This document shows, in pieces, positions 1 to 64,000 of a DNA stretch of 64,000 nucleotides (position 1 is the first letter of the stretch; every line of letters starts with the position of its first letter). The DNA lies in contig JABAKD010000016.1 in NCBI GenBank assembly GCA_012845835.1, positions 19,336,696 through 19,400,695 of the forward strand, read 5' to 3'. Below the pieces are notes generated by a model. The model was given only the letters and a program-made list of their open reading frames with translations. It was not told the DNA's origin and searched no databases. Made by a program: the position numbers and the translations under genes. This stretch comes from Undaria pinnatifida (Eukaryota > Sar > Phaeophyceae > Laminariales > Alariaceae).

Positions 1-700
1 TGTTGCTCACGGCGGACGTCATCAGCGCTGCCTCCCACGGTGGCACTTCCACCTTTTTTTTGGTTTTCTAAAGAAAGGCAGGCATGTTGGGGAGGGGGGG
101 GGATCGACATCAGCGCCGACTGCCACGGGTGGTAGTATACCTCCACCTTCTTGGTTATTTAGAGAAAGTCGGGCATGTTGGGAAGGAGCGGAGGGGGTGT
201 ACTCATAATCATGCATGGCCGTAGTCTATAGACAAGGGAGTGAAAGTGTTGACATCAGCGTCACTCTCACGATGGCACTTCCACCTTGATTTCTAAAGAA
301 AGTCGGGCATGTTGGGGAGGGGGTGCAGGGGTTCGATAACAGCGCCGCCTCCCACGGTGGCACCTCTACCTTTTTCTTGGTTTTCTACAGAAAGTCAGGC
401 ATTGGGGAGGGAGGGGGGGGGGAGGGCGGTCGACATCAGCGCTGCCTCCCACGGCGGCACTTCCATCTTCCTAGTGTTTCTAAATAAAATTGGGGGGGGG
501 GGGGGGGAGTTGCCGACACCAGCGCCTCTACATTCTTGGGTTTCTAAAAAAATCCCGGCATGTTGGAGAGCGCGGGGAGGGGGAGGTCCTCGTCATGAGC
601 GCCGCCTCCCACGGTGGTACCTCCACCCTTCTCTTGGATTTTAAAGGAAGTCGAGCATGTTGGGGAGGGGGGGGGGGGTCGTCGACATGCGCGCCGAACT
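1..700. repeat. Degenerate tandem repeat, unit about 85-110 bp
   Basis: About seven degenerate units follow each other. Each has a head resembling CATCAGCGCCGCCTCCCACG, then a cytosine-rich 'ggcacttccacc' block, a T-run with 'ttggttttctaaagaaa', and a 'cgggcatgttggggagg' tail ending in a G-run. Bases around 200-232 (GTGTACTCATAATCATGC and the following GCCGTAG) match the end of the dispersed element seen at 33.69 kb, so the array may have grown from part of that element. Short open frames here are by-products of the repeat and are not called as genes. Confidence 0.75.
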
Positions 701-1174
701 ATTGACAGTGCTTCTATTGTATTTGTAGACTATATGAGACCGGCAATAATATTGACAGTTCTTCCCTCCTGTTTATGTTGGAGTTGGACTTTGAGATTGG
801 AGTTGATGAACTTGATGTTCACATTGAAGTAGAAGTTGCTCCACATGAAAGAGAAGAGGTGGTATTGCTCCGCCGATTGTAATACAACCACAGTATGAAG
901 TATACACACAGCATCACTCACCGACGTTTATATGATACGTCCACTAATAATACCAGGTAGTCAACTGTAATTATCGATTGCTCCTCAGGGGTCTTTTCAG
1001 CCACTCGCCCGCCAAAACGGAGAGGAGTACTCAAATAGGGGAGCCGGAATCAAGCCGAAAAATCCCCTGTTTTTGGTGTAGGAGAGAATGAGGCGCGTTC
1101 GTTCACATTATGGGGTTGAAGAAATTCACCCTTGAAGGGGCAGCAATGTGCAACGTGTATGTGCGGTTACTTCA

Positions 1175-1480
1175 GTAGGTCGTAGGACTGCAAGTTGGCT
1201 GACTATACCATCAGTTCATGGAGAAGTGAGGGGGAGTGAGCGAGTAGGGCTGCGAGGTGGCTGACTATACTACCTATTCATTGGGAAGTGAGGGGGAGTG
1301 AGTGGGTAGGGCTGCGAGTTGGCCGACAATACTAATGGTAAGTCGCCGACTAAAATTGATTTGAGGCGGAGTTTTGCGAAATAAGCTTGTGACCGGTGCG
1401 TTCATGGCGCGCAATGCTTTTTATGTGTCGAGGAAGACATGGAGCCAGTTGGCTGGCTTACTTCGCCACTCAACCAATAA
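1175..1480 (+). repeat. Dispersed repeat L, copy 1, with a short tandem duplication
   Basis: A unit of about 70 bp (core GGGCTGCGAGTTGGC with 'gactatac' and 'aagtgagggggagtgag') is duplicated at 1185-1330. It leads into a segment with 'gtaagtcgccgacta' and ending 'ccagttggctggcttact'. The same beginning and end occur at 6570-6745, so this is a dispersed family. No coding signal is visible. Confidence 0.55.
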
Positions 1481-1559
1481 CTAAATAACTGCCCTTCAAA
1501 GTCCATCCAATCACAGCCCTAGCAGCTCGGCTGTATCTCTCGACGACGGTGCCAATGTT

Positions 1560-3210
1560 GCACAAATCGGACAGATAATCGATCCCCCTTGACGATCTAG
1601 ATATTTCAGGGAAGATCTGTATGGTCTAGCTCATGTGACCGGGTGGGAGCTGTGCGATCTGCATGCCTTAGCAAATGTTTCCAGGGTTAGATCTGTCCTC
1701 TGCATATACAGATTATGCACAACATCCAACAACGGCAGACACGGGATCTACTGTAGATGACCTACAATCAGTACATCATTCTCTGCCCGAAGTGTGCAAT
1801 GTTGACACTTCTTTCCTTCTATTTACAGATGCCAAGTGTCACGATAAGATATAAACCGTCTGCGGTCCGCAACGCATCCGCCCCTGGTTCAAGGCGGGAA
1901 GATCCGGCGGGTAAAGACGACGGCGGTTACAATTCACACGTGGAACAGATCACCGATCCCCACTAGATGATCTAAACCTCTCGAGTGAAGATATGCATGG
2001 TCCAGTTCATGTTGACAGGTGGGAGCTGCACGATCTGCACGAGTTAGCACATGTTTCCTGTGTTGGATACGTGGTTCTTGAGTAACCCCACGGTAGCGGT
2101 TGCACTTTTTGAGCCAAAAGGTTTTTCTGGCCGGTTCAGTTCCTTAAGTGAGAACTACCGGCTAGTCTCGACACTTTCACGACTACGTCTATTTAAGGAC
2201 CAGAGCATACAAGCATTCGTCGGATTGCGTGAGGCGAATGCCTTCGAAGCCATGTTTCGGGTGATATATTGAGCTCCTCAAGTCAAGATAGGAGCTCAGT
2301 AACTTCTGCGGCACCCCTGCCGTGGGAGGACTCTCTTACGGATGTAGATCCCGCACGACATTTCATCACAGTAGATAAAGGATCTACGGTAGACGCATTC
2401 TACGATGATAGAGGTATACCACTTTTTGCCAAAAGTATTTCCTGAATGAACGGGCTCCTTCACGCCTTTACAACTGGAAAACCTTTTGGGGAACAAAAAA
2501 TACTTGAAGTTAGTGTGGGGAGGGATTCGGGGACTCCAAAGGGGTTATTGACACAAAATCGTCGGAATGCCATCCTTGTTTTGCGCTCTGAATGTGTTGC
2601 ATACCTACGTAGGCCATGGATTTAGTTTTAGTCATCCGATTGGATATAGTTTGCCCAAAATCGTTCTTGGGGTCAGGTGTGAAGCCCCTCAAGCGAGGGG
2701 CTCCAGAAAAAAAAAGATGAACATCTACCTTAGCACGCCTCGGTAGATGATCTACAGCAGTAGATTGTGATCTGTCCGATGTGTGTCACGTTTCGATGAC
2801 ACGTTGAACTTTTCTTTCCATCAGTTTGGAGGTGCAAAATCTCACGACAAAGCATAAACCCTGCGCTGCAATCAGCGATGCACCCTATCCGTCGGATTCA
2901 ACGCCGGAAGATCCTGAGGGTAGAAACGATGGTTACATTTGGACTGCATGTTGACACTTCCTTCCATCCTATTGTATAAAAACAACTTCCAATAAATTAG
3001 CTGTGAGTTCCACCCGCTTGAGTGGTCGATAGTCCTTGTTGCAAGCTGCGTGATGCGAATCCCAAACAGCACGACAAGATACAAACCTTCGGCTGCATTA
3101 AGCGATGCACCCGCCGGGTTCAACGCTGGAAGACCCGTCGTGTACGTTGAGGTTAAGTTTCGCATTTGGAAGACAACGCGCGTGCACATGATGAAATCTT
3201 CGGCCACACA
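1560..3210 (+). repeat. Composite of degenerate direct repeats (family M)
   Basis: Two kinds of related block alternate. Blocks at about 1575-1690 and 1950-2065 share 'gatcccc', 'gtgggagctg', 'cgatctgca' and 'gcaaatgtttcc'-like strings. Blocks at about 1740-1930, 2735-2935 and 3055-3165 share a T-rich stretch, then 'cacgacaagatacaaacc', 'gcgatgcacc' and 'ttcaacgccggaagatcc'-like strings. Divergence is high, so this is old duplicated DNA. No open frame of note fits a known protein. Confidence 0.55.
2990..3065 (+). repeat. Conserved ~75-bp motif E, copy 1 (divergent)
   Basis: Contains 'agctgtgagttc', 'ggtcgata' and 'ttgcaagctgcgt' in the same order and spacing as the better preserved copies at 12.76, 26.15 and 42.48 kb. 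The role is unknown; see findings. Confidence 0.5.
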
Positions 3211-3940
3211 GCTACGTTGTCTTTGATACTGGTATATAAACTCTAGAGGCTACGTCTGCTGTTGATTGTACACTCGCGGTCCGGTGGTAGCGCGCCACCC
3301 TACAGCGCGAGGTCCCAGTTCAGTGCTGTGATACTCGCTTATCACAACCTCGTGGCTACAGTACAGCACTATCCCGAACAGTTGGGGATCCCACTTTAAT
3401 GCGGGTATCATCGCCTGGAAAGGCACCGCTCTAACGAGGGGTCACGACTGCTGTACTCCTCTCTTGGCTTCACAGAAGAGAGGGGAGAGGAACTTCTGTT
3501 TCCTCTCAACACTCATAGGCGACGCTTCTCGACGATGAACAAGGCGCATTATTGAGCAGTGTCCTCTTCTTTAGCAAGGATATACCAGGTACAAGGTTCC
3601 CCTCCGGAAAGTGTGTATAGAGAATGGCGCAAGGACACATTATTATCACTACCGGACGACATGACCATTTATTGTACATACAAAAAGACTTGCGCGGAAA
3701 AAATAACGATTTCGCATTCAACCGCAGTACTGCTTGGGTAGTACTCAATAGCAGTACTTTTTGCACTTTTTGGGTACTCAATAGACGTGCCCATGACCGC
3801 AATCTGTTAACGTTGTTGAGAAAACACTCTAAAACACAACATTTACTTTTAGACCGTTTGTATGATACGTATGTATGATTCCGAGGACAGGGCCACGCTT
3901 CGAATTCCAGCTAGGTAGGGATCGCCAGGAAGCGAGAAGG
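3210..3940. other. Non-coding stretch without recognised features
   Basis: Nothing recognisable apart from one TACCAGGTA motif at 3583-3591. Open frames are short and lack protein-like composition. Confidence 0.4.
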
Positions 3941-3945
3941 GGCAC

Positions 3946-5345
3946 GTGTGGGGGAGGCATGGCAGACCCACACCGATGGCTTGGGAGTTGAGATGTGAGT
4001 GTAGAATAGAATGCAAAGAGCGCATATCAAGAACGAGAGAGCAAGAGGACGACACACGACAGGCTATGACAAAAGCAACTCGCCGCCGTAGAGAGGATAC
4101 GGCACGCGCACATTGCCCTGCCTGCTGCTGCTGCTGCTGGGCGACAGGGTAGTACACACGGCGTCGTGATTCCCGCATTTTGTTTGGTGTCTTGTTATCT
4201 GTGACGTAGGCAAGAAATCTCCGTAAAAATTGATGCACGTAAAAAAAACTGCCTCTGTAGACTAAAATGTAAAGATTGGTTTGTATCTAATTTACTATTC
4301 CAAAGGTTCTTGTATTTCCGTCCAAATTACGTGACCAATGAGCTAGAGCACACCCACGCAGCGGCAGCACAGCAGAAATATGCGGTATGGTGGAGTGACA
4401 GATGACAGGCTCCGACAAAAGCGCCTCGCCACAGCATAGCGAGGACACGCCACGCGCACGTACATGACGTATCCTACTGCTGCTGTGCGGTAGGGTTGTA
4501 CACGTAGCGTTGTCGTGTTCTCATGTTGTCTGGTGCTTGTCATTGTGGTGTGGGCAAAATCTCCGACACGAAACGTTACCCCTGGTATTTTCGGAAAAAT
4601 ACTGCCTCTGTAAACGTAAATGTAAGGATGGGTTGGTATATAAATTACTGTTACAAACGCCCCTATACTTGCGCCCAAAGTGGCGCGATTTATGGACATG
4701 CTATGGGCATGCGCACGCAGCGGCAGCACAGCAGAAACATGGGGTATGGTGGGGTGACAAATGGCAGGCACCGACACAAACAACTCGCCCCAGCATAGCG
4801 AGGATACGCCATACACATACATTGTGTCGCCTACTGTTGTTGCTGTGCGGCGGGGTTTAGGCGTTGTGCTCTCCGCATGTCGTCTGCTGTCTTGTCATCC
4901 ACGATCTTTGCGAAAAAACTGAAAAATTACGCGCGGAAAAATCTTGCCTCTCCAAATCTTACGAATGAACACGGGGATAGGAGATGCGGAAACCCCAACG
5001 CGGGGATGTTGCGGAAACCATGGCGCGATCGATGGACATGATCGCAGGCAGCGGCAGCACAGCAGAATTATGTGGCATGATAGAGTGACAAATGACAGGC
5101 TCCGATAAACAACTCGTCGCAGCATAGCGAGGACACGCCGTTGTGCGCACATGCATACATGGTGTTGCCAATTGCTGCTGCTGTGGTGCAGGGTTGTATG
5201 TAGCGTTGTGCTCTCTGCATGCTGTCTACCGTCTGTCATTTGCGATCTTCGCAAAAAATAATTATTAAAAAAAACGCGGAAAAAACTGCCTTTCCAAATC
5301 TTACGTACGTACACGGGGATAGGGGATGCGGAAACCCGGGGATTT
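3946..5345. repeat. Tandem repeat, four units of about 340-360 bp
   Basis: Four degenerate head-to-tail units. Landmarks recurring in order are GCGGCAGCACAGCAGAA (at about 4360, 4718 and 5051), 'gacaggctccgac', 'agcatagcgagga', 'cacgccacgcgcac', a CTG run with 'gggttgta', 'gttgtctggtgc' and 'gaaaaactgcctct'. The first unit is the most diverged and carries a short CTG run at about 4121-4139. Spacing between the cleanest landmarks is about 358 and 333 bp. Open frames on both strands follow the repeat and do not look like genes. Confidence 0.8.
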
Positions 5346-5599
5346 GCCTTAAAAATGCCCAAGGCCAAAAAAGTAAGAAGGGCTTGCAACGCTCGACGCA
5401 CTGCACGGATCGCGCCCAAACCTCGGGCAAAGTGACCCCAAGGTCCGAATTGTGCTCAACCCCTCTGACGTTTCGGAAAAAGGTGCGAGCACGAAGATAT
5501 ATGTCCGAAGACATACAGGTGCATTGTTGTCCTCCTTTATAGCAAGGATATACGAGGCATAGAGTATACGCGACTTATTGCAACAACTTGGGGCATGGA

Positions 5600-5935
5600 T
5601 ACCAAGCCCGGAGAGGAAACTCGGATAGAATCGGGGACGATGTATTGAGACGAATTGGGCCATGTGTGTACTATACCCTGCCCGTATACCATACCGTACG
5701 TAGCAATTTATCGGGAAATTTCGGGGATGATTCTGTCTGAAAAATTGGGCCATACTAGCACGTGTACCACAGCATTTGTGGGGAATTGCATGTGCCCAAA
5801 ACTGTGTATGCGCGTGTACCCTGTCCGCATATCTGGTATCGTACGAGCGTTTATCGGATATTATTGGGGATGATCCTGCTGTGCGAAAATCTGGGCCATC
5901 GATATCAAACCTTGCCTGCATACGACGTATAAAAT
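5600..5935 (+). repeat. Degenerate direct duplication of about 120-150 bp
   Basis: Strings such as 'ttgggccat', 'gtaccctg(c/t)cc', 'accgtacg', 'tttatcgg' and 'ggggatgat' recur in the same order at about 5655-5755 and 5812-5900. A minus-strand open frame across the block (5349-5996) is not supported as a gene, because it simply spans this duplication. Confidence 0.5.
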
Positions 5936-6389
5936 GTACCTGGTAGCTATTAATAGCGTCACTTGCTGCGTATCCTTGACGAGAGACATTCACCACGTAT
6001 CACATGCACGCGCGGTTCAAGTATGCTACGAAGCTTGCAAAATAAAAGCTTCGACAAATGCCTCGATTTCACAGCTGAGGCGTCTTTTTCGATTGTTATA
6101 AAACAAAACGTACACATAGCGTCATCGGGGATACCTTCAGAGTGCTTTCTTCCTTGCGTTTGCAAGCACGTCTCGCGCGCGAGGTGTAGAAAAACGGGCT
6201 CGAGATTCCCCCCTTCTTGGTCTCTTAATAGTGTATGACACGCAGTATGTACTGACTGCATTCGTTACTACAGCACTCCGTATTTGCACGGCAGTCATCC
6301 TCCTACTCCTGGCGGTTGCGCTGGGTTTCGAATCTTGGCTGGCGTCTTAATATTCAAGGTACTGGTGTGATTGAAGACAAACGCGCGCC

Positions 6390-6452
6390 CGGCTGGTGTG
6401 ACTTCGGCGGTGCGGGCGGCGTTACACCACCGCCGAAGTAACACCAAGGCTG
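6390..6452. repeat. Short hairpin-forming inverted repeat
   Basis: GGTGTGACTTCGGCGGTG is followed about a dozen bases later by CACCGCCGAAGTAACACC, an almost perfect 18-bp inverted repeat that would fold into a stem. It could be the core of a small foldback element or MITE. No gene context explains it. Confidence 0.6.
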
Positions 6453-6564
6453 TAGTGCAGCAGTAATGCGAGATTCTCGAGGGTTCTTGCCCAACAACTA
6501 CCGTAGCCCGTACTACAGCACTAGACTAGATTCTTATGATATGCATGCGAATACCACAGCAGCG

Positions 6565-6760
6565 GGGCTGTGAAAGTTGGCTTACTATAATAATAGTAAG
6601 TCGCCGACTACTTACCAGTTGGTTAGGTATTTCGTGTAGTATTGCCGTTTGTTGCGTGCGGTAATTCACGGCGTTCTGCGTCTTTTTACCCGTGGCCTGC
6701 GTTTGATCTCGAAAAACGTTGCCCGTAAGTCAGTTAGTTGGCTTACTGCGCCATCAATGC
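6565..6760 (+). repeat. Dispersed repeat L, copy 2
   Basis: Begins with GGGGCTGTGAAAGTTGGC and 'gtaagtcgccgactac' and ends with 'agttagttggcttactgcgcc', matching the order in the copy at 1310-1480. The middle is diverged. Confidence 0.5.
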
Positions 6761-7204
6761 ATATTTAATCATTAGCGCTAAGGCCGAGGGGGATCCCAAC
6801 TATCCTCCACCCCCAGGTTTCCGGGTCACTTGGGTTTCTTTTCATTCTATTAATAATCTATAGATATTGTTTTAGTGCAGTCAATTACGTTGCATTTTGA
6901 AAACGCTGCATTCCGACCTGCAAGCACTGGGTGCCTCAGCCAACACGGGTATCTACGCACAGTGATGCATCCACAGCAGCTCGCGATTATATTCAGAGGG
7001 ATCCTCCGCCGCGGATATATCGCCTAGCGGATTCTCCGCAGCGGGAATTTGGAAGGCCCCGCTGGATGGTCCTTTGACCCGAGCGCCGAGGGAGCGATGA
7101 CAACTGCTCGCCCTCCGCTCTCACTTCTCATCTGTCCTTGTCTCTCCTTCAGTCAACGGGACTGCTGTATCAGCCCGTGTTGTCACACACTACGCCATCG
7201 TAGT

Positions 7205-7560
7205 TCAACAGTTGTTGTTATTGTTGTTCTCACATTAACTCGCATGATCAAGTCCGTGGTCACAGGACAGGCTCCAGTCACTCTAGAGCTGAGGAATACC
7301 CTAGGGAAAAACACAAAACAACCCAAGGCGGTACACGCACATATCACAGCTGACGCAATTCATGCCTCCACCAGAAACATATAAAAGTGAAATCGGGAGT
7401 CAGTCTACGATGTGCCAGGTCTATACCTGGTGCATACGTCTCATTACTCGCGCCTGGAAAAACCGACCATACCGCTTGCCACCCAAGAAAGACTACCACG
7501 TATATATTACACGTAGTATCTTTCACTACGCATACGCACGACAGACGCACAGTAAGAACA
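7205..7560 (+). repeat. Dispersed repeat B, copy 1 (possible retroposon)
   Basis: Starts with a GTT run, then CTCACATTAACTCGCAT and 'aagtccgtggtcacagg', and runs to 'actacgcatacgcacgac'. It matches 20189-20545 closely over about 350 bp. A truncated copy lies at 43.79 kb and a 3'-end copy on the minus strand at 62.2 kb. The simple-sequence head and the A/G-rich tail of one copy suggest a retroposon, but no polymerase III box was recognised. Confidence 0.75.
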
Positions 7561-8005
7561 CTTGGCTATCGCAGAGAGGAGTGGGATCACGACCTACCGA
7601 CGGGCTTGACTAGAAATCCTTCTTGGCGTCTGACGGCAGTTGATTTATCAACTACGCCTGTCGATTCGTAGTCTGGAGATGTCTTCTACAGAAAATCAGC
7701 AGGAGAACCGGGAGCACCTCGACGCTTCCGCGGCGGGACAAAGATACGCCTCGTTCGCATGGCGCATTGGAAGACGAAGGACTGCCTCCTTAGTCTTTCA
7801 ACATGCCTCGCGAATGAGGCGTATCCTTGTCTGCCGCCGAAGCGTCGAGGTGTCCAGGTTCTGCTGGGTCTTGTTCATTAGACATTCCAGACTACGAATC
7901 GACACGCGTAGTTGATAAATAACTGCCGTCAGACGCCAATAAGGACTCCAAGTCAAGACCGTCGGTGGGTCGTGATCCCATTCCTCTGTGCGATGGCCAT
8001 GTGTT
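7560..8005. mobile_element. Foldback element with ~200-bp inverted arms
   Basis: The left arm (about 7565-7775) and right arm (about 7800-8000) are reverse complements with some differences. Matching strings include 'tggctatcgcagaga' against 'tgtgcgatggcca', and 'cgacgcttccgcggcgg' against 'ccgccgaagcgtcg'. The loop is only about 20 bp. No transposase is present, so this is a non-autonomous foldback or MITE-like element. It abuts repeat B on its left. Confidence 0.8.
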
Positions 8006-8504
8006 ATTACTGCAGTTATTAAATACTCGCACCGATTTGACAAAACTTCCCTTAGGGAGCCCCCGCGGCCTTAATAAAGTCCAGCGAGCTCACAGCCCTA
8101 CTCACAGCGAACGAATGCTGATTCAGTAGGTACAGCAGGAGATGTTCGGCTTGTGCTCGCCGAATCATTGATTGCGGGGTCAGTACGCAACTAAGTTTCA
8201 CAAACCCGGGCAAGCTTACGGCAACTCGCGAGACTTATTAAATCGTCGCAAACCATCCCGAATGCGTCGACCGCTGCAGTCTTCGGCGGCCTTGCTTTTG
8301 TGTTTTGAATGCGGCAAGAATCGCCCCCCCCACCTTTTTTACGTCGAACACATACGGCCTACTTCCAAGTAAGAATAAACAGTGGTCGTGCTCTCGTGCT
8401 GCTTCTACTGCTTAGTACCCGTATGCATACAGCTACGGATACGAACTTCCGGACCGCAGGCAGGAGCTTTGCTTCCGGCCGAAATGCCACACGTGCACGG
8501 GCAG

Positions 8505-8505
8505 C

Positions 8506-8552
<47 letters not shown>
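8505..8552. repeat. CAG trinucleotide microsatellite
   Basis: An almost pure CAG run of about 16 units. Translations as poly-Ala, poly-Ser or poly-Gln in the different frames are a consequence of the repeat. Confidence 0.9.
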
Positions 8553-8554
<2 letters not shown>

Positions 8555-9015
8555 GGCAGCAGTATTGTGTGTGTCGTCTATATCGTACCAGGTATTGGTC
8601 AAAATATTTCTCGAAAACTCAGTTTGAATCACAACAGAACACAGACAGACATCCTTCTCGAAAGCTTTAGATTGACATACACCGGTATATGCGGATACGT
8701 GGATACATGCTTAAACGCGACAGACACAACGGACAAGGCCATTGCCACCATCACCAACACCGTCATCACCACAATTATCAGTAGCAGCAGGAAGAAGGAA
8801 ACGAGCACGACCGCAGTAGTCTATGTCGTACAGAAGTACTGCTCACAACCCCCCCCCCAAGTGTGAAACCACAGTCAGCCGTAGTCAGCCCCCGGCACAG
8901 GTGCAGCAGCAAATCACGTGTTCATTATCACCATCACCACCATCATCATCAGCTACGCCACCAATACCACCACCACCACCAGCAACAACAGCAACCAGGA
9001 AGTAGAACAACTCAC

Positions 9016-9288
9016 CACGACCGACTTGAGCCCGGAAAGGTCCTTAGCTTCCGCAGCCTCAAGCGCCTTCTTCGCAGCAGCCTTGGCCGCCTTCTCGTCC
9101 TGTTTCCGGTTGGCCTCGTCTTCCCGCTTGGACCCTCTCTGGTTCGCGCCCTTGCTCCATTCTTTCGCCTCCGCCGCTTCTTCAGCAGCCTTGGCTTTAG
9201 CTTGCCTCGCGCTGGCTATCTGAGCTTGGTGGTCCCGCGCAGCGGCCACCTTGGTGTTCACTCCACTCCCCGTGTTTTTCTTCCCCAT
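9016..9288 (-). CDS. CCDC124-like protein, exon 1 (partial gene)
   Basis: The first 91 codons read MGKKNTGSGVNTKVAAAR and continue as a highly charged, Ala/Lys/Glu-rich coiled coil ending near AKDLSGLK. The short basic start followed by 'NTK(S/V)AAAR' is the hallmark I know from the N terminus of CCDC124 (yeast Lso2 relatives), small proteins that bind ribosomes and help idle ribosomes restart. The ATG lies at 9288-9286. The frame runs into a good 5' splice site (GTGAGT at 9015-9010), after which it becomes an unconvincing Leu/Val run. The conserved C-terminal half of the family, about 110-130 residues, was not found on the minus strand to the left, so later exons are missed or lie outside the window. 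The gene is divergent from the five-exon gene starting at 9857. Confidence 0.72.
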
Positions 9289-9856
9289 AATTGGTTATCC
9301 CTCAGCAAGACCTCTGCTGTTCTTGGCAGGTGTTCCGAAACACCAAGATGTGATAAAGAGCTGACTATGTCTGCGGTAGGACTATGTGGAAGTAATGGCA
9401 ATGTGGTGGGTTGTGTGCTCTCCCGACGGTGGTACCCGCCAGCAATGCTGAAGGGGCTACGAGATGACGATATCCCTTTTTGTAATAGACGTCATGAACT
9501 CAATAGAGCCATCAGGGGCTATCCCTTAGTTTTCCCGTATATTTGCGGCTAATGCAGAACTTGGAAACCCTGTATAGCGCAACCACCCTCTTAGGGAGCG
9601 CATCCTTTGCCTTGCCGAGCAACAGCTGCGAGCTCAACGTCAGAGAAGAAAACCGAGCAAGGTTTTTGGAACCACCTGAACTCGTTTGCCTCTCTGATTG
9701 CACTCGTTCAACGAGGAGGCCTCGGATAAACGGAATAAGTGCGGAGTCTATCCACCTATTCCCGTTCTATACTTGTCAGTCGTGCACCCTCTCCGGGTGT
9801 CGATACACAGACCCTTTCTCGCAAGCACGCCACCCACAACATCGACAGGCACAAGC
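9289..9856. promoter_or_regulatory. Bidirectional intergenic region between divergent genes
   Basis: 568 bp separate the start codons of the minus-strand CCDC124-like gene and the plus-strand five-exon gene. It must hold both 5' leaders and probably both promoters. No TATA box or other known element could be assigned with confidence. The promoter role is inferred from gene arrangement only. Confidence 0.4.
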
Positions 9857-12800
9857 ATGTCCAATTTCGAGAACAACTCGTCGGCAACAGGGGGTGGGGG
9901 GGGGGCAGGAGGTGGACAGCTAGCGGAGGCTGCCAACGCTAATGATACGACCACCGCCACCAACAGCAACAACAGCGCCGGAACAGGCACCGGTCCCATC
10001 CCAGCCGAAGGGAGGGGGGGGGCGTCATCCTATGCCCCTGCTGCGGCCGACGTAGACAGTGGTGGTGGTGGTGCTGGTGGTGGTGGTGGCAGTGAGCCGC
10101 TCACAGCAGAGGAGGCCCAAGCCGTGCTTAGCGAGCAGCCCACGGGCGTGGAGCCGTCGGAGTCGGAGATGGGGGACAGGAAGGATGCTCGGAGCTCGGC
10201 CGACAACCTGCTGCCAACCGACAAGCTTGAGAACGGACTCAAGCACGTGAGGGAGAGAGGGTGTTTCGTTTTTCGCAGACAAGAGGGAGCTACGAGCTAC
10301 ATACTTTCCTGTACAGCAGTAAACGAGCACGCATATCACACAGCAGGGACGGGGCATGCACCTTGTCCTGCTGTATCGGGTTAATACGAGTATGTACCAG
10401 TACCGGTGGTACGTGCTTGTGATACGAGCTTGCGCTCCTAAGGGTACAGCAATACTACAATCACAAATACCTGGTACGACTTCCTATTTTCGTTCACAAT
10501 GCGTGACGTATGTACACTGCCCGTGTACTCGTATCTCAGAAGAAAGGCAAAATGGCACAGCGTAGAGCTGCACATGAGTAGCCAAACGAACAGCAGTACC
10601 AGGTAGTAGTTTGTAGTTGGTTGAGTGGATTGTTGATGATTGACAGCACGGGGCCGCTAGCCCCAGACAGGCCCCAGAGTTATCATGTTGAATGTTGAAG
10701 GTTGAACTGAAGAACGTGCTGCAGGCTGCACATAAAGGTGTATTCATAACATGAGTACCAACGGTGTCACTACTGCTGTACCCGGTGCCTGTGGGATGTC
10801 AGCATCACGTTTGCGATGTTTCCTTCCTTTCTGTACATACTGCTGTTGTTGTGAGCTGTTGCGTTCATTTCTTGCTGATATTTGCTGCTGCTGCTGTGGT
10901 CTGCAGCAGCGCAAACTCCAGCATGTTACAAGGCCATGCTATAATACTGTATACTACGCCGTGTTTCCACGTCTATACATTGCAGACTTGATTTGCTACT
11001 TCAAGTACAGCAGTAGAAATAGTTGGCACTCCTGCTGTCTGCTCGTGCTGCCTGACCTCGTGACTTGTGACTGGTCCCCGTGTTTCCCTTTATTTCAAAG
11101 CCTTCACGACTCGTAGCGCTTAGGTACTTGTACCTATGCTAATTATTGACTATGTGCCCTGGAACGAAGATGTTAATATTTGTCGGCCAATACTAAATGC
11201 CCCCTCCCTCCCTTTATTTCTGTGTTTGTGCATGAGCCTCCCCCTTCCTCGACGTCCATTCTCACGTGTCTGACTGTCTATCTCTTTATCTCTGCCCTTC
11301 TGTTTCTCTGCCTCTCTTGTCTCTATTTCTCTCTGTCTGTTTGTCTGTCTCTCCGTCTCTCTGTCTCTCCGTCTCTGTCGGTCGGCGTGTTTCTTTTTGA
11401 TTCAGGCTCGGATGTTGCTAGCGACGGGGTGGGCGGGTCTGGCGTCAAGCATGCGCGACTTGGAGAGGACGGAGACGGTCGGAAAGCTGAAGGAGGGAAC
11501 CGCGACGATGATTGACAGAAGCATGGACGGCCTCAGCAAGGTTAGCTGCTCGCGGGATGAGGTTGTCCTGCTGCATAAGAGATACGTAGTAAATACCTTG
11601 TGCCAGTATATTACAGTGGCGTACCCACTTTACCCCTTCTAGGACCTGTTAGGACTGCAGAAAGGCTCTTGCACTAATTCCGAGTAGTGTGTACACACAA
11701 TCGTGGGTGCAGTTCTAAAGGGGTTAAGGCCAACCTGTGACAAGCCAACTTAAGTGGTTTTATCCCTGCTATGATCTTGTCTTTTACCACTGCGAAAATT
11801 ATCCCATACCAATTCCAAGTAGCATTTGTTTCGTGACAAGCCGATTTTTCCTGGTTGTAAATCTCCCAAAAAGTCTTAACCGGGTGGTCTAGAAAGGGGC
11901 ACATCACTTCTGTTGAGATAGGAATAAATGCTATGAACGGTAATGTAGGAACCGTTAGAGCAACAATGTGATTGAGAAACGTTTGTTACATTTCCGTCCA
12001 GAGCGGTAACAACTAGAGTGCGGACAAATACAAAGAGAAGAGAAAAGCGGCTGGTGACGACAGCATGATGGCCACAAGAGAGGGGGGGAGATTGGTAGTG
12101 TGTGCATCTGGGAGAGAGAATTCGAGTATGGAGAAAAAGCTTGAAATACCTGGTATGCCCGTAACGTGCACCAGCTACATATTCGAGAACTCCGTATGAT
12201 AATAATCTCTTGTGTTCAAAGTGTAATTACAGCTGGTAATTTGTTCGTTAATTAATTTGTTTTTGTCAGTTTTACGAGCGATTTGATGGCCACGTATCTT
12301 CATGAGCCGTGTGTCGCTTAGCGCTGTTTTTTTCCGATCCACCAAGATAACGCCGCCGTCCGCCCTCCCCCTCCAACCCCAGCCCCCCCCCCCCCCCCCC
12401 TCTCCTTCCCGTCCCCTCCGCTACCGCCCCCCCACGCACCCACTCACTCACCCACCCACGCACCCGCCCACCCACGCACCCCGCGGCTCGCTCTGCCCCG
12501 CCCTTTACTTGTTCGTCTCGTGTGTTGCGTTTGTTGTTTGTGAAGGTTGGGTGCAAGGTGGCGGAGGTAACAGACAAGGGCGTCCAAGCCGTCGGGGCTA
12601 AGATGGAGGAAGCCGCCCCTACCATCGGAAGGTATTTTTATTTTTCTTAATATAAGCACCTTTTGGAGGATGTTTTTTCTACTATGGAAAAGCCGCCCCT
12701 ACGATCAGCAGGTATTGTAATGTTCATGTACGTACTGGTATCTTACTGTATGTTATAAAATTATTATAACGACGTCAGCTGTGAGTTCGACGAATTTAGG

Positions 12801-15800
12801 ATCGATACTCATCCTTGCAAGCTGCGTACTACAAATTGTATTCGTTCGTATGTATCTTTTAAGCAGATCTTTTTTATTTTGTTTTTTTTTTGCGAATGCA
12901 TTTCATGTTTTTGTCTTAAGGCCAAGCCATATGGGAGAAGAAATCGGAAAACGAAGCGAGATTTCCTCTTCTTTGGTGTTGAAACTCACACAGTCGCTGG
13001 ACATCTTGTTTTTGTGTGCCGCAGCAGCAAACAACTGTGCTTTCTGCACGCAACACCTACCACCGCCGATGATGTATCGCCTCATAGGGCACGACATGGC
13101 GTCAAACCTTCGAGGCTATTTGCCCCCATGCTCCGGGAGTGCTCGCTGCCAAGTTTGACGGCCGTTGGTGCTGTGTGGCTGGAGTTCTCGCTCGAGACGA
13201 AAAAGCCTGACCCATTTCTGTAAACAAAATATCAGACGGAACTGGGTGAGTGCTTGTGAAGCGTGAAAGCCTAACCTATTTATGTACGAATTGTTTTTAA
13301 ACGAAACTTGAAAAAACATCGTACGTACATGGGTTAGGCTTTTACGCCTCGAGCGAGAACTCCAGCCACGCAGCACCAACGGCTCTCAAATTTGGCGAGC
13401 ACTCTCAGAGCAGTAGGGTTTACAGCCTCGATGGTTTGATGCCACCTCGTGCCCTGTGAGGCGAGGAAACATCGGCGGTGGTAGGTGCTGTGTGCGGAAA
13501 GCACAGTTTTTTTTTTAGTGTTTGGGCGGTGATCGGAAGTGGCACATGTTTACCGACGGCACTGCCCTGGGGTGTCTACACGATGGAGAATCATGATTTG
13601 TTTTCCGATTTATTCTCCTTTTCTCCCATAAGGGTTGACCCAAGCGCTACCCACACGTGTGTGGGGACAAACCACTCGGAGTTTGTGTAAATATGATACT
13701 TTTCGCAGTGGCAAATGGGTGAAGGAACTGGGTGCGGGGTAGGGGGGAGTTTGTGGTGAAGGAGAGGGAGGGAAGGGTGAGGGGGGGGAGAGGTGTAGTT
13801 GTTCCATGCACAGCTGTAGTGTTTAAGAAGATAAGACGTTCGTATCCCTACAATGCCGGGACGGAGCACGTTGGGGAAGGGGGGGGGGCAGGATGGAGTG
13901 TTGGAGCCAGAGAGAAAGAGAGCGTTTGGACTAGTTTGCATGTTTTGCGTGCTTTCATTAAATGGGCGTACTGCTGTTTCTCGGCAGTGGCGTAGTGCGC
14001 TTAGACGCCCCTGGCCGGAGAACGTGCCAACAGCCGGATCTCTGCGGGGGCGTGCTTGCGAGCGGCCGCGTTACGGTGCTCCTTCTGGGCTGTTTTCATG
14101 TCAGGCACGAAGTACCCTCCGGCCTATCCGCCGGCCTCGACTCTACGTGTTTCCTTGTTACTTCATGTCTGCCCCCCCCCCCTTCCCCCCCTCCCCTCCC
14201 CCCCCCCCTCGCCCCCCTTCTCCCCCCCCCCCCGGTCGCCATGATGGTTATCGAGTTAGATAATATTTTGCGGTGTTGAGAACCCCAACTCCGCACAAGG
14301 GGAATGGTCGCATGACGTAGTGTGAATATGGCGAGGCACTCACGAGGCATTTCCATAGTAATACCCATTGCTGTCTTTGGAGTGGCCACATGAGAAAACA
14401 AATCAACTCATTGGCACTGTCATCCATAAGCAAGAAAGTAGGTACAAGGTGCCGAAGTCCATCTTACTAGGCGGTTTTTGGAAGGATGCAGTTCACCCTT
14501 CATGCGACTCGCTGAACACCTTACGGCGCTTCGCGCTTGGTGCAAGCATTGTCTGCCTGGTTGATAAAAACCCGAGGTGCTCCGTCCCGGCATAGTAGGG
14601 ATGCGAGGGTCTATGGTTATACGACTACGGCCATACACAAACTGAGTACAGCCCCCGCCCCCCCACCCATCCACCCCTTTCCTGCCCCCCCGGCGCCATC
14701 CCTTTCGTCTAAATGGATTGACAACGTTCCCGTCGATGGCGGCTTCCTGTCTACCCCCCGTGTTGTCCGATCGCAGGTGGCGAGATGAGGTGGTCATTGC
14801 GAGCGAGAAGGGATTCGCCGCTGCCAAAGATGTGAGTTGTTGTTTGCCTTTAATTTTGAACGTCCGTGGTAAAGTTGTAGAGGGAAGGGAGAGGGGGATG
14901 GGAAGATCGGCGAGGGGCGAGGGGGGTGGAAGGGGGCGGGAGGGAGGGGGGTGAAGGAGGGGTCGAGGGTTGAGAGGCGATGGAGGGTGAGGGGGAAGGG
15001 GATTGGGGAAGGAGGAAGGGGGCCGGGTTCTTGCGCTAAAATGCAGACAACTGTTGTTTACTGCCTGGTACCTGATACAGCCTGTAATATGTATGCGTTG
15101 CTTTAGTTGGTACTGGCTGTGGGTTGTGCGGGGAATACGTTGAATCGTTGTTTCGTGCCGGGTGCTTTGTGCCTTCCCCACGCCCGCCCGACACCACCCT
15201 GTTCCCGCCTCCTGCCCTTGCATCGCCTCCTTAGCCGCACGATCCGTCGTCCTTGTCACTTCGTTTCACCGCCAGGTTGGTTGGTGAATGACAATATTGC
15301 GCCCTCCCCCCCCGTCTTGAGCAGTCAAACGTTTAGTTTACGAATAGTTTCCGTTATAGCAGCGTTTGAACGACCCCCCTCCGCCTCCCCCGCCCCTCTC
15401 CCCTACCCAACTACCGCCTCGTTACCTGCCCCCACCTCCTTCCTCCCCCACCCCTGTCCCCAACTGAACTAACGCCTCATTGTGTATCCCCCCACCTTTT
15501 TATCAGTCAATCCCTAGTTTTTACACAGCTTCTGCCAGAACTTTAGTTTAACGATATCTTCCTATCTCCCCCCCCCCCCCGCCTCCATCTCCCCTTTCCC
15601 CTCCTCCCCCCCCGCCCGCCCCCTCCCCCCCTCCCCACCCGCTCCCCGATACCCCATCCTACGCAACTACCGCTTCGACCCTCCTTTTCTACTTTGGCAG
15701 ATGACAGACAAAGCGATAGCGGAAATCAAGAAGCCGGCAGGTGGCGGTGGAACTGCGGGGGGCGCGGAGGGAGGGGCAAGCGCAGGAGGAGGGGGAGGAA

Positions 15801-15856
15801 ATGGGGAGGATGCAAGTGCAAGCGGAGTCGATAGTGATGGGCCGCACACCGTCTAG
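9857..15856 (+). CDS. Unknown protein, five exons, about 273 aa
   Basis: Predicted exons are 9857-10246, 11406-11540, 12546-12631, 14777-14831 and 15701-15856. All junctions are GT-AG, and phases agree (0, 0, 2, 0) through to a TAG. The N-terminal 100 residues are Asn/Gly/Ala-rich low complexity (MSNFENNSS start). Residues about 115-225 are a compact, charged and probably helical region with repeated amphipathic segments, such as LENGLKHARMLLATG, KLKEGTATMIDR, VTDKGVQAVGAKMEE and IASEKGFAAAKD. The C-terminal tail is Gly/Ala-rich and ends DSDGPHTV. The helices resemble lipid-surface or LEA-like amphipathic repeats in general character, but I do not recognise a family. No signal peptide or membrane segment is visible. 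Exon 3 has a second possible acceptor 12 bases further in (12557/12558) that keeps the frame. The second to fifth exons are too short to stand out alone; it is the matching phases and composition that support them. Confidence 0.62.
12755..12840 (+). repeat. Conserved ~75-bp motif E, copy 2
   Basis: Reads 'ataacgacgtcagctgtgag', then 'ttcgacgaattt', 'gatcgatactcatc' and 'ttgcaagctgcgtac'. It lies in the third intron of the five-exon gene. Very similar copies are at 26.15 and 42.48 kb. Confidence 0.7.
12900..13535. mobile_element. Foldback element inside an intron
   Basis: The left arm (about 12900-13215) is matched in reverse complement by the right arm (about 13325-13515). Paired strings include CTGGAGTTCTCGCTCGAG with 'ctcgagcgagaactccag', 'tttgacgccatgtcgtgcc' with its partner near 13435, and 'catcatcggcggtggtaggtg' near 13060 with the copy near 13475. 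The arms differ by scattered changes. No transposase is seen. The element lies in the third intron of the five-exon gene. Confidence 0.75.
14238..14650 (-). repeat. Dispersed element A, copy 1 (about 410 bp)
   Basis: Nearly full-length reverse-complement match to 33685-34110. Shared strings include CCTCGCATCCCTACTATGCC, 'gggacggagcac', 'cttgcaccaagcgcgaagcg' and 'gcatgaagggcgaactgc'. Short end fragments recur at 13.84, 35.66 and 40.67 kb. Open frames inside are conserved only because the DNA is. The element sits in an intron of the five-exon gene. Confidence 0.8.
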
Positions 15857-15874
15857 CACGTCCATGCGCGTGCA

Positions 15875-16515
15875 GCTTTTGAGACTTTCAGGCGTGCCGT
15901 TTTGAGCCTTTCGTGGCGCGTGGTTTGAGGCTTTGAGGCTTATGAGGGTTGAGGTTTTGGGGGTTGACGCTTGGGGGCGGTGGGGATTTATGCTTTTGGG
16001 GCGCCAGGCGTTGAGGGTTGGTGATTCGTTCGAGGGTTGAGGATTTGAGGGGTTGATGCTTATAAGGCCTTGAGTTTTTTGTCTTGTCTTGAAGGTTCTT
16101 GATGCTTGGCAGTGCTTGAGGCTTGGTGCATAGATGCTTGGGGCGTGAGACTCGAGGCAGGCCTGAGGAGTTTTGATGCTTCAAATATTCGAGCCGTCGT
16201 GCTTTGAGGCTTGAAGGTTTTGAGGCTTGATGCTCGAGGATTGAAGATTCTTGATGCTTCATGCTTGTGGCTTTGAGGCTTGAGGCTTTGAGGCTTGAGG
16301 CTTTGAGGCTTTGAGGCTTGATGCTTGAGGCTTGCGGAGGTTAAAGGCTATGATGCTTCGGGGCTCGAGGCTCAAGGTTTTGAGGCTCGAGTGATGAGAC
16401 TCTAGGTAATAATGAGGCTCGAGTTTGAGACTCGTTGCTTTTGAGGCTCTAGACTGTTGAGGCTTGAAGGTATTCGGGGCTTGGTGCTTGACGCTCGAGG
16501 CCCGAGGCTCGAGAA
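15875..16515. repeat. Degenerate short tandem repeat (TTGAGGC-type)
   Basis: About 640 bp of loosely repeated GAGGCTTGAGGCT-like units, most regular at 16265-16325 and decaying on both sides. Such arrays give long open frames on the minus strand (Lys/Ser/Pro/Gln-rich), which I do not call as genes. The array starts about 20 bp after the stop codon of the five-exon gene. Confidence 0.8.
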
Positions 16516-16519
16516 TCGA

Positions 16520-19500
16520 GGACATCGTTTGTGTTTGTAGGGGGAGGGGGGTGTACGTAATTGCCAGCTTCGACAAGATTTTTGTTTCTATTTCCATTGT
16601 CGAGGTTGTCGGCGTTTGCGTCGACGGGATCTCGGTTGATGCCCGCCCCCCCCCCCCCCCCCCCCCCCCCCTCCCCCCCTCCCCCCAATCCCACTCCTAG
16701 GCGGCGAACATAGCAATATTGTTTGTCCTTGCGCGTACGTGGCCCCACTATTTGTACCGGGCCGCCCGCGCCTTGTTTTGTACAGTAGCAGTAGTAAGCA
16801 TGCAGCCTTGGCTTTAGCTATTTCGTCCTTAGTAGCCCACTGGGTAGGATAGGCGCCGACCCCTTTTGGTTCGGTTGGAGGGTGCCGCGCATTCTGTCTG
16901 CTGTTCCGGTCATTTTTGCGCGTGGTCGATCAAAAATGTTGTTGCGTTGGAAGCGCGTGAAAGCAGCAACATTTCTGTACTATTGTGCTGCGTTTTTTTC
17001 CGTGGTCAGCATCAGTTGGTTGGTTTTCGTCGGTAGATTGGTAGATTGGTTGATTGGTTGACTGGCTGGTTTGTTGATTGTGTGCCTCTTTGTGCCCGAG
17101 GTCGCAAGGGAGGGTGGTCGTGATTTTTAAGCGGTGTAACCGACGAAATAACGCCTTCTGCTGTGGTACTCCTGCTGAATCTGTTGCAGCGGGGGCGGCG
17201 TTTTTAACGAAAACGACTCTATATTCTCGACCTTTTGTTGTCTCTGGAAACAGACACCACCAGAATATTTCATACCAGACCGTACGCGATTATTATGGTA
17301 CAAGGGATACACCAGGAATCGAATGAACTTGCGGGGGGTCTTTCTGGATTATAGGTCTGTCTTGATTTTGAGAGGGTGAGCTTTGGGGCTACACAGCCTC
17401 CGGCTATCCCAGTGTATGTGAATGGGGCGTGGAACGAACAGGAGTTTTAGGTAGCGGGAGACCGGCCTTGAAACGAGGTCGGTTTTCAACTTCATTGTGG
17501 TGGCGGCGTGTAAGCGCTTTCACGCCCACTCCTCTTGTTGTGTTCCGCTTGTTGTGTTTGGCAGTTGCACGAAGACGTAGTGCGTGCGGAAGTGGGAATG
17601 TTAGGGGGGAGAGATGGGGCGGCGGCGGCGGGGGGGGGGGTAGATGGGCGAGTGGATGGGTGGGTGGGCCGCGGGCGAGAGACAGCTGCAAGCCTCTGAC
17701 ATCTAACTGCTACTTGCTCTGTACTGTTTTCTGCAGGCTGCTATATTGTCGTGCACTGCTGCTACTACCAGTAGTACTATTAATATGATAGTGTATGATG
17801 TCCCACGCGTATTTCGCGAGTCCTGTAGAACTGCGCCCACTTTCGGCTAGAAAATACGTGGGAATAGGTCGGGCCATCTCGCGTAACCCCTTCAGAACTG
17901 GAACCACGTTTTTGGCGAAAACATATTTGGCATTGCTGTGAGGCCCTTTTTTCGTGCGCGTGTGATTGCCGGCCTGCCGGCCGCTGGAATTTTTCCGTTA
18001 CCAAAACTGTTGAGTTGAAACGCTTTGTTCAAAGCACTACACCACAGCGGGTGCTCGAGATTTGCCGATTTGCCGGCTCTCATCACCCCCCTCCCCCCCT
18101 TCCCCCGGCCATGCGTGACAACGGGTACAACCCCCCTGCCGCCCCCCCCGCTGTGTTTGTGGTCGCATTATCGTTGATTTTGCGATGCTGGATTACAGAT
18201 GTACCCGGACAAACAATGGTACTCCTAAGATATGGCCATTTCTTACACACTGTACAGTCGGATTTTTTAGTCAAAAACGGCCTTTTTCGACTGAGGCCCA
18301 AATCGGGCTTTCTTACACAATCGAAAAAGGGCTTTTTTGACTCAAGTTTTTTCGACTGAGTTTTCCGACTGGGGGAAAAAAAAAAGCGGGCAGCGACGAA
18401 GAAAAAGCGCGGGGGGGGGGAGCGAGCCGTCCCCGGGAGGGCGATTTCCACGCTCCCCCCTCGCCGAGATGGGGCACCGACAGCCGTTCTTTCGCCGGCA
18501 CGTCGTAGTGCTGCTGTGCAGATGGGACGTCGCGGCACCGCGAGGCCGCCGGAGGCCGAGTGGAGCTCGGGAGTCGCAGCTTTTTTGGGGGGGTGTTATA
18601 ACAAGCTGTTTATAACCAAGATATTGTCAAAGATCCGAAAAAATGACACGACCACGACGTTAGCGTATTATGGCGAAGGGCTCCTCCTGGATCGTTCTGC
18701 TTGTTGTCTCGGGGGGACTGGGGGAGCCCGTGCCGGGTTGGTTGTTCATGGTTGGAAGGGGGTGCACAAGCGAGAGCTGGTCTAAAATGCGTACTCTAGG
18801 TCGGAGCAACAAGGCAAAAAGCAACGTGAAGGAAAAACTGCGAAGAGAGAATTCCAAAAGCCAGACAACGCCATGTATGTAGACTAGACTATGTTATGTG
18901 TGAATACAATCTGCTCTTACTTTTCTTGTTTTTGTCAAAGTTGTTCATGCCAGAAACTCGCGACCTCTCACCGATTTCGGTCACAACGGCGACGATCGAC
19001 CCCATCAGAGGCGTACTAGCTGGATGGGTTGTAAGGGCAGGCAGCAGCTACGTATGATATAGAGGATAAGAGTTTGGGCTCGGCGGCTGGGTTGGGAGAT
19101 ATATTTGGCTTCAAGCGCTGCAGCTGGATTGCTTGGCTTCTGGTTGGTTGCTGTGACGTTGCTTTGTGCTGTCATTGTGGTCATTATTTGGATCATCTAA
19201 TAAACCCCTCACTCCCAGAACAACAATCCCTTCTTTTTCTACTGAAACGCCATCGGCGAGGTCTGCGATTCTGCGATGCACTGCTACTTGTGTGGTTGAA
19301 CATTTGAACGTGACAACGAAAGACAGCGCTCTCTCCACGCTCTGGTGGTGTCCCGCCACAAGCCACGATGCTTTTCGGTTCGTCAAGCTCCGATAAGGTG
19401 ACTATATGGAGTCCTTTTGCTGTAAAAGCAAAGGTAATGCATCAATCGCTAACATGTTTAGCTGTTGCTTTGTTGTGATGTTCTCTCTTTGTCACAGCTT

Positions 19501-20180
19501 TGATTTCAAGGTTGATCTACTGCTGCTGAGCCATCACATCCGCAGCAGCGGCAGCGCGGCAGCAGCAATATGCTCATGCATCATGTCGTACGCAACTGCT
19601 GCCGTAGTCTCGTAGTCTAGAAGAAGTAGAGAGTCTTATATGTACTTAACAGTTTGTACGAGTGCTTGCACATGCTCTTGCTCTCTTTGTGCTGCTGAAC
19701 TCTCTGGCGAAAGCTAAATAGCAGGTACGTTTTACCTCTACGGGTGAGGTTGGAGTGTTGCATGCAGCGATGCAGCACGTTGGCCAGGCGCAGCAGGTGT
19801 CATGATGCAAAAAACAGTAAATGACTGCCGCCGACGTACAGTCAACTACGGTTTATAACAGAGTGTGTAACACCCCCCTGGGATGAAATGCTGACCCTGT
19901 TTCCTCCGAAACCAGCACGGCACCAATAGCAACGGTGGCGGCTTTGGGGGGATGTCGTCCAGATCTTTCCATAGACGTGTCGCTCGGCGTTTGAACTCTA
20001 ACCAAACGGTCGTCGAGAAATCGGCATACGAAACTCGTCCGAGGGTGTGTGCTATACACCGTCACAAACGGTAGTTGAAGGCTGTTGTATCTACCACCGA
20101 CCCCCGGCAATAAACACACGACCAGGTCTCCGTTGGGGATTGAAAAACGAGCATGAAAACCATCGCGAAAAATGGACGTA
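16520..20180. other. Region without a firm gene
   Basis: Contains a C-run at about 16645-16690, a repeated 'ttttttcgactgag' stretch at 18260-18370, and several open frames of under 120 codons on both strands with no recognised domain. A plus-strand frame near 19180-19395 (Ser/Thr-rich) and its antisense are both open, and neither is supported. One short coding-like stretch at about 17129-17190 encodes CGTPAES, as does the first NADAR-gene exon; see findings. Confidence 0.35.
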
Positions 20181-20188
20181 CGAGTACG

Positions 20189-20545
20189 ACGGTTGTTGTT
20201 GTTGTTGTTGTTCTTACATTAACTCGCATAATCAAGTCCGTGGTCACAGGACAGGCTCCAGTCACTCTGGAGCTGAGGAATACCCCAGGGAAAACACACA
20301 CACAACCCAAGGTGGTACACGCATATATCACAGCTGACGCAATTCATGCCTCCACCAGAAACATCTAAAAGTAAAATCGGGAGTCAGTCTACGATGTGCC
20401 AGGTCCAGGCCGGTGCATACGTCTCACTACTCACGCCTGGAGAAACCGAATATTCCGATTACGACCCAAGGAAGACTACCACGTATATATTACACGTAGT
20501 ATCTATCACTACGCATACGCACGACAGGCATAAGTCAATTGGAGA
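20189..20545 (+). repeat. Dispersed repeat B, copy 2
   Basis: The best preserved copy of the family at 7205. It opens with a GTT run, contains 'cactctggagctgaggaata' and 'cctccaccagaaacat', and ends 'cataagtcaattggag'. An A/G-only tract of about 200 bp follows directly, as expected for a retroposon tail that has expanded. Confidence 0.75.
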
Positions 20546-20735
20546 AAAAGAAACAAAGAAAAGAAAAGAAGACAAAGGAAAGGAAAGAAAAGAGAAGAAA
20601 AACGAAACAAAACGAAAAAGGCAAGCAAAGAGAAGAAAAAGACAAGAAAAGCAAGAAAAGACAAGACAAGAAAGCAAGGAAAGAAGAAGAGAAAAAAAAG
20701 AAAAAAGAAATAGAAAAAGAAAAGAAAGAAAAATG
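20535..20735. repeat. Polypurine (A/G) tract of about 200 bp
   Basis: Almost entirely A and G in units such as 'aaaagaaaag', following the end of dispersed repeat B. Frames through it give Lys/Glu-rich peptides that are not genes. It could form unusual triplex-prone DNA, but that is inference. Confidence 0.8.
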
Positions 20736-21285
20736 TCATACTAGAAGACCCTAGGAACTGGCTAAGGATGGCATTGGGCTAACAGACGGTACAGTGTACC
20801 AGGTACATCAATATTCAAAGCCAAGAAAAATTAACCCGGCTATCATACACAGGTTTTACCGATGGGGTGACGGCAGCGCGACGATCTCACACAACTATAT
20901 GGACAACAACGGACAGTACGAGCACGAGTCACCGACCGTCTCATAAGAAAAAGTCCCACAAGAAACTTGGTTTATATGTTCGGGGAAATGCGGGAGTGGT
21001 TATGCTGAAATTACATTATGAACACACCCTTTCTCACATAAGAATATAGCCCCCCCCTCACCCCCCACCCCAACCTCCAACCCCCCTGTGATACCCCCAT
21101 CCACGGCCTTGACTCCGTGCGCCACAACAGCAATGGGTGCAACCGCTATAACCCCTTCCCCTGCCTCCCTCACTCCCTCCCTGCCTTCTTGCTCCGGTTC
21201 CCCTTGCCTTCCGTCGTTCGCTCGTTCGTCCATTGACTTCTTCTTGTTCTTGTTCTTGCTCTTATTTTTGTTCTTGTTCTTCCAG

Positions 21286-24200
21286 AAGCCGACGAAGAAA
21301 GGCTGCGGAGAATTTAACTACCACAACGAGAACACGTTCAGCAACATCTTCCCCTGTGGAACGCCCGCAGAATCAGCCCGCGCGAAGGGCCGGAGCGGCG
21401 GTCGCGGCGGCGGAGGCGGTGGTAGTTGTGATCGTGGCGGTGGTGACGAAGGTATCGGTGGTGGTGGTAGTCACCGGAACGGTGACGGTAGCGGTGGCGG
21501 TAGCGGCAGCGATATGATGGTTTCACCTCCGCGACGTCGAGGTAGAACTTATGGGGATGACGGTGGTGGCGGGGGTAGCGATGGCGGCGGCGATTATGGT
21601 AGTGGCAGCGGTGGCGGTGGTGGACACGAATTGGTGGGTTCGCCGCTGAGAAATATGGTCAAGGTTACCGACGGCAGCGGTAGGCGCGTCGGTAGTCCCG
21701 TCGGTAATCGCGTCCGTATCCGCGACCGCGGCGGCGACGGTGGTGGTGGTGGGATGGAGGTGCTATCGTGTCCGAGGAGACGAGAGAAAAAAGGATGCAA
21801 GGGTGGCAGCGGCGGTGGCAGCGGCGGTGGTGGCGGCGGCGGTACAGGCACCGGTGGCGGAGACGGTGGTCGAAGCGGCGGTGTTCTTGAGACAGCGCGA
21901 GCGTCAGTACAGCTCGGGCTTTCGAGAAAGGCGGGGCGTAGCGGGGGTGACGGAAAGAGCGGGATGGGGTGCGGCAAACCGGTGATCAGCGGCAGCTTGG
22001 GTCGGGTCATCAGCTCGGGTTGCGGCAGCAGCCCGGGTTATAGCGGCACGGGGCTTGGTAGCAGAAGGGGGCTTGGCGTTCGCGGCACGAGGCTCGGCAG
22101 TCGGGATCGATTACAGCAAGGAAGGAGACACGACGAAAGACCCTTTGTTGTTAACGGTGGCATGGGCGGCGGTGGCTCCTACGGTGCTGACCGCGGCGTC
22201 GGTGGTGGCGGCCGCGGCGGTTACGGCGACGCCGGGGTGGTGGAGACGGAAGGGATGGTGCTCTTCTGGAAGGCCCCGGCGTGCTTCGCGCAATGGACGC
22301 CTTCAATGTTCGAGGTGGACGGGGTGAGAAAAAACATTCAAATGGAGACGCAAGGGTACGAGAAGAAAACAAAAATTGCGACACCCCACGACAGTAGTTT
22401 GTGGGATCTAAAAAGCGCGGGTCGTACAAATGCTATGCGCAATTGGTTTAAATGTGTTATTTTTCAGTTCGTGTAGGAACCCTACTGCGCTGTTTTCGTT
22501 CCATTCTGACCTGCAGAGGAAGGTGGTATCGTTGTCTGTTACGGTGTAACCTAGGTGGATAGATGCCAGTTTTGTTTCTGGCCATGACATGGGGTCAAGT
22601 TAAGTCGGTTTTAAGACCCCTTACCCCGTCCCCGTGCCCTACCCCCCGTCCCTGTATCTCACGCACACTCCGATCCTGCTGTGCGTGTTCTTTTTCTCAC
22701 GACGGACGCTCACTCGTGGCGCGCGTGGTACTCTTTTCCGTCACGGCTTGGCTGGCTGACAGACGACGTACTACAATGCCGAGCAGTGGATGATGGCGAG
22801 CAAAGCACGGCATTTCAGGGATAGGTGTGACACTAAAAACGTACGACTGAGGCCATCTCTTACAATAAACTGATGCTGAAAACCGAAAATGGAGGTTTCG
22901 GCACCTTCGCAGGCGTGTTTGACCCGGGGAACGGGACAATCGGGCCCGCTTTTCTCGAAGTCCGACTAACCTTTTTCCGAGACGCATTCAACGACAACGA
23001 CGTTTGCCGTTTCTTCGGAATATCGGTTTGAGTTTTACGAAACCAGGTTCGGATGTTTATCGCGGTTTCATCCGACACAGTGACCTATTTTTCGGATGAA
23101 TGGTTTTGAGGCAGCTGCGGTGTATCGGAAAAAAATCAAACTCCTATCTTCAAGAGAAGGCAAATGTCGTTGAATGCGTTTCGCAACAAGGCTAGTTGAA
23201 CTCTGAGAAGAGCGGGCCCGATTATCATGTTCGTCGTTGGATGCGTTTCGCAAAAAGGCTAGTCGGACTTTAAGAAGAGCGGGCCCGATTATCATGTTCC
23301 CCGGATCAAACACGCCTGCGAACGTACTGAAACCTCCATTTTCGGTTTTCAGAATCAGTTTATTACAAGAGATGATCTGACGCCGACTCGAAACGGCGGG
23401 GTGAAGGGAGCGTTTTCAATAGAGACGGTGCGTAGGAGACCGAGGTTTGACCCCTTGGCTGAATATCCACCCCCTATACATTAGCTAGCATCTTATGAAA
23501 AAAAGACGTCTTGGCGCGACCGAAAAGACCGGCCTCTATTAGTTGCATGTTTGATTTTCGACGGTCTATGTGCCGCCCGGCCGATACGACCAGACAAACC
23601 AAACGCGTCCGCCCCAACCGCGTGGCCCCCAACTCCCGCCGCCGTTGTGTATCGATGCGACGTAGCGTGATGCAACACGACGTAATATCGTGTTCGAGGT
23701 CGTTTGCCATGCGAGTGGCCCCGGTCAGTCCCATTGTGTTTCGTTACGGGCCCCGTTCCGCGATTCATGCCCCCCCCCCGTTCCTCGCCCCCGCCCACGC
23801 CCACACCCCCACCACCTCCCACGCTCACCTCAGGAAGACGCTTAGGCAGATCATGAACACTGAGGACCCTCGAGAGATGAAGGCCCTGGGCCGTCTGGTA
23901 AAGGACTTCGATGCCTCGGTGTGGGATGACGTCGGCTTCGACCTGGTGGTGAAGGGTAATCTGGAGAAATTCCGCCAGAACCCTATTTTTCGGGATACGC
24001 TGCTGGCTACGGGATCGAAGGTGCTTGCGCCCTTTGTACCCTTTGCGCGCGCTCTGCGTACCCCTTGCGTGCGCCTGCGTGGTGCTTCTTTCTTATTTTG
24101 GCATCTGATGGGGCGTGTGTGTTTTTTTCTGCGTCTGACGCTGCGTGTTGCTGGGTCTAATTACTTTTTGTTCGTTTTGTGTCTTCGTTAAGGCTATTAT

Positions 24201-25653
24201 CGGACGTGTTGCATAGAAAGAAATGATTTTATAGACTAAAAGGCATCGGCGCCCAGAGCTCCGTGCGTTTTTTTGTTTCGTTTTCATGTTTTGTATGTAC
24301 CCTTGTTCATTCGTTCACCCACCCATCCGCACCCACTCGCTCAACCCATGCCATTCGTCCCATCCATGTACCATCCATCGCATCCACTCACCCACCCACC
24401 CATCCACCAGCCCACACACCTATGCATTCATCCATCCATCCATCCATCCATCCATCCATCCATCCATCCATCCATCCATCCATCCATCCATCCATCCACA
24501 CATCCATTCATCCATCCGTTCACCCATCCATTCGTCCAATCGATCACCCGTCAGTTCATTCATCCATCCACCGAGATTTCAGTTTCACTATTATTAGTAG
24601 ACGCGCCCCCACCCCCACCCCCGCCTCAACGCACCGTCTTTTGTTTTTGTGTTGCAGATTCTGGCGGAGGCTAGCCCGTTTGATAACGAGTGGGGAATAG
24701 GACTCCACGCTAGCGACCCCGACGCGCTCGTACAATCCAGGTACAACTGTAGGTACTCCCGTTTTTTTTCTCTGTGATACTGTCATTGTGTCGTACGGGG
24801 TAGCGGGGGTGGTGGTGTAATCCCAACGAGGTACGTACTGCTACTGTTGCCTTTCTGCGGTGCGTTTGTATGATAGGGCCTGTGCACCGCGTGGGGTGAT
24901 ACTGGTAGTGGTGATGGTGGGGGAGGGGTTACTGCTGTGGGTGGCGGTGGGCATCAGGGGGGTGGTGGAGGTGGTGGTGGGGGTGGTGGAGGTGGAGGCA
25001 GTGGTGGTGGTGGGGTTGGAGGCGGTTGTGGTTGGGATGGGGGTGGTAGTGGAGGTGGAGATGATGAGGGTGGTGTTTGTGTTTGTTTTGGAGTTGGTTT
25101 GTTTTGGTGGTGTTGACTGTGTTGTGATGTTTTCGGTGGCTGTGGTAGTGGTTGTAGTAGTGGTGGTGTTTTCGGCAGTGTTAATGGTGGTGGTCGTTGC
25201 AACGATGGTGGTGGATGTAGCGGTGGTAGTGTTGGTGGCGGTGTAGGTAGTTATGTAGGTGTCATGGTGGCGGTGGTGGTGGTGGTGGTTGGGGTGGCGG
25301 TGCTGTTGAGATTGCTGCTGGTGTAGCTGACGATGGTGTTGATGATGGTTTTGGTGGTGTGGCCCGTGTCTTTTTCTTTATCTTTGCACCTTTCGATGTA
25401 ATGTATGGTCTTATATTTTTTAACGACGGGGACGGGACTGTTCATGACCGGGAAAACGGGCACCTGCAAGCCTTACGCGGAAACGTGTCAAGTCCCGGGA
25501 AGGCTCATTTTTTCTTTCTTCGTTTTTTGCCGCCGCTCATGCCCCCGCCCCCCAAGATGGCCTGGATTCAACAAGCTCGGGGAAGCGCTCATGGACGTTC
25601 GCACGAAGCTCAGGGAAGAGACGCCGGCTTTCCTTGGTTGGGGGCAGGGATAG
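21286..25653 (+). CDS. NADAR-domain (YbiA/DUF1768) protein with Gly-rich N terminus
   Basis: Exons are 21286-22323, 22763-22824, 23834-24020, 24658-24740 and 25557-25653. All introns are GT-AG with consistent phases (0, 2, 0, 2), ending in TAG. They encode 488 residues; an upstream first exon is probably missing, because 21286 follows a strong polypyrimidine tract and TTCCAG. Residues 1-320 are Gly/Ser/Arg-rich low complexity. The rest is a full NADAR domain: [20 protein letters not shown], then [16 protein letters not shown] (the family's YNxAEx(Y/F/W)xxxxK signature), [52 protein letters not shown] (the SPFDxxWGIG signature) and [15 protein letters not shown] at the end. NADAR enzymes are N-glycosidases: YbiA and plant relatives cleave damaged riboflavin-pathway intermediates, and others remove ADP-ribose from guanine. 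Which substrate applies here cannot be read from sequence. The domain is split over all five exons, so single-ORF gene calling would miss it. Confidence 0.88.
22845..23380. mobile_element. Foldback element in the second intron of the NADAR gene
   Basis: The outer arms at about 22850-22995 and 23215-23375 are reverse complements at high identity. Both contain 'gaaaaccgaaaatggaggtt', 'cgcaggcgtgtttga' and 'atcgggcccgct'. The inner end of the right arm ('agcgggcccgattatcatgt') is duplicated in tandem at about 23211 and 23278. There is no transposase. The element lies between the NADAR exons ending at 22824 and starting at 23834 and must be spliced out. Confidence 0.85.
24425..24500. repeat. CATC tetranucleotide microsatellite
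   Basis: A nearly pure run of CATC units, flanked by degenerate 'ccatccatt' and 'cacccatcc' sequence from about 24310 to 24565. It lies in the third NADAR intron and produces spurious His/Pro/Ser-rich open frames in all three forward frames. Confidence 0.95.
24890..25350. repeat. GTG/GGT-rich low-complexity tract in the NADAR intron
   Basis: Long imperfect GTG, GGT and GGTGGTGGG runs. Forward translation gives a Val-rich frame and reverse translation a Pro-rich one; neither is a gene. It occupies the intron between the last two NADAR exons. Confidence 0.8.
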
Positions 25654-25675
25654 GGGAAGGGGTGTGGAGGGAGGG

Positions 25676-25706
25676 GGTTAGGGTTAGGGTTAGGGTAAGG
25701 GTTAGG
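25676..25706 (+). repeat. Interstitial telomere-like TTAGGG repeats
   Basis: Four to five units of TTAGGG, one with an extra-base variant (TAAGGG), start about 23 bp after the NADAR stop codon. This is the telomere repeat of many eukaryotes, stramenopiles included, but single-copy DNA continues on both sides, so it is not a chromosome end. Confidence 0.8.
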
Positions 25707-26144
25707 CAACCTTCCCTTTGCCGACTCGGTTATGCGGGCTCGGGTCGGATCGGGCTGCAACGCGCGCCATCGCAAGGAATGGAGGGGGGGGGGGGGGGGG
25801 GGTTGCTCTGCTTTGCTTTGCCGTTTGTTGCTTTGCATTGCGTCTTTTGCCTTGCCTTTTCTTCTTGTGTTGTTTCTGTTTACTTTGTTTACTTTTTTTC
25901 GTTTTCGTGTTTTTTGTTTGTGTTTTTGTTCGTCACGGTTTTTGTGGTATTCTATTTGTTTTTTTAGGTTTTTAAATTGTTGGTATCAGATTGAGATTAA
26001 GGTTCAGTTCAGATTAGTGTTCTGTGCTCGTATAATCATTGCGTTGTTTTTGTTTCGAGGCTTTTTTTTATGTGTTGTGTTCGTTTGTTTTTGTGTTTGT
26101 TTCCTCCGGTCGCAATTAGGTTCATATCGATTTATGGTTGTGCG

Positions 26145-26235
26145 TATTTTATATAATTATTGTAACGGCATCAGTTGTGAGTTCGACGAATTTTGGGTCG
26201 ATACCCATATTTGCAAGCTGCGTGCTATTGTACCG
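26145..26235 (+). repeat. Conserved ~75-bp motif E, copy 3
   Basis: Reads 'attattgtaacggcatcagc', then 'tgtgagttcgacgaatttt', 'gggtcgatacccat' and 'ttgcaagctgcgt'. It is almost the same as the copies at 12.76 and 42.48 kb, including the AT-rich lead-in. Confidence 0.7.
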
Positions 26236-26804
26236 ATGGCCCGTCTTGAGTAAGTTTCATAAACCAAAATCTAATATAAGATAACATTGTATTATGTTAC
26301 TTACCATGTATAACAAATTGACATACCAACAATGATTACCTGAACACTTCGATGTACTGGTAACCTCTCATTAGCTGATGTTTTATTAGGTAGTGTAGTA
26401 GGGCACCGGTTTGGTCTACCTTTTTAAAGTAGCACTAGGGTACTTGTGTACAATAAGTGGTACTTTTTGAGCTAAATCCGACATACATTTTTCTTACAAA
26501 AACGCCACACAGACAAAGGCTGCGAGCAAAGGGTCGAGCGTCGAGGGTTTAGAATATCATTTTTTAATTTGCCATTGAACCATGTGCAGCATGAGTGTCA
26601 ATAGAGCCGAAAACCTCGAGAATATAGATTCTGCCGCTGCCACCGAACGGCAGTTTCTGGGGTCCTCTTATCGCGGTAAGTCCAACTAGTTTGTGTCCGG
26701 TTCGAGAAATCAAGACTGTATACAAGTACGCAAGTGGTTTTCGCACAAGACATGAATAATGAGTCATTGTACGCTCAAAACCCAATACTGTGCCTGGAAT
26801 AGAG

Positions 26805-27325
26805 GTGTACACCACTTTGTTTCTGAGGTTCCTCAACTTGGGAGCTTAAGACTTCTCCCAAAAAAAGCTGATTTGGCCCCAAAATAAACTGCTGAGTCGT
26901 TCTATGGTAACCCCCCCTAACTTTCCTTTAACGAAATCGTCGGTTTTGAAACCAGCTCCCGGCCGTATCTCCTGAAATACGGAGCCCCTTGCCACCCCGA
27001 CGTTAACGTTCGATATCCCTTTCCATGAAAGAAAAACATATATATGAAGCTGTGTTTTTCATGGCATCCTTCTTCGTGTCGAGCAGCCATGGAACGCGCG
27101 TTGAAGAAAATCGCTGGCTTTTGGGGGGGGCTATCGTAGAATCAGTCTGCTACCGCGGATGAAAAATCCCACGGCCACCTAGGTACACAACGAGAATCAT
27201 GCAAAAACTAAGGAGGGGGCGTATTTTTCGACGATTTTGGGTTAAGGAGCGCCGTCACTCAGAAACCATTTCAATCAGACGAAAAGCGCTACCTCTACTA
27301 TCGTCGCACGCGTCGTTCAAGTCAA
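26805..27325 (+). repeat. Dispersed element D, copy 1 (interrupted)
   Basis: Has the family's two halves, 'gagcttaagacttctccc' with 'aagctgatttgg', and 'tgaaaaatcccacggc' with 'cgacgattttgggttaagg' and 'atcgtcgcacgcgt'. They are separated by about 250 bp (26895-27145) absent from the copies at 32.08 and 32.81 kb. This looks like an insertion, or the fuller ancestral form. Confidence 0.65.
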
Positions 27326-27329
27326 AGCC

Positions 27330-28890
27330 TTTGTTTTCGAAATTTTGCAAGAGCTGTCAGGCAAATTATACAAAGAGGTTTATGCACCCCCCCCGAAAAG
27401 CTGACACAAAAGGGGGGCACACCGCTTTTCGAGGACGGCGAGGTTCTCGAGACGGGCGGTCGTCGGCATCATTTTTCGACAGCCGGTCACCAAGTGTGCG
27501 CTTGCTTGGATGGGCGGCTGTTTTTCACATAATATTATTCAATTCTTCATATAGTCAACACCACATTCTCTTCCCGAACAGCCAATAACGTGCGTATCGA
27601 CGACGGTGTAGTAGGCAAATCTTGCCGCAAACCCTCACGTACGGGGTACGCACGTGAACGCAGGCAGCATCAGAGCATATTCAAAAAGTGAAAAGCATCA
27701 GACAGAGCATACATGCCACACAACAACGACGAGCGACAACCGTCACCCGCCGGCCATCCTTGTGGGGGCACACCACACCGAAACCAGACAAAAGGGAGCA
27801 AATTATAGATTACTAAAAAAGGGACGTCCAAAACTTAACCCTTCCGCGACTCCAAGGGGGTTTTGATGATAATAAAAAATTATCAATTCTCGTATTTTTC
27901 GCCGGGCAGACCGGTCTGTTCAGCCCGGGGATGGAAAAACACATGCCCGAACTTGAACGCAGGGCGTTGTATAGTCACAGCCACGCACGCACACACGCAC
28001 ACCTGGCAACATCCCTGGACTCGGCCTACAGGGGTAATCCGGTAGGCGCATGAAGCCTGCACGCCGCCCGGGGTCCTCAGCTGTGAGATCTCACGCCTTC
28101 CCAAGCCCGCGGCTGTCTGGGGCGTTTTCAGAGAAGTACAGAACTACGCTATTCCCGCAGGGCTCTTCGACGCTGATTTAGCGATCATTTTTTGTGATCA
28201 TTTTACATACTGAATTTTGACTGCTCTCAGGGCGTGGGACCACTCGACCAGGGTGAATATTGCATCGAGCGAACAATAGCGGTGATGTTCTGAGGGCCGA
28301 GGGACCTTTCTAGTGTAAGGACAGACGTCCCCAGCGTGTTACCGGGAGGCGACAAGGCCGCGGTGCGAGTTTAGCTGAGGGGTGCACTTCTACACAAGAA
28401 GTCTCTTTTTGGGCGAAGAAACGCGCCGCGTCTGCTGTGCGGACCCAACTTTTTTGTGACGGTCTCGGCGCGCGCGCGGGCTGCTCGACTAGCGGCCTGC
28501 GAAGAGCCTAGTCCCAGAGGGGTTAATCGAAACGATGGGGTATGTATGCCGCCGCGTAAGTCAAAAAGGGTGATACGTACACACATGCGCTCACCCCCCG
28601 CTTTTGATCACTCTCCCCATCGAGCTCTATACACTAAATTAAAGTAAACACGCTCGATAGTTGGAAGGGTCATGGGAGTTCGTTCGTCCAACACTAAAAA
28701 AGAAAATGTGACTTGGAGGAGGAGTAGATTTGACGGAGCGCCTGTGAACGTCTCCGGCGGCGAAAAGCAGTGTCCCCTTTTATTTCTCTTGGCTTCAGCC
28801 TGGAGTCTCACATAAGACGCAAAAGGAAAGGTTGTGAAGCACATTTGAGTGAAGCACATTTATTTGAGAGTAAAGCATAGAAATTTACGG
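27330..28890. other. No gene recognised
   Basis: Mixed sequence with open frames under 85 codons and no family match. Bases 28885-28965 resemble 2460-2525 ('cgcctttacaactgg', 'aaccctttgtgggg', 'agtatagggaggga'), giving one more two-copy dispersed repeat. Confidence 0.35.
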
Positions 28891-28989
28891 GGGGGGTTAA
28901 CGCCTTTACGACTGGAAACCCTTTGTGGGGATGATTTTACTTGAATTTAGTATAGGGAGGGAAAATGGGTTAAGGCGCACGCTACGTGT

Positions 28990-29370
28990 GATGGAGTGCT
29001 CTCCGTACAAAGATCGTTTATAGATTCGACGTGAAACCATGTCATGTTTGAGGTGAAACCACGTGATATTAGATATCATTAGATGTCACACTCACGTTAA
29101 GGCCATCATAGATGGGCGATAATGTAGGTGACGATGATGGGACAAGCAGGACGCCCCTCATCTCACTACCCTGCCCTACCGTGCCTAGCCCTGTCATGTC
29201 TGCCTTTTAGCCTTCTATTTAGGGAAACAATGCATAATAATAACGTTTGAGCCTAGCCAGCGAGTCATGAGGAGAGACCAACTAAAGACACCGGAACCCA
29301 CGAGGGGCGCTCTTCCCAACACCGACCAACCACGCATCCCCCGCTCGGAGTACTGTGACATATGGTAGAG
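28990..29370 (+). repeat. Dispersed element C, copy 1
   Basis: Marked by 'ttcgacgtgaaaccatgtca', 'aaggccatcatagatgg', 'cgataatgtaggtgacgatg', 'atgggacaagcaggacgccc', a degenerate CCCTRC run and 'cttcccaacaccgaccaacc'. The same order is found inverted at 30.94 kb and directly at 54.41 and 54.77 kb. Confidence 0.8.
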
Positions 29371-29504
29371 GCGCACCATTCTTCTTCTGAGGCTGCTCAC
29401 TGGAGAAGCTCTCCACCTCACCTAAAAAGTGGTTATTGTGTATGGACAAAATCGAAACTGCGCCCCGATGAACGAAACAATCCCAACCCATGGCTTAAGT
29501 ATAC

Positions 29505-29655
29505 TGCGAAACATAATGCAAAAACAAAATAAAAAATAAAAAACTACGACGATTTTTGGGTCAAGGTGGGTTTAGGAGCCCCGTTATCCAAAAAAAAATC
29601 GGCGAAAAAGTGCTGCTACCTCTATCTATCGTAGCACGCGTCTTTTACCTCGTTT
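29505..29655 (+). repeat. Dispersed element D, partial copy
   Basis: Keeps only the downstream half: 'gacgatttttgggtcaagg', 'ggagccccgttatcc' and 'ctatcgtagcacgcgtc'. A further inverted fragment lies at about 30185-30290. Confidence 0.6.
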
Positions 29656-30935
29656 TTTGTCTAATAATAATGCTCGAAGTTTTTAGGTTCGAAAAGCGAA
29701 ACCGCGGTCAAACGCTCTTGTCCGATATTTAACACGCTAAGCTCCAACATAAAAAAAAAAAAAGTGCCGACCGCGTTTCGCCCGTTAGAATGCAAAAGTC
29801 GCGACCCATTCAAGTGAACCCCGGTTTGAGACAAAAATGTGGTTCAAAGCGGAACACACCACAAATATTTGGCCCGAATCGCTCAGAGAATGAACGGACA
29901 AGTCATCACACCGCCCAAGACTACAAATGGTATTAATAGCGGCCCAAGCGAGAACATGATAATACACAAAAGCACTACACGAAAAAATCACATCGTCCCA
30001 CCCACCCTCTACAAGAATAGCAGTGTTTTTGGTGCACGGTCCTTCCAAACCCAACACTGATGGGGCGCTGCGCTGAGATGAGAGCGCACCACACCTGCAC
30101 GGCGTTTTATCCCGGGTGCGGCCGACCTGCTTCGAGGCTAGAAGCTTCACCTAGAACTCGATCCTTACATTGAACGATCCTCGGCGACTCATGCTACGAT
30201 AGAAGAGATAGCCCTTTTGGGCCGACGTTTTCTGAAATGACGGGGGCTTCTTGACCCAAATTCCGTCGGAATTTAAAGAAAAACGACTGGAGTGCTTTCT
30301 TCGTTGTATGTATATACCTAGAGATCATGGGATTTTTTTTTATCGGGTTCGTATGGTCCACCCCACAGGAAAAAAAATTCGACTGACGTTTTAGTGTCAT
30401 AACATTTGAAAAAGGAACAATTGGAATGTGCAGCAGCAATGATCGTGAACGCGGCGTTGGGATACGTCGATAGCCGTAGAGTTTTTTTGCGGGGGGGAGA
30501 AAATGCAAGAATTTCGGCGGAGGATACCCCAAAATCGTCCTGAAATCTCTGACATAGACCGATATTACCACCCCGATTTTTTCACGAAGTAACCCGGGAA
30601 AAATACAAAATACGGCATATATATCTCCGGAATTGTCTTTCGTTTATATCTGACAAGCTGTCCGAACGAGACAAGTCGTTCGCCGCCATCTAGTTTGAAA
30701 TCGTACCGATACCTATCCCTATCGAAAGCGAACAAACTGGCCTTCAATATTCTGCTTGTCGCCCATGGTTCGATCAGTTTTGCGAAAACAATTAGACTAT
30801 GTAAATAACACCCCCCTCTGCGGAACACCGAGGGCTCTCCAAATCCGGGGCCAGACTTGTCTCCTGGAAAAAGTACCTCCCGAACGAAAGCGAAGATGTG
30901 TTTTTCCAAGATAGAACGGACCGTAGATTGTCACA

Positions 30936-31310
30936 GTACTCCGAGTGGGGGATGCGTGGTCGGTCGGTGTTGGGAAGCGTGCCCATCTCGGTTTCCGGTG
31001 TCTTCATTCGTCTCTCCTCATGGTTCGCTGGCTAGGCTCAAAGCTTGTGCATTATTTCCCTAAACAGAACGCTAAAAGACAGACATAACAGGGCTAGGCA
31101 GGGTGGGGCACGGTAGTGCAGGGTAGGGCAGGGTAGTGAGATGTGAGGCGCGTCCTGCTTGTCCCATCATCGTCACCAACATTATCGCCCATCTATGATG
31201 GCCTTGCCGTGAATGTGACAATCCAATATCACGTGGTTTCCCCACAACTAGCATATGGTTTCACGTCGAATTTATAAACTATCCTTCTACGGAGAGCACT
31301 CCAATACAAG
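30936..31310 (-). repeat. Dispersed element C, copy 2 (inverted)
   Basis: Reverse complement of the 28.99 kb copy, including 'tgttgggaagcg', 'gtcctgcttgtcccatcatc', 'catctatgatggcct' and 'ttcacgtcgaattt'. Together with copy 1 it forms an inverted pair about 1.6 kb apart. Confidence 0.8.
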
Positions 31311-31622
31311 ATGCACCTGGAGACAGGCGTTTTAACGGTGCACTCGTTGTCAGATGAACAAAGTGCAGCCCACCGAATACTATAATACCGAATACTATAA
31401 TAAGATTAGTAGGCTTTCAATGGGGTATTAGTCCGTTTGACCACCTGCACAAGGTTAATCAGTAGCTTACCCAAACTAAGCCTTAGAGCACTCTCCCCCC
31501 CTGAAACGGCGGGATAGCAGGTCGGTTGGAGGGCGGACCCGTCAATATCAAAGCGGTTTCATTTCCTGGGGATACCGGGGAGAGCATTTTTCAACTTTGA
31601 CATGGGGAAATTCTGAAAGAAA

Positions 31623-31725
31623 AAAAAAATGGTGGATGGTGGGATTCGAACCCGCGACCCAAAATAAACATGGTCCTGGCGACGACGCCATGTATAATGA
31701 AATTGAGGGGCTGTTACAGACACAG
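31623..31725 (-). repeat. tRNA-like sequence (retroposon head or tRNA pseudogene)
   Basis: On the minus strand, TGGCCTGTGTCTG resembles a polymerase III A box and GGGTTCGAATCCC is a perfect B-box/T-arm core, followed by CACCATCCACC and a T-run (a polymerase III stop). Only about four acceptor-stem pairs form and the anticodon arm is abnormal, so it is not a working tRNA. Confidence 0.5.
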
Positions 31726-32079
31726 GCCACCCTTTGCAGGTTTCTCTACTAGGCAGGTTCCACGTTGGCCACTCACTTATACTAGTGTACTAGATAAGCT
31801 CTTGTATTAGTCCCACACACGTCACGGACGAACTGAATAATAGCGTGCAATCCCGCGAGGCAGAAGCATCATCCCCCTTTTCCTATACGCACATGCCATG
31901 CCTTCAAATGCATGTGAAACCCGTTTATATCCAGCCGTATCCCATATCTTACGCATTTTAAGGCGCCCAGGGGAATGCCACAACAACAATGTGCACCTGG
32001 GTATGGGAAATGTTGGAAATTTTGAACCGTATTGACTACTCGTCTAGCATTTTTGCTTTTTCCCCAAGAGCCGTGCTAT

Positions 32080-32335
32080 GATAGAAGTACACGCTTTTTC
32101 TGAGGTTCCTTGCGTTAGGAGCTCAAGACCTGTCTTAACCCCCAAAAAACTGATTTGGAGAAAAACAAAACTGCTACCGGATGAAAAATCCCATGGCTCA
32201 GGGTATACAGCGAGAATCATGCAGAAAAAAAAACGTATACATGTTCCCGACGATTTTGGGTCAAGGAGCCTCGTCATTCAGAAACCGTTTCAGACGTAAA
32301 GCGCTACACCTCTATTATCGTAGAACGCGTTCCAA
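32080..32335 (+). repeat. Dispersed element D, copy 2
   Basis: A full unit of about 255 bp running from 'ctgaggttccttgcg' through 'aaactgctaccggatgaaaa' and 'cgacgattttgggtcaagga' to 'ctattatcgtagaacgcgt'. No coding capacity. Confidence 0.75.
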
Positions 32336-32809
32336 AAAAACAAATCAGTTTTTGCGAAAGAAGGGTGCAAAGCCCCTTAAGCGAACAGCCCCAGAGAGAA
32401 AGAAAAGTACACGTCTATCGGCAGCAGCGTCCGGCGGCAAAAAATAATTCTGCGCAGGAAACGCTTTCCTTGAGAGAAGCTTAACCGTTTTTTGGAGGCT
32501 TCTGAGGGGGAACACATCAGAAAAAAAAAACGACTACTACAGCAGAGCATCGGCAGCACGAAGCAGCCCGAGAGCTGCCGGGATAAAAAAGGGGGCGAGG
32601 GGGGGGGGGGGGGGGTTCCATCCAAACCGATTTATACTGAGACGTGTGCTACGATGACAGATGTAGGACTTTCTTAGGCAAAACTATAAAAATATATATA
32701 TATATATAAAAAACTGACGCGGCTCCTTAGCCCCAAAACATTCGTCGGAAAATGTCATTCCTGTTTTGAAACACGACACATTTTTTTTTTTTCACCCGAC
32801 GCGTTTTAC

Positions 32810-33065
32810 GATAAGCTACACCACTTTTTTTCTTAATACTACCCCTCAATTTCGGAGCTTGAGACCTCTCCCAAAAGCTGTTTTGGAGAAAAACCAGAAT
32901 TGCTCGTACTGGTATCATACCGGACGAAAAAAAACACGGCTTACGTACACAACAAGAACCACGCAAAAAAAAATGGCTTAATTTCGACGATTTGGGGTCA
33001 GGGAGCCCTGTTACTCAGAAACCATCTCACACGAAAAATGTTGTCTCTATCGTAGCACGCGTTAC
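32810..33065 (+). repeat. Dispersed element D, copy 3
   Basis: The same unit order as the copy at 32.08 kb, about 730 bp away in the same orientation. Landmarks are 'gagcttgagacctctccc', 'accggacgaaaaaaa', 'tcgacgatttggggtcaggg' and 'tctctatcgtagcacgcgt'. Confidence 0.75.
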
Positions 33066-33069
33066 CTGT

Positions 33070-34877
33070 GGGCCATGGGCTTTGGTCACCGGCTGGCGCT
33101 TTTCTAAAACTTTACTCAAGAAATAAACATTAGAGCTCCACACAAAATGAAGAGAGCTCTCAGAAAAAAAAAAACGGCGCACGCACCTCTACCGAAGCGT
33201 GCGTCGTGGGCTGTACTATGTGTGCCACACGCGCACAGCATATTGATGCTCGCACAACCGTAAAGCCATCCCATCAATGGGCGGTGTTGATGTGAGTGCA
33301 TTGCTCATGGTTTTCATCGATATACGGGAGCCCCACAAGGTCAAGCGTTACACAATTTTATCGTTTGTACATGGGGCGCTCATCCATGGCAACTCTCTTC
33401 CCCGCGCCTATCCCGCATTTTGCCATCAACGTACATATATATTCTACCAATCAAACGTACCGTCCACCGTGCCGCAGCCTCCCGTGACCGAGCGTGCTCG
33501 GTGGTTGGCCCATAAATAAGCAGCGTGTGACTGAGTGACTGAGTAGAGGGAATAAATCGAAACAGACCATTCGTTAGTCGCCGTAGTCTTTTGGCCATTG
33601 ACCACGCATCCCTCTCGAGACAGAGCACCGTTCCTACTATTAATAGAGGCAACTCCAAACATTTGGGCGCTCAAACATACGGCAGGGGGGGGGTGTACTC
33701 GATATTAATGCGTAGCCGTAGGGTTATGACCATAGACCCTCGCATCCCTACTATGCCGGGACGGAGCACGCCGGGTTTTCACCAACCAGACAGGCATTGC
33801 TTGCACCAAGCGCGAAGCGCCGTGAGGTGTTCGGCGAGACGCATGAAGGGCGAACTGCATCCTTCCAAGAACCACCTCGTAAGACGGACTTCCGCACCTT
33901 GTGCCTACTTTCTTGCTTATGAATTACAGCGACCAATGAGTTACTTTGTTCTCTGGTGTGGCCACTCCAGAGACAGCGATGGGTACTGCCATGTAACTAC
34001 CTCGTGGGGGCCTTACCATATTCACACTACGTGATGCAATCATTCCTCTTGTGCGGAGTTAGGGTTCGCCACCCCGCACAATATGATCTAACTCGATAAC
34101 CATCGTCGTAACCGCTTAAAAACAAAACAAAACACAACAAACAACAGCACCCTGGTTAACTAGCTCACGCAGTGATTGGCATGTTTTGCAGCGTCGGTGC
34201 CAACTCACGCCAACCCCAATATACATGTCATGTGTTATTACAGCGTCGGTGCCAACCGAGGCCAACACTTATACTTCGAAGTATATAGAGGCAGTCAACC
34301 AGCGGTAGGGGGATAATTTCTACAGCCGTTTATTTGTGGCTCAGAGCCTCTCGCGCGATGGGCGCTACCCTATTTTGGTTGTTAAACTGCGCCAACACGC
34401 GCGAGGTACAGAGTCACTCGCGCGTGTGGTCTCAACTCGGTGCTTAAAATCGGCGGTGTACCCCTTTGCATGGCGGTGCACCCCCCCGTCCGCCTTAGCC
34501 TTAAGAAACAGACAATTAAAAAACGCGCTTTGCCAGAGATTTGTCTCATAGCCTGCGAATCATTCGCTTCAGCCACAACCGTAGACACAAGTCGTCCACA
34601 AAAACACGCAGGCATGGGACACACGTAGACATGGACACTAACATGTACACATTCACACACCGCAACAAAGCACGACCCTCCAATCGCTGCCACCACCTGT
34701 AGCAAACCGCAGAAAAACCACGCCTCCCTTCCCGCAAAGTATCTCACATCGTGCGTGCTTGTGTTGCGTGCACTGCATCAACCCCTCCGCACGCTTCTCC
34801 TGCGCTTCCCGTCTTGCCACTCCCCCCCCCACCCCTATCACCAACCCCATCCCCACATGGGGGGGGGGGGTAACGCC
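33070..34877. other. No gene recognised apart from dispersed element A
   Basis: Open frames are short. The segment 33590-33630 ('accacgcatccctctcgaga') and 36345-36390 share a short motif with the element A family. Bases 34325-34560 contain a 'cgcgcga(g/t)gggcgc'-type sequence with no clear function. Confidence 0.35.
33685..34110 (+). repeat. Dispersed element A, copy 2 (about 420 bp)
   Basis: Begins GTGTACTCGATATTAATGCG with a GCCGTAG motif, continues through 'cctcgcatccctactatgcc' and 'tggtgtggccactcc', and ends near 'taactcgataaccatcgtcg'. The inverted partner at 14.24-14.65 kb aligns along the whole length. The GTGTACTCAT-GCCGTAG end recurs alone at 0.2, 35.66 and 40.67 kb. Confidence 0.8.
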
Positions 34878-37455
34878 TCACACCGACAACCTTTGCGTGC
34901 TATTGACTCTCCATTTCCCCCCCAACAGCGGCGTTTTCTCGGTTTCTTCTTCCGCTTCAACTGCCGCCCCCACCTCGACTTCGCGCTCGCCGACGCCCGC
35001 GCATTTGCGTAGCCCGAACATCGGAGCCCTTTTTCCTCCTCCCCCCCCCCCCTCCCCCCCCCCTCCTCCACCTCCTCCTCCTTCCCCTCCCCCTTCCCTT
35101 CCTCGCCCTTCTCTCCCCCCCCCCCGTCTTCTCCCTAGGCCTCCTCCTCCTTCTATCCTCCCCACCACTCCTGCTCCTTTTCCTGTGCCCCACCCCACCC
35201 CTCCTCCTTTTCCTCCCCATCCATCTCCGCCCCCCCCTCCTCCTGCACTGTCAAACCGACCCTCGAGACTTAATCGCGCCCCACCACCACCACCTCTACC
35301 ACCACTACCACCACTACCACCTCCAACACCACCACCACCACCACCATCACCATCGCCGCCATCGTCCCACGCAAGCTCCGCCCTCGCGACATCATCTTCA
35401 TCACTCCCCTCTGCCGCGGCGGCAGCAGCAGCAGCGGTAGCTCCTGCGGTGCAAGCCGCCGCCCCCCTTTGATCTCGACCGAGAGCCATCAAGGCAAAAA
35501 GGCAAAACACTGCACAAAGAGTCCATTCCAGTCCGGCGCAGTCCAATCGAACGGCGAGTTTTGTTAAAGAAGGCGACGGGAAGGGAAGGGAAGGGGTGGA
35601 GGGGGAGAAGGAGTGAGAGAAGGAATAAGGGCGGGGGGGGGGGGGGAGGGAGGGGGGGACAGGTGCACTCATTTCAAGCATCGCCGTAGCCTCAAGACGA
35701 TAGAACCTCGCATCCCTACAATAACGCGACGGAGCACGCCGGGTTTTCACCAGGGGAGAAAGGGGGGGCAGCAGTTGGTCAGCAGTCGTGTTCCCTGGAG
35801 CGCACGTATCGTCGGCAGCGGCGAGGTAAAGAGCTCCCGACGTCAGGAAGGAGCCTTGGAAAAAAAAAGGTGCACCCCTATGCATATATATATTTTGGAC
35901 ACTTCGATTTTCCAGCTTCTGGACAAGTCGTGGTCACAGGTGTCGTCCCTTCTCCCCCCCGGTTCTTACCTATTTTTTATCGCGCATACGGTTCACCAAT
36001 CCCAGTGCTCATCGATTTTTCATCGAGTTTCGCTAATAACTCACGCTCTCGCGCTTTCCGCAAGTCAAGTTGTGCACAAGAAAAAAGTCCCCACCAATTT
36101 ATACGAGTATGCACTCGGGGGGGCTCGAACTCACGAAACTGACCTATACCAGGCTCGAGGATAACCTGATACGCCACCGGGGCGACCGGCTATATACCGG
36201 ACCATGACTCCAACCCACATCGTGCGGTCAGACGACTTAGAAACAGTGTGGGATATTTTTGACAGCGGGAAAAAGGGTTTATACATACATCGTATATAGT
36301 TTTTTTTTGGGGGGGCGGACTCATTTGTTGCTTGCTTTGGTCCTTAGACCATCGACCACGCATCCCTTTCGAGACGGAGCACCGTTTGTATCGACACTAC
36401 AGCTGTGAGGCATCCTGCGGTAGAGGTGCAGCGGAAGCTTCTGAGTCCCCAACACGAGAAGCTCAACTTCTTACCCGAAAGCACGACTTGGAAGGCGTTA
36501 TCTTGCGCAATCCGACCAGCACGTCTATGCGCTAGCCCTCAAGAAAAATATACTCGTAAAATGATCATACTAACCCATACCTCCACAGTTGAGGAGGTCA
36601 ACCGGTCAGATCGGTCAGAAACGCGTTTGGCCTCCCAAAAAAGTGCAACTCCCCTACAGCGGGATGACTCTTGTGGGACGGGGGGATTCTCGAAACTGCA
36701 GTAGTGCGGGATATTTTTCGGCGGCGAAATCCTATTTTTGCATAATCCCTCTCACCAGAACACGCCAAGTACACCCCCCGGGCGCATCCAGAGCATCGCC
36801 CAGCGACAGTTCTAGGTGCTGGCCTGGCAGCTACGGTAGCGACTCACGCTCGTGCACCCCTCTCTATCTCTGCTGCAACGTGCACTCATCCTTCTATACA
36901 GTGCTTTTTGTTCTTGGCGCTGCCTACCAGGACCTATCTCACGCTTCTTGAGACACGCATACTACATGCCATTCTCTCTACAAAACACACTTTGTAGGTA
37001 TTTTACAGCACTATATAGGGGTCCCCCAGTAAGGCGGTGTTGTGCCATAAAGCAATGTAACCGCCTTCTAGAGGGAAGCCTCCTTATTCATTCCAGGTTA
37101 TGGGTGCTATGCCCCAGACGCGCCAAGCGATTGTGACCGCCTCATACCGGGATACCGCCTTATATAGGGATACCGCCTTGTTGGGGGACCCCTACTGTAG
37201 CGTAAAAATCTATACCGTACAGCACGCAAGAATGACACCCCCCCATGGGGGAAATTTTAGATCCAATTTTCTCCAAAACCAGAGGGCCACAAACAAACGA
37301 ATAGAGCGGCTTGGGGAAAATCTCGTCGAAATCTTTCCCACAGACGAAAACTTCCTGAGTTTGGCCAAAACCTTATATCGACAAAGCACAATTGCCAAAC
37401 AAATCGCATCGTAACACCCTCAGAACAAATTTAAACCACTCGCAGTAGCAGTGGC

Positions 37456-37500
<45 letters not shown>

Positions 37501-40500
37501 GAGTCAACGGCGAGCCGGTGCTCTCTGTGTGGAGTAAACGCTACCGCAGAAAACGTCGCTCGGCGATTGTTACCCTCTCCGTTGCCGAGAAAATCAACAT
37601 ATAAAAAGTCGTCCGAGCGTATGCGTCATGTTCGCGTTATACGGCAATCTCTCACAGCTCATAAGACATCTCACCAGAAGACGCCAAGTACATCCCCGGG
37701 TACATCCAGAGCATCGCCATCTGCAACCCCCGCGATCCGTGCGCCTCCACGATGAACTCCACCGCGTCCTTGCCACCCGCCGCCGCCGCTCCGAGGCCAT
37801 CGGCTTGGGTGGTGGACACAGCCGAAGAGGACGGTAGCATCATCAAGCCGGACACTGGTCCAGACCAATCTAAGCTGCTATCGCTATCACTACCGCTACC
37901 GCTCGGATTACCGCTTGCGGCAACGGCAGCGTCAGCAGCAGCGTACACGATATCCGTAGCGTTCGCGTTAGCGAAGGCAGCCGCGGTAGAGGTTGCCGTG
38001 GCGGCGGTAGTGACAGCGGCAGTAACAGCAGCAGTAGTGGCTGCTGCAGCAGCTGCAGCGGCGGCGGTGGCGCCTGTCGCCGCCCCCGCGAGGGGCTCGG
38101 CGAAGAAGCGAAAGGTGTGGGTGGTGTCGAACCGTGCGCGCAGCAGAGGCACGAGGGTGGTGGAGAGACCGCTGATGTTGGTGATAATGAAGTTGTACAG
38201 GGCGACGCTGGTGACTCGGACGCGCCGGGGAACGAGGGCCATGACAACTGCGAGGACCACTCCGATCCACCTGCGAAAAAGCGAATAGAGGTTATGCTTG
38301 TTTCGGTTATTGGAGAAGAAGAAAACAACGAAACAGGTTAACAACGGCATTTAACAACGACGTTGACTCTATGGAAGAACAACACCAATACGAACAACAG
38401 CAGCAGCAGCAACAACAACGACAATAACAGCAGCAGCAACGAGGGCAACAAACTACAGCAGCAGCAACAATGACAACGACAACAACAACAACACACCTGG
38501 GTGGAGAAATGTGCTACCATAACCAAAACCTCAAAGTCAATACCACAAACATTAAGCAAAACGATAAAAACACACAAACCAAAAAGGGTTGAAGAAAAAA
38601 AGGGACCGAAACAACTAAACAAGAAAAAAAAAGAGAACTTACATCTCTCCCAGCAATTCAACTCCCAGCAGGCACAGGAAGCACCACGGGTAAGGGGCGA
38701 GGAGAACCCCTACAGCAAATGGCGAAGCCAGAGCGTTGGACACGATCACCACCCAAAGCCGGCCTGCCGTTCCGAGGCGCTGCTCGTTGTTCGCGAAAAG
38801 ATAAAAGAGACAAAACAACGGAAGAGCAACAGGCAGCATGAACAGAAGAACAAAAAAAACATAAAAAAACATCAGAAAACCTACGAGCGCTTGTCCGAGG
38901 TGCGCTGGCAGGCGAAAAACAAGGGGGGGGAGAAACGGACTACAGCAACAGGAGAAAAAGCAAAGGCAAGACACAATACTCGTGCAAGAGATACACATAA
39001 AAAAAAACAACACTCACAAAAAAAAGGAAGAGTTCAGCAAAGGCAACAGCAACGGTAACACAAACGGAAACGGTACCTGTAATGAAAACAGTACCCACCC
39101 CCCCGTCCCCTCCCGTTCTCACCTGTGCCAGACGGTCGGACAGGAAGCCCCCGACCATCGCGCCGATCGAGCCTCCGACGAGTGGGACCCAGGACACAAA
39201 CCACTCCAGCTCGGAGGGGGGCATGCCGACGTCGTGCCAGGGGGACCCCGTGAGTCGACTGCAACCGCCGTTGACACACCACGGGAACTCCTCGTTGCAA
39301 ATCTGTTTATATTTCGGTGCCAGTGTAAGGCCAGGGGTCGTGATAGGGATCAGGACAGACGTCGCTATGGGTTCGCGGGGGTCGGACAGGGGTAGGGATA
39401 AGGGTAACCCAACCCAACCCAACCTAACCTAACTCAATCCAACCACACAACACACCCCGATGCAACCCAACCATACTCAATCCAAATCAACCCAACCCGA
39501 CCCGTTCTCCATCCAACCCAGCCCAACCCAACCCAACCCAACCCAACCCAACCTGACCCAATTCTCATCCACCTAACCCCAGCTCAATTCTCACCAAATC
39601 CAATCCAACCCAACCCCAATCCCAACCTAACCCAACCTGACCCCGGCCACAAACGCCTCAAGAACGTAAATAAACACCCACCTAACCACCCACCTGTCTG
39701 CCACCGTAACCGGCGTCGTACGAGGTCGAGCACGGGCCGGCGCCCCCGTGCCTAGTCAACGCCGCGTTCCCGTCCATCAGCGGGCTAAAATAGCTCGACA
39801 TATAGTACCCGAACACGAAACCGCCCGCATCCCGGACCCCACCCGCGACACAAACGAGCAGCAGCGAGGGGGACCCCAGCCAGGCCTCCGAGAGAGCCGG
39901 TAGCTTGCCGAGCAGCCGGTGGAGTGGCGACGATGATGGTGGCCGTGGGGTCAGTGCCGGTAGCGGTGGTGGTGGCGATGGCGGTGGTGGCGGTGACAGC
40001 AGCGGCGACAGCGCGCTCGACCGTAGCCGCGCTCCTCCCGTCCGGGTATCGCGGGACGCTGGAGATAGGTCACCCTCTGGCGTACCATTACCAATACCGT
40101 TACCACTGCTCTTACCGCTGCTGTTACCGTTGACGTTACTCCTACCACTGTTGGTACCGTTACCGACACTATTACCGCTACTGTTACCATTGCGGCGACC
40201 GCTCCCCCTACCACCGGCTATACCACCGCCACCACCAACACTTAACCCACCATTCCCTACCCCCTCGGGATAATCCCCGGCGACAGCAGCATAGGCGAAA
40301 CTAGAGGAGGAATTAATGGCGGAGCTAGAGGCAAAGGGGGCAACATCGGCCGAAAATCTCGCCGCTCCCGGCAGACCCACCGCCACCACCACCCCCACCT
40401 CCTCCCTTATCCCTACCTCCACCCCGGCTCGCGTTGGCGGAGGCGGTGGCGGCGGCGGTTGCGGTTCGGGAACGGTCCAGAAGGCTACAATCGCCACCAA

Positions 40501-41957
40501 GAAGCCGCCTAGCGCCGCCAGCACGTAGGCCCACTTCCAACCAAGCACGTCATCCACTATCGTACCCACCCCCAGGGACAGGCTAAACCCGGCGTACAGG
40601 CCCACGTAGTACACGCCTTTTTGGTTTTGTTTGCGGTGGCGGTGGCGGTAGCAGGAGGAGAAGGGGGGGTGTTAATCATGTTATACATAGCCGTAGACCT
40701 TAGGAAAATAGACACTTGCATGCCTACGATGCCGGGACGGAGGACGTCGGGGGGGGTTACGGAGCTTTACGAAATTATGGGCGGTGGGGTTTGTCGAGAG
40801 GGGGGTGGGGTGGCGGGGGGGCGGCGCAGGGGGGTCGAGAGGAGGTCTCACCTATTGCGGAGCCGATAACCTCAGGGCCGAAATGATCCCGCAGGATGCT
40901 GGCGGCGAAAGGGCTACACGCGGCGTCTCCGATGCCTTGTCCCACCCTCGCCAGCGCCACCTTTAGCAATAAAAACCGGCATGAATCACAGGTATGCCAT
41001 ATGATAAGAGCACGGCCATTTTGAGATTATTGCGGTGGATAGACACAGGAGAGAAGCACAGAAGGGGGAAGGAGGAGCCAGGGAGAAGGCGGGGAGAGGG
41101 CCGGGGGGTTGGGAACGGGGGGACGGGGACGGGGGGGGGTGGGGAGGGAGGGAGGGAGAGGGAGAAAGAGGGAGGGAAGAAAGCACGCCGTGAAGGAAGC
41201 GCGACGTTTAGTTGTCTCGATATCATCAATTTCTCCTTTTCTCGTTTTTTATACTTTGATCTTCGGTTTGTTCCGCTCGCACCTGCCAGAAGTTACGCGA
41301 AAACGCCACCGCTCCAGTGGACGCGCTCCAGACCATGCACGCCGTGCACAGAAGCTACCAAATGCGTCCCCCAAGAAGATGACGAGAAGGTCCGGAGAAG
41401 GGGCGCCACGGCGGCAGGCAGGGAGGCAGACAGATGGGTACAGCGACGGACAGCCAGAGGGATCGATACATAAATAGACAATAATACGACAGACAGGCGG
41501 ATAGACAAGACAGTCAGACAGACAGATACCATGTAAAATAAGCACACAGTCAGACAGGGAGCAAGCGAGCGCGCAATCAATCCAAGCCCTGTACACCCTG
41601 CCCTACGGCACCCTACCCTACCACACTCTACGAGCACCCTCCCCACTATACCTGTACCTACCATTGCTCTACTCCTACCCTATCATACCCTTTATCATAC
41701 CCTACCCTTACCCTAACCTGCCCGTATCCTACATTTACCCCACCCAACCCTACCCTTATCGTACCCATGCCTTCCATTACCCTACCCTACCCTACCCTGC
41801 TCTACCCTACCCTACCTCACCCTACCCAACACTTACCCGCACGGGGCGGGCATCCCCCACGAGGCTAAGGAGCACCCCGGCGACAGAGTTGACTCCGGTG
41901 AAAAAAGGGCCCGCGATGAGGGCGAACTCGTAGCTGTCGTAGTCAAGAAAGGGTACC
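34878..41957 (-). CDS. Spinster-like Major Facilitator Superfamily transporter, at least 8 exons
   Basis: Exons, in coding order on the minus strand, are 41957-41837, 41354-41283, 40960-40852, 40616-39694, 39302-39123, 38779-38643, 38270-37675 and 35509-34878. All junctions are GT-AG and phases agree, giving about 922 residues up to a stop at 34880-34878. Membrane segments read in family order: FALIAGPFFTGVNSVAGVLL, the loop GDARPVR (the MFS G-D-R loop), LLCTACMVWSASTGAVAFSR, VALARVGQGIGDAACSPF, VYYVGLYAGFSLSLGVG, WAYVLAALGGFLVAIVAFW, SWVPLVGGSIGAMVGGFLSD, LWVVIVSNALASPFAVGVLL, ALYNFIITNISGLSTTLVPL and a last helix ending VFCLFALMALGRD. The domain order resembles spinster (SPNS) lipid transporters. 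Low-complexity inserts enlarge the central loop (about 165 residues) and the last extramembrane loop (Ala-rich). The tail is Gly-rich and ends near EETEKTPLLGG, a possible acidic dileucine sorting signal. Membrane helix 1 and the start codon were not found; one more exon upstream of 41960 is expected. Substrate unknown. Confidence 0.85.
35655..35760 (+). repeat. End fragment of dispersed element A
   Basis: Contains 'gtgcactcatttcaagcatc', GCCGTAG, 'aacctcgcatccctac' and 'gcgacggagcacgccgggtt', then stops. It lies in the last intron of the transporter gene. Confidence 0.65.
36095..36195 (-). repeat. tRNA-derived repeat head, copy 1
   Basis: Minus strand: GGTCGCCCCGGTGGCGTATC with 'aggttatcctcgagcc' carries an A-box-like TGGCGTATCAGG, and GTGAGTTCGAGCCCCCC carries a B-box-like core about 50 bases later. 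The first 20 bases are shared with the copy at 58.44 kb although the rest differs, which fits retroposons with a common tRNA-derived head. It lies in an intron of the transporter gene. Confidence 0.55.
36742..36815 (-). repeat. Duplicated exon end of the transporter gene, inside its own intron
   Basis: Reads 'ctctcaccagaacacgccaa', then 'gtacacccccc' and 'gcatccagagcatcgcc'. It closely matches 37669-37710, the 3' end of the transporter's seventh exon plus its GTGAGA donor. The copy is about 930 bp downstream in the gene. It lacks the rest of the exon, so it is a non-functional partial duplication or a decoy splice site. Confidence 0.7.
37018..37192. mobile_element. Short MITE with TA target duplication
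   Basis: Terminal inverted repeats begin GGGGTCCCCC and continue ARNAAGGCGGTRTY (left 37018-37041, right 37169-37192). The 175-bp element is flanked directly by TA (37016-37017 and 37193-37194), the target duplication of Tc1/mariner-type elements. Inside, the phrase 'ataccgcctt' is repeated. It has no coding capacity and lies in the last intron of the transporter gene. Confidence 0.85.
37455..37500. repeat. CAG trinucleotide microsatellite
   Basis: About 15 CAG units, starting near 37457, within the transporter gene's last intron. Confidence 0.9.
38385..38495. repeat. CAA/CAG-rich microsatellite
   Basis: Imperfect CAACAG and CAACAA runs in the sixth called intron of the transporter gene. 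Reverse translation gives Cys/Leu-rich frames, which are spurious. Confidence 0.8.
39405..39650. repeat. AACCC-type short tandem repeat
   Basis: Degenerate AACCC units ('aacccaacccaacccaacct') through the fourth called intron of the transporter gene. On the other strand this reads GGGTT, which is telomere-like in character but of the wrong register. Confidence 0.85.
40670..40765 (+). repeat. End fragment of dispersed element A
   Basis: Shows 'gtgttaatcatgttatacat', AGCCGTAGACC, 'cttgcatgcctacgatgccg' and 'ggacggaggacg', a diverged version of the element A end. It lies between two transporter exons. Confidence 0.6.
41585..41830. repeat. CCCTA-type degenerate repeat
   Basis: Repeated 'taccctaccctacc' units end just before the splice donor at 41836 of the first recognised transporter exon. 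They give an open frame rich in Tyr/Pro, which is not a gene. Confidence 0.8.
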
Positions 41958-42477
41958 CTGGAAACCGAGAAGAGGTACCTGCCGTAAAATACGCGCATTT
42001 AATTGGTCAATCCATCCATCCATTCATCGGTTGCGCAGTTTTATGCGCAATTTTTTTTTTTTCCATGTAATAACCCGTTAACAGCCGCAGTCTTTTTGGG
42101 GGGAAAACTAACAGCCAGTAGTTGGAATTTGAGTAGGGAAAACTTTCCAGCAGGAGAAAGGTTCTCAATTACGCTACCGGTACCATTATCATTCGTAATT
42201 TCAGTAATATAAAACGGCTTCCTTGTGTTTCGCATGAAACTCGAGCCAGTTTATCTCAAGTCCCAATTACTCAAGTGAGGTCGCGTTTGGCTTATCCGCC
42301 CCGTCTCTGAGCATTAACTCGCACGTCGCGCTTTGCACTATTAATTAATAAACCACAACATACCAAACCACACAACAGGTCACAGACGCCACCCGTTCCA
42401 AAGACGGCAAGCTACGAAAGGCATATCCGAGAATTAAAACCAATCGGGATATATTTTTTTACGCGGGATACATTTTA

Positions 42478-42555
42478 TAAAAATATTGTAAGGACGTCAG
42501 CTGTGAGTTCGACGAATTTAGGGTCGATACTCATCTTTGTAAGCTGCGTTGTTGG
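42478..42555 (+). repeat. Conserved ~75-bp motif E, copy 4
   Basis: 'aaatattgtaaggacgtcag', then 'ctgtgagttcgacgaattta', 'gggtcgatactcatc' and 'tttgtaagctgcgt', nearly identical to copies 2 and 3. Confidence 0.7.
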
Positions 42556-42559
42556 TACT

Positions 42560-43785
42560 TGTATTATACTATACCGGTATGTGGGTGAGTTTTTTCACTT
42601 AATGGGAGGGGTCCTATTATTCTGTTTTTTCAAATTTTGTACATGCAGTGTTTAATATATTTTGTTTTTCTCCACTACCAGGTATAATGGTTGGTGTTCG
42701 TTCGGGAACGGGACAAGAGTACTTGCGCGAGATTCGTTTGTGCTGGACCGGGCTATCGATTCATCGTTGGCGCGGGAACGGGATGGGAGTATGTGCGCGG
42801 GACTCGTTTGTTGCTGGAGCGGAACTTCACAATAATCACGGGACCTCGGGATAGTCCCGAATCCCGCACAAACACGCCGGGTAAACCCAGACAAACCCGC
42901 GAAGTGCGGGAGCAATCCCGTGGAGTTTCCTTGTAGTTACGAGGGGTGGAGGGATGGAGGGAGAATGTCAGAGGCCATCGCGGGTATGGGGGTAAATATG
43001 TTATGCGCCGGAAGATGGATGATTGGAAGACATGTGAACCACATTTTTTTCACCTTGGTACATACCTGGTACCCTTCACGATGAACAGCTGTCGTAGTCA
43101 AGGAAATGCCACACGCTCGCGCGATTGAGTTCAAGGGGGCGCACGTGCATACGCGGGCACGTGCAATCTCGGACAAAAAAATCGTTCCTGTCGTTTTTTT
43201 CTGTGTTAGCGCGAGAGGTGAGACTTGTGGACCTCCCGCCGCCGCCGACTCGAGCGACGACGCAATGTCTCGGTCGCGGCAAGCGGAAGGCGGCGGCTCT
43301 GTCGGTGCTTGCTGCCTTTGTTGACACGCGTTGGTAAAATACGTTGAGGCTCACACAAAAAGGGTACGTATAATATCATACGTACAACAGCAGAGCAGCA
43401 GCAGCAGCAGCAGCAAGCAGCAAAGCAAGCAGCCGTCGAAAATGGAGATGCTTGTCCGCCAGAAAACATTGTCTGACGACGGTAACGTACCGGTAACGGT
43501 GTGACGGACGTTTTTTTTTTTTAATGCCGTGGCGAACGCTTGCTAATACCGTAACTATTAGGTTTTAGTATGGAATACACGTCGGCCGCACGCCAGTGAC
43601 TGGTGCTGGTTTTGTTGTGGCAGACCGCCATGACGAGTAATTACAGCAGTACCTGGTAGATATCTTTGTTATTAGACTAGACTGCCATTCATGTAATTAT
43701 ATCTGATGGCAGAGGAAATGTGAGGACAAGTTCAGTTGCCGACAACGATATCGTGGTTCAGCGCACACCCATATCTATGCCTAAG
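42560..43785. other. No firm gene; CAG run and Arg-rich frames
   Basis: Contains a CAG run at 43389-43420 and GC-rich open frames on both strands at 43080-43340. These could hide the missing first exon of the minus-strand transporter, but none shows a membrane segment with a matching donor. Confidence 0.3.
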
Positions 43786-43890
43786 GTTGTTGTTGTTGTT
43801 GTTCTCACATTAACTCGCATAATCAAGTCCGTGGTCACAGGACAGACTCCAGTCACTCTGGAGCTGAGGAATACACGGGAAAAACACAAA
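43786..43890 (+). repeat. Dispersed repeat B, truncated copy 3
   Basis: Has the GTT run, 'ctcacattaactcgcataat' and 'cactctggagctgaggaata', then breaks off after 'cgggaaaaacacaaa', only about 35 bp before the TA-flanked transposon at 43926. Confidence 0.75.
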
Positions 43891-43925
43891 GGTACTGAAT
43901 ACCGGGTATACCAAAAATCCGAGTA

Positions 43926-44781
43926 CCGTGACTGACACAAGATAACACACCCCGGTGATGACATTTTGGGATTCAAAAATATTATCACCGCGCGTGGTAT
44001 TCTGTGGGGGGTGTGATATCTTGTGTACCTCGGGTGATAAAGTGCAGCTCGCAGGGGGCCCAAGGAGGGTGTGATAAACCAGGGGGTGTGATAGGACGTC
44101 CAAACACCCACAAGGTGTGTTTGGGGGTGTGATAAACGAGGGGGGGTGATAAAAAGGGTGTGTGATAGAACGTCCGAACACCCACACGGTGTGTTTGGGG
44201 GTGTGATAAAAGCGGGTGTGATAACAGTTGAACCGCTGCTGCCGCACACTTGAAGCCATGCCTGCACGCACACTTGCCGCTGCCCCGCACTCCTGCTGTA
44301 GGTACCTACCTGTGATACCGGGTTGTGGTAAAACAAAGGGGCCCAACCTAGGTGACGAAACTCCTTAGCACATGGACCTCGGCGATTACTCAACCCCCTC
44401 AACTCCGAAAAAAATTTGAAATAAAATACGGGCTTGGATTGGAGCTTAAAAAAATATAATATACCTAAATCGAAGGTACCTCGCCCGATATGATACGAGA
44501 CGGTGGCTGCGCCATCCGTCCTGCCCCCACACAAAAGTGGGCTGCTGCTACCTTCCTCGCTATCGGTACGACCAAAAAAGAGATACCCAGAGACACCACG
44601 ACCAAAAATCGAAGCCACAAACCACAAATCCACACTACGGTATCACCGGGCTGTGTAATCTTATGAACCCCGCGCGATAAATCGATGGTTTGTCAGAAAC
44701 GCCCAAAATTATCACCGGGGTGTCGTATCCTGTGGGGGGTGTGATTTCTTATGTACGGGTGATATCTTGTGCCAGTTACGG
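43926..44781. mobile_element. Non-autonomous DNA transposon with TA target duplication
   Basis: Terminal inverted repeats are CCGTGACTGACACAAGATAA at the left and, reversed, CCGTAACTGGCACAAGATAT at the right, flanked by TA (43924-43925 and 44782-44783). The 856-bp body is built of GTGTGATA-type subrepeats, including a unit of about 70 bp ('acgtccaaacacccacaagg', then 'tgtgtttgggggtgtgataa') present twice at about 44095-44165 and 44170-44215. No transposase is encoded, and open frames are repeat-driven. TA duplication and size suggest a Tc1/mariner- or related-superfamily MITE, which is inference. Confidence 0.85.
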
Positions 44782-45191
44782 TATGTGCGAGGGATGCCTC
44801 ATATCTCGTGGGGCAAAAATAGTGACAGCTCAGCACATTTGTAGCGGAAACAACGATGTATGGCACGATGCATGAGTAGCAGCATTATTAAATATTAATA
44901 TTAATAGCTGTAGTACAGCTGCTGCTAAACGTCTTATATCCAGATATGTGACACGTGAGGGTAAATAAGAACAACAATTTCGGCAGGAACGATAAACGGG
45001 CACGTACACAACAGGTCGAGTCTGCTGCTTCCTCTGCTCGATTGACCCTACCTCCCGCATGCTATACATGACGCAATACACATGCTGCGACTATCATGGA
45101 ATACGAGTTGCCTGACACAAGCGGTCTGAGTCATCCCCCGGGCATACTCGTAGCTGCGTGAGCAGCCGAGGTATGCGGTCTGGAGTCACGT

Positions 45192-45998
45192 CTAAAAAAT
45201 CGTCAAGTCGATCATCAATTGAACATTGTTGCACACCTGTCGTACTGGTTTGAGAGATGCACCATCACCATAATCGCGAGCACGTAAGCGGTATTTTTGT
45301 TGGCCTTCAGGAAGCCTAGGAGCCGTAGAGCACCTCCGTGATATCCTGGCCCACCACCCTCGCCACTGGTGACCACCATGATCCTTCCAGCCGGGCCGCA
45401 AGCCGGCAGAGACTGGATTACACGGGTGTTCTTGCGAGCCGTGTTCGTGCGATCGAGACAACGGGATAAGCGGCATGATCCGAAAAAAATGCCTTGCATT
45501 GGTTTGCAAACCCTTGGTCACGCTGAGCGAGGGCAGAAACCAAGAATACACCGTGCTGCTGCTGTGGGGCTGTGTGCGGTTGCAGACCCGTATCTGGCCA
45601 TGGCGGCATGCAATCCTTGCAACGATGACGTTCTCGAGCTTTTGTCGCCATATCTCCCTTGTCCGAGCCACAAGCAGACTCGTGCTGCCACGCGGATTCA
45701 AGTGAGGACTATCGATCGCCTCCAAAACTGCTGTTGTGTCTAACGTGTCCTCGGCCCGTGCCGAGCTTACGAGTTGCGATTGTAGCCGCCTGCGTTGAGC
45801 ATGCGCATTGGCTACGTGTGATTGATGACGTCGTGGAGCTTGTGGTTGCCCGTTCTGGTTTCCGTACAGCAGATAGACCTCGTACGTAACTATCACAAGA
45901 ACAACAAGCGGCATCATGAAAAAATCGTTGAAATTTGAACTTGTGCCGGTACATAAGCAGATTTGAAAACAGCGGTGGTGGCAGCAATCATTGCTCAA
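45192..45998 (-). pseudogene. Doubtful coding remnant, frame unclear
   Basis: A minus-strand frame is open for 268 codons. Its first 110 residues look protein-like (a hydrophobic start MMPLVVLVIVTYEVYLLYG, then a charged stretch ending WRQKLENVIV). After that, protein-like text moves to the other two frames on the same strand (for example SLPACGPAGRIMVVTSGEGG, then LRLLGFLKANKNTAYVLAIM). This pattern fits either unseen introns or a decayed gene with frameshifts. No family was recognised. Not a confident gene. Confidence 0.3.
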
Positions 45999-46200
45999 CT
46001 GACAGCATTGTAGCAGGAATCAGAAGCAGAAGTCATTGCTCAACTGCTGTTTGTAAAATGATATGATATGGCACCTTTGATACCGCGTCGTTCGATGGCA
46101 GGCGACCTACCGCGGCGGCCAAACGAGAGACCGAGTGGTCCGAACAGCGCTGGCCGAATTCCGCGACATATGCGACCGAATATCGACCGAATGCTCTGGT

Positions 46201-49090
46201 ATGAGTGCGGCGGCGGACACCCTTACGTTCCACCGACCCAGTGACCTCCCGCGCTGTTTCGGTGCCGACGCCCTCGCGGCTACTGCTGGTTTTGCTGCCG
46301 CTACTGCTACTGCCGCGCCTACTGCCAATGGTACTGCTGCTACTGCTACGGTCACTACCGCAACTGCTGCTGCTTCTGCTGCTGCAACTGCTGCTGCTCC
46401 TAGTGCTCCTGCTTCTGCTGTTGCTACGGCTGCTACCGCTTCTGCTGCTGCTACTACTGCTGCTGTCACCGCTACTGCTGCTTCTACTGCTGCTGCTGAT
46501 ACTGCTACTGCTGCTGCCCCTGATACTGCAACTACTGCAACTGCTGCTGTCTCCCCTCCTGCCCCCTCGGACGAGGGCGGCGAGGACCCCCCCGCCGCCT
46601 CCGCTGCCGTCACCAGCAACAACGAAAACAGTGAGTTGCGGCGGGCAGTCAATCCGATATCGGCCTCCCCGGCCCGGAAAGCCCCCCCTCCCCAGGCCGA
46701 ACGTGCACTAAACGCGTCCCGCGCGCACCACGAAAGTGATGGCAGCACAGAAACAGCTGGCGGATCGAGAGAGAGCCGTCCCGTGGACGTGGTCGTCGTT
46801 GTCGGGGATAATCAAGAATATAAGGAAGAGGAGGAGGAGAAGCTGGGCGGGGGGGCGGAACACCGTAGACAGCACGATGGAATTTTCGGCCGTGGCGGCG
46901 GAAGAGGTGGTGATGGAGGAGGAGGAGGTGATGGTGGTGGAGGAGAAAGAGAAAGAGTAGGAGACGGAGGTGGAGAATATGGGGAAGAAGGAGAATGTCT
47001 CTTCACGTACAGCGACGGGGAGTTAGAGGACAGCTTAGCGGCGGCGTCGTCGTCGACAGGAGGGGACGGCGCCGCTGCCCTTCTTTCAGCCCCTCTACCC
47101 CTCGCCTTCCCTGCATCGAACACCGCCGATCGTTTCGTTTCAACAACGGCCGCACGGGACCAACACCATTCCCATCACTACCACCGCCGCCACGGCAGCG
47201 GTGGTGATGGAAGCGGTGGGGAACTACAGCAACAACAAGGAAAGGGCGGTAGGGGTGGAAACGCCCGAGATGACAACGGTCGCGGGGTGGGCGATCTCTC
47301 GCGCCCGCCCGCCGCTGCCTCCTCCGACTCAGAACGAGAGCGCCTCCCAAGCGCTAAAGGCGTTGGTATTTCCGACGTTACCGTCGTACCAAGCGTGTCC
47401 GGCGTGCCCAGCGTGTCGGGCGTGTCCGGCGTTTCTGGCTTATCGTCGCGGAAAACGTCGTTGTCGCCGCCGCCCGTCGCTGCCGACGGAAACCCTCCTG
47501 TTAGCGGTGACCGCTACCCCGATGAAGCGCTTCATGTTGCCGAGGATGGCATGTTGGACCGGGTCGCCCGCGAGCGCCTGCCTGAGACTCAAGAGGCGCA
47601 GGAGACGCCGGAGTTGCTGGGTGGTGATGTCCGCCAAGATAGGGACGAGCAGGGCGGGAGAGGACGGGCCACCCAGGGTGTGGAGAGGGCGGAGGTGGCG
47701 GTGGATATGGCTGTGTCGTCGTCGTCGTCGTCAAGCGGTGAGCAGGGGGCTAGTAAGAGCGTTCGCTTTCCTCTTCTTGCTGCTTCTGACGTCACCACCT
47801 CTACCACTAGCGTTACTACCAGTGCTAGCGCCACCGCTACCGCCGCCGCCTCGTACGGCATCCCCTCCGCGGTGCTGAACGACGGCGAGCTGTACGACGG
47901 CGGTGACAACGGTGGTAGCCTGTGGGAATTTCACGATGGCCCCCGCATGGCGCTGTCATCGTCGTTCGCCAGCAGCTGTGAGACAACACCGTTGAAGGGA
48001 GAGGCCATTTCAGCCGCCGCCGTCATTGCCGCCGCCACCGCCACCTATACCACCGATCCCGTCGCTCTCGGAAGCGACTACCCTGATGCAGCCGAAGGCG
48101 TTATAGATGCCTCGGGAGCGGTTAGGGAGTGCCGGGGGACACCAGCGCTAGATGGGGTGTCCTATAAACTCAATAGTGGCGGAGGGTGGGGGTTTGGGGA
48201 AGACGCGGCCGGAATCGCCCGCGATCTCCCGAAAAAATGGGGGCCGCTGTACCGCAACGACGACGTGGAGGGGGGCTTGGAAGGACGCGCAGGACCACGC
48301 GCCTCGACTGTGGCTGTGGTCGCGGCAGTTGACGATAATGTCTACTTGGATCGAGAAAGATCCACCAAAATCGCGGATGCGAGTTCGTCGGAGCTGGAGG
48401 AGGAGCTACGCAGGATTCGTGAAGCGCTGGCCAACCGTGTGCGGGTGGGTGTGTAGAGTGGAGTGGCGTGGGATGGGGTGGGGTGGGGTGTAGTGGGTGG
48501 GTGCTTGGGTGAGGGGTTGTGGGTGGGTGGCTGGGTGCGTACGTGGCTGGGTCGAAAACCATGTGCCCGGTTGTTATTTTCGGCTGTTGTGGCGATTATC
48601 CGTTTTCGTAAGTGTCTTAGATCTTTCCTATGGGCGTATCCATTGAGGGTAGTGTTAATGCGTATGTACCTGACACCGGTACTTTTTTGTCTGCTGTTAC
48701 TCCAACACAGCACCAACACGAGTGGCTGAGGGTGCGGTCTTTTCGACACGCACGCGGCGTTGATGCCATCGTGTCCCGTGGCTTTCCTTGCCACCAACGC
48801 TGTTATCGCGGCCATTGTTTGCACCTACCCCAGAAACCATTTTTGGACTTTGAAAGTGTCGCGCGGTTGCGACGGTCGCTGTTTATACCGACACGTTCGT
48901 AAATTTTCTCACGGCATGCCTTCCCTGTCTCCTCGTATGCGGGTGTCATGTCCCACTCTTTTGCATTTCTTTGCTTTCTTGCATGATTTATTTGCAGTAC
49001 CTGCAGCAGTCCCGGAAGCGAGAAGAGATCGGGGATGCGTCAGAACGAGATCCTTGTGACGTAGCGCGGCGGCTATTGGAGAGACGATGA
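46201..49090 (+). CDS. Ala-rich unknown protein, two exons, about 776 aa
   Basis: Exon 1 is 46201-48438 and exon 2 is 48998-49090 (acceptor TTTGCAG), phase 0, ending in TGA. The 2.3-kb open frame is by far the longest in the window. Start: the in-frame ATG at 46201 gives MSAAADTLTF; the frame is open back to 46081, so an upstream exon entering at an AG near 46101 is possible. Residues about 25-130 are Ala/Thr repeats from GCT/ACT-type codons. A Ser/Pro and acidic region follows, then Gly/Asp-rich stretches and a better mixed C-terminal half with SVSGVPSVSGVSGVSG. It ends in a predicted coiled coil that crosses the splice (SSELEEELRRIREALANR joined to YLQQSRKREEIGDASE). That continuity is good evidence for exon 2. 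A second donor six bases later (48444/48445) is possible. No known domain was recognised; probably intrinsically disordered. Confidence 0.65.
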
Positions 49091-50189
49091 CACCCGGCAC
49101 TAGATCGTGCCCACCCGCAGCCAGGCCAAACATACTGAAGTACGCATTGGCTGGTACGTAGTGTTCTTTTGACTCGGTCCAGCTTCGACAAAATGGTTGA
49201 TAGTCCATACTAGCTTAACACTCCGAGAAGTTTCCCACACGGTCGAGGCTAGGGTTAGGACTGAGGTTACGGTTGATTAGTCAATACCTGGTGTATTTTC
49301 GGCCATTTTGTCGAAACTTGGCCTATGAGGAGAGATGGAAAAATCTGCGGCCACCTTTCGTCTCTTTTTAAATACGGCAAGGAGTATATTCTGTATATAG
49401 TGATGGTCAGTGCGCATCTCGTATAATGATATCGTCAATTTTCTTCCTGTTTGTCTCGGCAGTTTTTAACGAATGTTAACATTTATTTGTTTTGGGCGGC
49501 TTTGATGGTTGGGTGTTGTTTATATTCCTCATCAAACCCATCGCCAGGTAATTGGGCGCAGTCTTTCGGTTTCTCCCTCCCTTCCCCTGGCAGCCTGGTG
49601 GTCCCTCAGGGCTATGGTTTATACCTGTGGACTCGGCGCGAAATCGCGACCTGGGTGGTCACATAGATGGAGAGTATTATTATATTGGAGTGCATGTATT
49701 CCCCGTGCGTGTTCTGTTCGTGCAGATGTATGTATTCCTTTAGGTGCCCTCTCTGAGGGTAGTGTGTTGGGCTGTTGTTGGGCGGGGATCACTTGTGGAG
49801 AAAAGTGCACCGTCTATCTCGTGGTGCCTTGTTTATTCCATCGCTTGATGTTGTTTGAAAAGCGGCGTTGCGGTGAAGTCAACGCTAACGGCAAAGTCGT
49901 CCCCCCTTTTTCCGTTTTTGGAATGATATTATGTGGTGATCATCCTTCTATCATCGTGTGATCTACATCTCCAGCCATTCAGTCAAGGCCAGCTATTGTG
50001 AGGATGTGAGAACGTGCGTACGTAGCTATTCATGTGGGGATAAGCTTCTTGTAGGCGAAGAAAATTGTTCGGGGGCCTATTATATTTGTAGGCGTTATTT
50101 ATGAGGGGTTGTGTAGGGTTTGAATCAGGCGAACACCGCCCATTTCATCCCCCTTGTGTTTTCCCACCCCTCTTTCTCTGTCTTTTTAG
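49091..50189. other. No gene recognised
   Basis: Downstream of the Ala-rich gene. A phrase 'ccagcttcgacaaaatgg' near 49180 is echoed in reverse ('ccattttgtcgaaacttgg') near 49304, a short inverted repeat about 125 bp apart. Open frames are unremarkable. Confidence 0.35.
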
Positions 50190-50453
50190 AGCGTCCCTCG
50201 TTCCTGGAGAGAATCAACAAAGGAAGGAAGACGTCCACGTACTAAGAAGACCGCACCCCCCGCCAACCCAGTTTTGGTGGTGGTGAAAACACACTTTGCC
50301 GCACCTGCCTCGACGAACTCGCAAGGACTTACAGCGGAACCAGTTCAAGAAGACTGGTCTGCTATTTGTGCGTGCACGGGATCCGTCGGGACTGGCATTG
50401 GTGCCGTGTACGTTGAGAAGTGTGGTGGACAAACGTGGCCCCAAAAAACTTGA
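50190..50453 (+). CDS. Possible terminal exon, unknown protein
   Basis: After a polypyrimidine tract and TTTTTAG there is an 88-codon frame ending in TGA with good amino-acid variety (KKTAPPANPVLVVVKTHFAA, then EDWSAICACTGSVGTGIGAV and YVEKCGGQTWPQ). It has no ATG, so it would be a last exon of a gene whose earlier exons I cannot find. Two other frames here are also open, which weakens the case. Confidence 0.22.
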   Translation, partial: SVPRSWRESTKEGRRPRTKKTAPPANPVLVVVKTHFAAPASTNSQGLTAEPVQEDWSAICACTGSVGTGIGAVYVEKCGGQTWPQKT

Positions 50454-50689
50454 ATTATACACAAACGTACACGCAAACACACACAAACAGAGAAAATCGT
50501 TCAAGGCACCCTACCCTCGCATGCATTCCGATATGAACAGGCTTTCTTTTCTTGGAAAACCAAGAAAAACGGGCAGCGCTGCGCGCTTCACGCGCCTCAT
50601 TACAAAAGGATATCAAACTACACGATATATATGTCTCTCATTTCGTATCTGCTCCCGTATCAACGTCAAGCGAGATAAGGTTTGGCCCA

Positions 50690-50990
50690 ATACAATACGC
50701 GAATGAAATCGGGATTTTCTGCGACTTTTTACGGGGTTGCACAAGCGACAAAAAGGTGGGTATGTAGGCAAGTTGAGCGATTCTTCGACCATTGTGCGCG
50801 CCAAATACGCACTGTTTTTCCCTCATTTCAGTTTTTTTTCGATGGTTAAGCTCAAGTTAACAACCTCAGTTATATGTACCGGGTATATGTATGTCGTTTT
50901 TCTTTGAACACGTCCTTTTTCTTTGAAATTGTGATTGAAACTCAGAGGCCCTGAATCCTGAAAATATAAATCGCTCCAACTCGACAATTT
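50690..50990 (-). repeat. Dispersed repeat J, copy 1 (inverted relative to 61.6 kb)
   Basis: On the minus strand it reads 'acagtgcgtatttg', 'aatggtcgaagaatc', 'tttttgtcgctt' and 'atttcattcg', matching 61.72-61.87 kb in order. An outer segment with 'caaagaaaaacgacat' matches 61.65 kb. Confidence 0.65.
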
Positions 50991-51699
50991 ATATTGCGTT
51001 TGGTGTTCTATTGTTTCTCATCCCCATTGTGGGCGTGCTTGCTCGGCACGTCGGCACGTCCACCTGGTCTAGGCTCAGAATTGCTTTTTATGCGACGTAT
51101 ACCAAGGGAAACCGGGGGGGTGGGGGAAGGGGAGCAGCCGTGCTGATACTGCATCTGTATGTGGATGAATGAGGTGAGGACACGACGTGTGTGTATGAAA
51201 ATACGTGGGAGTGTGGTGAGCTTACTTAATCTTTATATTTTTCCCATCCGCCGAGAAGATATATAAAAAAACGGGCAGATCGTGTGGCAAGGTACCAGTT
51301 CGGCTAATTAAGTGGAGCGTGTGCTATAGCCCTGAACCCTCTACAGCGAACGTGGTAGTTTCTGCGTTGTTTGTTTGTTTTCGTTGAGTTCAACGGGGGG
51401 AGCGCGAAAGCGACAGCAGTAATGACTTGCTGTCGTCCTTTCTTTTTATTTTCTTCTTTTTGTTTGCTCCCTTATCTCCCTTCCCACCGGCCTTATGCCG
51501 GTATCTTCTTCCTCCTCTTCTTCGTGCTGTTTTTGTCCGTAAAACAGCAGCAGTTATCTTCTTCGTGTTGTTTTGCCCGTGCAACAGGTAGGAGGTATTA
51601 CGGAGTATTATTATCTGTTCCTCTTTAGCACAATATTATGGTGTTCCTCTGTCTGGCAAAATTGCAGCCTTTCCTTTCCTTCCGATCTTCTTGCACCAC

Positions 51700-51875
51700 A
51701 TTGTTTTGTTGTGTTCTTGTACCCGGTACGCGTGCACTTGCTTTACCCTGATGGATTGGTGCTGTTTGGTTTAATCCATGTTTCACAGTCTGTGACCATA
51801 TAATTTATTTGTGTATCTCTATAGCTAGGATGAATCAGCTCGGACTCTGGGTGTTGTACTGATGTTGTCGTTTGG
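51700..51875 (+). repeat. Dispersed repeat I, copy 1
   Basis: 'tgttttgttgtgttcttgta', then 'cacagtctgtg' and 'aggatgaatcagc' match 62.78-62.95 kb in the same orientation. No coding capacity. Confidence 0.6.
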
Positions 51876-52730
51876 CAGAAAAAACGGTTTAATGTACCTG
51901 GTAAAGATTATACACACACATTAGTCTACAACAACAGCAGCTAGCTCACCTATTTTTGTGCGATTAAAAGTGGCCGGATTGCGGTCGCGTTCCAAGTTTT
52001 GCCCTCCTATTCGAGTACAAGTACTTGCACTATAATGTTGTACAAGTACTTAGTCATGAGAGGAAACCCGAGTTACGCGAAAATAATTGCGAGCTTTATT
52101 GGGTCAAATACTACTAGATAAAGCGAGATGTATACGGCAATCAACATATAAAATCAGCATGTACGTCGTCTTCTTTCACTGAATCTGAATCTACTCTTCT
52201 ATCTATCTACCTCGCACGAGTACGCTTCAGTACGAGTAGTGAATAGGTTCGGCACTACTAACAACAGTCGGCACGATCTTTCTCCCAACTCAGATATGCC
52301 TCTTCATTACCAATGTTCATTTCCTACTCTTCCGCGAGAAGGGAGTTCCGCATGTTCCAGTTGGCGTAATCCGTGATCCGGAAGATCTATACTAATGTAT
52401 GCAAAGCTGGCGAACGCGAAAAATTGGCCAGGTTACGCTGCACCACCTGCATCGAAAAGGCTGATTCGAGAGTTTGCCCCGGGACTCCTGTGTAGAGGGC
52501 CTGCTGTGCAAGCGCATAGGCAATTTCCCACGGATTTCACGTGGCAGAAGCGGACGAGGACGCAAAGATACCGCAGCACAAAACGACACAAAAAACAACA
52601 AAAAAACTGGTGACCGGTGCTTCGTCGTATGGTATCACATATCGTACCAGGTACATGGTACAACATCAAAGCAGAGCAGCAGTATCATAAACCGTACCTG
52701 GTAGACTATAGATTCGCCAACTAGGGGGAT

Positions 52731-52808
52731 ATGTCCGAGCGAAAGACAGAGGGCAAGGATCATAAGGAGGACGGCGATGAGGACGATCTTGAGGAGCCCG
52801 ACCTCAAG
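52731..52808 (+). CDS. Possible first exon (charged) or antisense membrane segment
   Basis: An ATG at 52731 opens 26 codons (MSERKTEGKDHKEDGDEDDL, then EEPDLK) ending at a GTACGA donor. The opposite strand is also open and encodes a hydrophobic segment (VGLLKIVLIAVLLMILALCL) with a possible GTACGG donor. One is the mirror of the other, so only one can be real, and no second exon was found for either. Low confidence. Confidence 0.2.
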
Positions 52809-52944
52809 GTACGAGAAAGCTTGTGGGTTGGGGGGAAACGCACTACTACTACTACTGCAGTTGACGTAATTGTTGGTTCGCTGTACTTTTACGTTGTACA
52901 GCAGTATTAATAGTAGACTGCTGTATGTACCTACAACAGCAGTA

Positions 52945-53655
52945 CCAATTCGTATATAATACAAGGGCTCCGCATGGATGTCGGCATTCGCGGCTATCGC
53001 CGGCACCCATGCCTTGGATAGGGCAGAGCAGCATGTCGAATTGTTCGATCCAATACTTGATAGAATAAAATAAGTCACCACACACAATCACAGTCTCTAC
53101 GCGTACAGTATGTAAGGTAGTATGCCAAGAGTTCGATATAGACGAACAATCATAACAATGGACTACTTGCTACCGTTTTTTAGGTGAATCCGATTCCGAG
53201 CTTCTTCATCAGCATATCAGATTTCGATCGGATAAATCCGAGCACACGCCGACTGACCCTTTTGTCTGGCGACGAAACGTGTCGAGTGCGCTTCGTATGA
53301 TGTTTTACTCAATAAAGCATCCGAGGCCAGCAAGGTGACTGACCATGTCTGCTGCGTGTTCTCTTCGTAGCCAACGAGAGGCGCGCACTGAGCCAGCTTC
53401 TGGAATATACCATGCATGATACGATATTAGTAGATCATCTGGATCCGAGCCTCCCAGATCGCCTGTCTGTGTGTTGTCTGATCGTTGGGAGACGTGCTGT
53501 CGGAGTTCCAGGAGCGAAACACGGTGGTATCGCTGCCTTCTTTATTCAACTCCTCGAATGCTATTGCAATGCTGCTGCTTGTTGCTAGCTGTAGATCGCT
53601 CACCTCTAGTAGATACAGTACGTGACTACAGCGCTTACGATTTTGACAGTTAAGA
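52945..53655 (+). repeat. Dispersed repeat G, copy 1 (about 700 bp)
   Basis: Matches 59.84-60.62 kb over its length. Shared strings are 'tacaagggctccgcatgg', 'gatagggcagagcagca'-like text, 'cgatcggataaatccgagc', 'gactgaccct' and 'cattcaattcctcgaatgct'-like text. It is followed at once by the first AGCTCATGAGCT-type array. Confidence 0.75.
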
Positions 53656-53679
53656 ATATTTCACACCCCGGACAGCTCA

Positions 53680-54225
53680 TGAGCTAGCTCATCCATCGTG
53701 TATAGCTCACGCGCTCGAAACATGTGCAGATGAGCTATCACCTATAGCTCAAGCATTGAAAACATGTGCATATCATGTAGCACCTATAGCTTATCCAGGG
53801 CCAAATGAGCTAGCTCGTGTAGCTCGTATAGCTCATCCCGGGCAAACATGTGCGGATGAGCTATCGGCTATAGCTCACCCTTCCAAAACATGTGCAGATG
53901 AGCTATCGCCTATAATAGCTCAAGCCGGGGAAACATGTGCAGCTCATGTAGCTCATATAGCTCATTCCAGGACAAATAAGCTAGCTCATGTAGCTCTTAT
54001 AGCTCGCCTTGGTGAAATATGTGCGGATGAGTTATCCTGTATAGCTCAAGCTTTGAAAATATGTGCAGATGAGCTATCGTCTATAGCTCAAGCCGCCAAA
54101 ACATGCGCAGGTGAGCTATCCTCTATAGCTCAAGCGTTCAAAACGTATGCAGATGAGTTATCCTCTATATATAGCTCACCCCATGAGCTAGCTCATGTAC
54201 GTAGCTCATTGTAGTTCAGGGCAAA
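53680..54225 (+). repeat. AGCTCA minisatellite array 1 (about 39-bp period)
   Basis: Tandem copies of a unit centred on 'aaaacatgtgcagatgagct' and 'atcgtctatagctcaagc'. The usual spacing of 39 bp is a multiple of three, so a frame runs through much of it with KTCADELSSIAQA-type repeats. Palindromes such as AGCTCATGAGCT are frequent. A related array is at 56.28 kb. Confidence 0.85.
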
Positions 54226-54409
54226 ACATGCAGGAGCTTAGATGTGTAGATGAACAAACCTGGCCTCCGGGACGAGTGCGAATGTAGGATATACAGCTAA
54301 TCACCCAGGCGAAGCTTCAACGTTGGTACGTGCGACAGTATCGCACCCCCTTTCAACGTCAAAAAAAGTGTACCTGGTATGCTGCTGTGGCTGATATTAA
54401 TACCTGGTT

Positions 54410-54755
54410 GTAATGGAGTGCCCTCCGTAGAAGGATAGTTTATGGATTCGACGTGAAACCATGTCATGGTTGAGGTGAAACCACGTGACATTAGATGTCA
54501 CATTTACGTCAAGGCCATCATAGATGGACGATAATGTAGTGACGATGATGGGACAAGTAGGACGCCCCACATCTCACTACCTGCTCTACCTGCTTTACCC
54601 TGTTTTACCCTGCTCTACCCTGCGCTACCCTGCAACCCTATTCTGTCTGTCATTTAGTATTCAACGTAGGGAAATATTGCATATAAGCTTTTGAGTCTAT
54701 CCAGCGAGCCATGAGGAGAGACCAATAAAGACACTGGAATCAATGAGGATGCTGC
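54410..54755 (+). repeat. Dispersed element C, copy 3
   Basis: Shares 'ttcgacgtgaaaccatgtca', 'aaggccatcatagatgg', 'gatgatgggacaagtaggac' and the CCCTGC run with the copies at 28.99 and 30.94 kb. It is directly followed by copy 4, making a tandem pair with a period of about 360 bp. Confidence 0.8.
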
Positions 54756-54769
54756 TGTGGCTAATATTA

Positions 54770-55195
54770 ATACCTGGTTGTAATGGACTGCATCTCGTAG
54801 AAGGATAGTTTACAGATGCGACGTGAAACCATGTCATGGTTGAGGTGAAATCACGTGACATTAGATGTCACATTCACGTCAAGGCCATCATAGACGGGCG
54901 ATAATGTAGGTGACGATGATGGGACAAGTAGGACGCCCCACATCTCACTACCTGCTCTACCTGCTCTACGTGCTCTACCCTGTTTTACCCTGCTCTACCC
55001 TGCGCTACCCTGCAGCCCTATTCTGTCTGCCTTCTAGTATCCAACGTATGGAAATATTGCATATAAGCTTTTGGGTCTATCCAGCGAGCCATGAGGAGAG
55101 ACCAATAAAGACACTGGAATCAATGAGGAGCACGCTTCCCAACACCGACCAACCACGCATCCCCCACGCGGAGTACCACTACCATTGTCGTCGTA
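54770..55195 (+). repeat. Dispersed element C, copy 4
   Basis: Tandem neighbour of copy 3, extending further at its right end to 'cttcccaacaccgaccaacc' and 'acgcatcccccacgcgg', as in the 28.99 kb copy. A T-arm-like motif (GCAGGTTCGTGTCCTGC on the minus strand) follows at about 55192-55208, without a convincing full tRNA. Confidence 0.8.
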
Positions 55196-55321
55196 GGCAG
55201 GACACGAACCTGCGCGTGAAATCACACACTACATGACATATTGATATTAAGACCGTACGTCCTACGCATATCACAGCATTGGCATTTAACTACATTGAAC
55301 GCATAACAACAGCAGTAGTAG

Positions 55322-55942
55322 TCATTGCGGCCATATTGACAAACAGCAGCAGCATTTGAAATCCGTGCATCCCCATCCCTCCAACACGGCTTCGCGTAGC
55401 CTACTACAAGGTGCAAAAAAAACAACGCAAGAGGCAGAAAGAAAAAAATAATCTGCATCGCCCAAGAAAAAGCAAAAACGAGACGAACAATCAGAAGCAC
55501 AACAACAACACAGAAGATCTACCGCTGCCCCCCATTTATCCCCAAGGCTTCTAGTCCGAGCCTTCCTCTGCGCAGTCGCCGCAGCCGGCGTTAACGCCCT
55601 CTTCGCCCGCAGACGCCGTTTCCCCTGCGTACTCATCGTAGTGGGCGTCCACGCCCGCTTTGCCCGCAGACCCCGCCTCGCCCGCAGAAAGGGCGGCCAC
55701 CTCCGCCTTCGGGTGGGAGAGACGGCGAGGTACCGCCTGGAGCGCCTGCTCACAGTTGAGAGAGCCGGCACTTCAATGGGAGTGTGTTCGATGTTTCCGT
55801 TGAAGAACATGACCATCTCCGCGTAAGCCGCGGATAGGCTGCTCCGGGTACCCGTAGTGAGACGCCCGACCGTGCTAAAGTCCCTCTCCAGGACGGCAGA
55901 AGACGCCGACGCAGAGAGCAGTACGCGGGCCACGCGGGCCAT
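55322..55942 (-). pseudogene. hAT transposase C-terminal dimerisation region, remnant
   Basis: The first 50 residues (MARVARVLLSASASSAVLER, then DFSTVGRLTTGTRSSLSAAY and AEMVMFFNGN) match the hAT dimerisation signature: a hydrophobic segment, SSxxxER(D/V)FS, a short basic loop, and a closing helix with a hydrophobic end. In intact hAT transposases this domain is at the C terminus, after a zinc finger and the RNase H-like catalytic core. Neither is visible upstream (to the right), and the frame meets a stop at about 55988. The remaining 150 residues are Arg/Ala repeats (RxRAKRAxTP) and a Cys-rich tail unlike the family. This is a relic of a hAT element, not an active copy. Confidence 0.75.
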
Positions 55943-56279
55943 GTTCGAGTAGATCAGCTGGCTGCCCCTCGTTGGCCCAAAACGAGATCAGATCATGCTA
56001 GGTGTGTTGTATGGTGTTGTATGTGTATGCGTGCGAGCTCTTGTTTGTGGGTGGCAGGTGCCTCGATTGAGTTGAGTTGAGTTAGTTGTACTTTGTCGGG
56101 TGTTGTACGGGCTTGGTTGATGGTTAGTCTATGGTTGTGCCGAAAAAACAAATCCACCGGTACTCTGTTTATCTATCTGGCGTATTAAGAACAGAAAAAG
56201 CTCCAATCTCGCATATAAAAAATGTATGGATGTTTGTGTTGTCATGGTGTGGTGTGCATGTGCTCGTACCTGTGATTTG

Positions 56280-56730
56280 TAGCAGCTCATGAGCTAGCTC
56301 ATGTAGCTCTTATAGCTCACGACCTCAAAACATGTGCAGATGAGCTATCGTCTATAGCTCAAGCGTCGAAAACATGTGCAGATGAGCTATCGTCTATAGC
56401 TCGAGCTTTGAAAACAGGTGCAGATGAGCTATCGACTATAGCTTACCCTTTGAAAACATGTGCAGATGAGCTATCAACTACCAGGTATAGCTCAAGCATT
56501 GAAAACATGCGCGGATCATGTAGCTCCTATAGCTCATCCAGGGCCAAATGAGCTATCTCATGTAGCTCGTATGGCTCATCCTGGGCAAACATGTGCGGAT
56601 GAGCCATCGGCTATAGCTCACCCTTCCAAAACATGTGCAGATGAGCTACCTTCTGTAGCTCAAGCCGGGAAAACATGTGCAGCTCATGTAGCTCCCGTAG
56701 CTCACCGGTGAGCTACCGTCGAAAAGAGCT
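56280..56730 (+). repeat. AGCTCA minisatellite array 2
   Basis: The same unit type as array 1 ('aacatgtgcagatgagctat', then 'cgtctatagctcaagc'), opening with 'agctcatgagctagctcatg' as array 1 does. It keeps the frame over part of its length. It is followed by the 190-bp satellite. Confidence 0.85.
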
Positions 56731-56814
56731 AGCTGGAGCTACGGCGAGCGGATCCGTCAGTGGTATGGAATATTTCGAGTTTTTTCAAACGAAAATAAAA
56801 AAATGTCATTTTTT

Positions 56815-58010
56815 GTCTGATCGCTCATTGGCCGGGATTCATACACAAAGTAGGCGTCACCCGGGCACGATAGGGTCACATGCCGGGATCGGAATCCATC
56901 CACATATCTACAACTCCGACAGCCCGGGGACGAACACGGATATCATCCGGCTTGATACCTCCCCGCACCGTGTGGAAATCCCAACCCCACCGGCCGATCT
57001 CTGATTGGCTATGGTTCGTATGTTGCGCCAGCTCCACCTCGGGAGGATGGAATCCCATCCCTGATCCAGAGGTCGTTCCATATCTCTAAAAATTCGACCA
57101 ACCGGGGAAGAAAACCGAGCTTTCTCGGTGAGGAAGCCCCAATCCCCTTGGCTAGTCGCTGATTGGTTCGAGCTCTACAGAGCCGTCCTAGGCGGATATA
57201 GGCCCATCAATGGGGGGCATTTCCGTCGCACACGGGGAAGATAGGGTCCCATCCCCGATTCATAAATCCCCCGAATCTCTACAGCTCCAAAAACGCGGGA
57301 ACAATAGCGATGACCTCCCGTGTCGACACCTCCCCGAACGGCGTGGAACGCCAACCATATTCGCCTACCGCTGATTGGCTGGGGCTCGGACATAAGGGCA
57401 GCGCCACCACGGGAGGATAGAGTCCTATGTCCGTTTCAGAAATCCTGACAAACCGGGAACGATAACTGATTTCTCCCGCGGAACGACACAGCCCCGCATG
57501 ATGGTCTGACAATAATCTATTCGCATTGGCTTATCGTTGATTGGCTGTGCAGCTCGTAGAGCCAGAGACACCCGGGGAGGATATAGGCCAGCCAATGGGG
57601 GCGGGGGGGTTCCGACGCACCCGATGAGGATATATAGGGCTCCATCCCCGTTCCAGAAATCCTTCCATACCCCATCAACTCCAACAAGTCGGGGACGAAA
57701 GCCGACTTCTCCCCGGTCGAAACCACACCGCACGGTGTGGAATCCCTAGCTAGCTGAGGTTCGTATACACCGCCAGCACCACAGAACAGGGTCCGACCCC
57801 CGGTTAAGAGATCCTTCAAGATATTTACAACGGGAAAAAAATTGGGCAACTCGCACTGCTGAATTTTTATTCGTCGTGTACTCCAACCCCGGTACGGGGA
57901 CATTTCATTTGACCCCCTGGCTCGACACCGCCCCGCACAGTGTAATCCAACCTCCTGGTATTCGATTGATCGGCTCGGCTGGGGTTCGTGGATAGTGGAA
58001 GCCACCACTC
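56815..58010 (+). repeat. Satellite array 1, unit about 160-235 bp
   Basis: About six diverged units. Each has 'ctgattggct', 'agggtcccatcccc'-like text, 'tccgacaaaccggggacga'-like text and 'ccccgcacggtgtggaaat'-like text. Positions of the last landmark (about 56965, 57135, 57335, 57500, 57730 and 57935) show the variable period. A second array is at 60.72 kb. Open frames within are repeat-driven. Confidence 0.8.
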
Positions 58011-58435
58011 ACTAAGGAAGTTCAGCAAGTTCAACGACTATCATTTCGTACTGGCCTGTGATTAGAGAAGTTGTACATGGACCAATTGCATAATACAGTC
58101 CAGATCGAGTGCGAGATCGGTGCAACATGCTTGGGTATCGTATTACAGCGCAGCAGTAATAAAGCCAATTCACTTCTTTTTTTTTCCCCATCCCATTTAT
58201 TATACTCGCAATACTCTCGCCCTCCCAGTAGTATAACTCAGATCCGGGGTCATATAGCGGGCCCTCCTCCCCCCTTCCCACTACGGTACATGCCACAATT
58301 TTTGTCGCGAGAATAATTCAGCATTTTCTTCCCTCGTCGATTCGCGTCAAATTGTACCTGCCCACGCTGCTAGGCGTTCTCAGCAGTTAGTTGATCCTAT
58401 TTTTGCATTTTTGCAAATAAAGTCAAATATCAACG

Positions 58436-58505
58436 GTGGGAATCGGACTAGGCTAGTATTCGAGGGTAACCACTCGACCACCGGGGCGACCGGCTCTATA
58501 TAACT
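58436..58505 (-). repeat. tRNA-derived repeat head, copy 2
   Basis: Minus strand: GCCGGTCGCCCCGGTGGTCG with AGTGGTTA is a good A box of the Leu/Ser-tRNA type, and AGTCCGATTCCCACC is a B-box-like core. Its first 16 bases equal the start of the 36.1 kb copy. The spacing and missing stems argue against a working tRNA. Confidence 0.5.
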
Positions 58506-58517
58506 CAGTTGAGATGA

Positions 58518-58916
58518 TCAGTCAGCAATCAGCAGCAAGAAGAACATAATGTAGGAAGCAACACAAAGTTACTTGTCAGTTACGTACTAACACGACCGGT
58601 TGCACTTGGCCAGCAAACGACCAAAACAGCAACGGAGAAAGGCACCATAGCAACAACAAAGCACGCCTTCCACACCGCCTATACTTCTCCAAAGGGTCTT
58701 CTCGGGGAAAAGAACAGCCCGCTGATGCGATACCGGGACGAATGCATGCCGCTGGTTTCTTCCGTGGATACCGTCTACCACTATGACCTTCGCGTGGCGC
58801 AGCGTAACAACAGGAACGATTTTTCCTCTTGTTTTTTTATGTCGAAATGTTGTTCCCTGTTTTTTGGTACACCCTCCCCATACCAAAGCCAGACAAAGCG
58901 TATGTATGTGTAGTAG
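58518..58916 (+). other. Open frame with protein-like text, unknown
   Basis: A frame open from about 58518 to a TAG at 58911-58913 contains good amino-acid variety (HAFHTAYTSPKGLLGEKNSP, then MRYRDECMPLVSSVDTVYHY and DLRVAQRNNRNDF). The only reasonable starts are internal ATGs (58725). The opposite strand is open too. It could be a worn fragment of a mobile-element protein; no family is recognised. Confidence 0.2.
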
Positions 58917-59344
58917 AGCATCAGTGTGTGTGCTCTTGCTCGTACCTATATTACTAGCACGGGAGTACAAGCTACGTCGATGTGCCCGAACTCATATAGT
59001 ACCACCCTCGAGGCCGGGGACGCAGCCACTCGTAATGCTGCTGTGTGACTTTTTATGGCGCAGTAATCGTAATCAATAACTCCTCGTTTTAGTCATGCGT
59101 GCGCTTGCCACGTCTATCCATGTACGTATATACGTACCTACCTAAATTCAATAAATAAATGCACTATGATACCTACCGCGGTACCATGGGAAATATTTTT
59201 ACAGTAAAAACTCTTTGTTTTGGGACAAAATATGACGCCAATATCGAAATAATGTCTTGCCAAGTTTAACTTTATCAACCTCTGCATACATCAATATACC
59301 CGAAGAATAGCTAGAGAGTACCGTTCAAAATACATTTTTTTGCG

Positions 59345-59835
59345 CATTTCCCGCTTGTCTCGCTCAGCCCTCATCCGCGTTCACGTCGTGGTGCGGAACG
59401 GATAAGGCAGGGTGTGGGGCGTTGGAGCCGCCCCTCGAAGACGGTGCTCGAACCAAGCGATTTGACCGAGAAATTTCAGTTTCGAGAATCCGATACTGAG
59501 GCCGAGACGAAAAAACTCCCGACCAAATATCTGTCCTCTCATAAAAAGAATCACCATATATAAACTCTGCAGACGTCAAGATCCAACCAAAGGCGCGAGA
59601 GTGCATGCCCAAAATACAACATTTTCGCAACTTTTCGCTTGTTTCGCCCAACCCCCATCTGCGTTCACGTCGAGGTTCGGAACGGACAAGGCAGGGCGAG
59701 CGTTGGAGCCGCCCCTCGAAGACGGCGCTCGAACGAATCAATTTGACCGAGAAATTCCAGTTTCGATAATCCCATACTGAGGCGGAGACGAAAAAAACTC
59801 CTGACCAAATCCTTGCCCCCTCGAAAAAAAGAATT
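59345..59835 (+). repeat. Dispersed repeat H, two tandem copies
   Basis: Two units of about 290 bp with 'gcttgtctcgctcagccc'-type starts, 'gttggagccgcccctcgaag', 'acggcgctcgaac' and 'tttgaccgagaaat'. A third copy lies at 63.26-63.48 kb. Repeat G copy 2 follows directly. Confidence 0.8.
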
Positions 59836-59839
59836 ATCA

Positions 59840-60625
59840 TATACTTCGAAGTATACAGATACAAGGGCTCCGCATGGGTGCCGGCGAATGCCGGCACCCA
59901 TACTCCGGGTAGGGCAGGGCAGCAATTCGACTTGTTCGATTCAATATTCGATAGAGATCGAAAACCGTTACCACACAACACATAGTCTACGCGTGTTGAA
60001 CGTAAAGTAATGCCAAGATATTGATATAGACTAACAGTGGACTACTTACTACTTCTGTTGTTTCCTCCGTTTTTCCGTTTCTTGCGTGAATCTGATTCCG
60101 AACTTCGTCATATATCTTTCGATCGGATAAATCCGAGCCCACGCAGACTGACCCTCTAGTTTGGCCACGAAGAGACATTTCGAGTTCGTTTCTTGACGTT
60201 TCGACTCAACCAAGCATCCAGCGCCAGCAGAGGGATGGCCAAAGGTTTGCTGCATGTTCTCTACGTAGCAACTGACAGGCGCGCACTGAGCCAGCTTTTG
60301 CTATTACATGTATGATACCATAATATAATACGCGCGATCGGAGTATCACACACAGCTCGCAAAGATGAGTTTCGACAAACTTCCATCTCACAGCAGCTGG
60401 AGTGTATTTTATTTTTATGATATCTAGATCCGAGGCTCCCAGACCGACTGTCTGTGTGTATAGTGATCGTGGAGAGACTTGCTGACGGTATTCTAGGCGT
60501 GAAACACGGTGTCGCTGCCTTCGTCATTCAATTCCTCGAATGCTATTATAATATTGTTGCTACTTGTTGCTGTAGACCACTCTCGTCTGGTCGATGGAAT
60601 ACTAGTAGTACGCGATAGCACTGAA
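59840..60625 (+). repeat. Dispersed repeat G, copy 2
   Basis: The longer partner of the 52.95 kb repeat, with 'tacaagggctccgcatgg', 'gtagggcagggcagcaattc', 'cgatcggataaatccgagcc' and 'ttcattcaattcctcgaatg'. It runs directly into the second satellite array. Confidence 0.75.
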
Positions 60626-60714
60626 CAAATAATTGGTAGTTGAGAATTTCAGGCTCGATCGAGTTTTAGACAAAAATAAAAACAAAATTCCTGGTGTGGC
60701 TTTTTGTCTAATTG

Positions 60715-61340
60715 CTGGTCGCTCATTGGCCGGAGATCGTACATAAAATAACCGTCATCTAGGGACGATAGGGTCCATTCCCAGAATCACAATCCATTCA
60801 CAGCAACTCCGACAACCCGGGAACGAACACGGGTATATCACCAGGATTGATACCTCTCCGCACAGTGTGGAAATCCTCAATGCCGCCGACCGGCCGATCT
60901 CTAATTGGCTAGGGTTCGTACATTATAGAGCCAGCTCCATCCGGGGACGATAGGGTCCCATCCCTGGTCCAGGGGTCATTCCATATATCTAAAAATTAGA
61001 CAAACGGGGGAAGAAACCCGAGTTATCTCGGGTCGACACCGCCCCTCACGGTGTGGAAACCCAATTCCAATGGCTAGAATGGCTGATTGGTTCGAGCTCC
61101 ACAGCGGGCCCCCACCCTAGTAGGAGGATGAAGAGGCTCACCAACCGATGGGGGGCAGTTCCGTCGCACACGGGGGAGATAGGGCCCCATCCCTGGTTCA
61201 GAAATCCTCCGAATCTCTACAGCCCCAGCAACGCGGGAACGATAACGACGGTCTCCCGGGTCGATATACCTCCCCGCACGGCGTGTCAACCCCGACTCCA
61301 TTGGCTTAATTCTCGTGATTGGCTCGTAGGCTTTGACCCA
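60715..61340 (+). repeat. Satellite array 2
   Basis: About three units of the 56.8 kb satellite. Its entry sequence ('gctcattggccgg', then 'cgatagggtcc') matches the entry of array 1 at about 56825, so the two arrays begin at the same point of the unit. Confidence 0.8.
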
Positions 61341-61609
61341 ATAAGCTCACAGTTATTTCGACCGAGTCGGGTTTTCTCGCATACTTCTCGCATGCGGCAA
61401 ACATTTGAAATGCGGGCGCAGTTCAATGAGTTATTTGCATGATACGTCGCACAAAAAATGCGATTTTGAGCCTATATAAGGTTGGCATGCCGAGCAAGCA
61501 CGCTCAAAATGAGGATGAGAAACATTTGAACAGCAACAACAGCGCCAAACGCCGTATAAATGGACGAATTAGAGCCATTTGTATGCAGGATTCAGCCCCC
61601 CCCGGTGAT

Positions 61610-61875
61610 AATCACATTTAATTTCAAACAAAAATGGGGTTTTCAAAGAAAAACGACATAATTATACGTGGAACTAAGACTGGCACGACTCGAGCATAAA
61701 AACCAACAGTGGAAAAAAATCTGAAATTAGGCCAAAACAGTGCGTATTTGACTCACTGGCATAATGGTCGAATAATCATGAAATACTTGCTGCCCGAATA
61801 ATCACCTCTTTGTCGCTTATGAGGCACCGAAAAATAACGCTGAAAATTCCGATCTCATTCGTTTTATCGGGTCAG
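61610..61875 (+). repeat. Dispersed repeat J, copy 2
   Basis: 'caaagaaaaacgacat', 'acagtgcgtatttg', 'ataatggtcgaataatc', 'ctctttgtcgctt' and 'gatctcattcg' appear in the same order as on the minus strand of 50.69-50.99 kb. Confidence 0.65.
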
Positions 61876-62159
61876 AAACCTAACTATGCTCGCCAATATT
61901 TTCATGGGTTTTCTTGCATACTACTCCGTCGGGCAAAAAAATGCCATGCGGCCGCAATTCGTACCAAACGCTCGACCTCGGGATGTTGGTGCCCAGAGCG
62001 TCACGATAAAGCCATTCGGGATCATAAGAAGAGCGGTCAAATCGCCATGTCCCGGCATACTAACAGCCATGTATATTGCCCACAACAGATAAGAGCAATG
62101 GGCGCCTGCTTCGGCTTGACACAACTGTCAGGGTGATCTTCAATCGGAATATAATACCC

Positions 62160-62242
62160 CTTTTCTTTCTTCTCTGTCCTTTCTATTATTTTCTTTTTTC
62201 CAATTGACTTGCGTCTGACGTGCGTATGCGTAGTGATAGGTA
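62160..62242 (-). repeat. Dispersed repeat B, 3'-end fragment (inverted)
   Basis: On the minus strand it reads 'cactacgcatacgcacgtc', then 'aagtcaattgg' and an A/G-rich tail, the same end and tail as copy 2 at 20.5 kb. A 5'-truncated copy with its tail intact is typical of retroposition. Confidence 0.7.
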
Positions 62243-62779
62243 CCACGGGATATGTGTGCAGAACATCCCTATTTTTATGATACTGCTATATCGTCGATTG
62301 CTGTGGCGCACAGGAGATATTGTCAAGAAGATCCCTATTACTCTGTATCATCGGTTAATTCCTGGCGAACGAGATGACATTTCCAAGATGATCCCTATAT
62401 TTTGTTATAGTGTAATCAATTAATCGCTGGCGCACACGATGTATTGATCAGCAACAACAACAACAACAGTCAGTACCCAGCTCAATTCTTGCAACCACAC
62501 AACAACGCGTTCGAAACACTACTATCTTGATAATCACACCTACCTTTGGAAGTGCATCCACGTTTCGTTTGTGGGGATAAATATACATGGAACTAGTGTG
62601 GGATATTTATTTTGCGGTCCTGAATGATGGATGGTGGATCGTGGACCAATATATACGGAACGACCCTTTGAAGCGGCGATGAAAAAGACTGACAAAACAT
62701 TGTTTCTCGTACTAGGATTTTTAAGAGCGACTCCATTCGTTGTGTTTGTTTTCTATTTATTTTATGCATATGGTCTGGC

Positions 62780-62960
62780 CTGTTTTGTTGTGTTCTTGTA
62801 CCCGATACGCTGCTAGCATTTCACTCGCTTTATACCTTGATTAATTGCGATTGTTTGGTTTATTTCGTCTCACAGTCTGTGGCCACAAAATAATAAGTTG
62901 TATCTCCCTAGGATGAAGAATCAGCACAGGCACTTGGTGTAATGATGTTGTTGGGTAGGG
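62780..62960 (+). repeat. Dispersed repeat I, copy 2
   Basis: 'cctgttttgttgtgttcttg', 'cacagtctgtggcca' and 'ctaggatgaagaatcagc' match 51.70-51.87 kb. A short piece of repeat H ('cccctcgaagac', near 62970) follows. Confidence 0.6.
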
Positions 62961-63264
62961 AGCGGCCCCCCTCGAAGACAACGAACGCTCGAAGAAAGGT
63001 ATTTGACATTGAAATCCGACATCGAAAAGCAACGGCACAGACAGCAGTCATTCGTACGATGTGCACAATAGACCGAACGCTTCGAGGTGTGACCATGAAA
63101 GAAGTGTGGTGGGGACGAAATAAGAAGCCAATTTGGAAATGATGCCAACTTGGAAATAAATGTTTTCCCATACCTGGTATGTTTTTTTCGTTAAAGCTCT
63201 GCATATGCCAAGATTCAAGAATAACTAGGGCGTATACCGCCCAAGATACAAAAAATTTGCGCAC

Positions 63265-63485
63265 TTCTTGCTTGTCTCGCTCAGCCCACGTACCCGATCC
63301 CGGCCAGGTGCGGAACGGATACGGCAGGGCGAGGGGCGTTTGAGCCGCCCGTCGAGGACGGCGCTCGAACGAAGCTATTTGACCGAGAATTCCAGTTCCG
63401 AGAATCGCATACTGAGGCCGAGACGGAATGAAAGTCCTGACCGAATCCCCCCCAAAAAGAATGATCATATATATACTTATATGTA
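63265..63485 (+). repeat. Dispersed repeat H, copy 3
   Basis: 'gcttgtctcgctcagccc', 'gcggaacggatacggcaggg', 'gacggcgctcgaacgaagc' and 'atactgaggccgagacgg' match the two tandem copies at 59.35-59.84 kb. Confidence 0.75.
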
Positions 63486-64000
63486 CGACCTACTGTGGTA
63501 CGAAGGAACCAGGGCTGGGGATACTATATCCCAGGTATATACCGGCGCGCACCCTGGTACGGGCACCAGGTTACCTTGGTATCAGGGTTGCCTGGTACGT
63601 GCGACAGCAGTGCACGCAGCTGGCCTGTCCTGCACGCCGATCCCAGGGACAGATTCTTCGAGGTTGTACTGTTTTGTTTAGAGGGAGTGTAGAGCGTAGA
63701 TTAGAGCTACAGTACACCTCACCAGAAACCTAGCCGCCGGGTATCCACGAGCACCCAACCGGATATCCACGGACGTTGTCCTGTTAAAATTGTGACGGCA
63801 CGGTGCGTGTGAAGTATATAGCCGGCAATTCGACTACGACAACAAGACGTGGTGGACCGAAAGTGACACCTTGTTTCGTGTGCGATGCGTGTTTTTTCCC
63901 ACCCCGGCCATCACGCCTACTCTTAGGTGCTGCGAGGAACATCAGCAATATACCCAGTACCATAACGATTAAAGTTACGTTGCATCAGAGTTGCCAATGG
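63486..64000. other. No feature recognised
   Basis: The window's right end has no supported gene. Bases 63525-63600 contain several overlapping CAGGTA and CCTGGTA strings ('ataccggcgcgcaccctgg', 'taccaggttaccttgg'), related to the TACCWGGTA motif but not exact. Confidence 0.35.

What the first reader, a model, noticed from the sequence alone, without database searches (positions are those of the whole stretch)
21286..25653. Split-exon NADAR enzyme fused to a long Gly-rich region
Five exons join in phase into a complete NADAR domain behind about 320 residues of Gly/Ser/Arg low complexity. NADAR proteins elsewhere are mostly short and single-domain, or part of riboflavin-pathway or ADP-ribosylation systems. 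A low-complexity N terminus could drive condensate formation or nucleic-acid binding and suggests a role beyond metabolite repair. Sequence shows the domain; the role is inference.
Basis: partly seen in the sequence, partly recalled or inferred. Interest (0 to 1): 0.75.

Follow-up and report, generated by a model that had tools for sequence, protein, structure and literature searches.

The report
Kelp NADAR enzyme gene, glycine-rich start
A single-copy kelp gene is predicted to encode an ordinary NADAR-type enzyme that cuts sugar-base bonds; the glycine-rich stretch in front of it may be translated but looks unremarkable, and the more interesting fact is that retrotransposons in the same genome carry the same domain.

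Summary
Five exons join in phase; the product matches Pfam NADAR over profile positions 2-163 of 163 (E 2.3e-47 for the last 167 aa), and each used junction scored best among 15, 40, 52 and 30 combinations tried. Active-site residues of the YbiA type are kept. Assembly figures point to Undaria pinnatifida (inference). The Gly/Ser/Arg region is open in frame more than chance gives, but the gene's start was not found: 21286 looks like a 3' splice site. By one criterion six other Gly-rich open stretches lie in the window, two inside intron 4 of this gene, and no RGG cluster is present, so the condensate or nucleic-acid reading is not supported. The best other copy among those scored in the genome is 51% identical, while 150 further NADAR matches pass the cut-off; two that I read are Gypsy polyproteins, a kind published for Ectocarpus. 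One shared residue and weakly supported trees tie the gene to those elements. New member of a known kind; modest interest.

The parts
21286..22323 (+). exon 1 as given: 35 residues of ordinary sequence, Gly/Ser/Arg-rich region, first strand of NADAR
   Evidence: open frame, junction ranked first; a genome search with its first 37 residues returned only itself
21391..22248 (+). Gly/Ser/Arg-rich low-complexity region, in frame with NADAR, translation not shown
22249..22323 (+). start of NADAR domain piece (EGMVLFW...FEVDG)
22763..22824 (+). exon 2, holds the conserved E32 and K39 of the domain piece
23834..24020 (+). exon 3, holds R66 and W76
   Evidence: the only exon of this gene among the rows listed by the whole-genome protein search
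24658..24740 (+). exon 4, holds A111, catalytic-type E112, D117 and W120
25557..25653 (+). exon 5 with stop codon TAG at 25651-25653
21237..21285 (+). pyrimidine-rich (CTTGTT)n tract and CAG: likely 3' splice site of an unseen upstream intron
21133..21285 (+). alternative: same frame open upstream to an ATG at 21133
20195..20791 (.). dispersed repeat sequence ending about 500 bases before exon 1; 20528-20791 has 39 scored copies 96-98% alike, 20195-20527 has a copy elsewhere in the window (91-93%); that the two pieces are one element is inferred
22854..23374 (.). fold-back (MITE-like) repeat inside intron 2, arms 142 nt, 88% complementary

Best explanation
This is a single-copy nuclear gene, most likely of the kelp Undaria pinnatifida, that encodes a YbiA-type NADAR hydrolase. 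Shown: the full domain, in-phase exons and the kept active-site residues. Inferred: the enzyme holds the ADP-ribose or ribose-phosphate part of its substrate and hydrolyses the N-glycosidic bond between ribose and a base or amine, as tested relatives do on ADP-ribosylated guanine (E. coli YbiA, an oomycete NADAR) and on riboflavin intermediates (E. coli YbiA). The likeliest use in the cell is housekeeping repair of such N-ribosyl adducts (damaged riboflavin intermediates or ADP-ribosyl-guanine), not an antidote to a DarT toxin. The Gly-rich stretch is most likely a translated simple-repeat extension without a specific job.
For: Pfam NADAR E 2.3e-47; sequence matches to solved NADARs 8bau (E 6.2e-15) and YbiA 2b3w (E 5e-6); of nine P. 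nicotianae residues named in PMC11543638 (passages) eight (E43, K50, K75, R79, W89, E125, D130, W133) are identical and R93 is Gly (numbering offset of 2 fixed by me). Glu at 112 marks the YbiA class, not BC4488 (Asp) or phage (His), as defined in PMC11543638 and PMC11125620 (passages). No DarT match in the genome, one PARP exon match. The genome's two RibD_C matches lie on other contigs and show no NADAR within about 10 kb on either side, so no plant-like PYRR fusion was seen. Of 150 scored matches to the window domain (1,436 candidates) none but the gene's own exon 3 exceeds 51% identity.
Against: No transcript, protein or assay. The riboflavin model TIGR02464 (147.5 bits, cut-off 73.7) does not decide the substrate: 7 of 7 other NADARs tested, from retrotransposons, a phage and bacteria, pass it too. 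The R93 position, Lys or Arg in 32 of 33 own-genome rows, is Gly here. DarT, PARP and RibD searches read exon by exon and can miss split genes. No second brown-algal genome was at hand, so selection on the gene, and the fate of the Gly-rich part, could not be measured. Single copy rests on scored candidates only.
Confidence: 0.75

Rival explanations
1. The gene is a NADAR taken over from, or given to, the Gypsy retrotransposons that carry NADAR in the same genome: host gene and element domains share one origin within brown algae, and the host gene acquired or kept introns.
For: In a 50-row tree the gene is sister to element family A at 91/81, and all 33 own-genome rows plus the gene group at 92/93. 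In the 92-row tree the gene and the 8 own rows used are one side of a branch at 76/89.6. Residue 111, just before E112, is Ala in the gene and in 30 of 33 own-genome rows, but in 1 of 125 bacterial, phage and viral rows, where it is Val in 115.
Against: No such branch is starred; the 92-row bootstrap had not settled and its printed tree leaves the gene in an open fork. Identity to the best viral row (53% over 150 columns) and best bacterial row (52%) is as high as to the elements (51%). Holding the own rows together without the gene is not rejected (p-AU 0.3), so direction is open. The own rows are near-copies of a few lineages, so 30 of 33 are not independent, and one residue may be convergent. 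Apart from one oomycete fragment no other eukaryote could be added.
Confidence: 0.4
2. The Gly-rich region is not translated: it is 5' untranslated or intronic simple-repeat DNA, and the protein starts at the Met at 22255 (MVLFW) or 22162.
For: In-frame ATGs at 22162 and 22255 would give a compact NADAR; Gly-rich open stretches also occur in intron 4.
Against: Stop-free in this frame beyond shuffles; the best pyrimidine content before any of 63 AGs inside 21330-22260 is 0.64, though the modelled intron 1 acceptor has only 0.60, so this is weak.
Confidence: 0.25
3. The Gly/Arg/Ser region is a functional disordered domain that binds nucleic acid or drives condensates and directs the NADAR to ADP-ribosylated nucleic acid.
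For: 35% Gly, 11% Arg, net positive (46 K+R against 27 D+E), 4 RGG and 8 RG motifs in 321 residues.
Against: No clustered RGG or RG, 10 aromatics in 321, and six other Gly-rich open stretches in this window.
Confidence: 0.1

Closest known systems
Esi0017_0056, Ectocarpus NADAR (DUF1768) protein (PMC7922944; abstract, section 2.1 and passages read)
   Same: brown-alga, intron-containing gene with a YbiA-type NADAR domain; the paper names two further Ectocarpus relatives, CBJ32535 and CBJ27468
   Different: 391 aa with NADAR at 132-291 and two predicted introns; here four introns inside the domain, domain at the C-terminal end, Gly-rich front. Orthology not testable here.
Gypsy retrotransposons with NADAR at the N-terminal part of Pol, Ectocarpus (PMC12477816; passages read)
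   Same: same domain; in this genome two stretches that I read (ORFs of 2473 and 2371 aa) carry NADAR, RVT_1, RNase H, Integrase_H2C2 and rve
   Different: the elements hold NADAR in one long frame; the window gene is split by introns, Pfam finds only NADAR in its product and no other scored copy exceeds 51% identity. Its introns and flanks were not scanned in full for element remains.
Phytophthora nicotianae NADAR, PDB 8bau (PMC11543638; abstract and passages read)
   Same: eukaryotic YbiA-type NADAR; 8 of 9 named residues identical
   Different: R93 is Gly here; the N-terminal extensions were not compared
E. coli YbiA, PDB 2b3w
   Same: sequence match over residues 13-129 of the domain piece; the seven residues tallied are kept
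   Different: weak match (29.8 bits), short bacterial protein without introns
Plant PYRR riboflavin reductase-NADAR fusion (recalled)
   Same: NADAR at the C-terminal end of a longer protein
   Different: the genome's two RibD_C matches lie on other contigs and have no NADAR within about 10 kb

Membership tests
NADAR superfamily (PF08719) | match over the curated cut-off along the whole profile | tested here: met
   161.7 bits against 35.1, positions 2-163 of 163
NADAR superfamily (PF08719) | conserved ligand and catalytic residues | tested here: met
   E32, K39, R66, W76, E112, D117, W120 present; the R93 equivalent is Gly
YbiA family of NADARs | Glu (not Asp or His) at the position of P. nicotianae E125 | tested here: met
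   E112 aligned to E125
DarT1-associated NADAR antitoxin (BC4488 family) | Asp in place of that Glu, and a neighbouring darT | tested here: not met
   Glu here; no DarT match in the genome, control rang in 1 of 14 genomes
DS32_2 anti-phage NADAR (NF053876) | score over the curated cut-off | tested here: not met
   31.2 bits against 240
Riboflavin-intermediate N-glycosidase (TIGR02464) | score over the equivalog-domain cut-off | tested here: inconclusive
   147.5 against 73.7, but 7 of 7 other NADARs incl. retrotransposon and phage ones pass too
Riboflavin-intermediate N-glycosidase (TIGR02464) | activity on early riboflavin intermediates | not testable with these tools
   needs an assay
Gypsy NADAR retrotransposon | NADAR in one frame with RT, RNase H and integrase; many copies | tested here: not met
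   only NADAR in the product, introns inside the domain and a stop soon after it, no other scored copy above 51%
RGG/RG-motif protein | clustered RGG or RG repeats within 0-4 residues (definition recalled) | tested here: not met
   no tri-RGG, di-RGG or tri-RG

The most novel reading that the evidence does not exclude
The gene and the Gypsy elements' NADARs descend from one brown-algal NADAR that crossed between host and retrotransposon, and both serve on opposite sides of an unknown nucleic-acid ADP-ribosylation system of the alga: elements use NADAR to strip the mark from their RNA or cDNA, the host copy keeps its own nucleic acids clean.
Probability: 0.1. Interest if true: 0.75.

Novelty: new member of a known kind. 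Interest (0 to 1): 0.33.

Why it matters
On its own it adds one eukaryotic NADAR gene with a clear active site to a family whose eukaryotic roles are described as unclear (PMC11125620, passages). Its wider value is as a host-side counterpart of the NADAR-carrying Gypsy elements: it offers an alternative source (or descendant) for a domain that the Ectocarpus study suggested may have come by horizontal transfer, its blastp hits outside Ectocarpus being almost exclusively bacterial, and this can be tested with other brown-algal genomes.

Tried and rejected
Rejected: chance open frame as the whole account of exon 1. Rejected: the gene as one of the Gypsy copies. Thought unlikely: DarT antidote; plant-like riboflavin fusion (in the control on 17.0-30.0 kb of the window, plus strand, one profile, the same procedure found all five exons, exon 1 only at E 0.075, and one chance row at E 0.53). 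Led nowhere: single-protein scan of viral contigs (no relative confirmed); Rfam and tRNA scans of the window (none); Pfam on ten long window ORFs gave one family over its cut-off (MFS_1, 39685-40671 minus strand, 35.8 against 33.4 bits); a search for a 5' exon (ATG in 17301-21200, phase-0 GTGAG or GTAAG within 900 bases) gave two overlapping rows with one donor after 19030, not convincing. A first count of residue 111 by text pattern was misled by a second EAT site and was replaced by alignment counts. Structure prediction was not asked for, because the spliced protein is not a contiguous reading of the window.
Full report
Where it is. The window is G000:C22:19336696-19400695 of a genome of 511,146,479 bases in 68 contigs. 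One contig is 16,510,065 bases long, exactly the scaffold N50 printed for the Undaria pinnatifida assembly, whose total is given as 511,280,173 bases in 114 scaffolds (PMC7058681, passages). The contig number and total differ a little, so small scaffolds may be missing here. I take the source as Undaria pinnatifida, a farmed kelp; this is inference from those numbers.

The observation. The exon coordinates reproduce a 488-residue frame plus stop. Pfam finds one family, NADAR, at 157.9 bits in the whole product and 161.7 bits in the last 167 residues. Two profiles built locally from NADARs without the window (one with, one without own-genome rows) put the used junction first for all four introns, among 15, 40, 52 and 30 combinations including the used one; the runners-up were about 5 to 15 bits lower.

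Active site. Using the phmmer alignment to PDB 8bau and residues named for that protein in PMC11543638 (passages), E43, K50, K75, R79, W89, E125, D130 and W133 are identical in the window protein (E32, K39, K62, R66, W76, E112, D117, W120) and R93 is Gly. The numbering offset of 2 is mine, chosen because it puts E and K on the named positions. The R93 position is Lys or Arg in 32 of 33 own-genome rows, so the Gly is a peculiarity; the position varies in the nine-row alignment too. Glu at 112 places the domain in the YbiA class as those papers define it. PMC11125620 (passages) reports that all four E. coli NADAR types tested removed ADP-ribose from guanosine, and PMC11543638 (abstract, passages) reports guanine de-ADP-ribosylation by the oomycete protein. 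That is why I expect N-glycosidase activity. The physiological substrate stays open: TIGR02464, named for the riboflavin role, accepts 7 of 7 other NADARs tested as well, two of them from retrotransposons, one from a phage and four from bacteria.

The Gly-rich region. First, by one fixed criterion the window holds six other Gly-rich open stretches, two of them in intron 4 of this gene. Second, RGG or RG clusters are absent. Third, the start is unknown: a pyrimidine-rich tract ends in CAG at 21285, with pyrimidine content above those of the four modelled acceptors (0.88 against 0.60, 0.80, 0.72, 0.76), yet no convincing upstream exon was found, and a dispersed repeat, 96-98% alike to its 39 best scored copies (40 of 2,345 candidates scored, the window's own included), ends about 500 bases upstream. 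Alternatively the frame continues to an ATG at 21133, or the protein starts at an internal Met.

Copies elsewhere in the genome. A NADAR family search scored 150 of 1,454 candidates; the 150 listed are over the cut-off, some with stops inside, and none of them is the window gene. With the window domain as query, 150 of 1,436 candidates were scored; the best other match has 51% identity, and the only higher row is the gene's own exon 3. A search with the first 37 residues of exon 1 returned only themselves. Two stretches with long frames were read in pieces: each holds NADAR followed by reverse transcriptase, RNase H, Integrase_H2C2 and rve, the Gypsy layout (order recalled). [quoted passage not shown] That the other matches are Gypsy too is inference from long frames and likeness; I did not read them.

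Relation of gene and elements. From the 150 places I fetched 40, mostly rows without stops, besides 8 loci with the same NADAR letters; after dropping 8 duplicates and 7 rows under 140 aa, 33 own-genome rows remained. In a 50-row tree (with 9 of 10 bacterial loci, 6 phage rows and YbiA) the gene is sister to element family A at 91/81, inside a group of all own rows at 92/93; neither is starred. For a 92-row tree I took 8 of the 33 own rows and added 67 of 110 further viral and bacterial rows, those scoring over 90 bits and under 72% alike, plus the oomycete fragment. There the bootstrap had not settled and the printed tree leaves the gene in an open fork; in the best tree it and the 8 own rows are one side of a branch at 76/89.6, and holding the 8 own rows together without the gene is not rejected (p-AU 0.3). 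Residue 111 is Ala in the gene and in 30 of 33 own rows; of 125 other rows 115 have Val and 1 has Ala. The own rows are not independent. A common origin is therefore plausible but not shown, and its direction is open. L040, a divergent own row, could not be examined further.

Partners. No DarT match was found in the genome (the control rang in 1 of 14 genomes) and one PARP exon match, 33.6 bits against 26.7 (control 0 of 14). Two RibD_C exon matches have no NADAR within about 10 kb on either side, while the same procedure on part of the window picked up all five exons of the window gene, exon 1 only at E 0.075.

Literature. A search for 'NADAR domain' with 'glycine-rich' gave 0 papers. 'NADAR' with 'brown alga' (20 of 80 papers listed), with 'retrotransposon' (20 of 104), with 'ADP-ribos' and 'transposable element' (10 of 12) and 'YbiA' with 'Ectocarpus' (2 of 2) gave, in what was listed, PMC12477816 and PMC7922944 as the relevant ones; word-start matching also catches unrelated names. 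PMC7922944 (abstract, section 2.1, passages) describes Esi0017_0056, a stress-induced Ectocarpus NADAR protein of 391 residues whose expression improved salt and heat tolerance in Arabidopsis. So a NADAR gene in a brown alga is not new; a Gly-rich front end was not found in print in these searches.

Verdict. A real, probably functional NADAR gene, single-copy as far as scored, with an unremarkable low-complexity front; new member of a known kind. The possible link to NADAR-bearing Gypsy elements is the part worth a second look.

Noticed in passing
genome-wide, e.g. L096:397-7815 and L097:885-7997: Two long Gypsy frames carry a NADAR domain in this kelp, and 150 NADAR matches over the cut-off were listed in the genome; eight fetched loci (L007-L014) have the same NADAR letters, suggesting recent activity.
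   Followed up: partly
window 22854-23374: Fold-back, MITE-like repeat in intron 2, with a 67-bp tandem pair at 23166-23299; 40 of 236 candidates scored genome-wide gave 145 matching pieces.
   Followed up: partly
window 25678-25707: Interstitial telomere-like TTAGGG repeats about 25 bases after the stop codon of the gene.
   Followed up: no
window 20195-20791: Dispersed repeat sequence (partner near 7211-7544 in the window); 2,345 candidates genome-wide for the 20528-21285 query, best 96-98% alike over 20528-20791.
   Followed up: partly
window 39685-40671, minus strand: ORF with a weak Major Facilitator Superfamily match just over the cut-off (35.8 against 33.4 bits); perhaps an exon of a transporter gene.
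   Followed up: no
window 46081-48453, plus strand: 791-codon open frame rich in Ala, Gly and Ser without a Pfam match at E 0.1.
   Followed up: no
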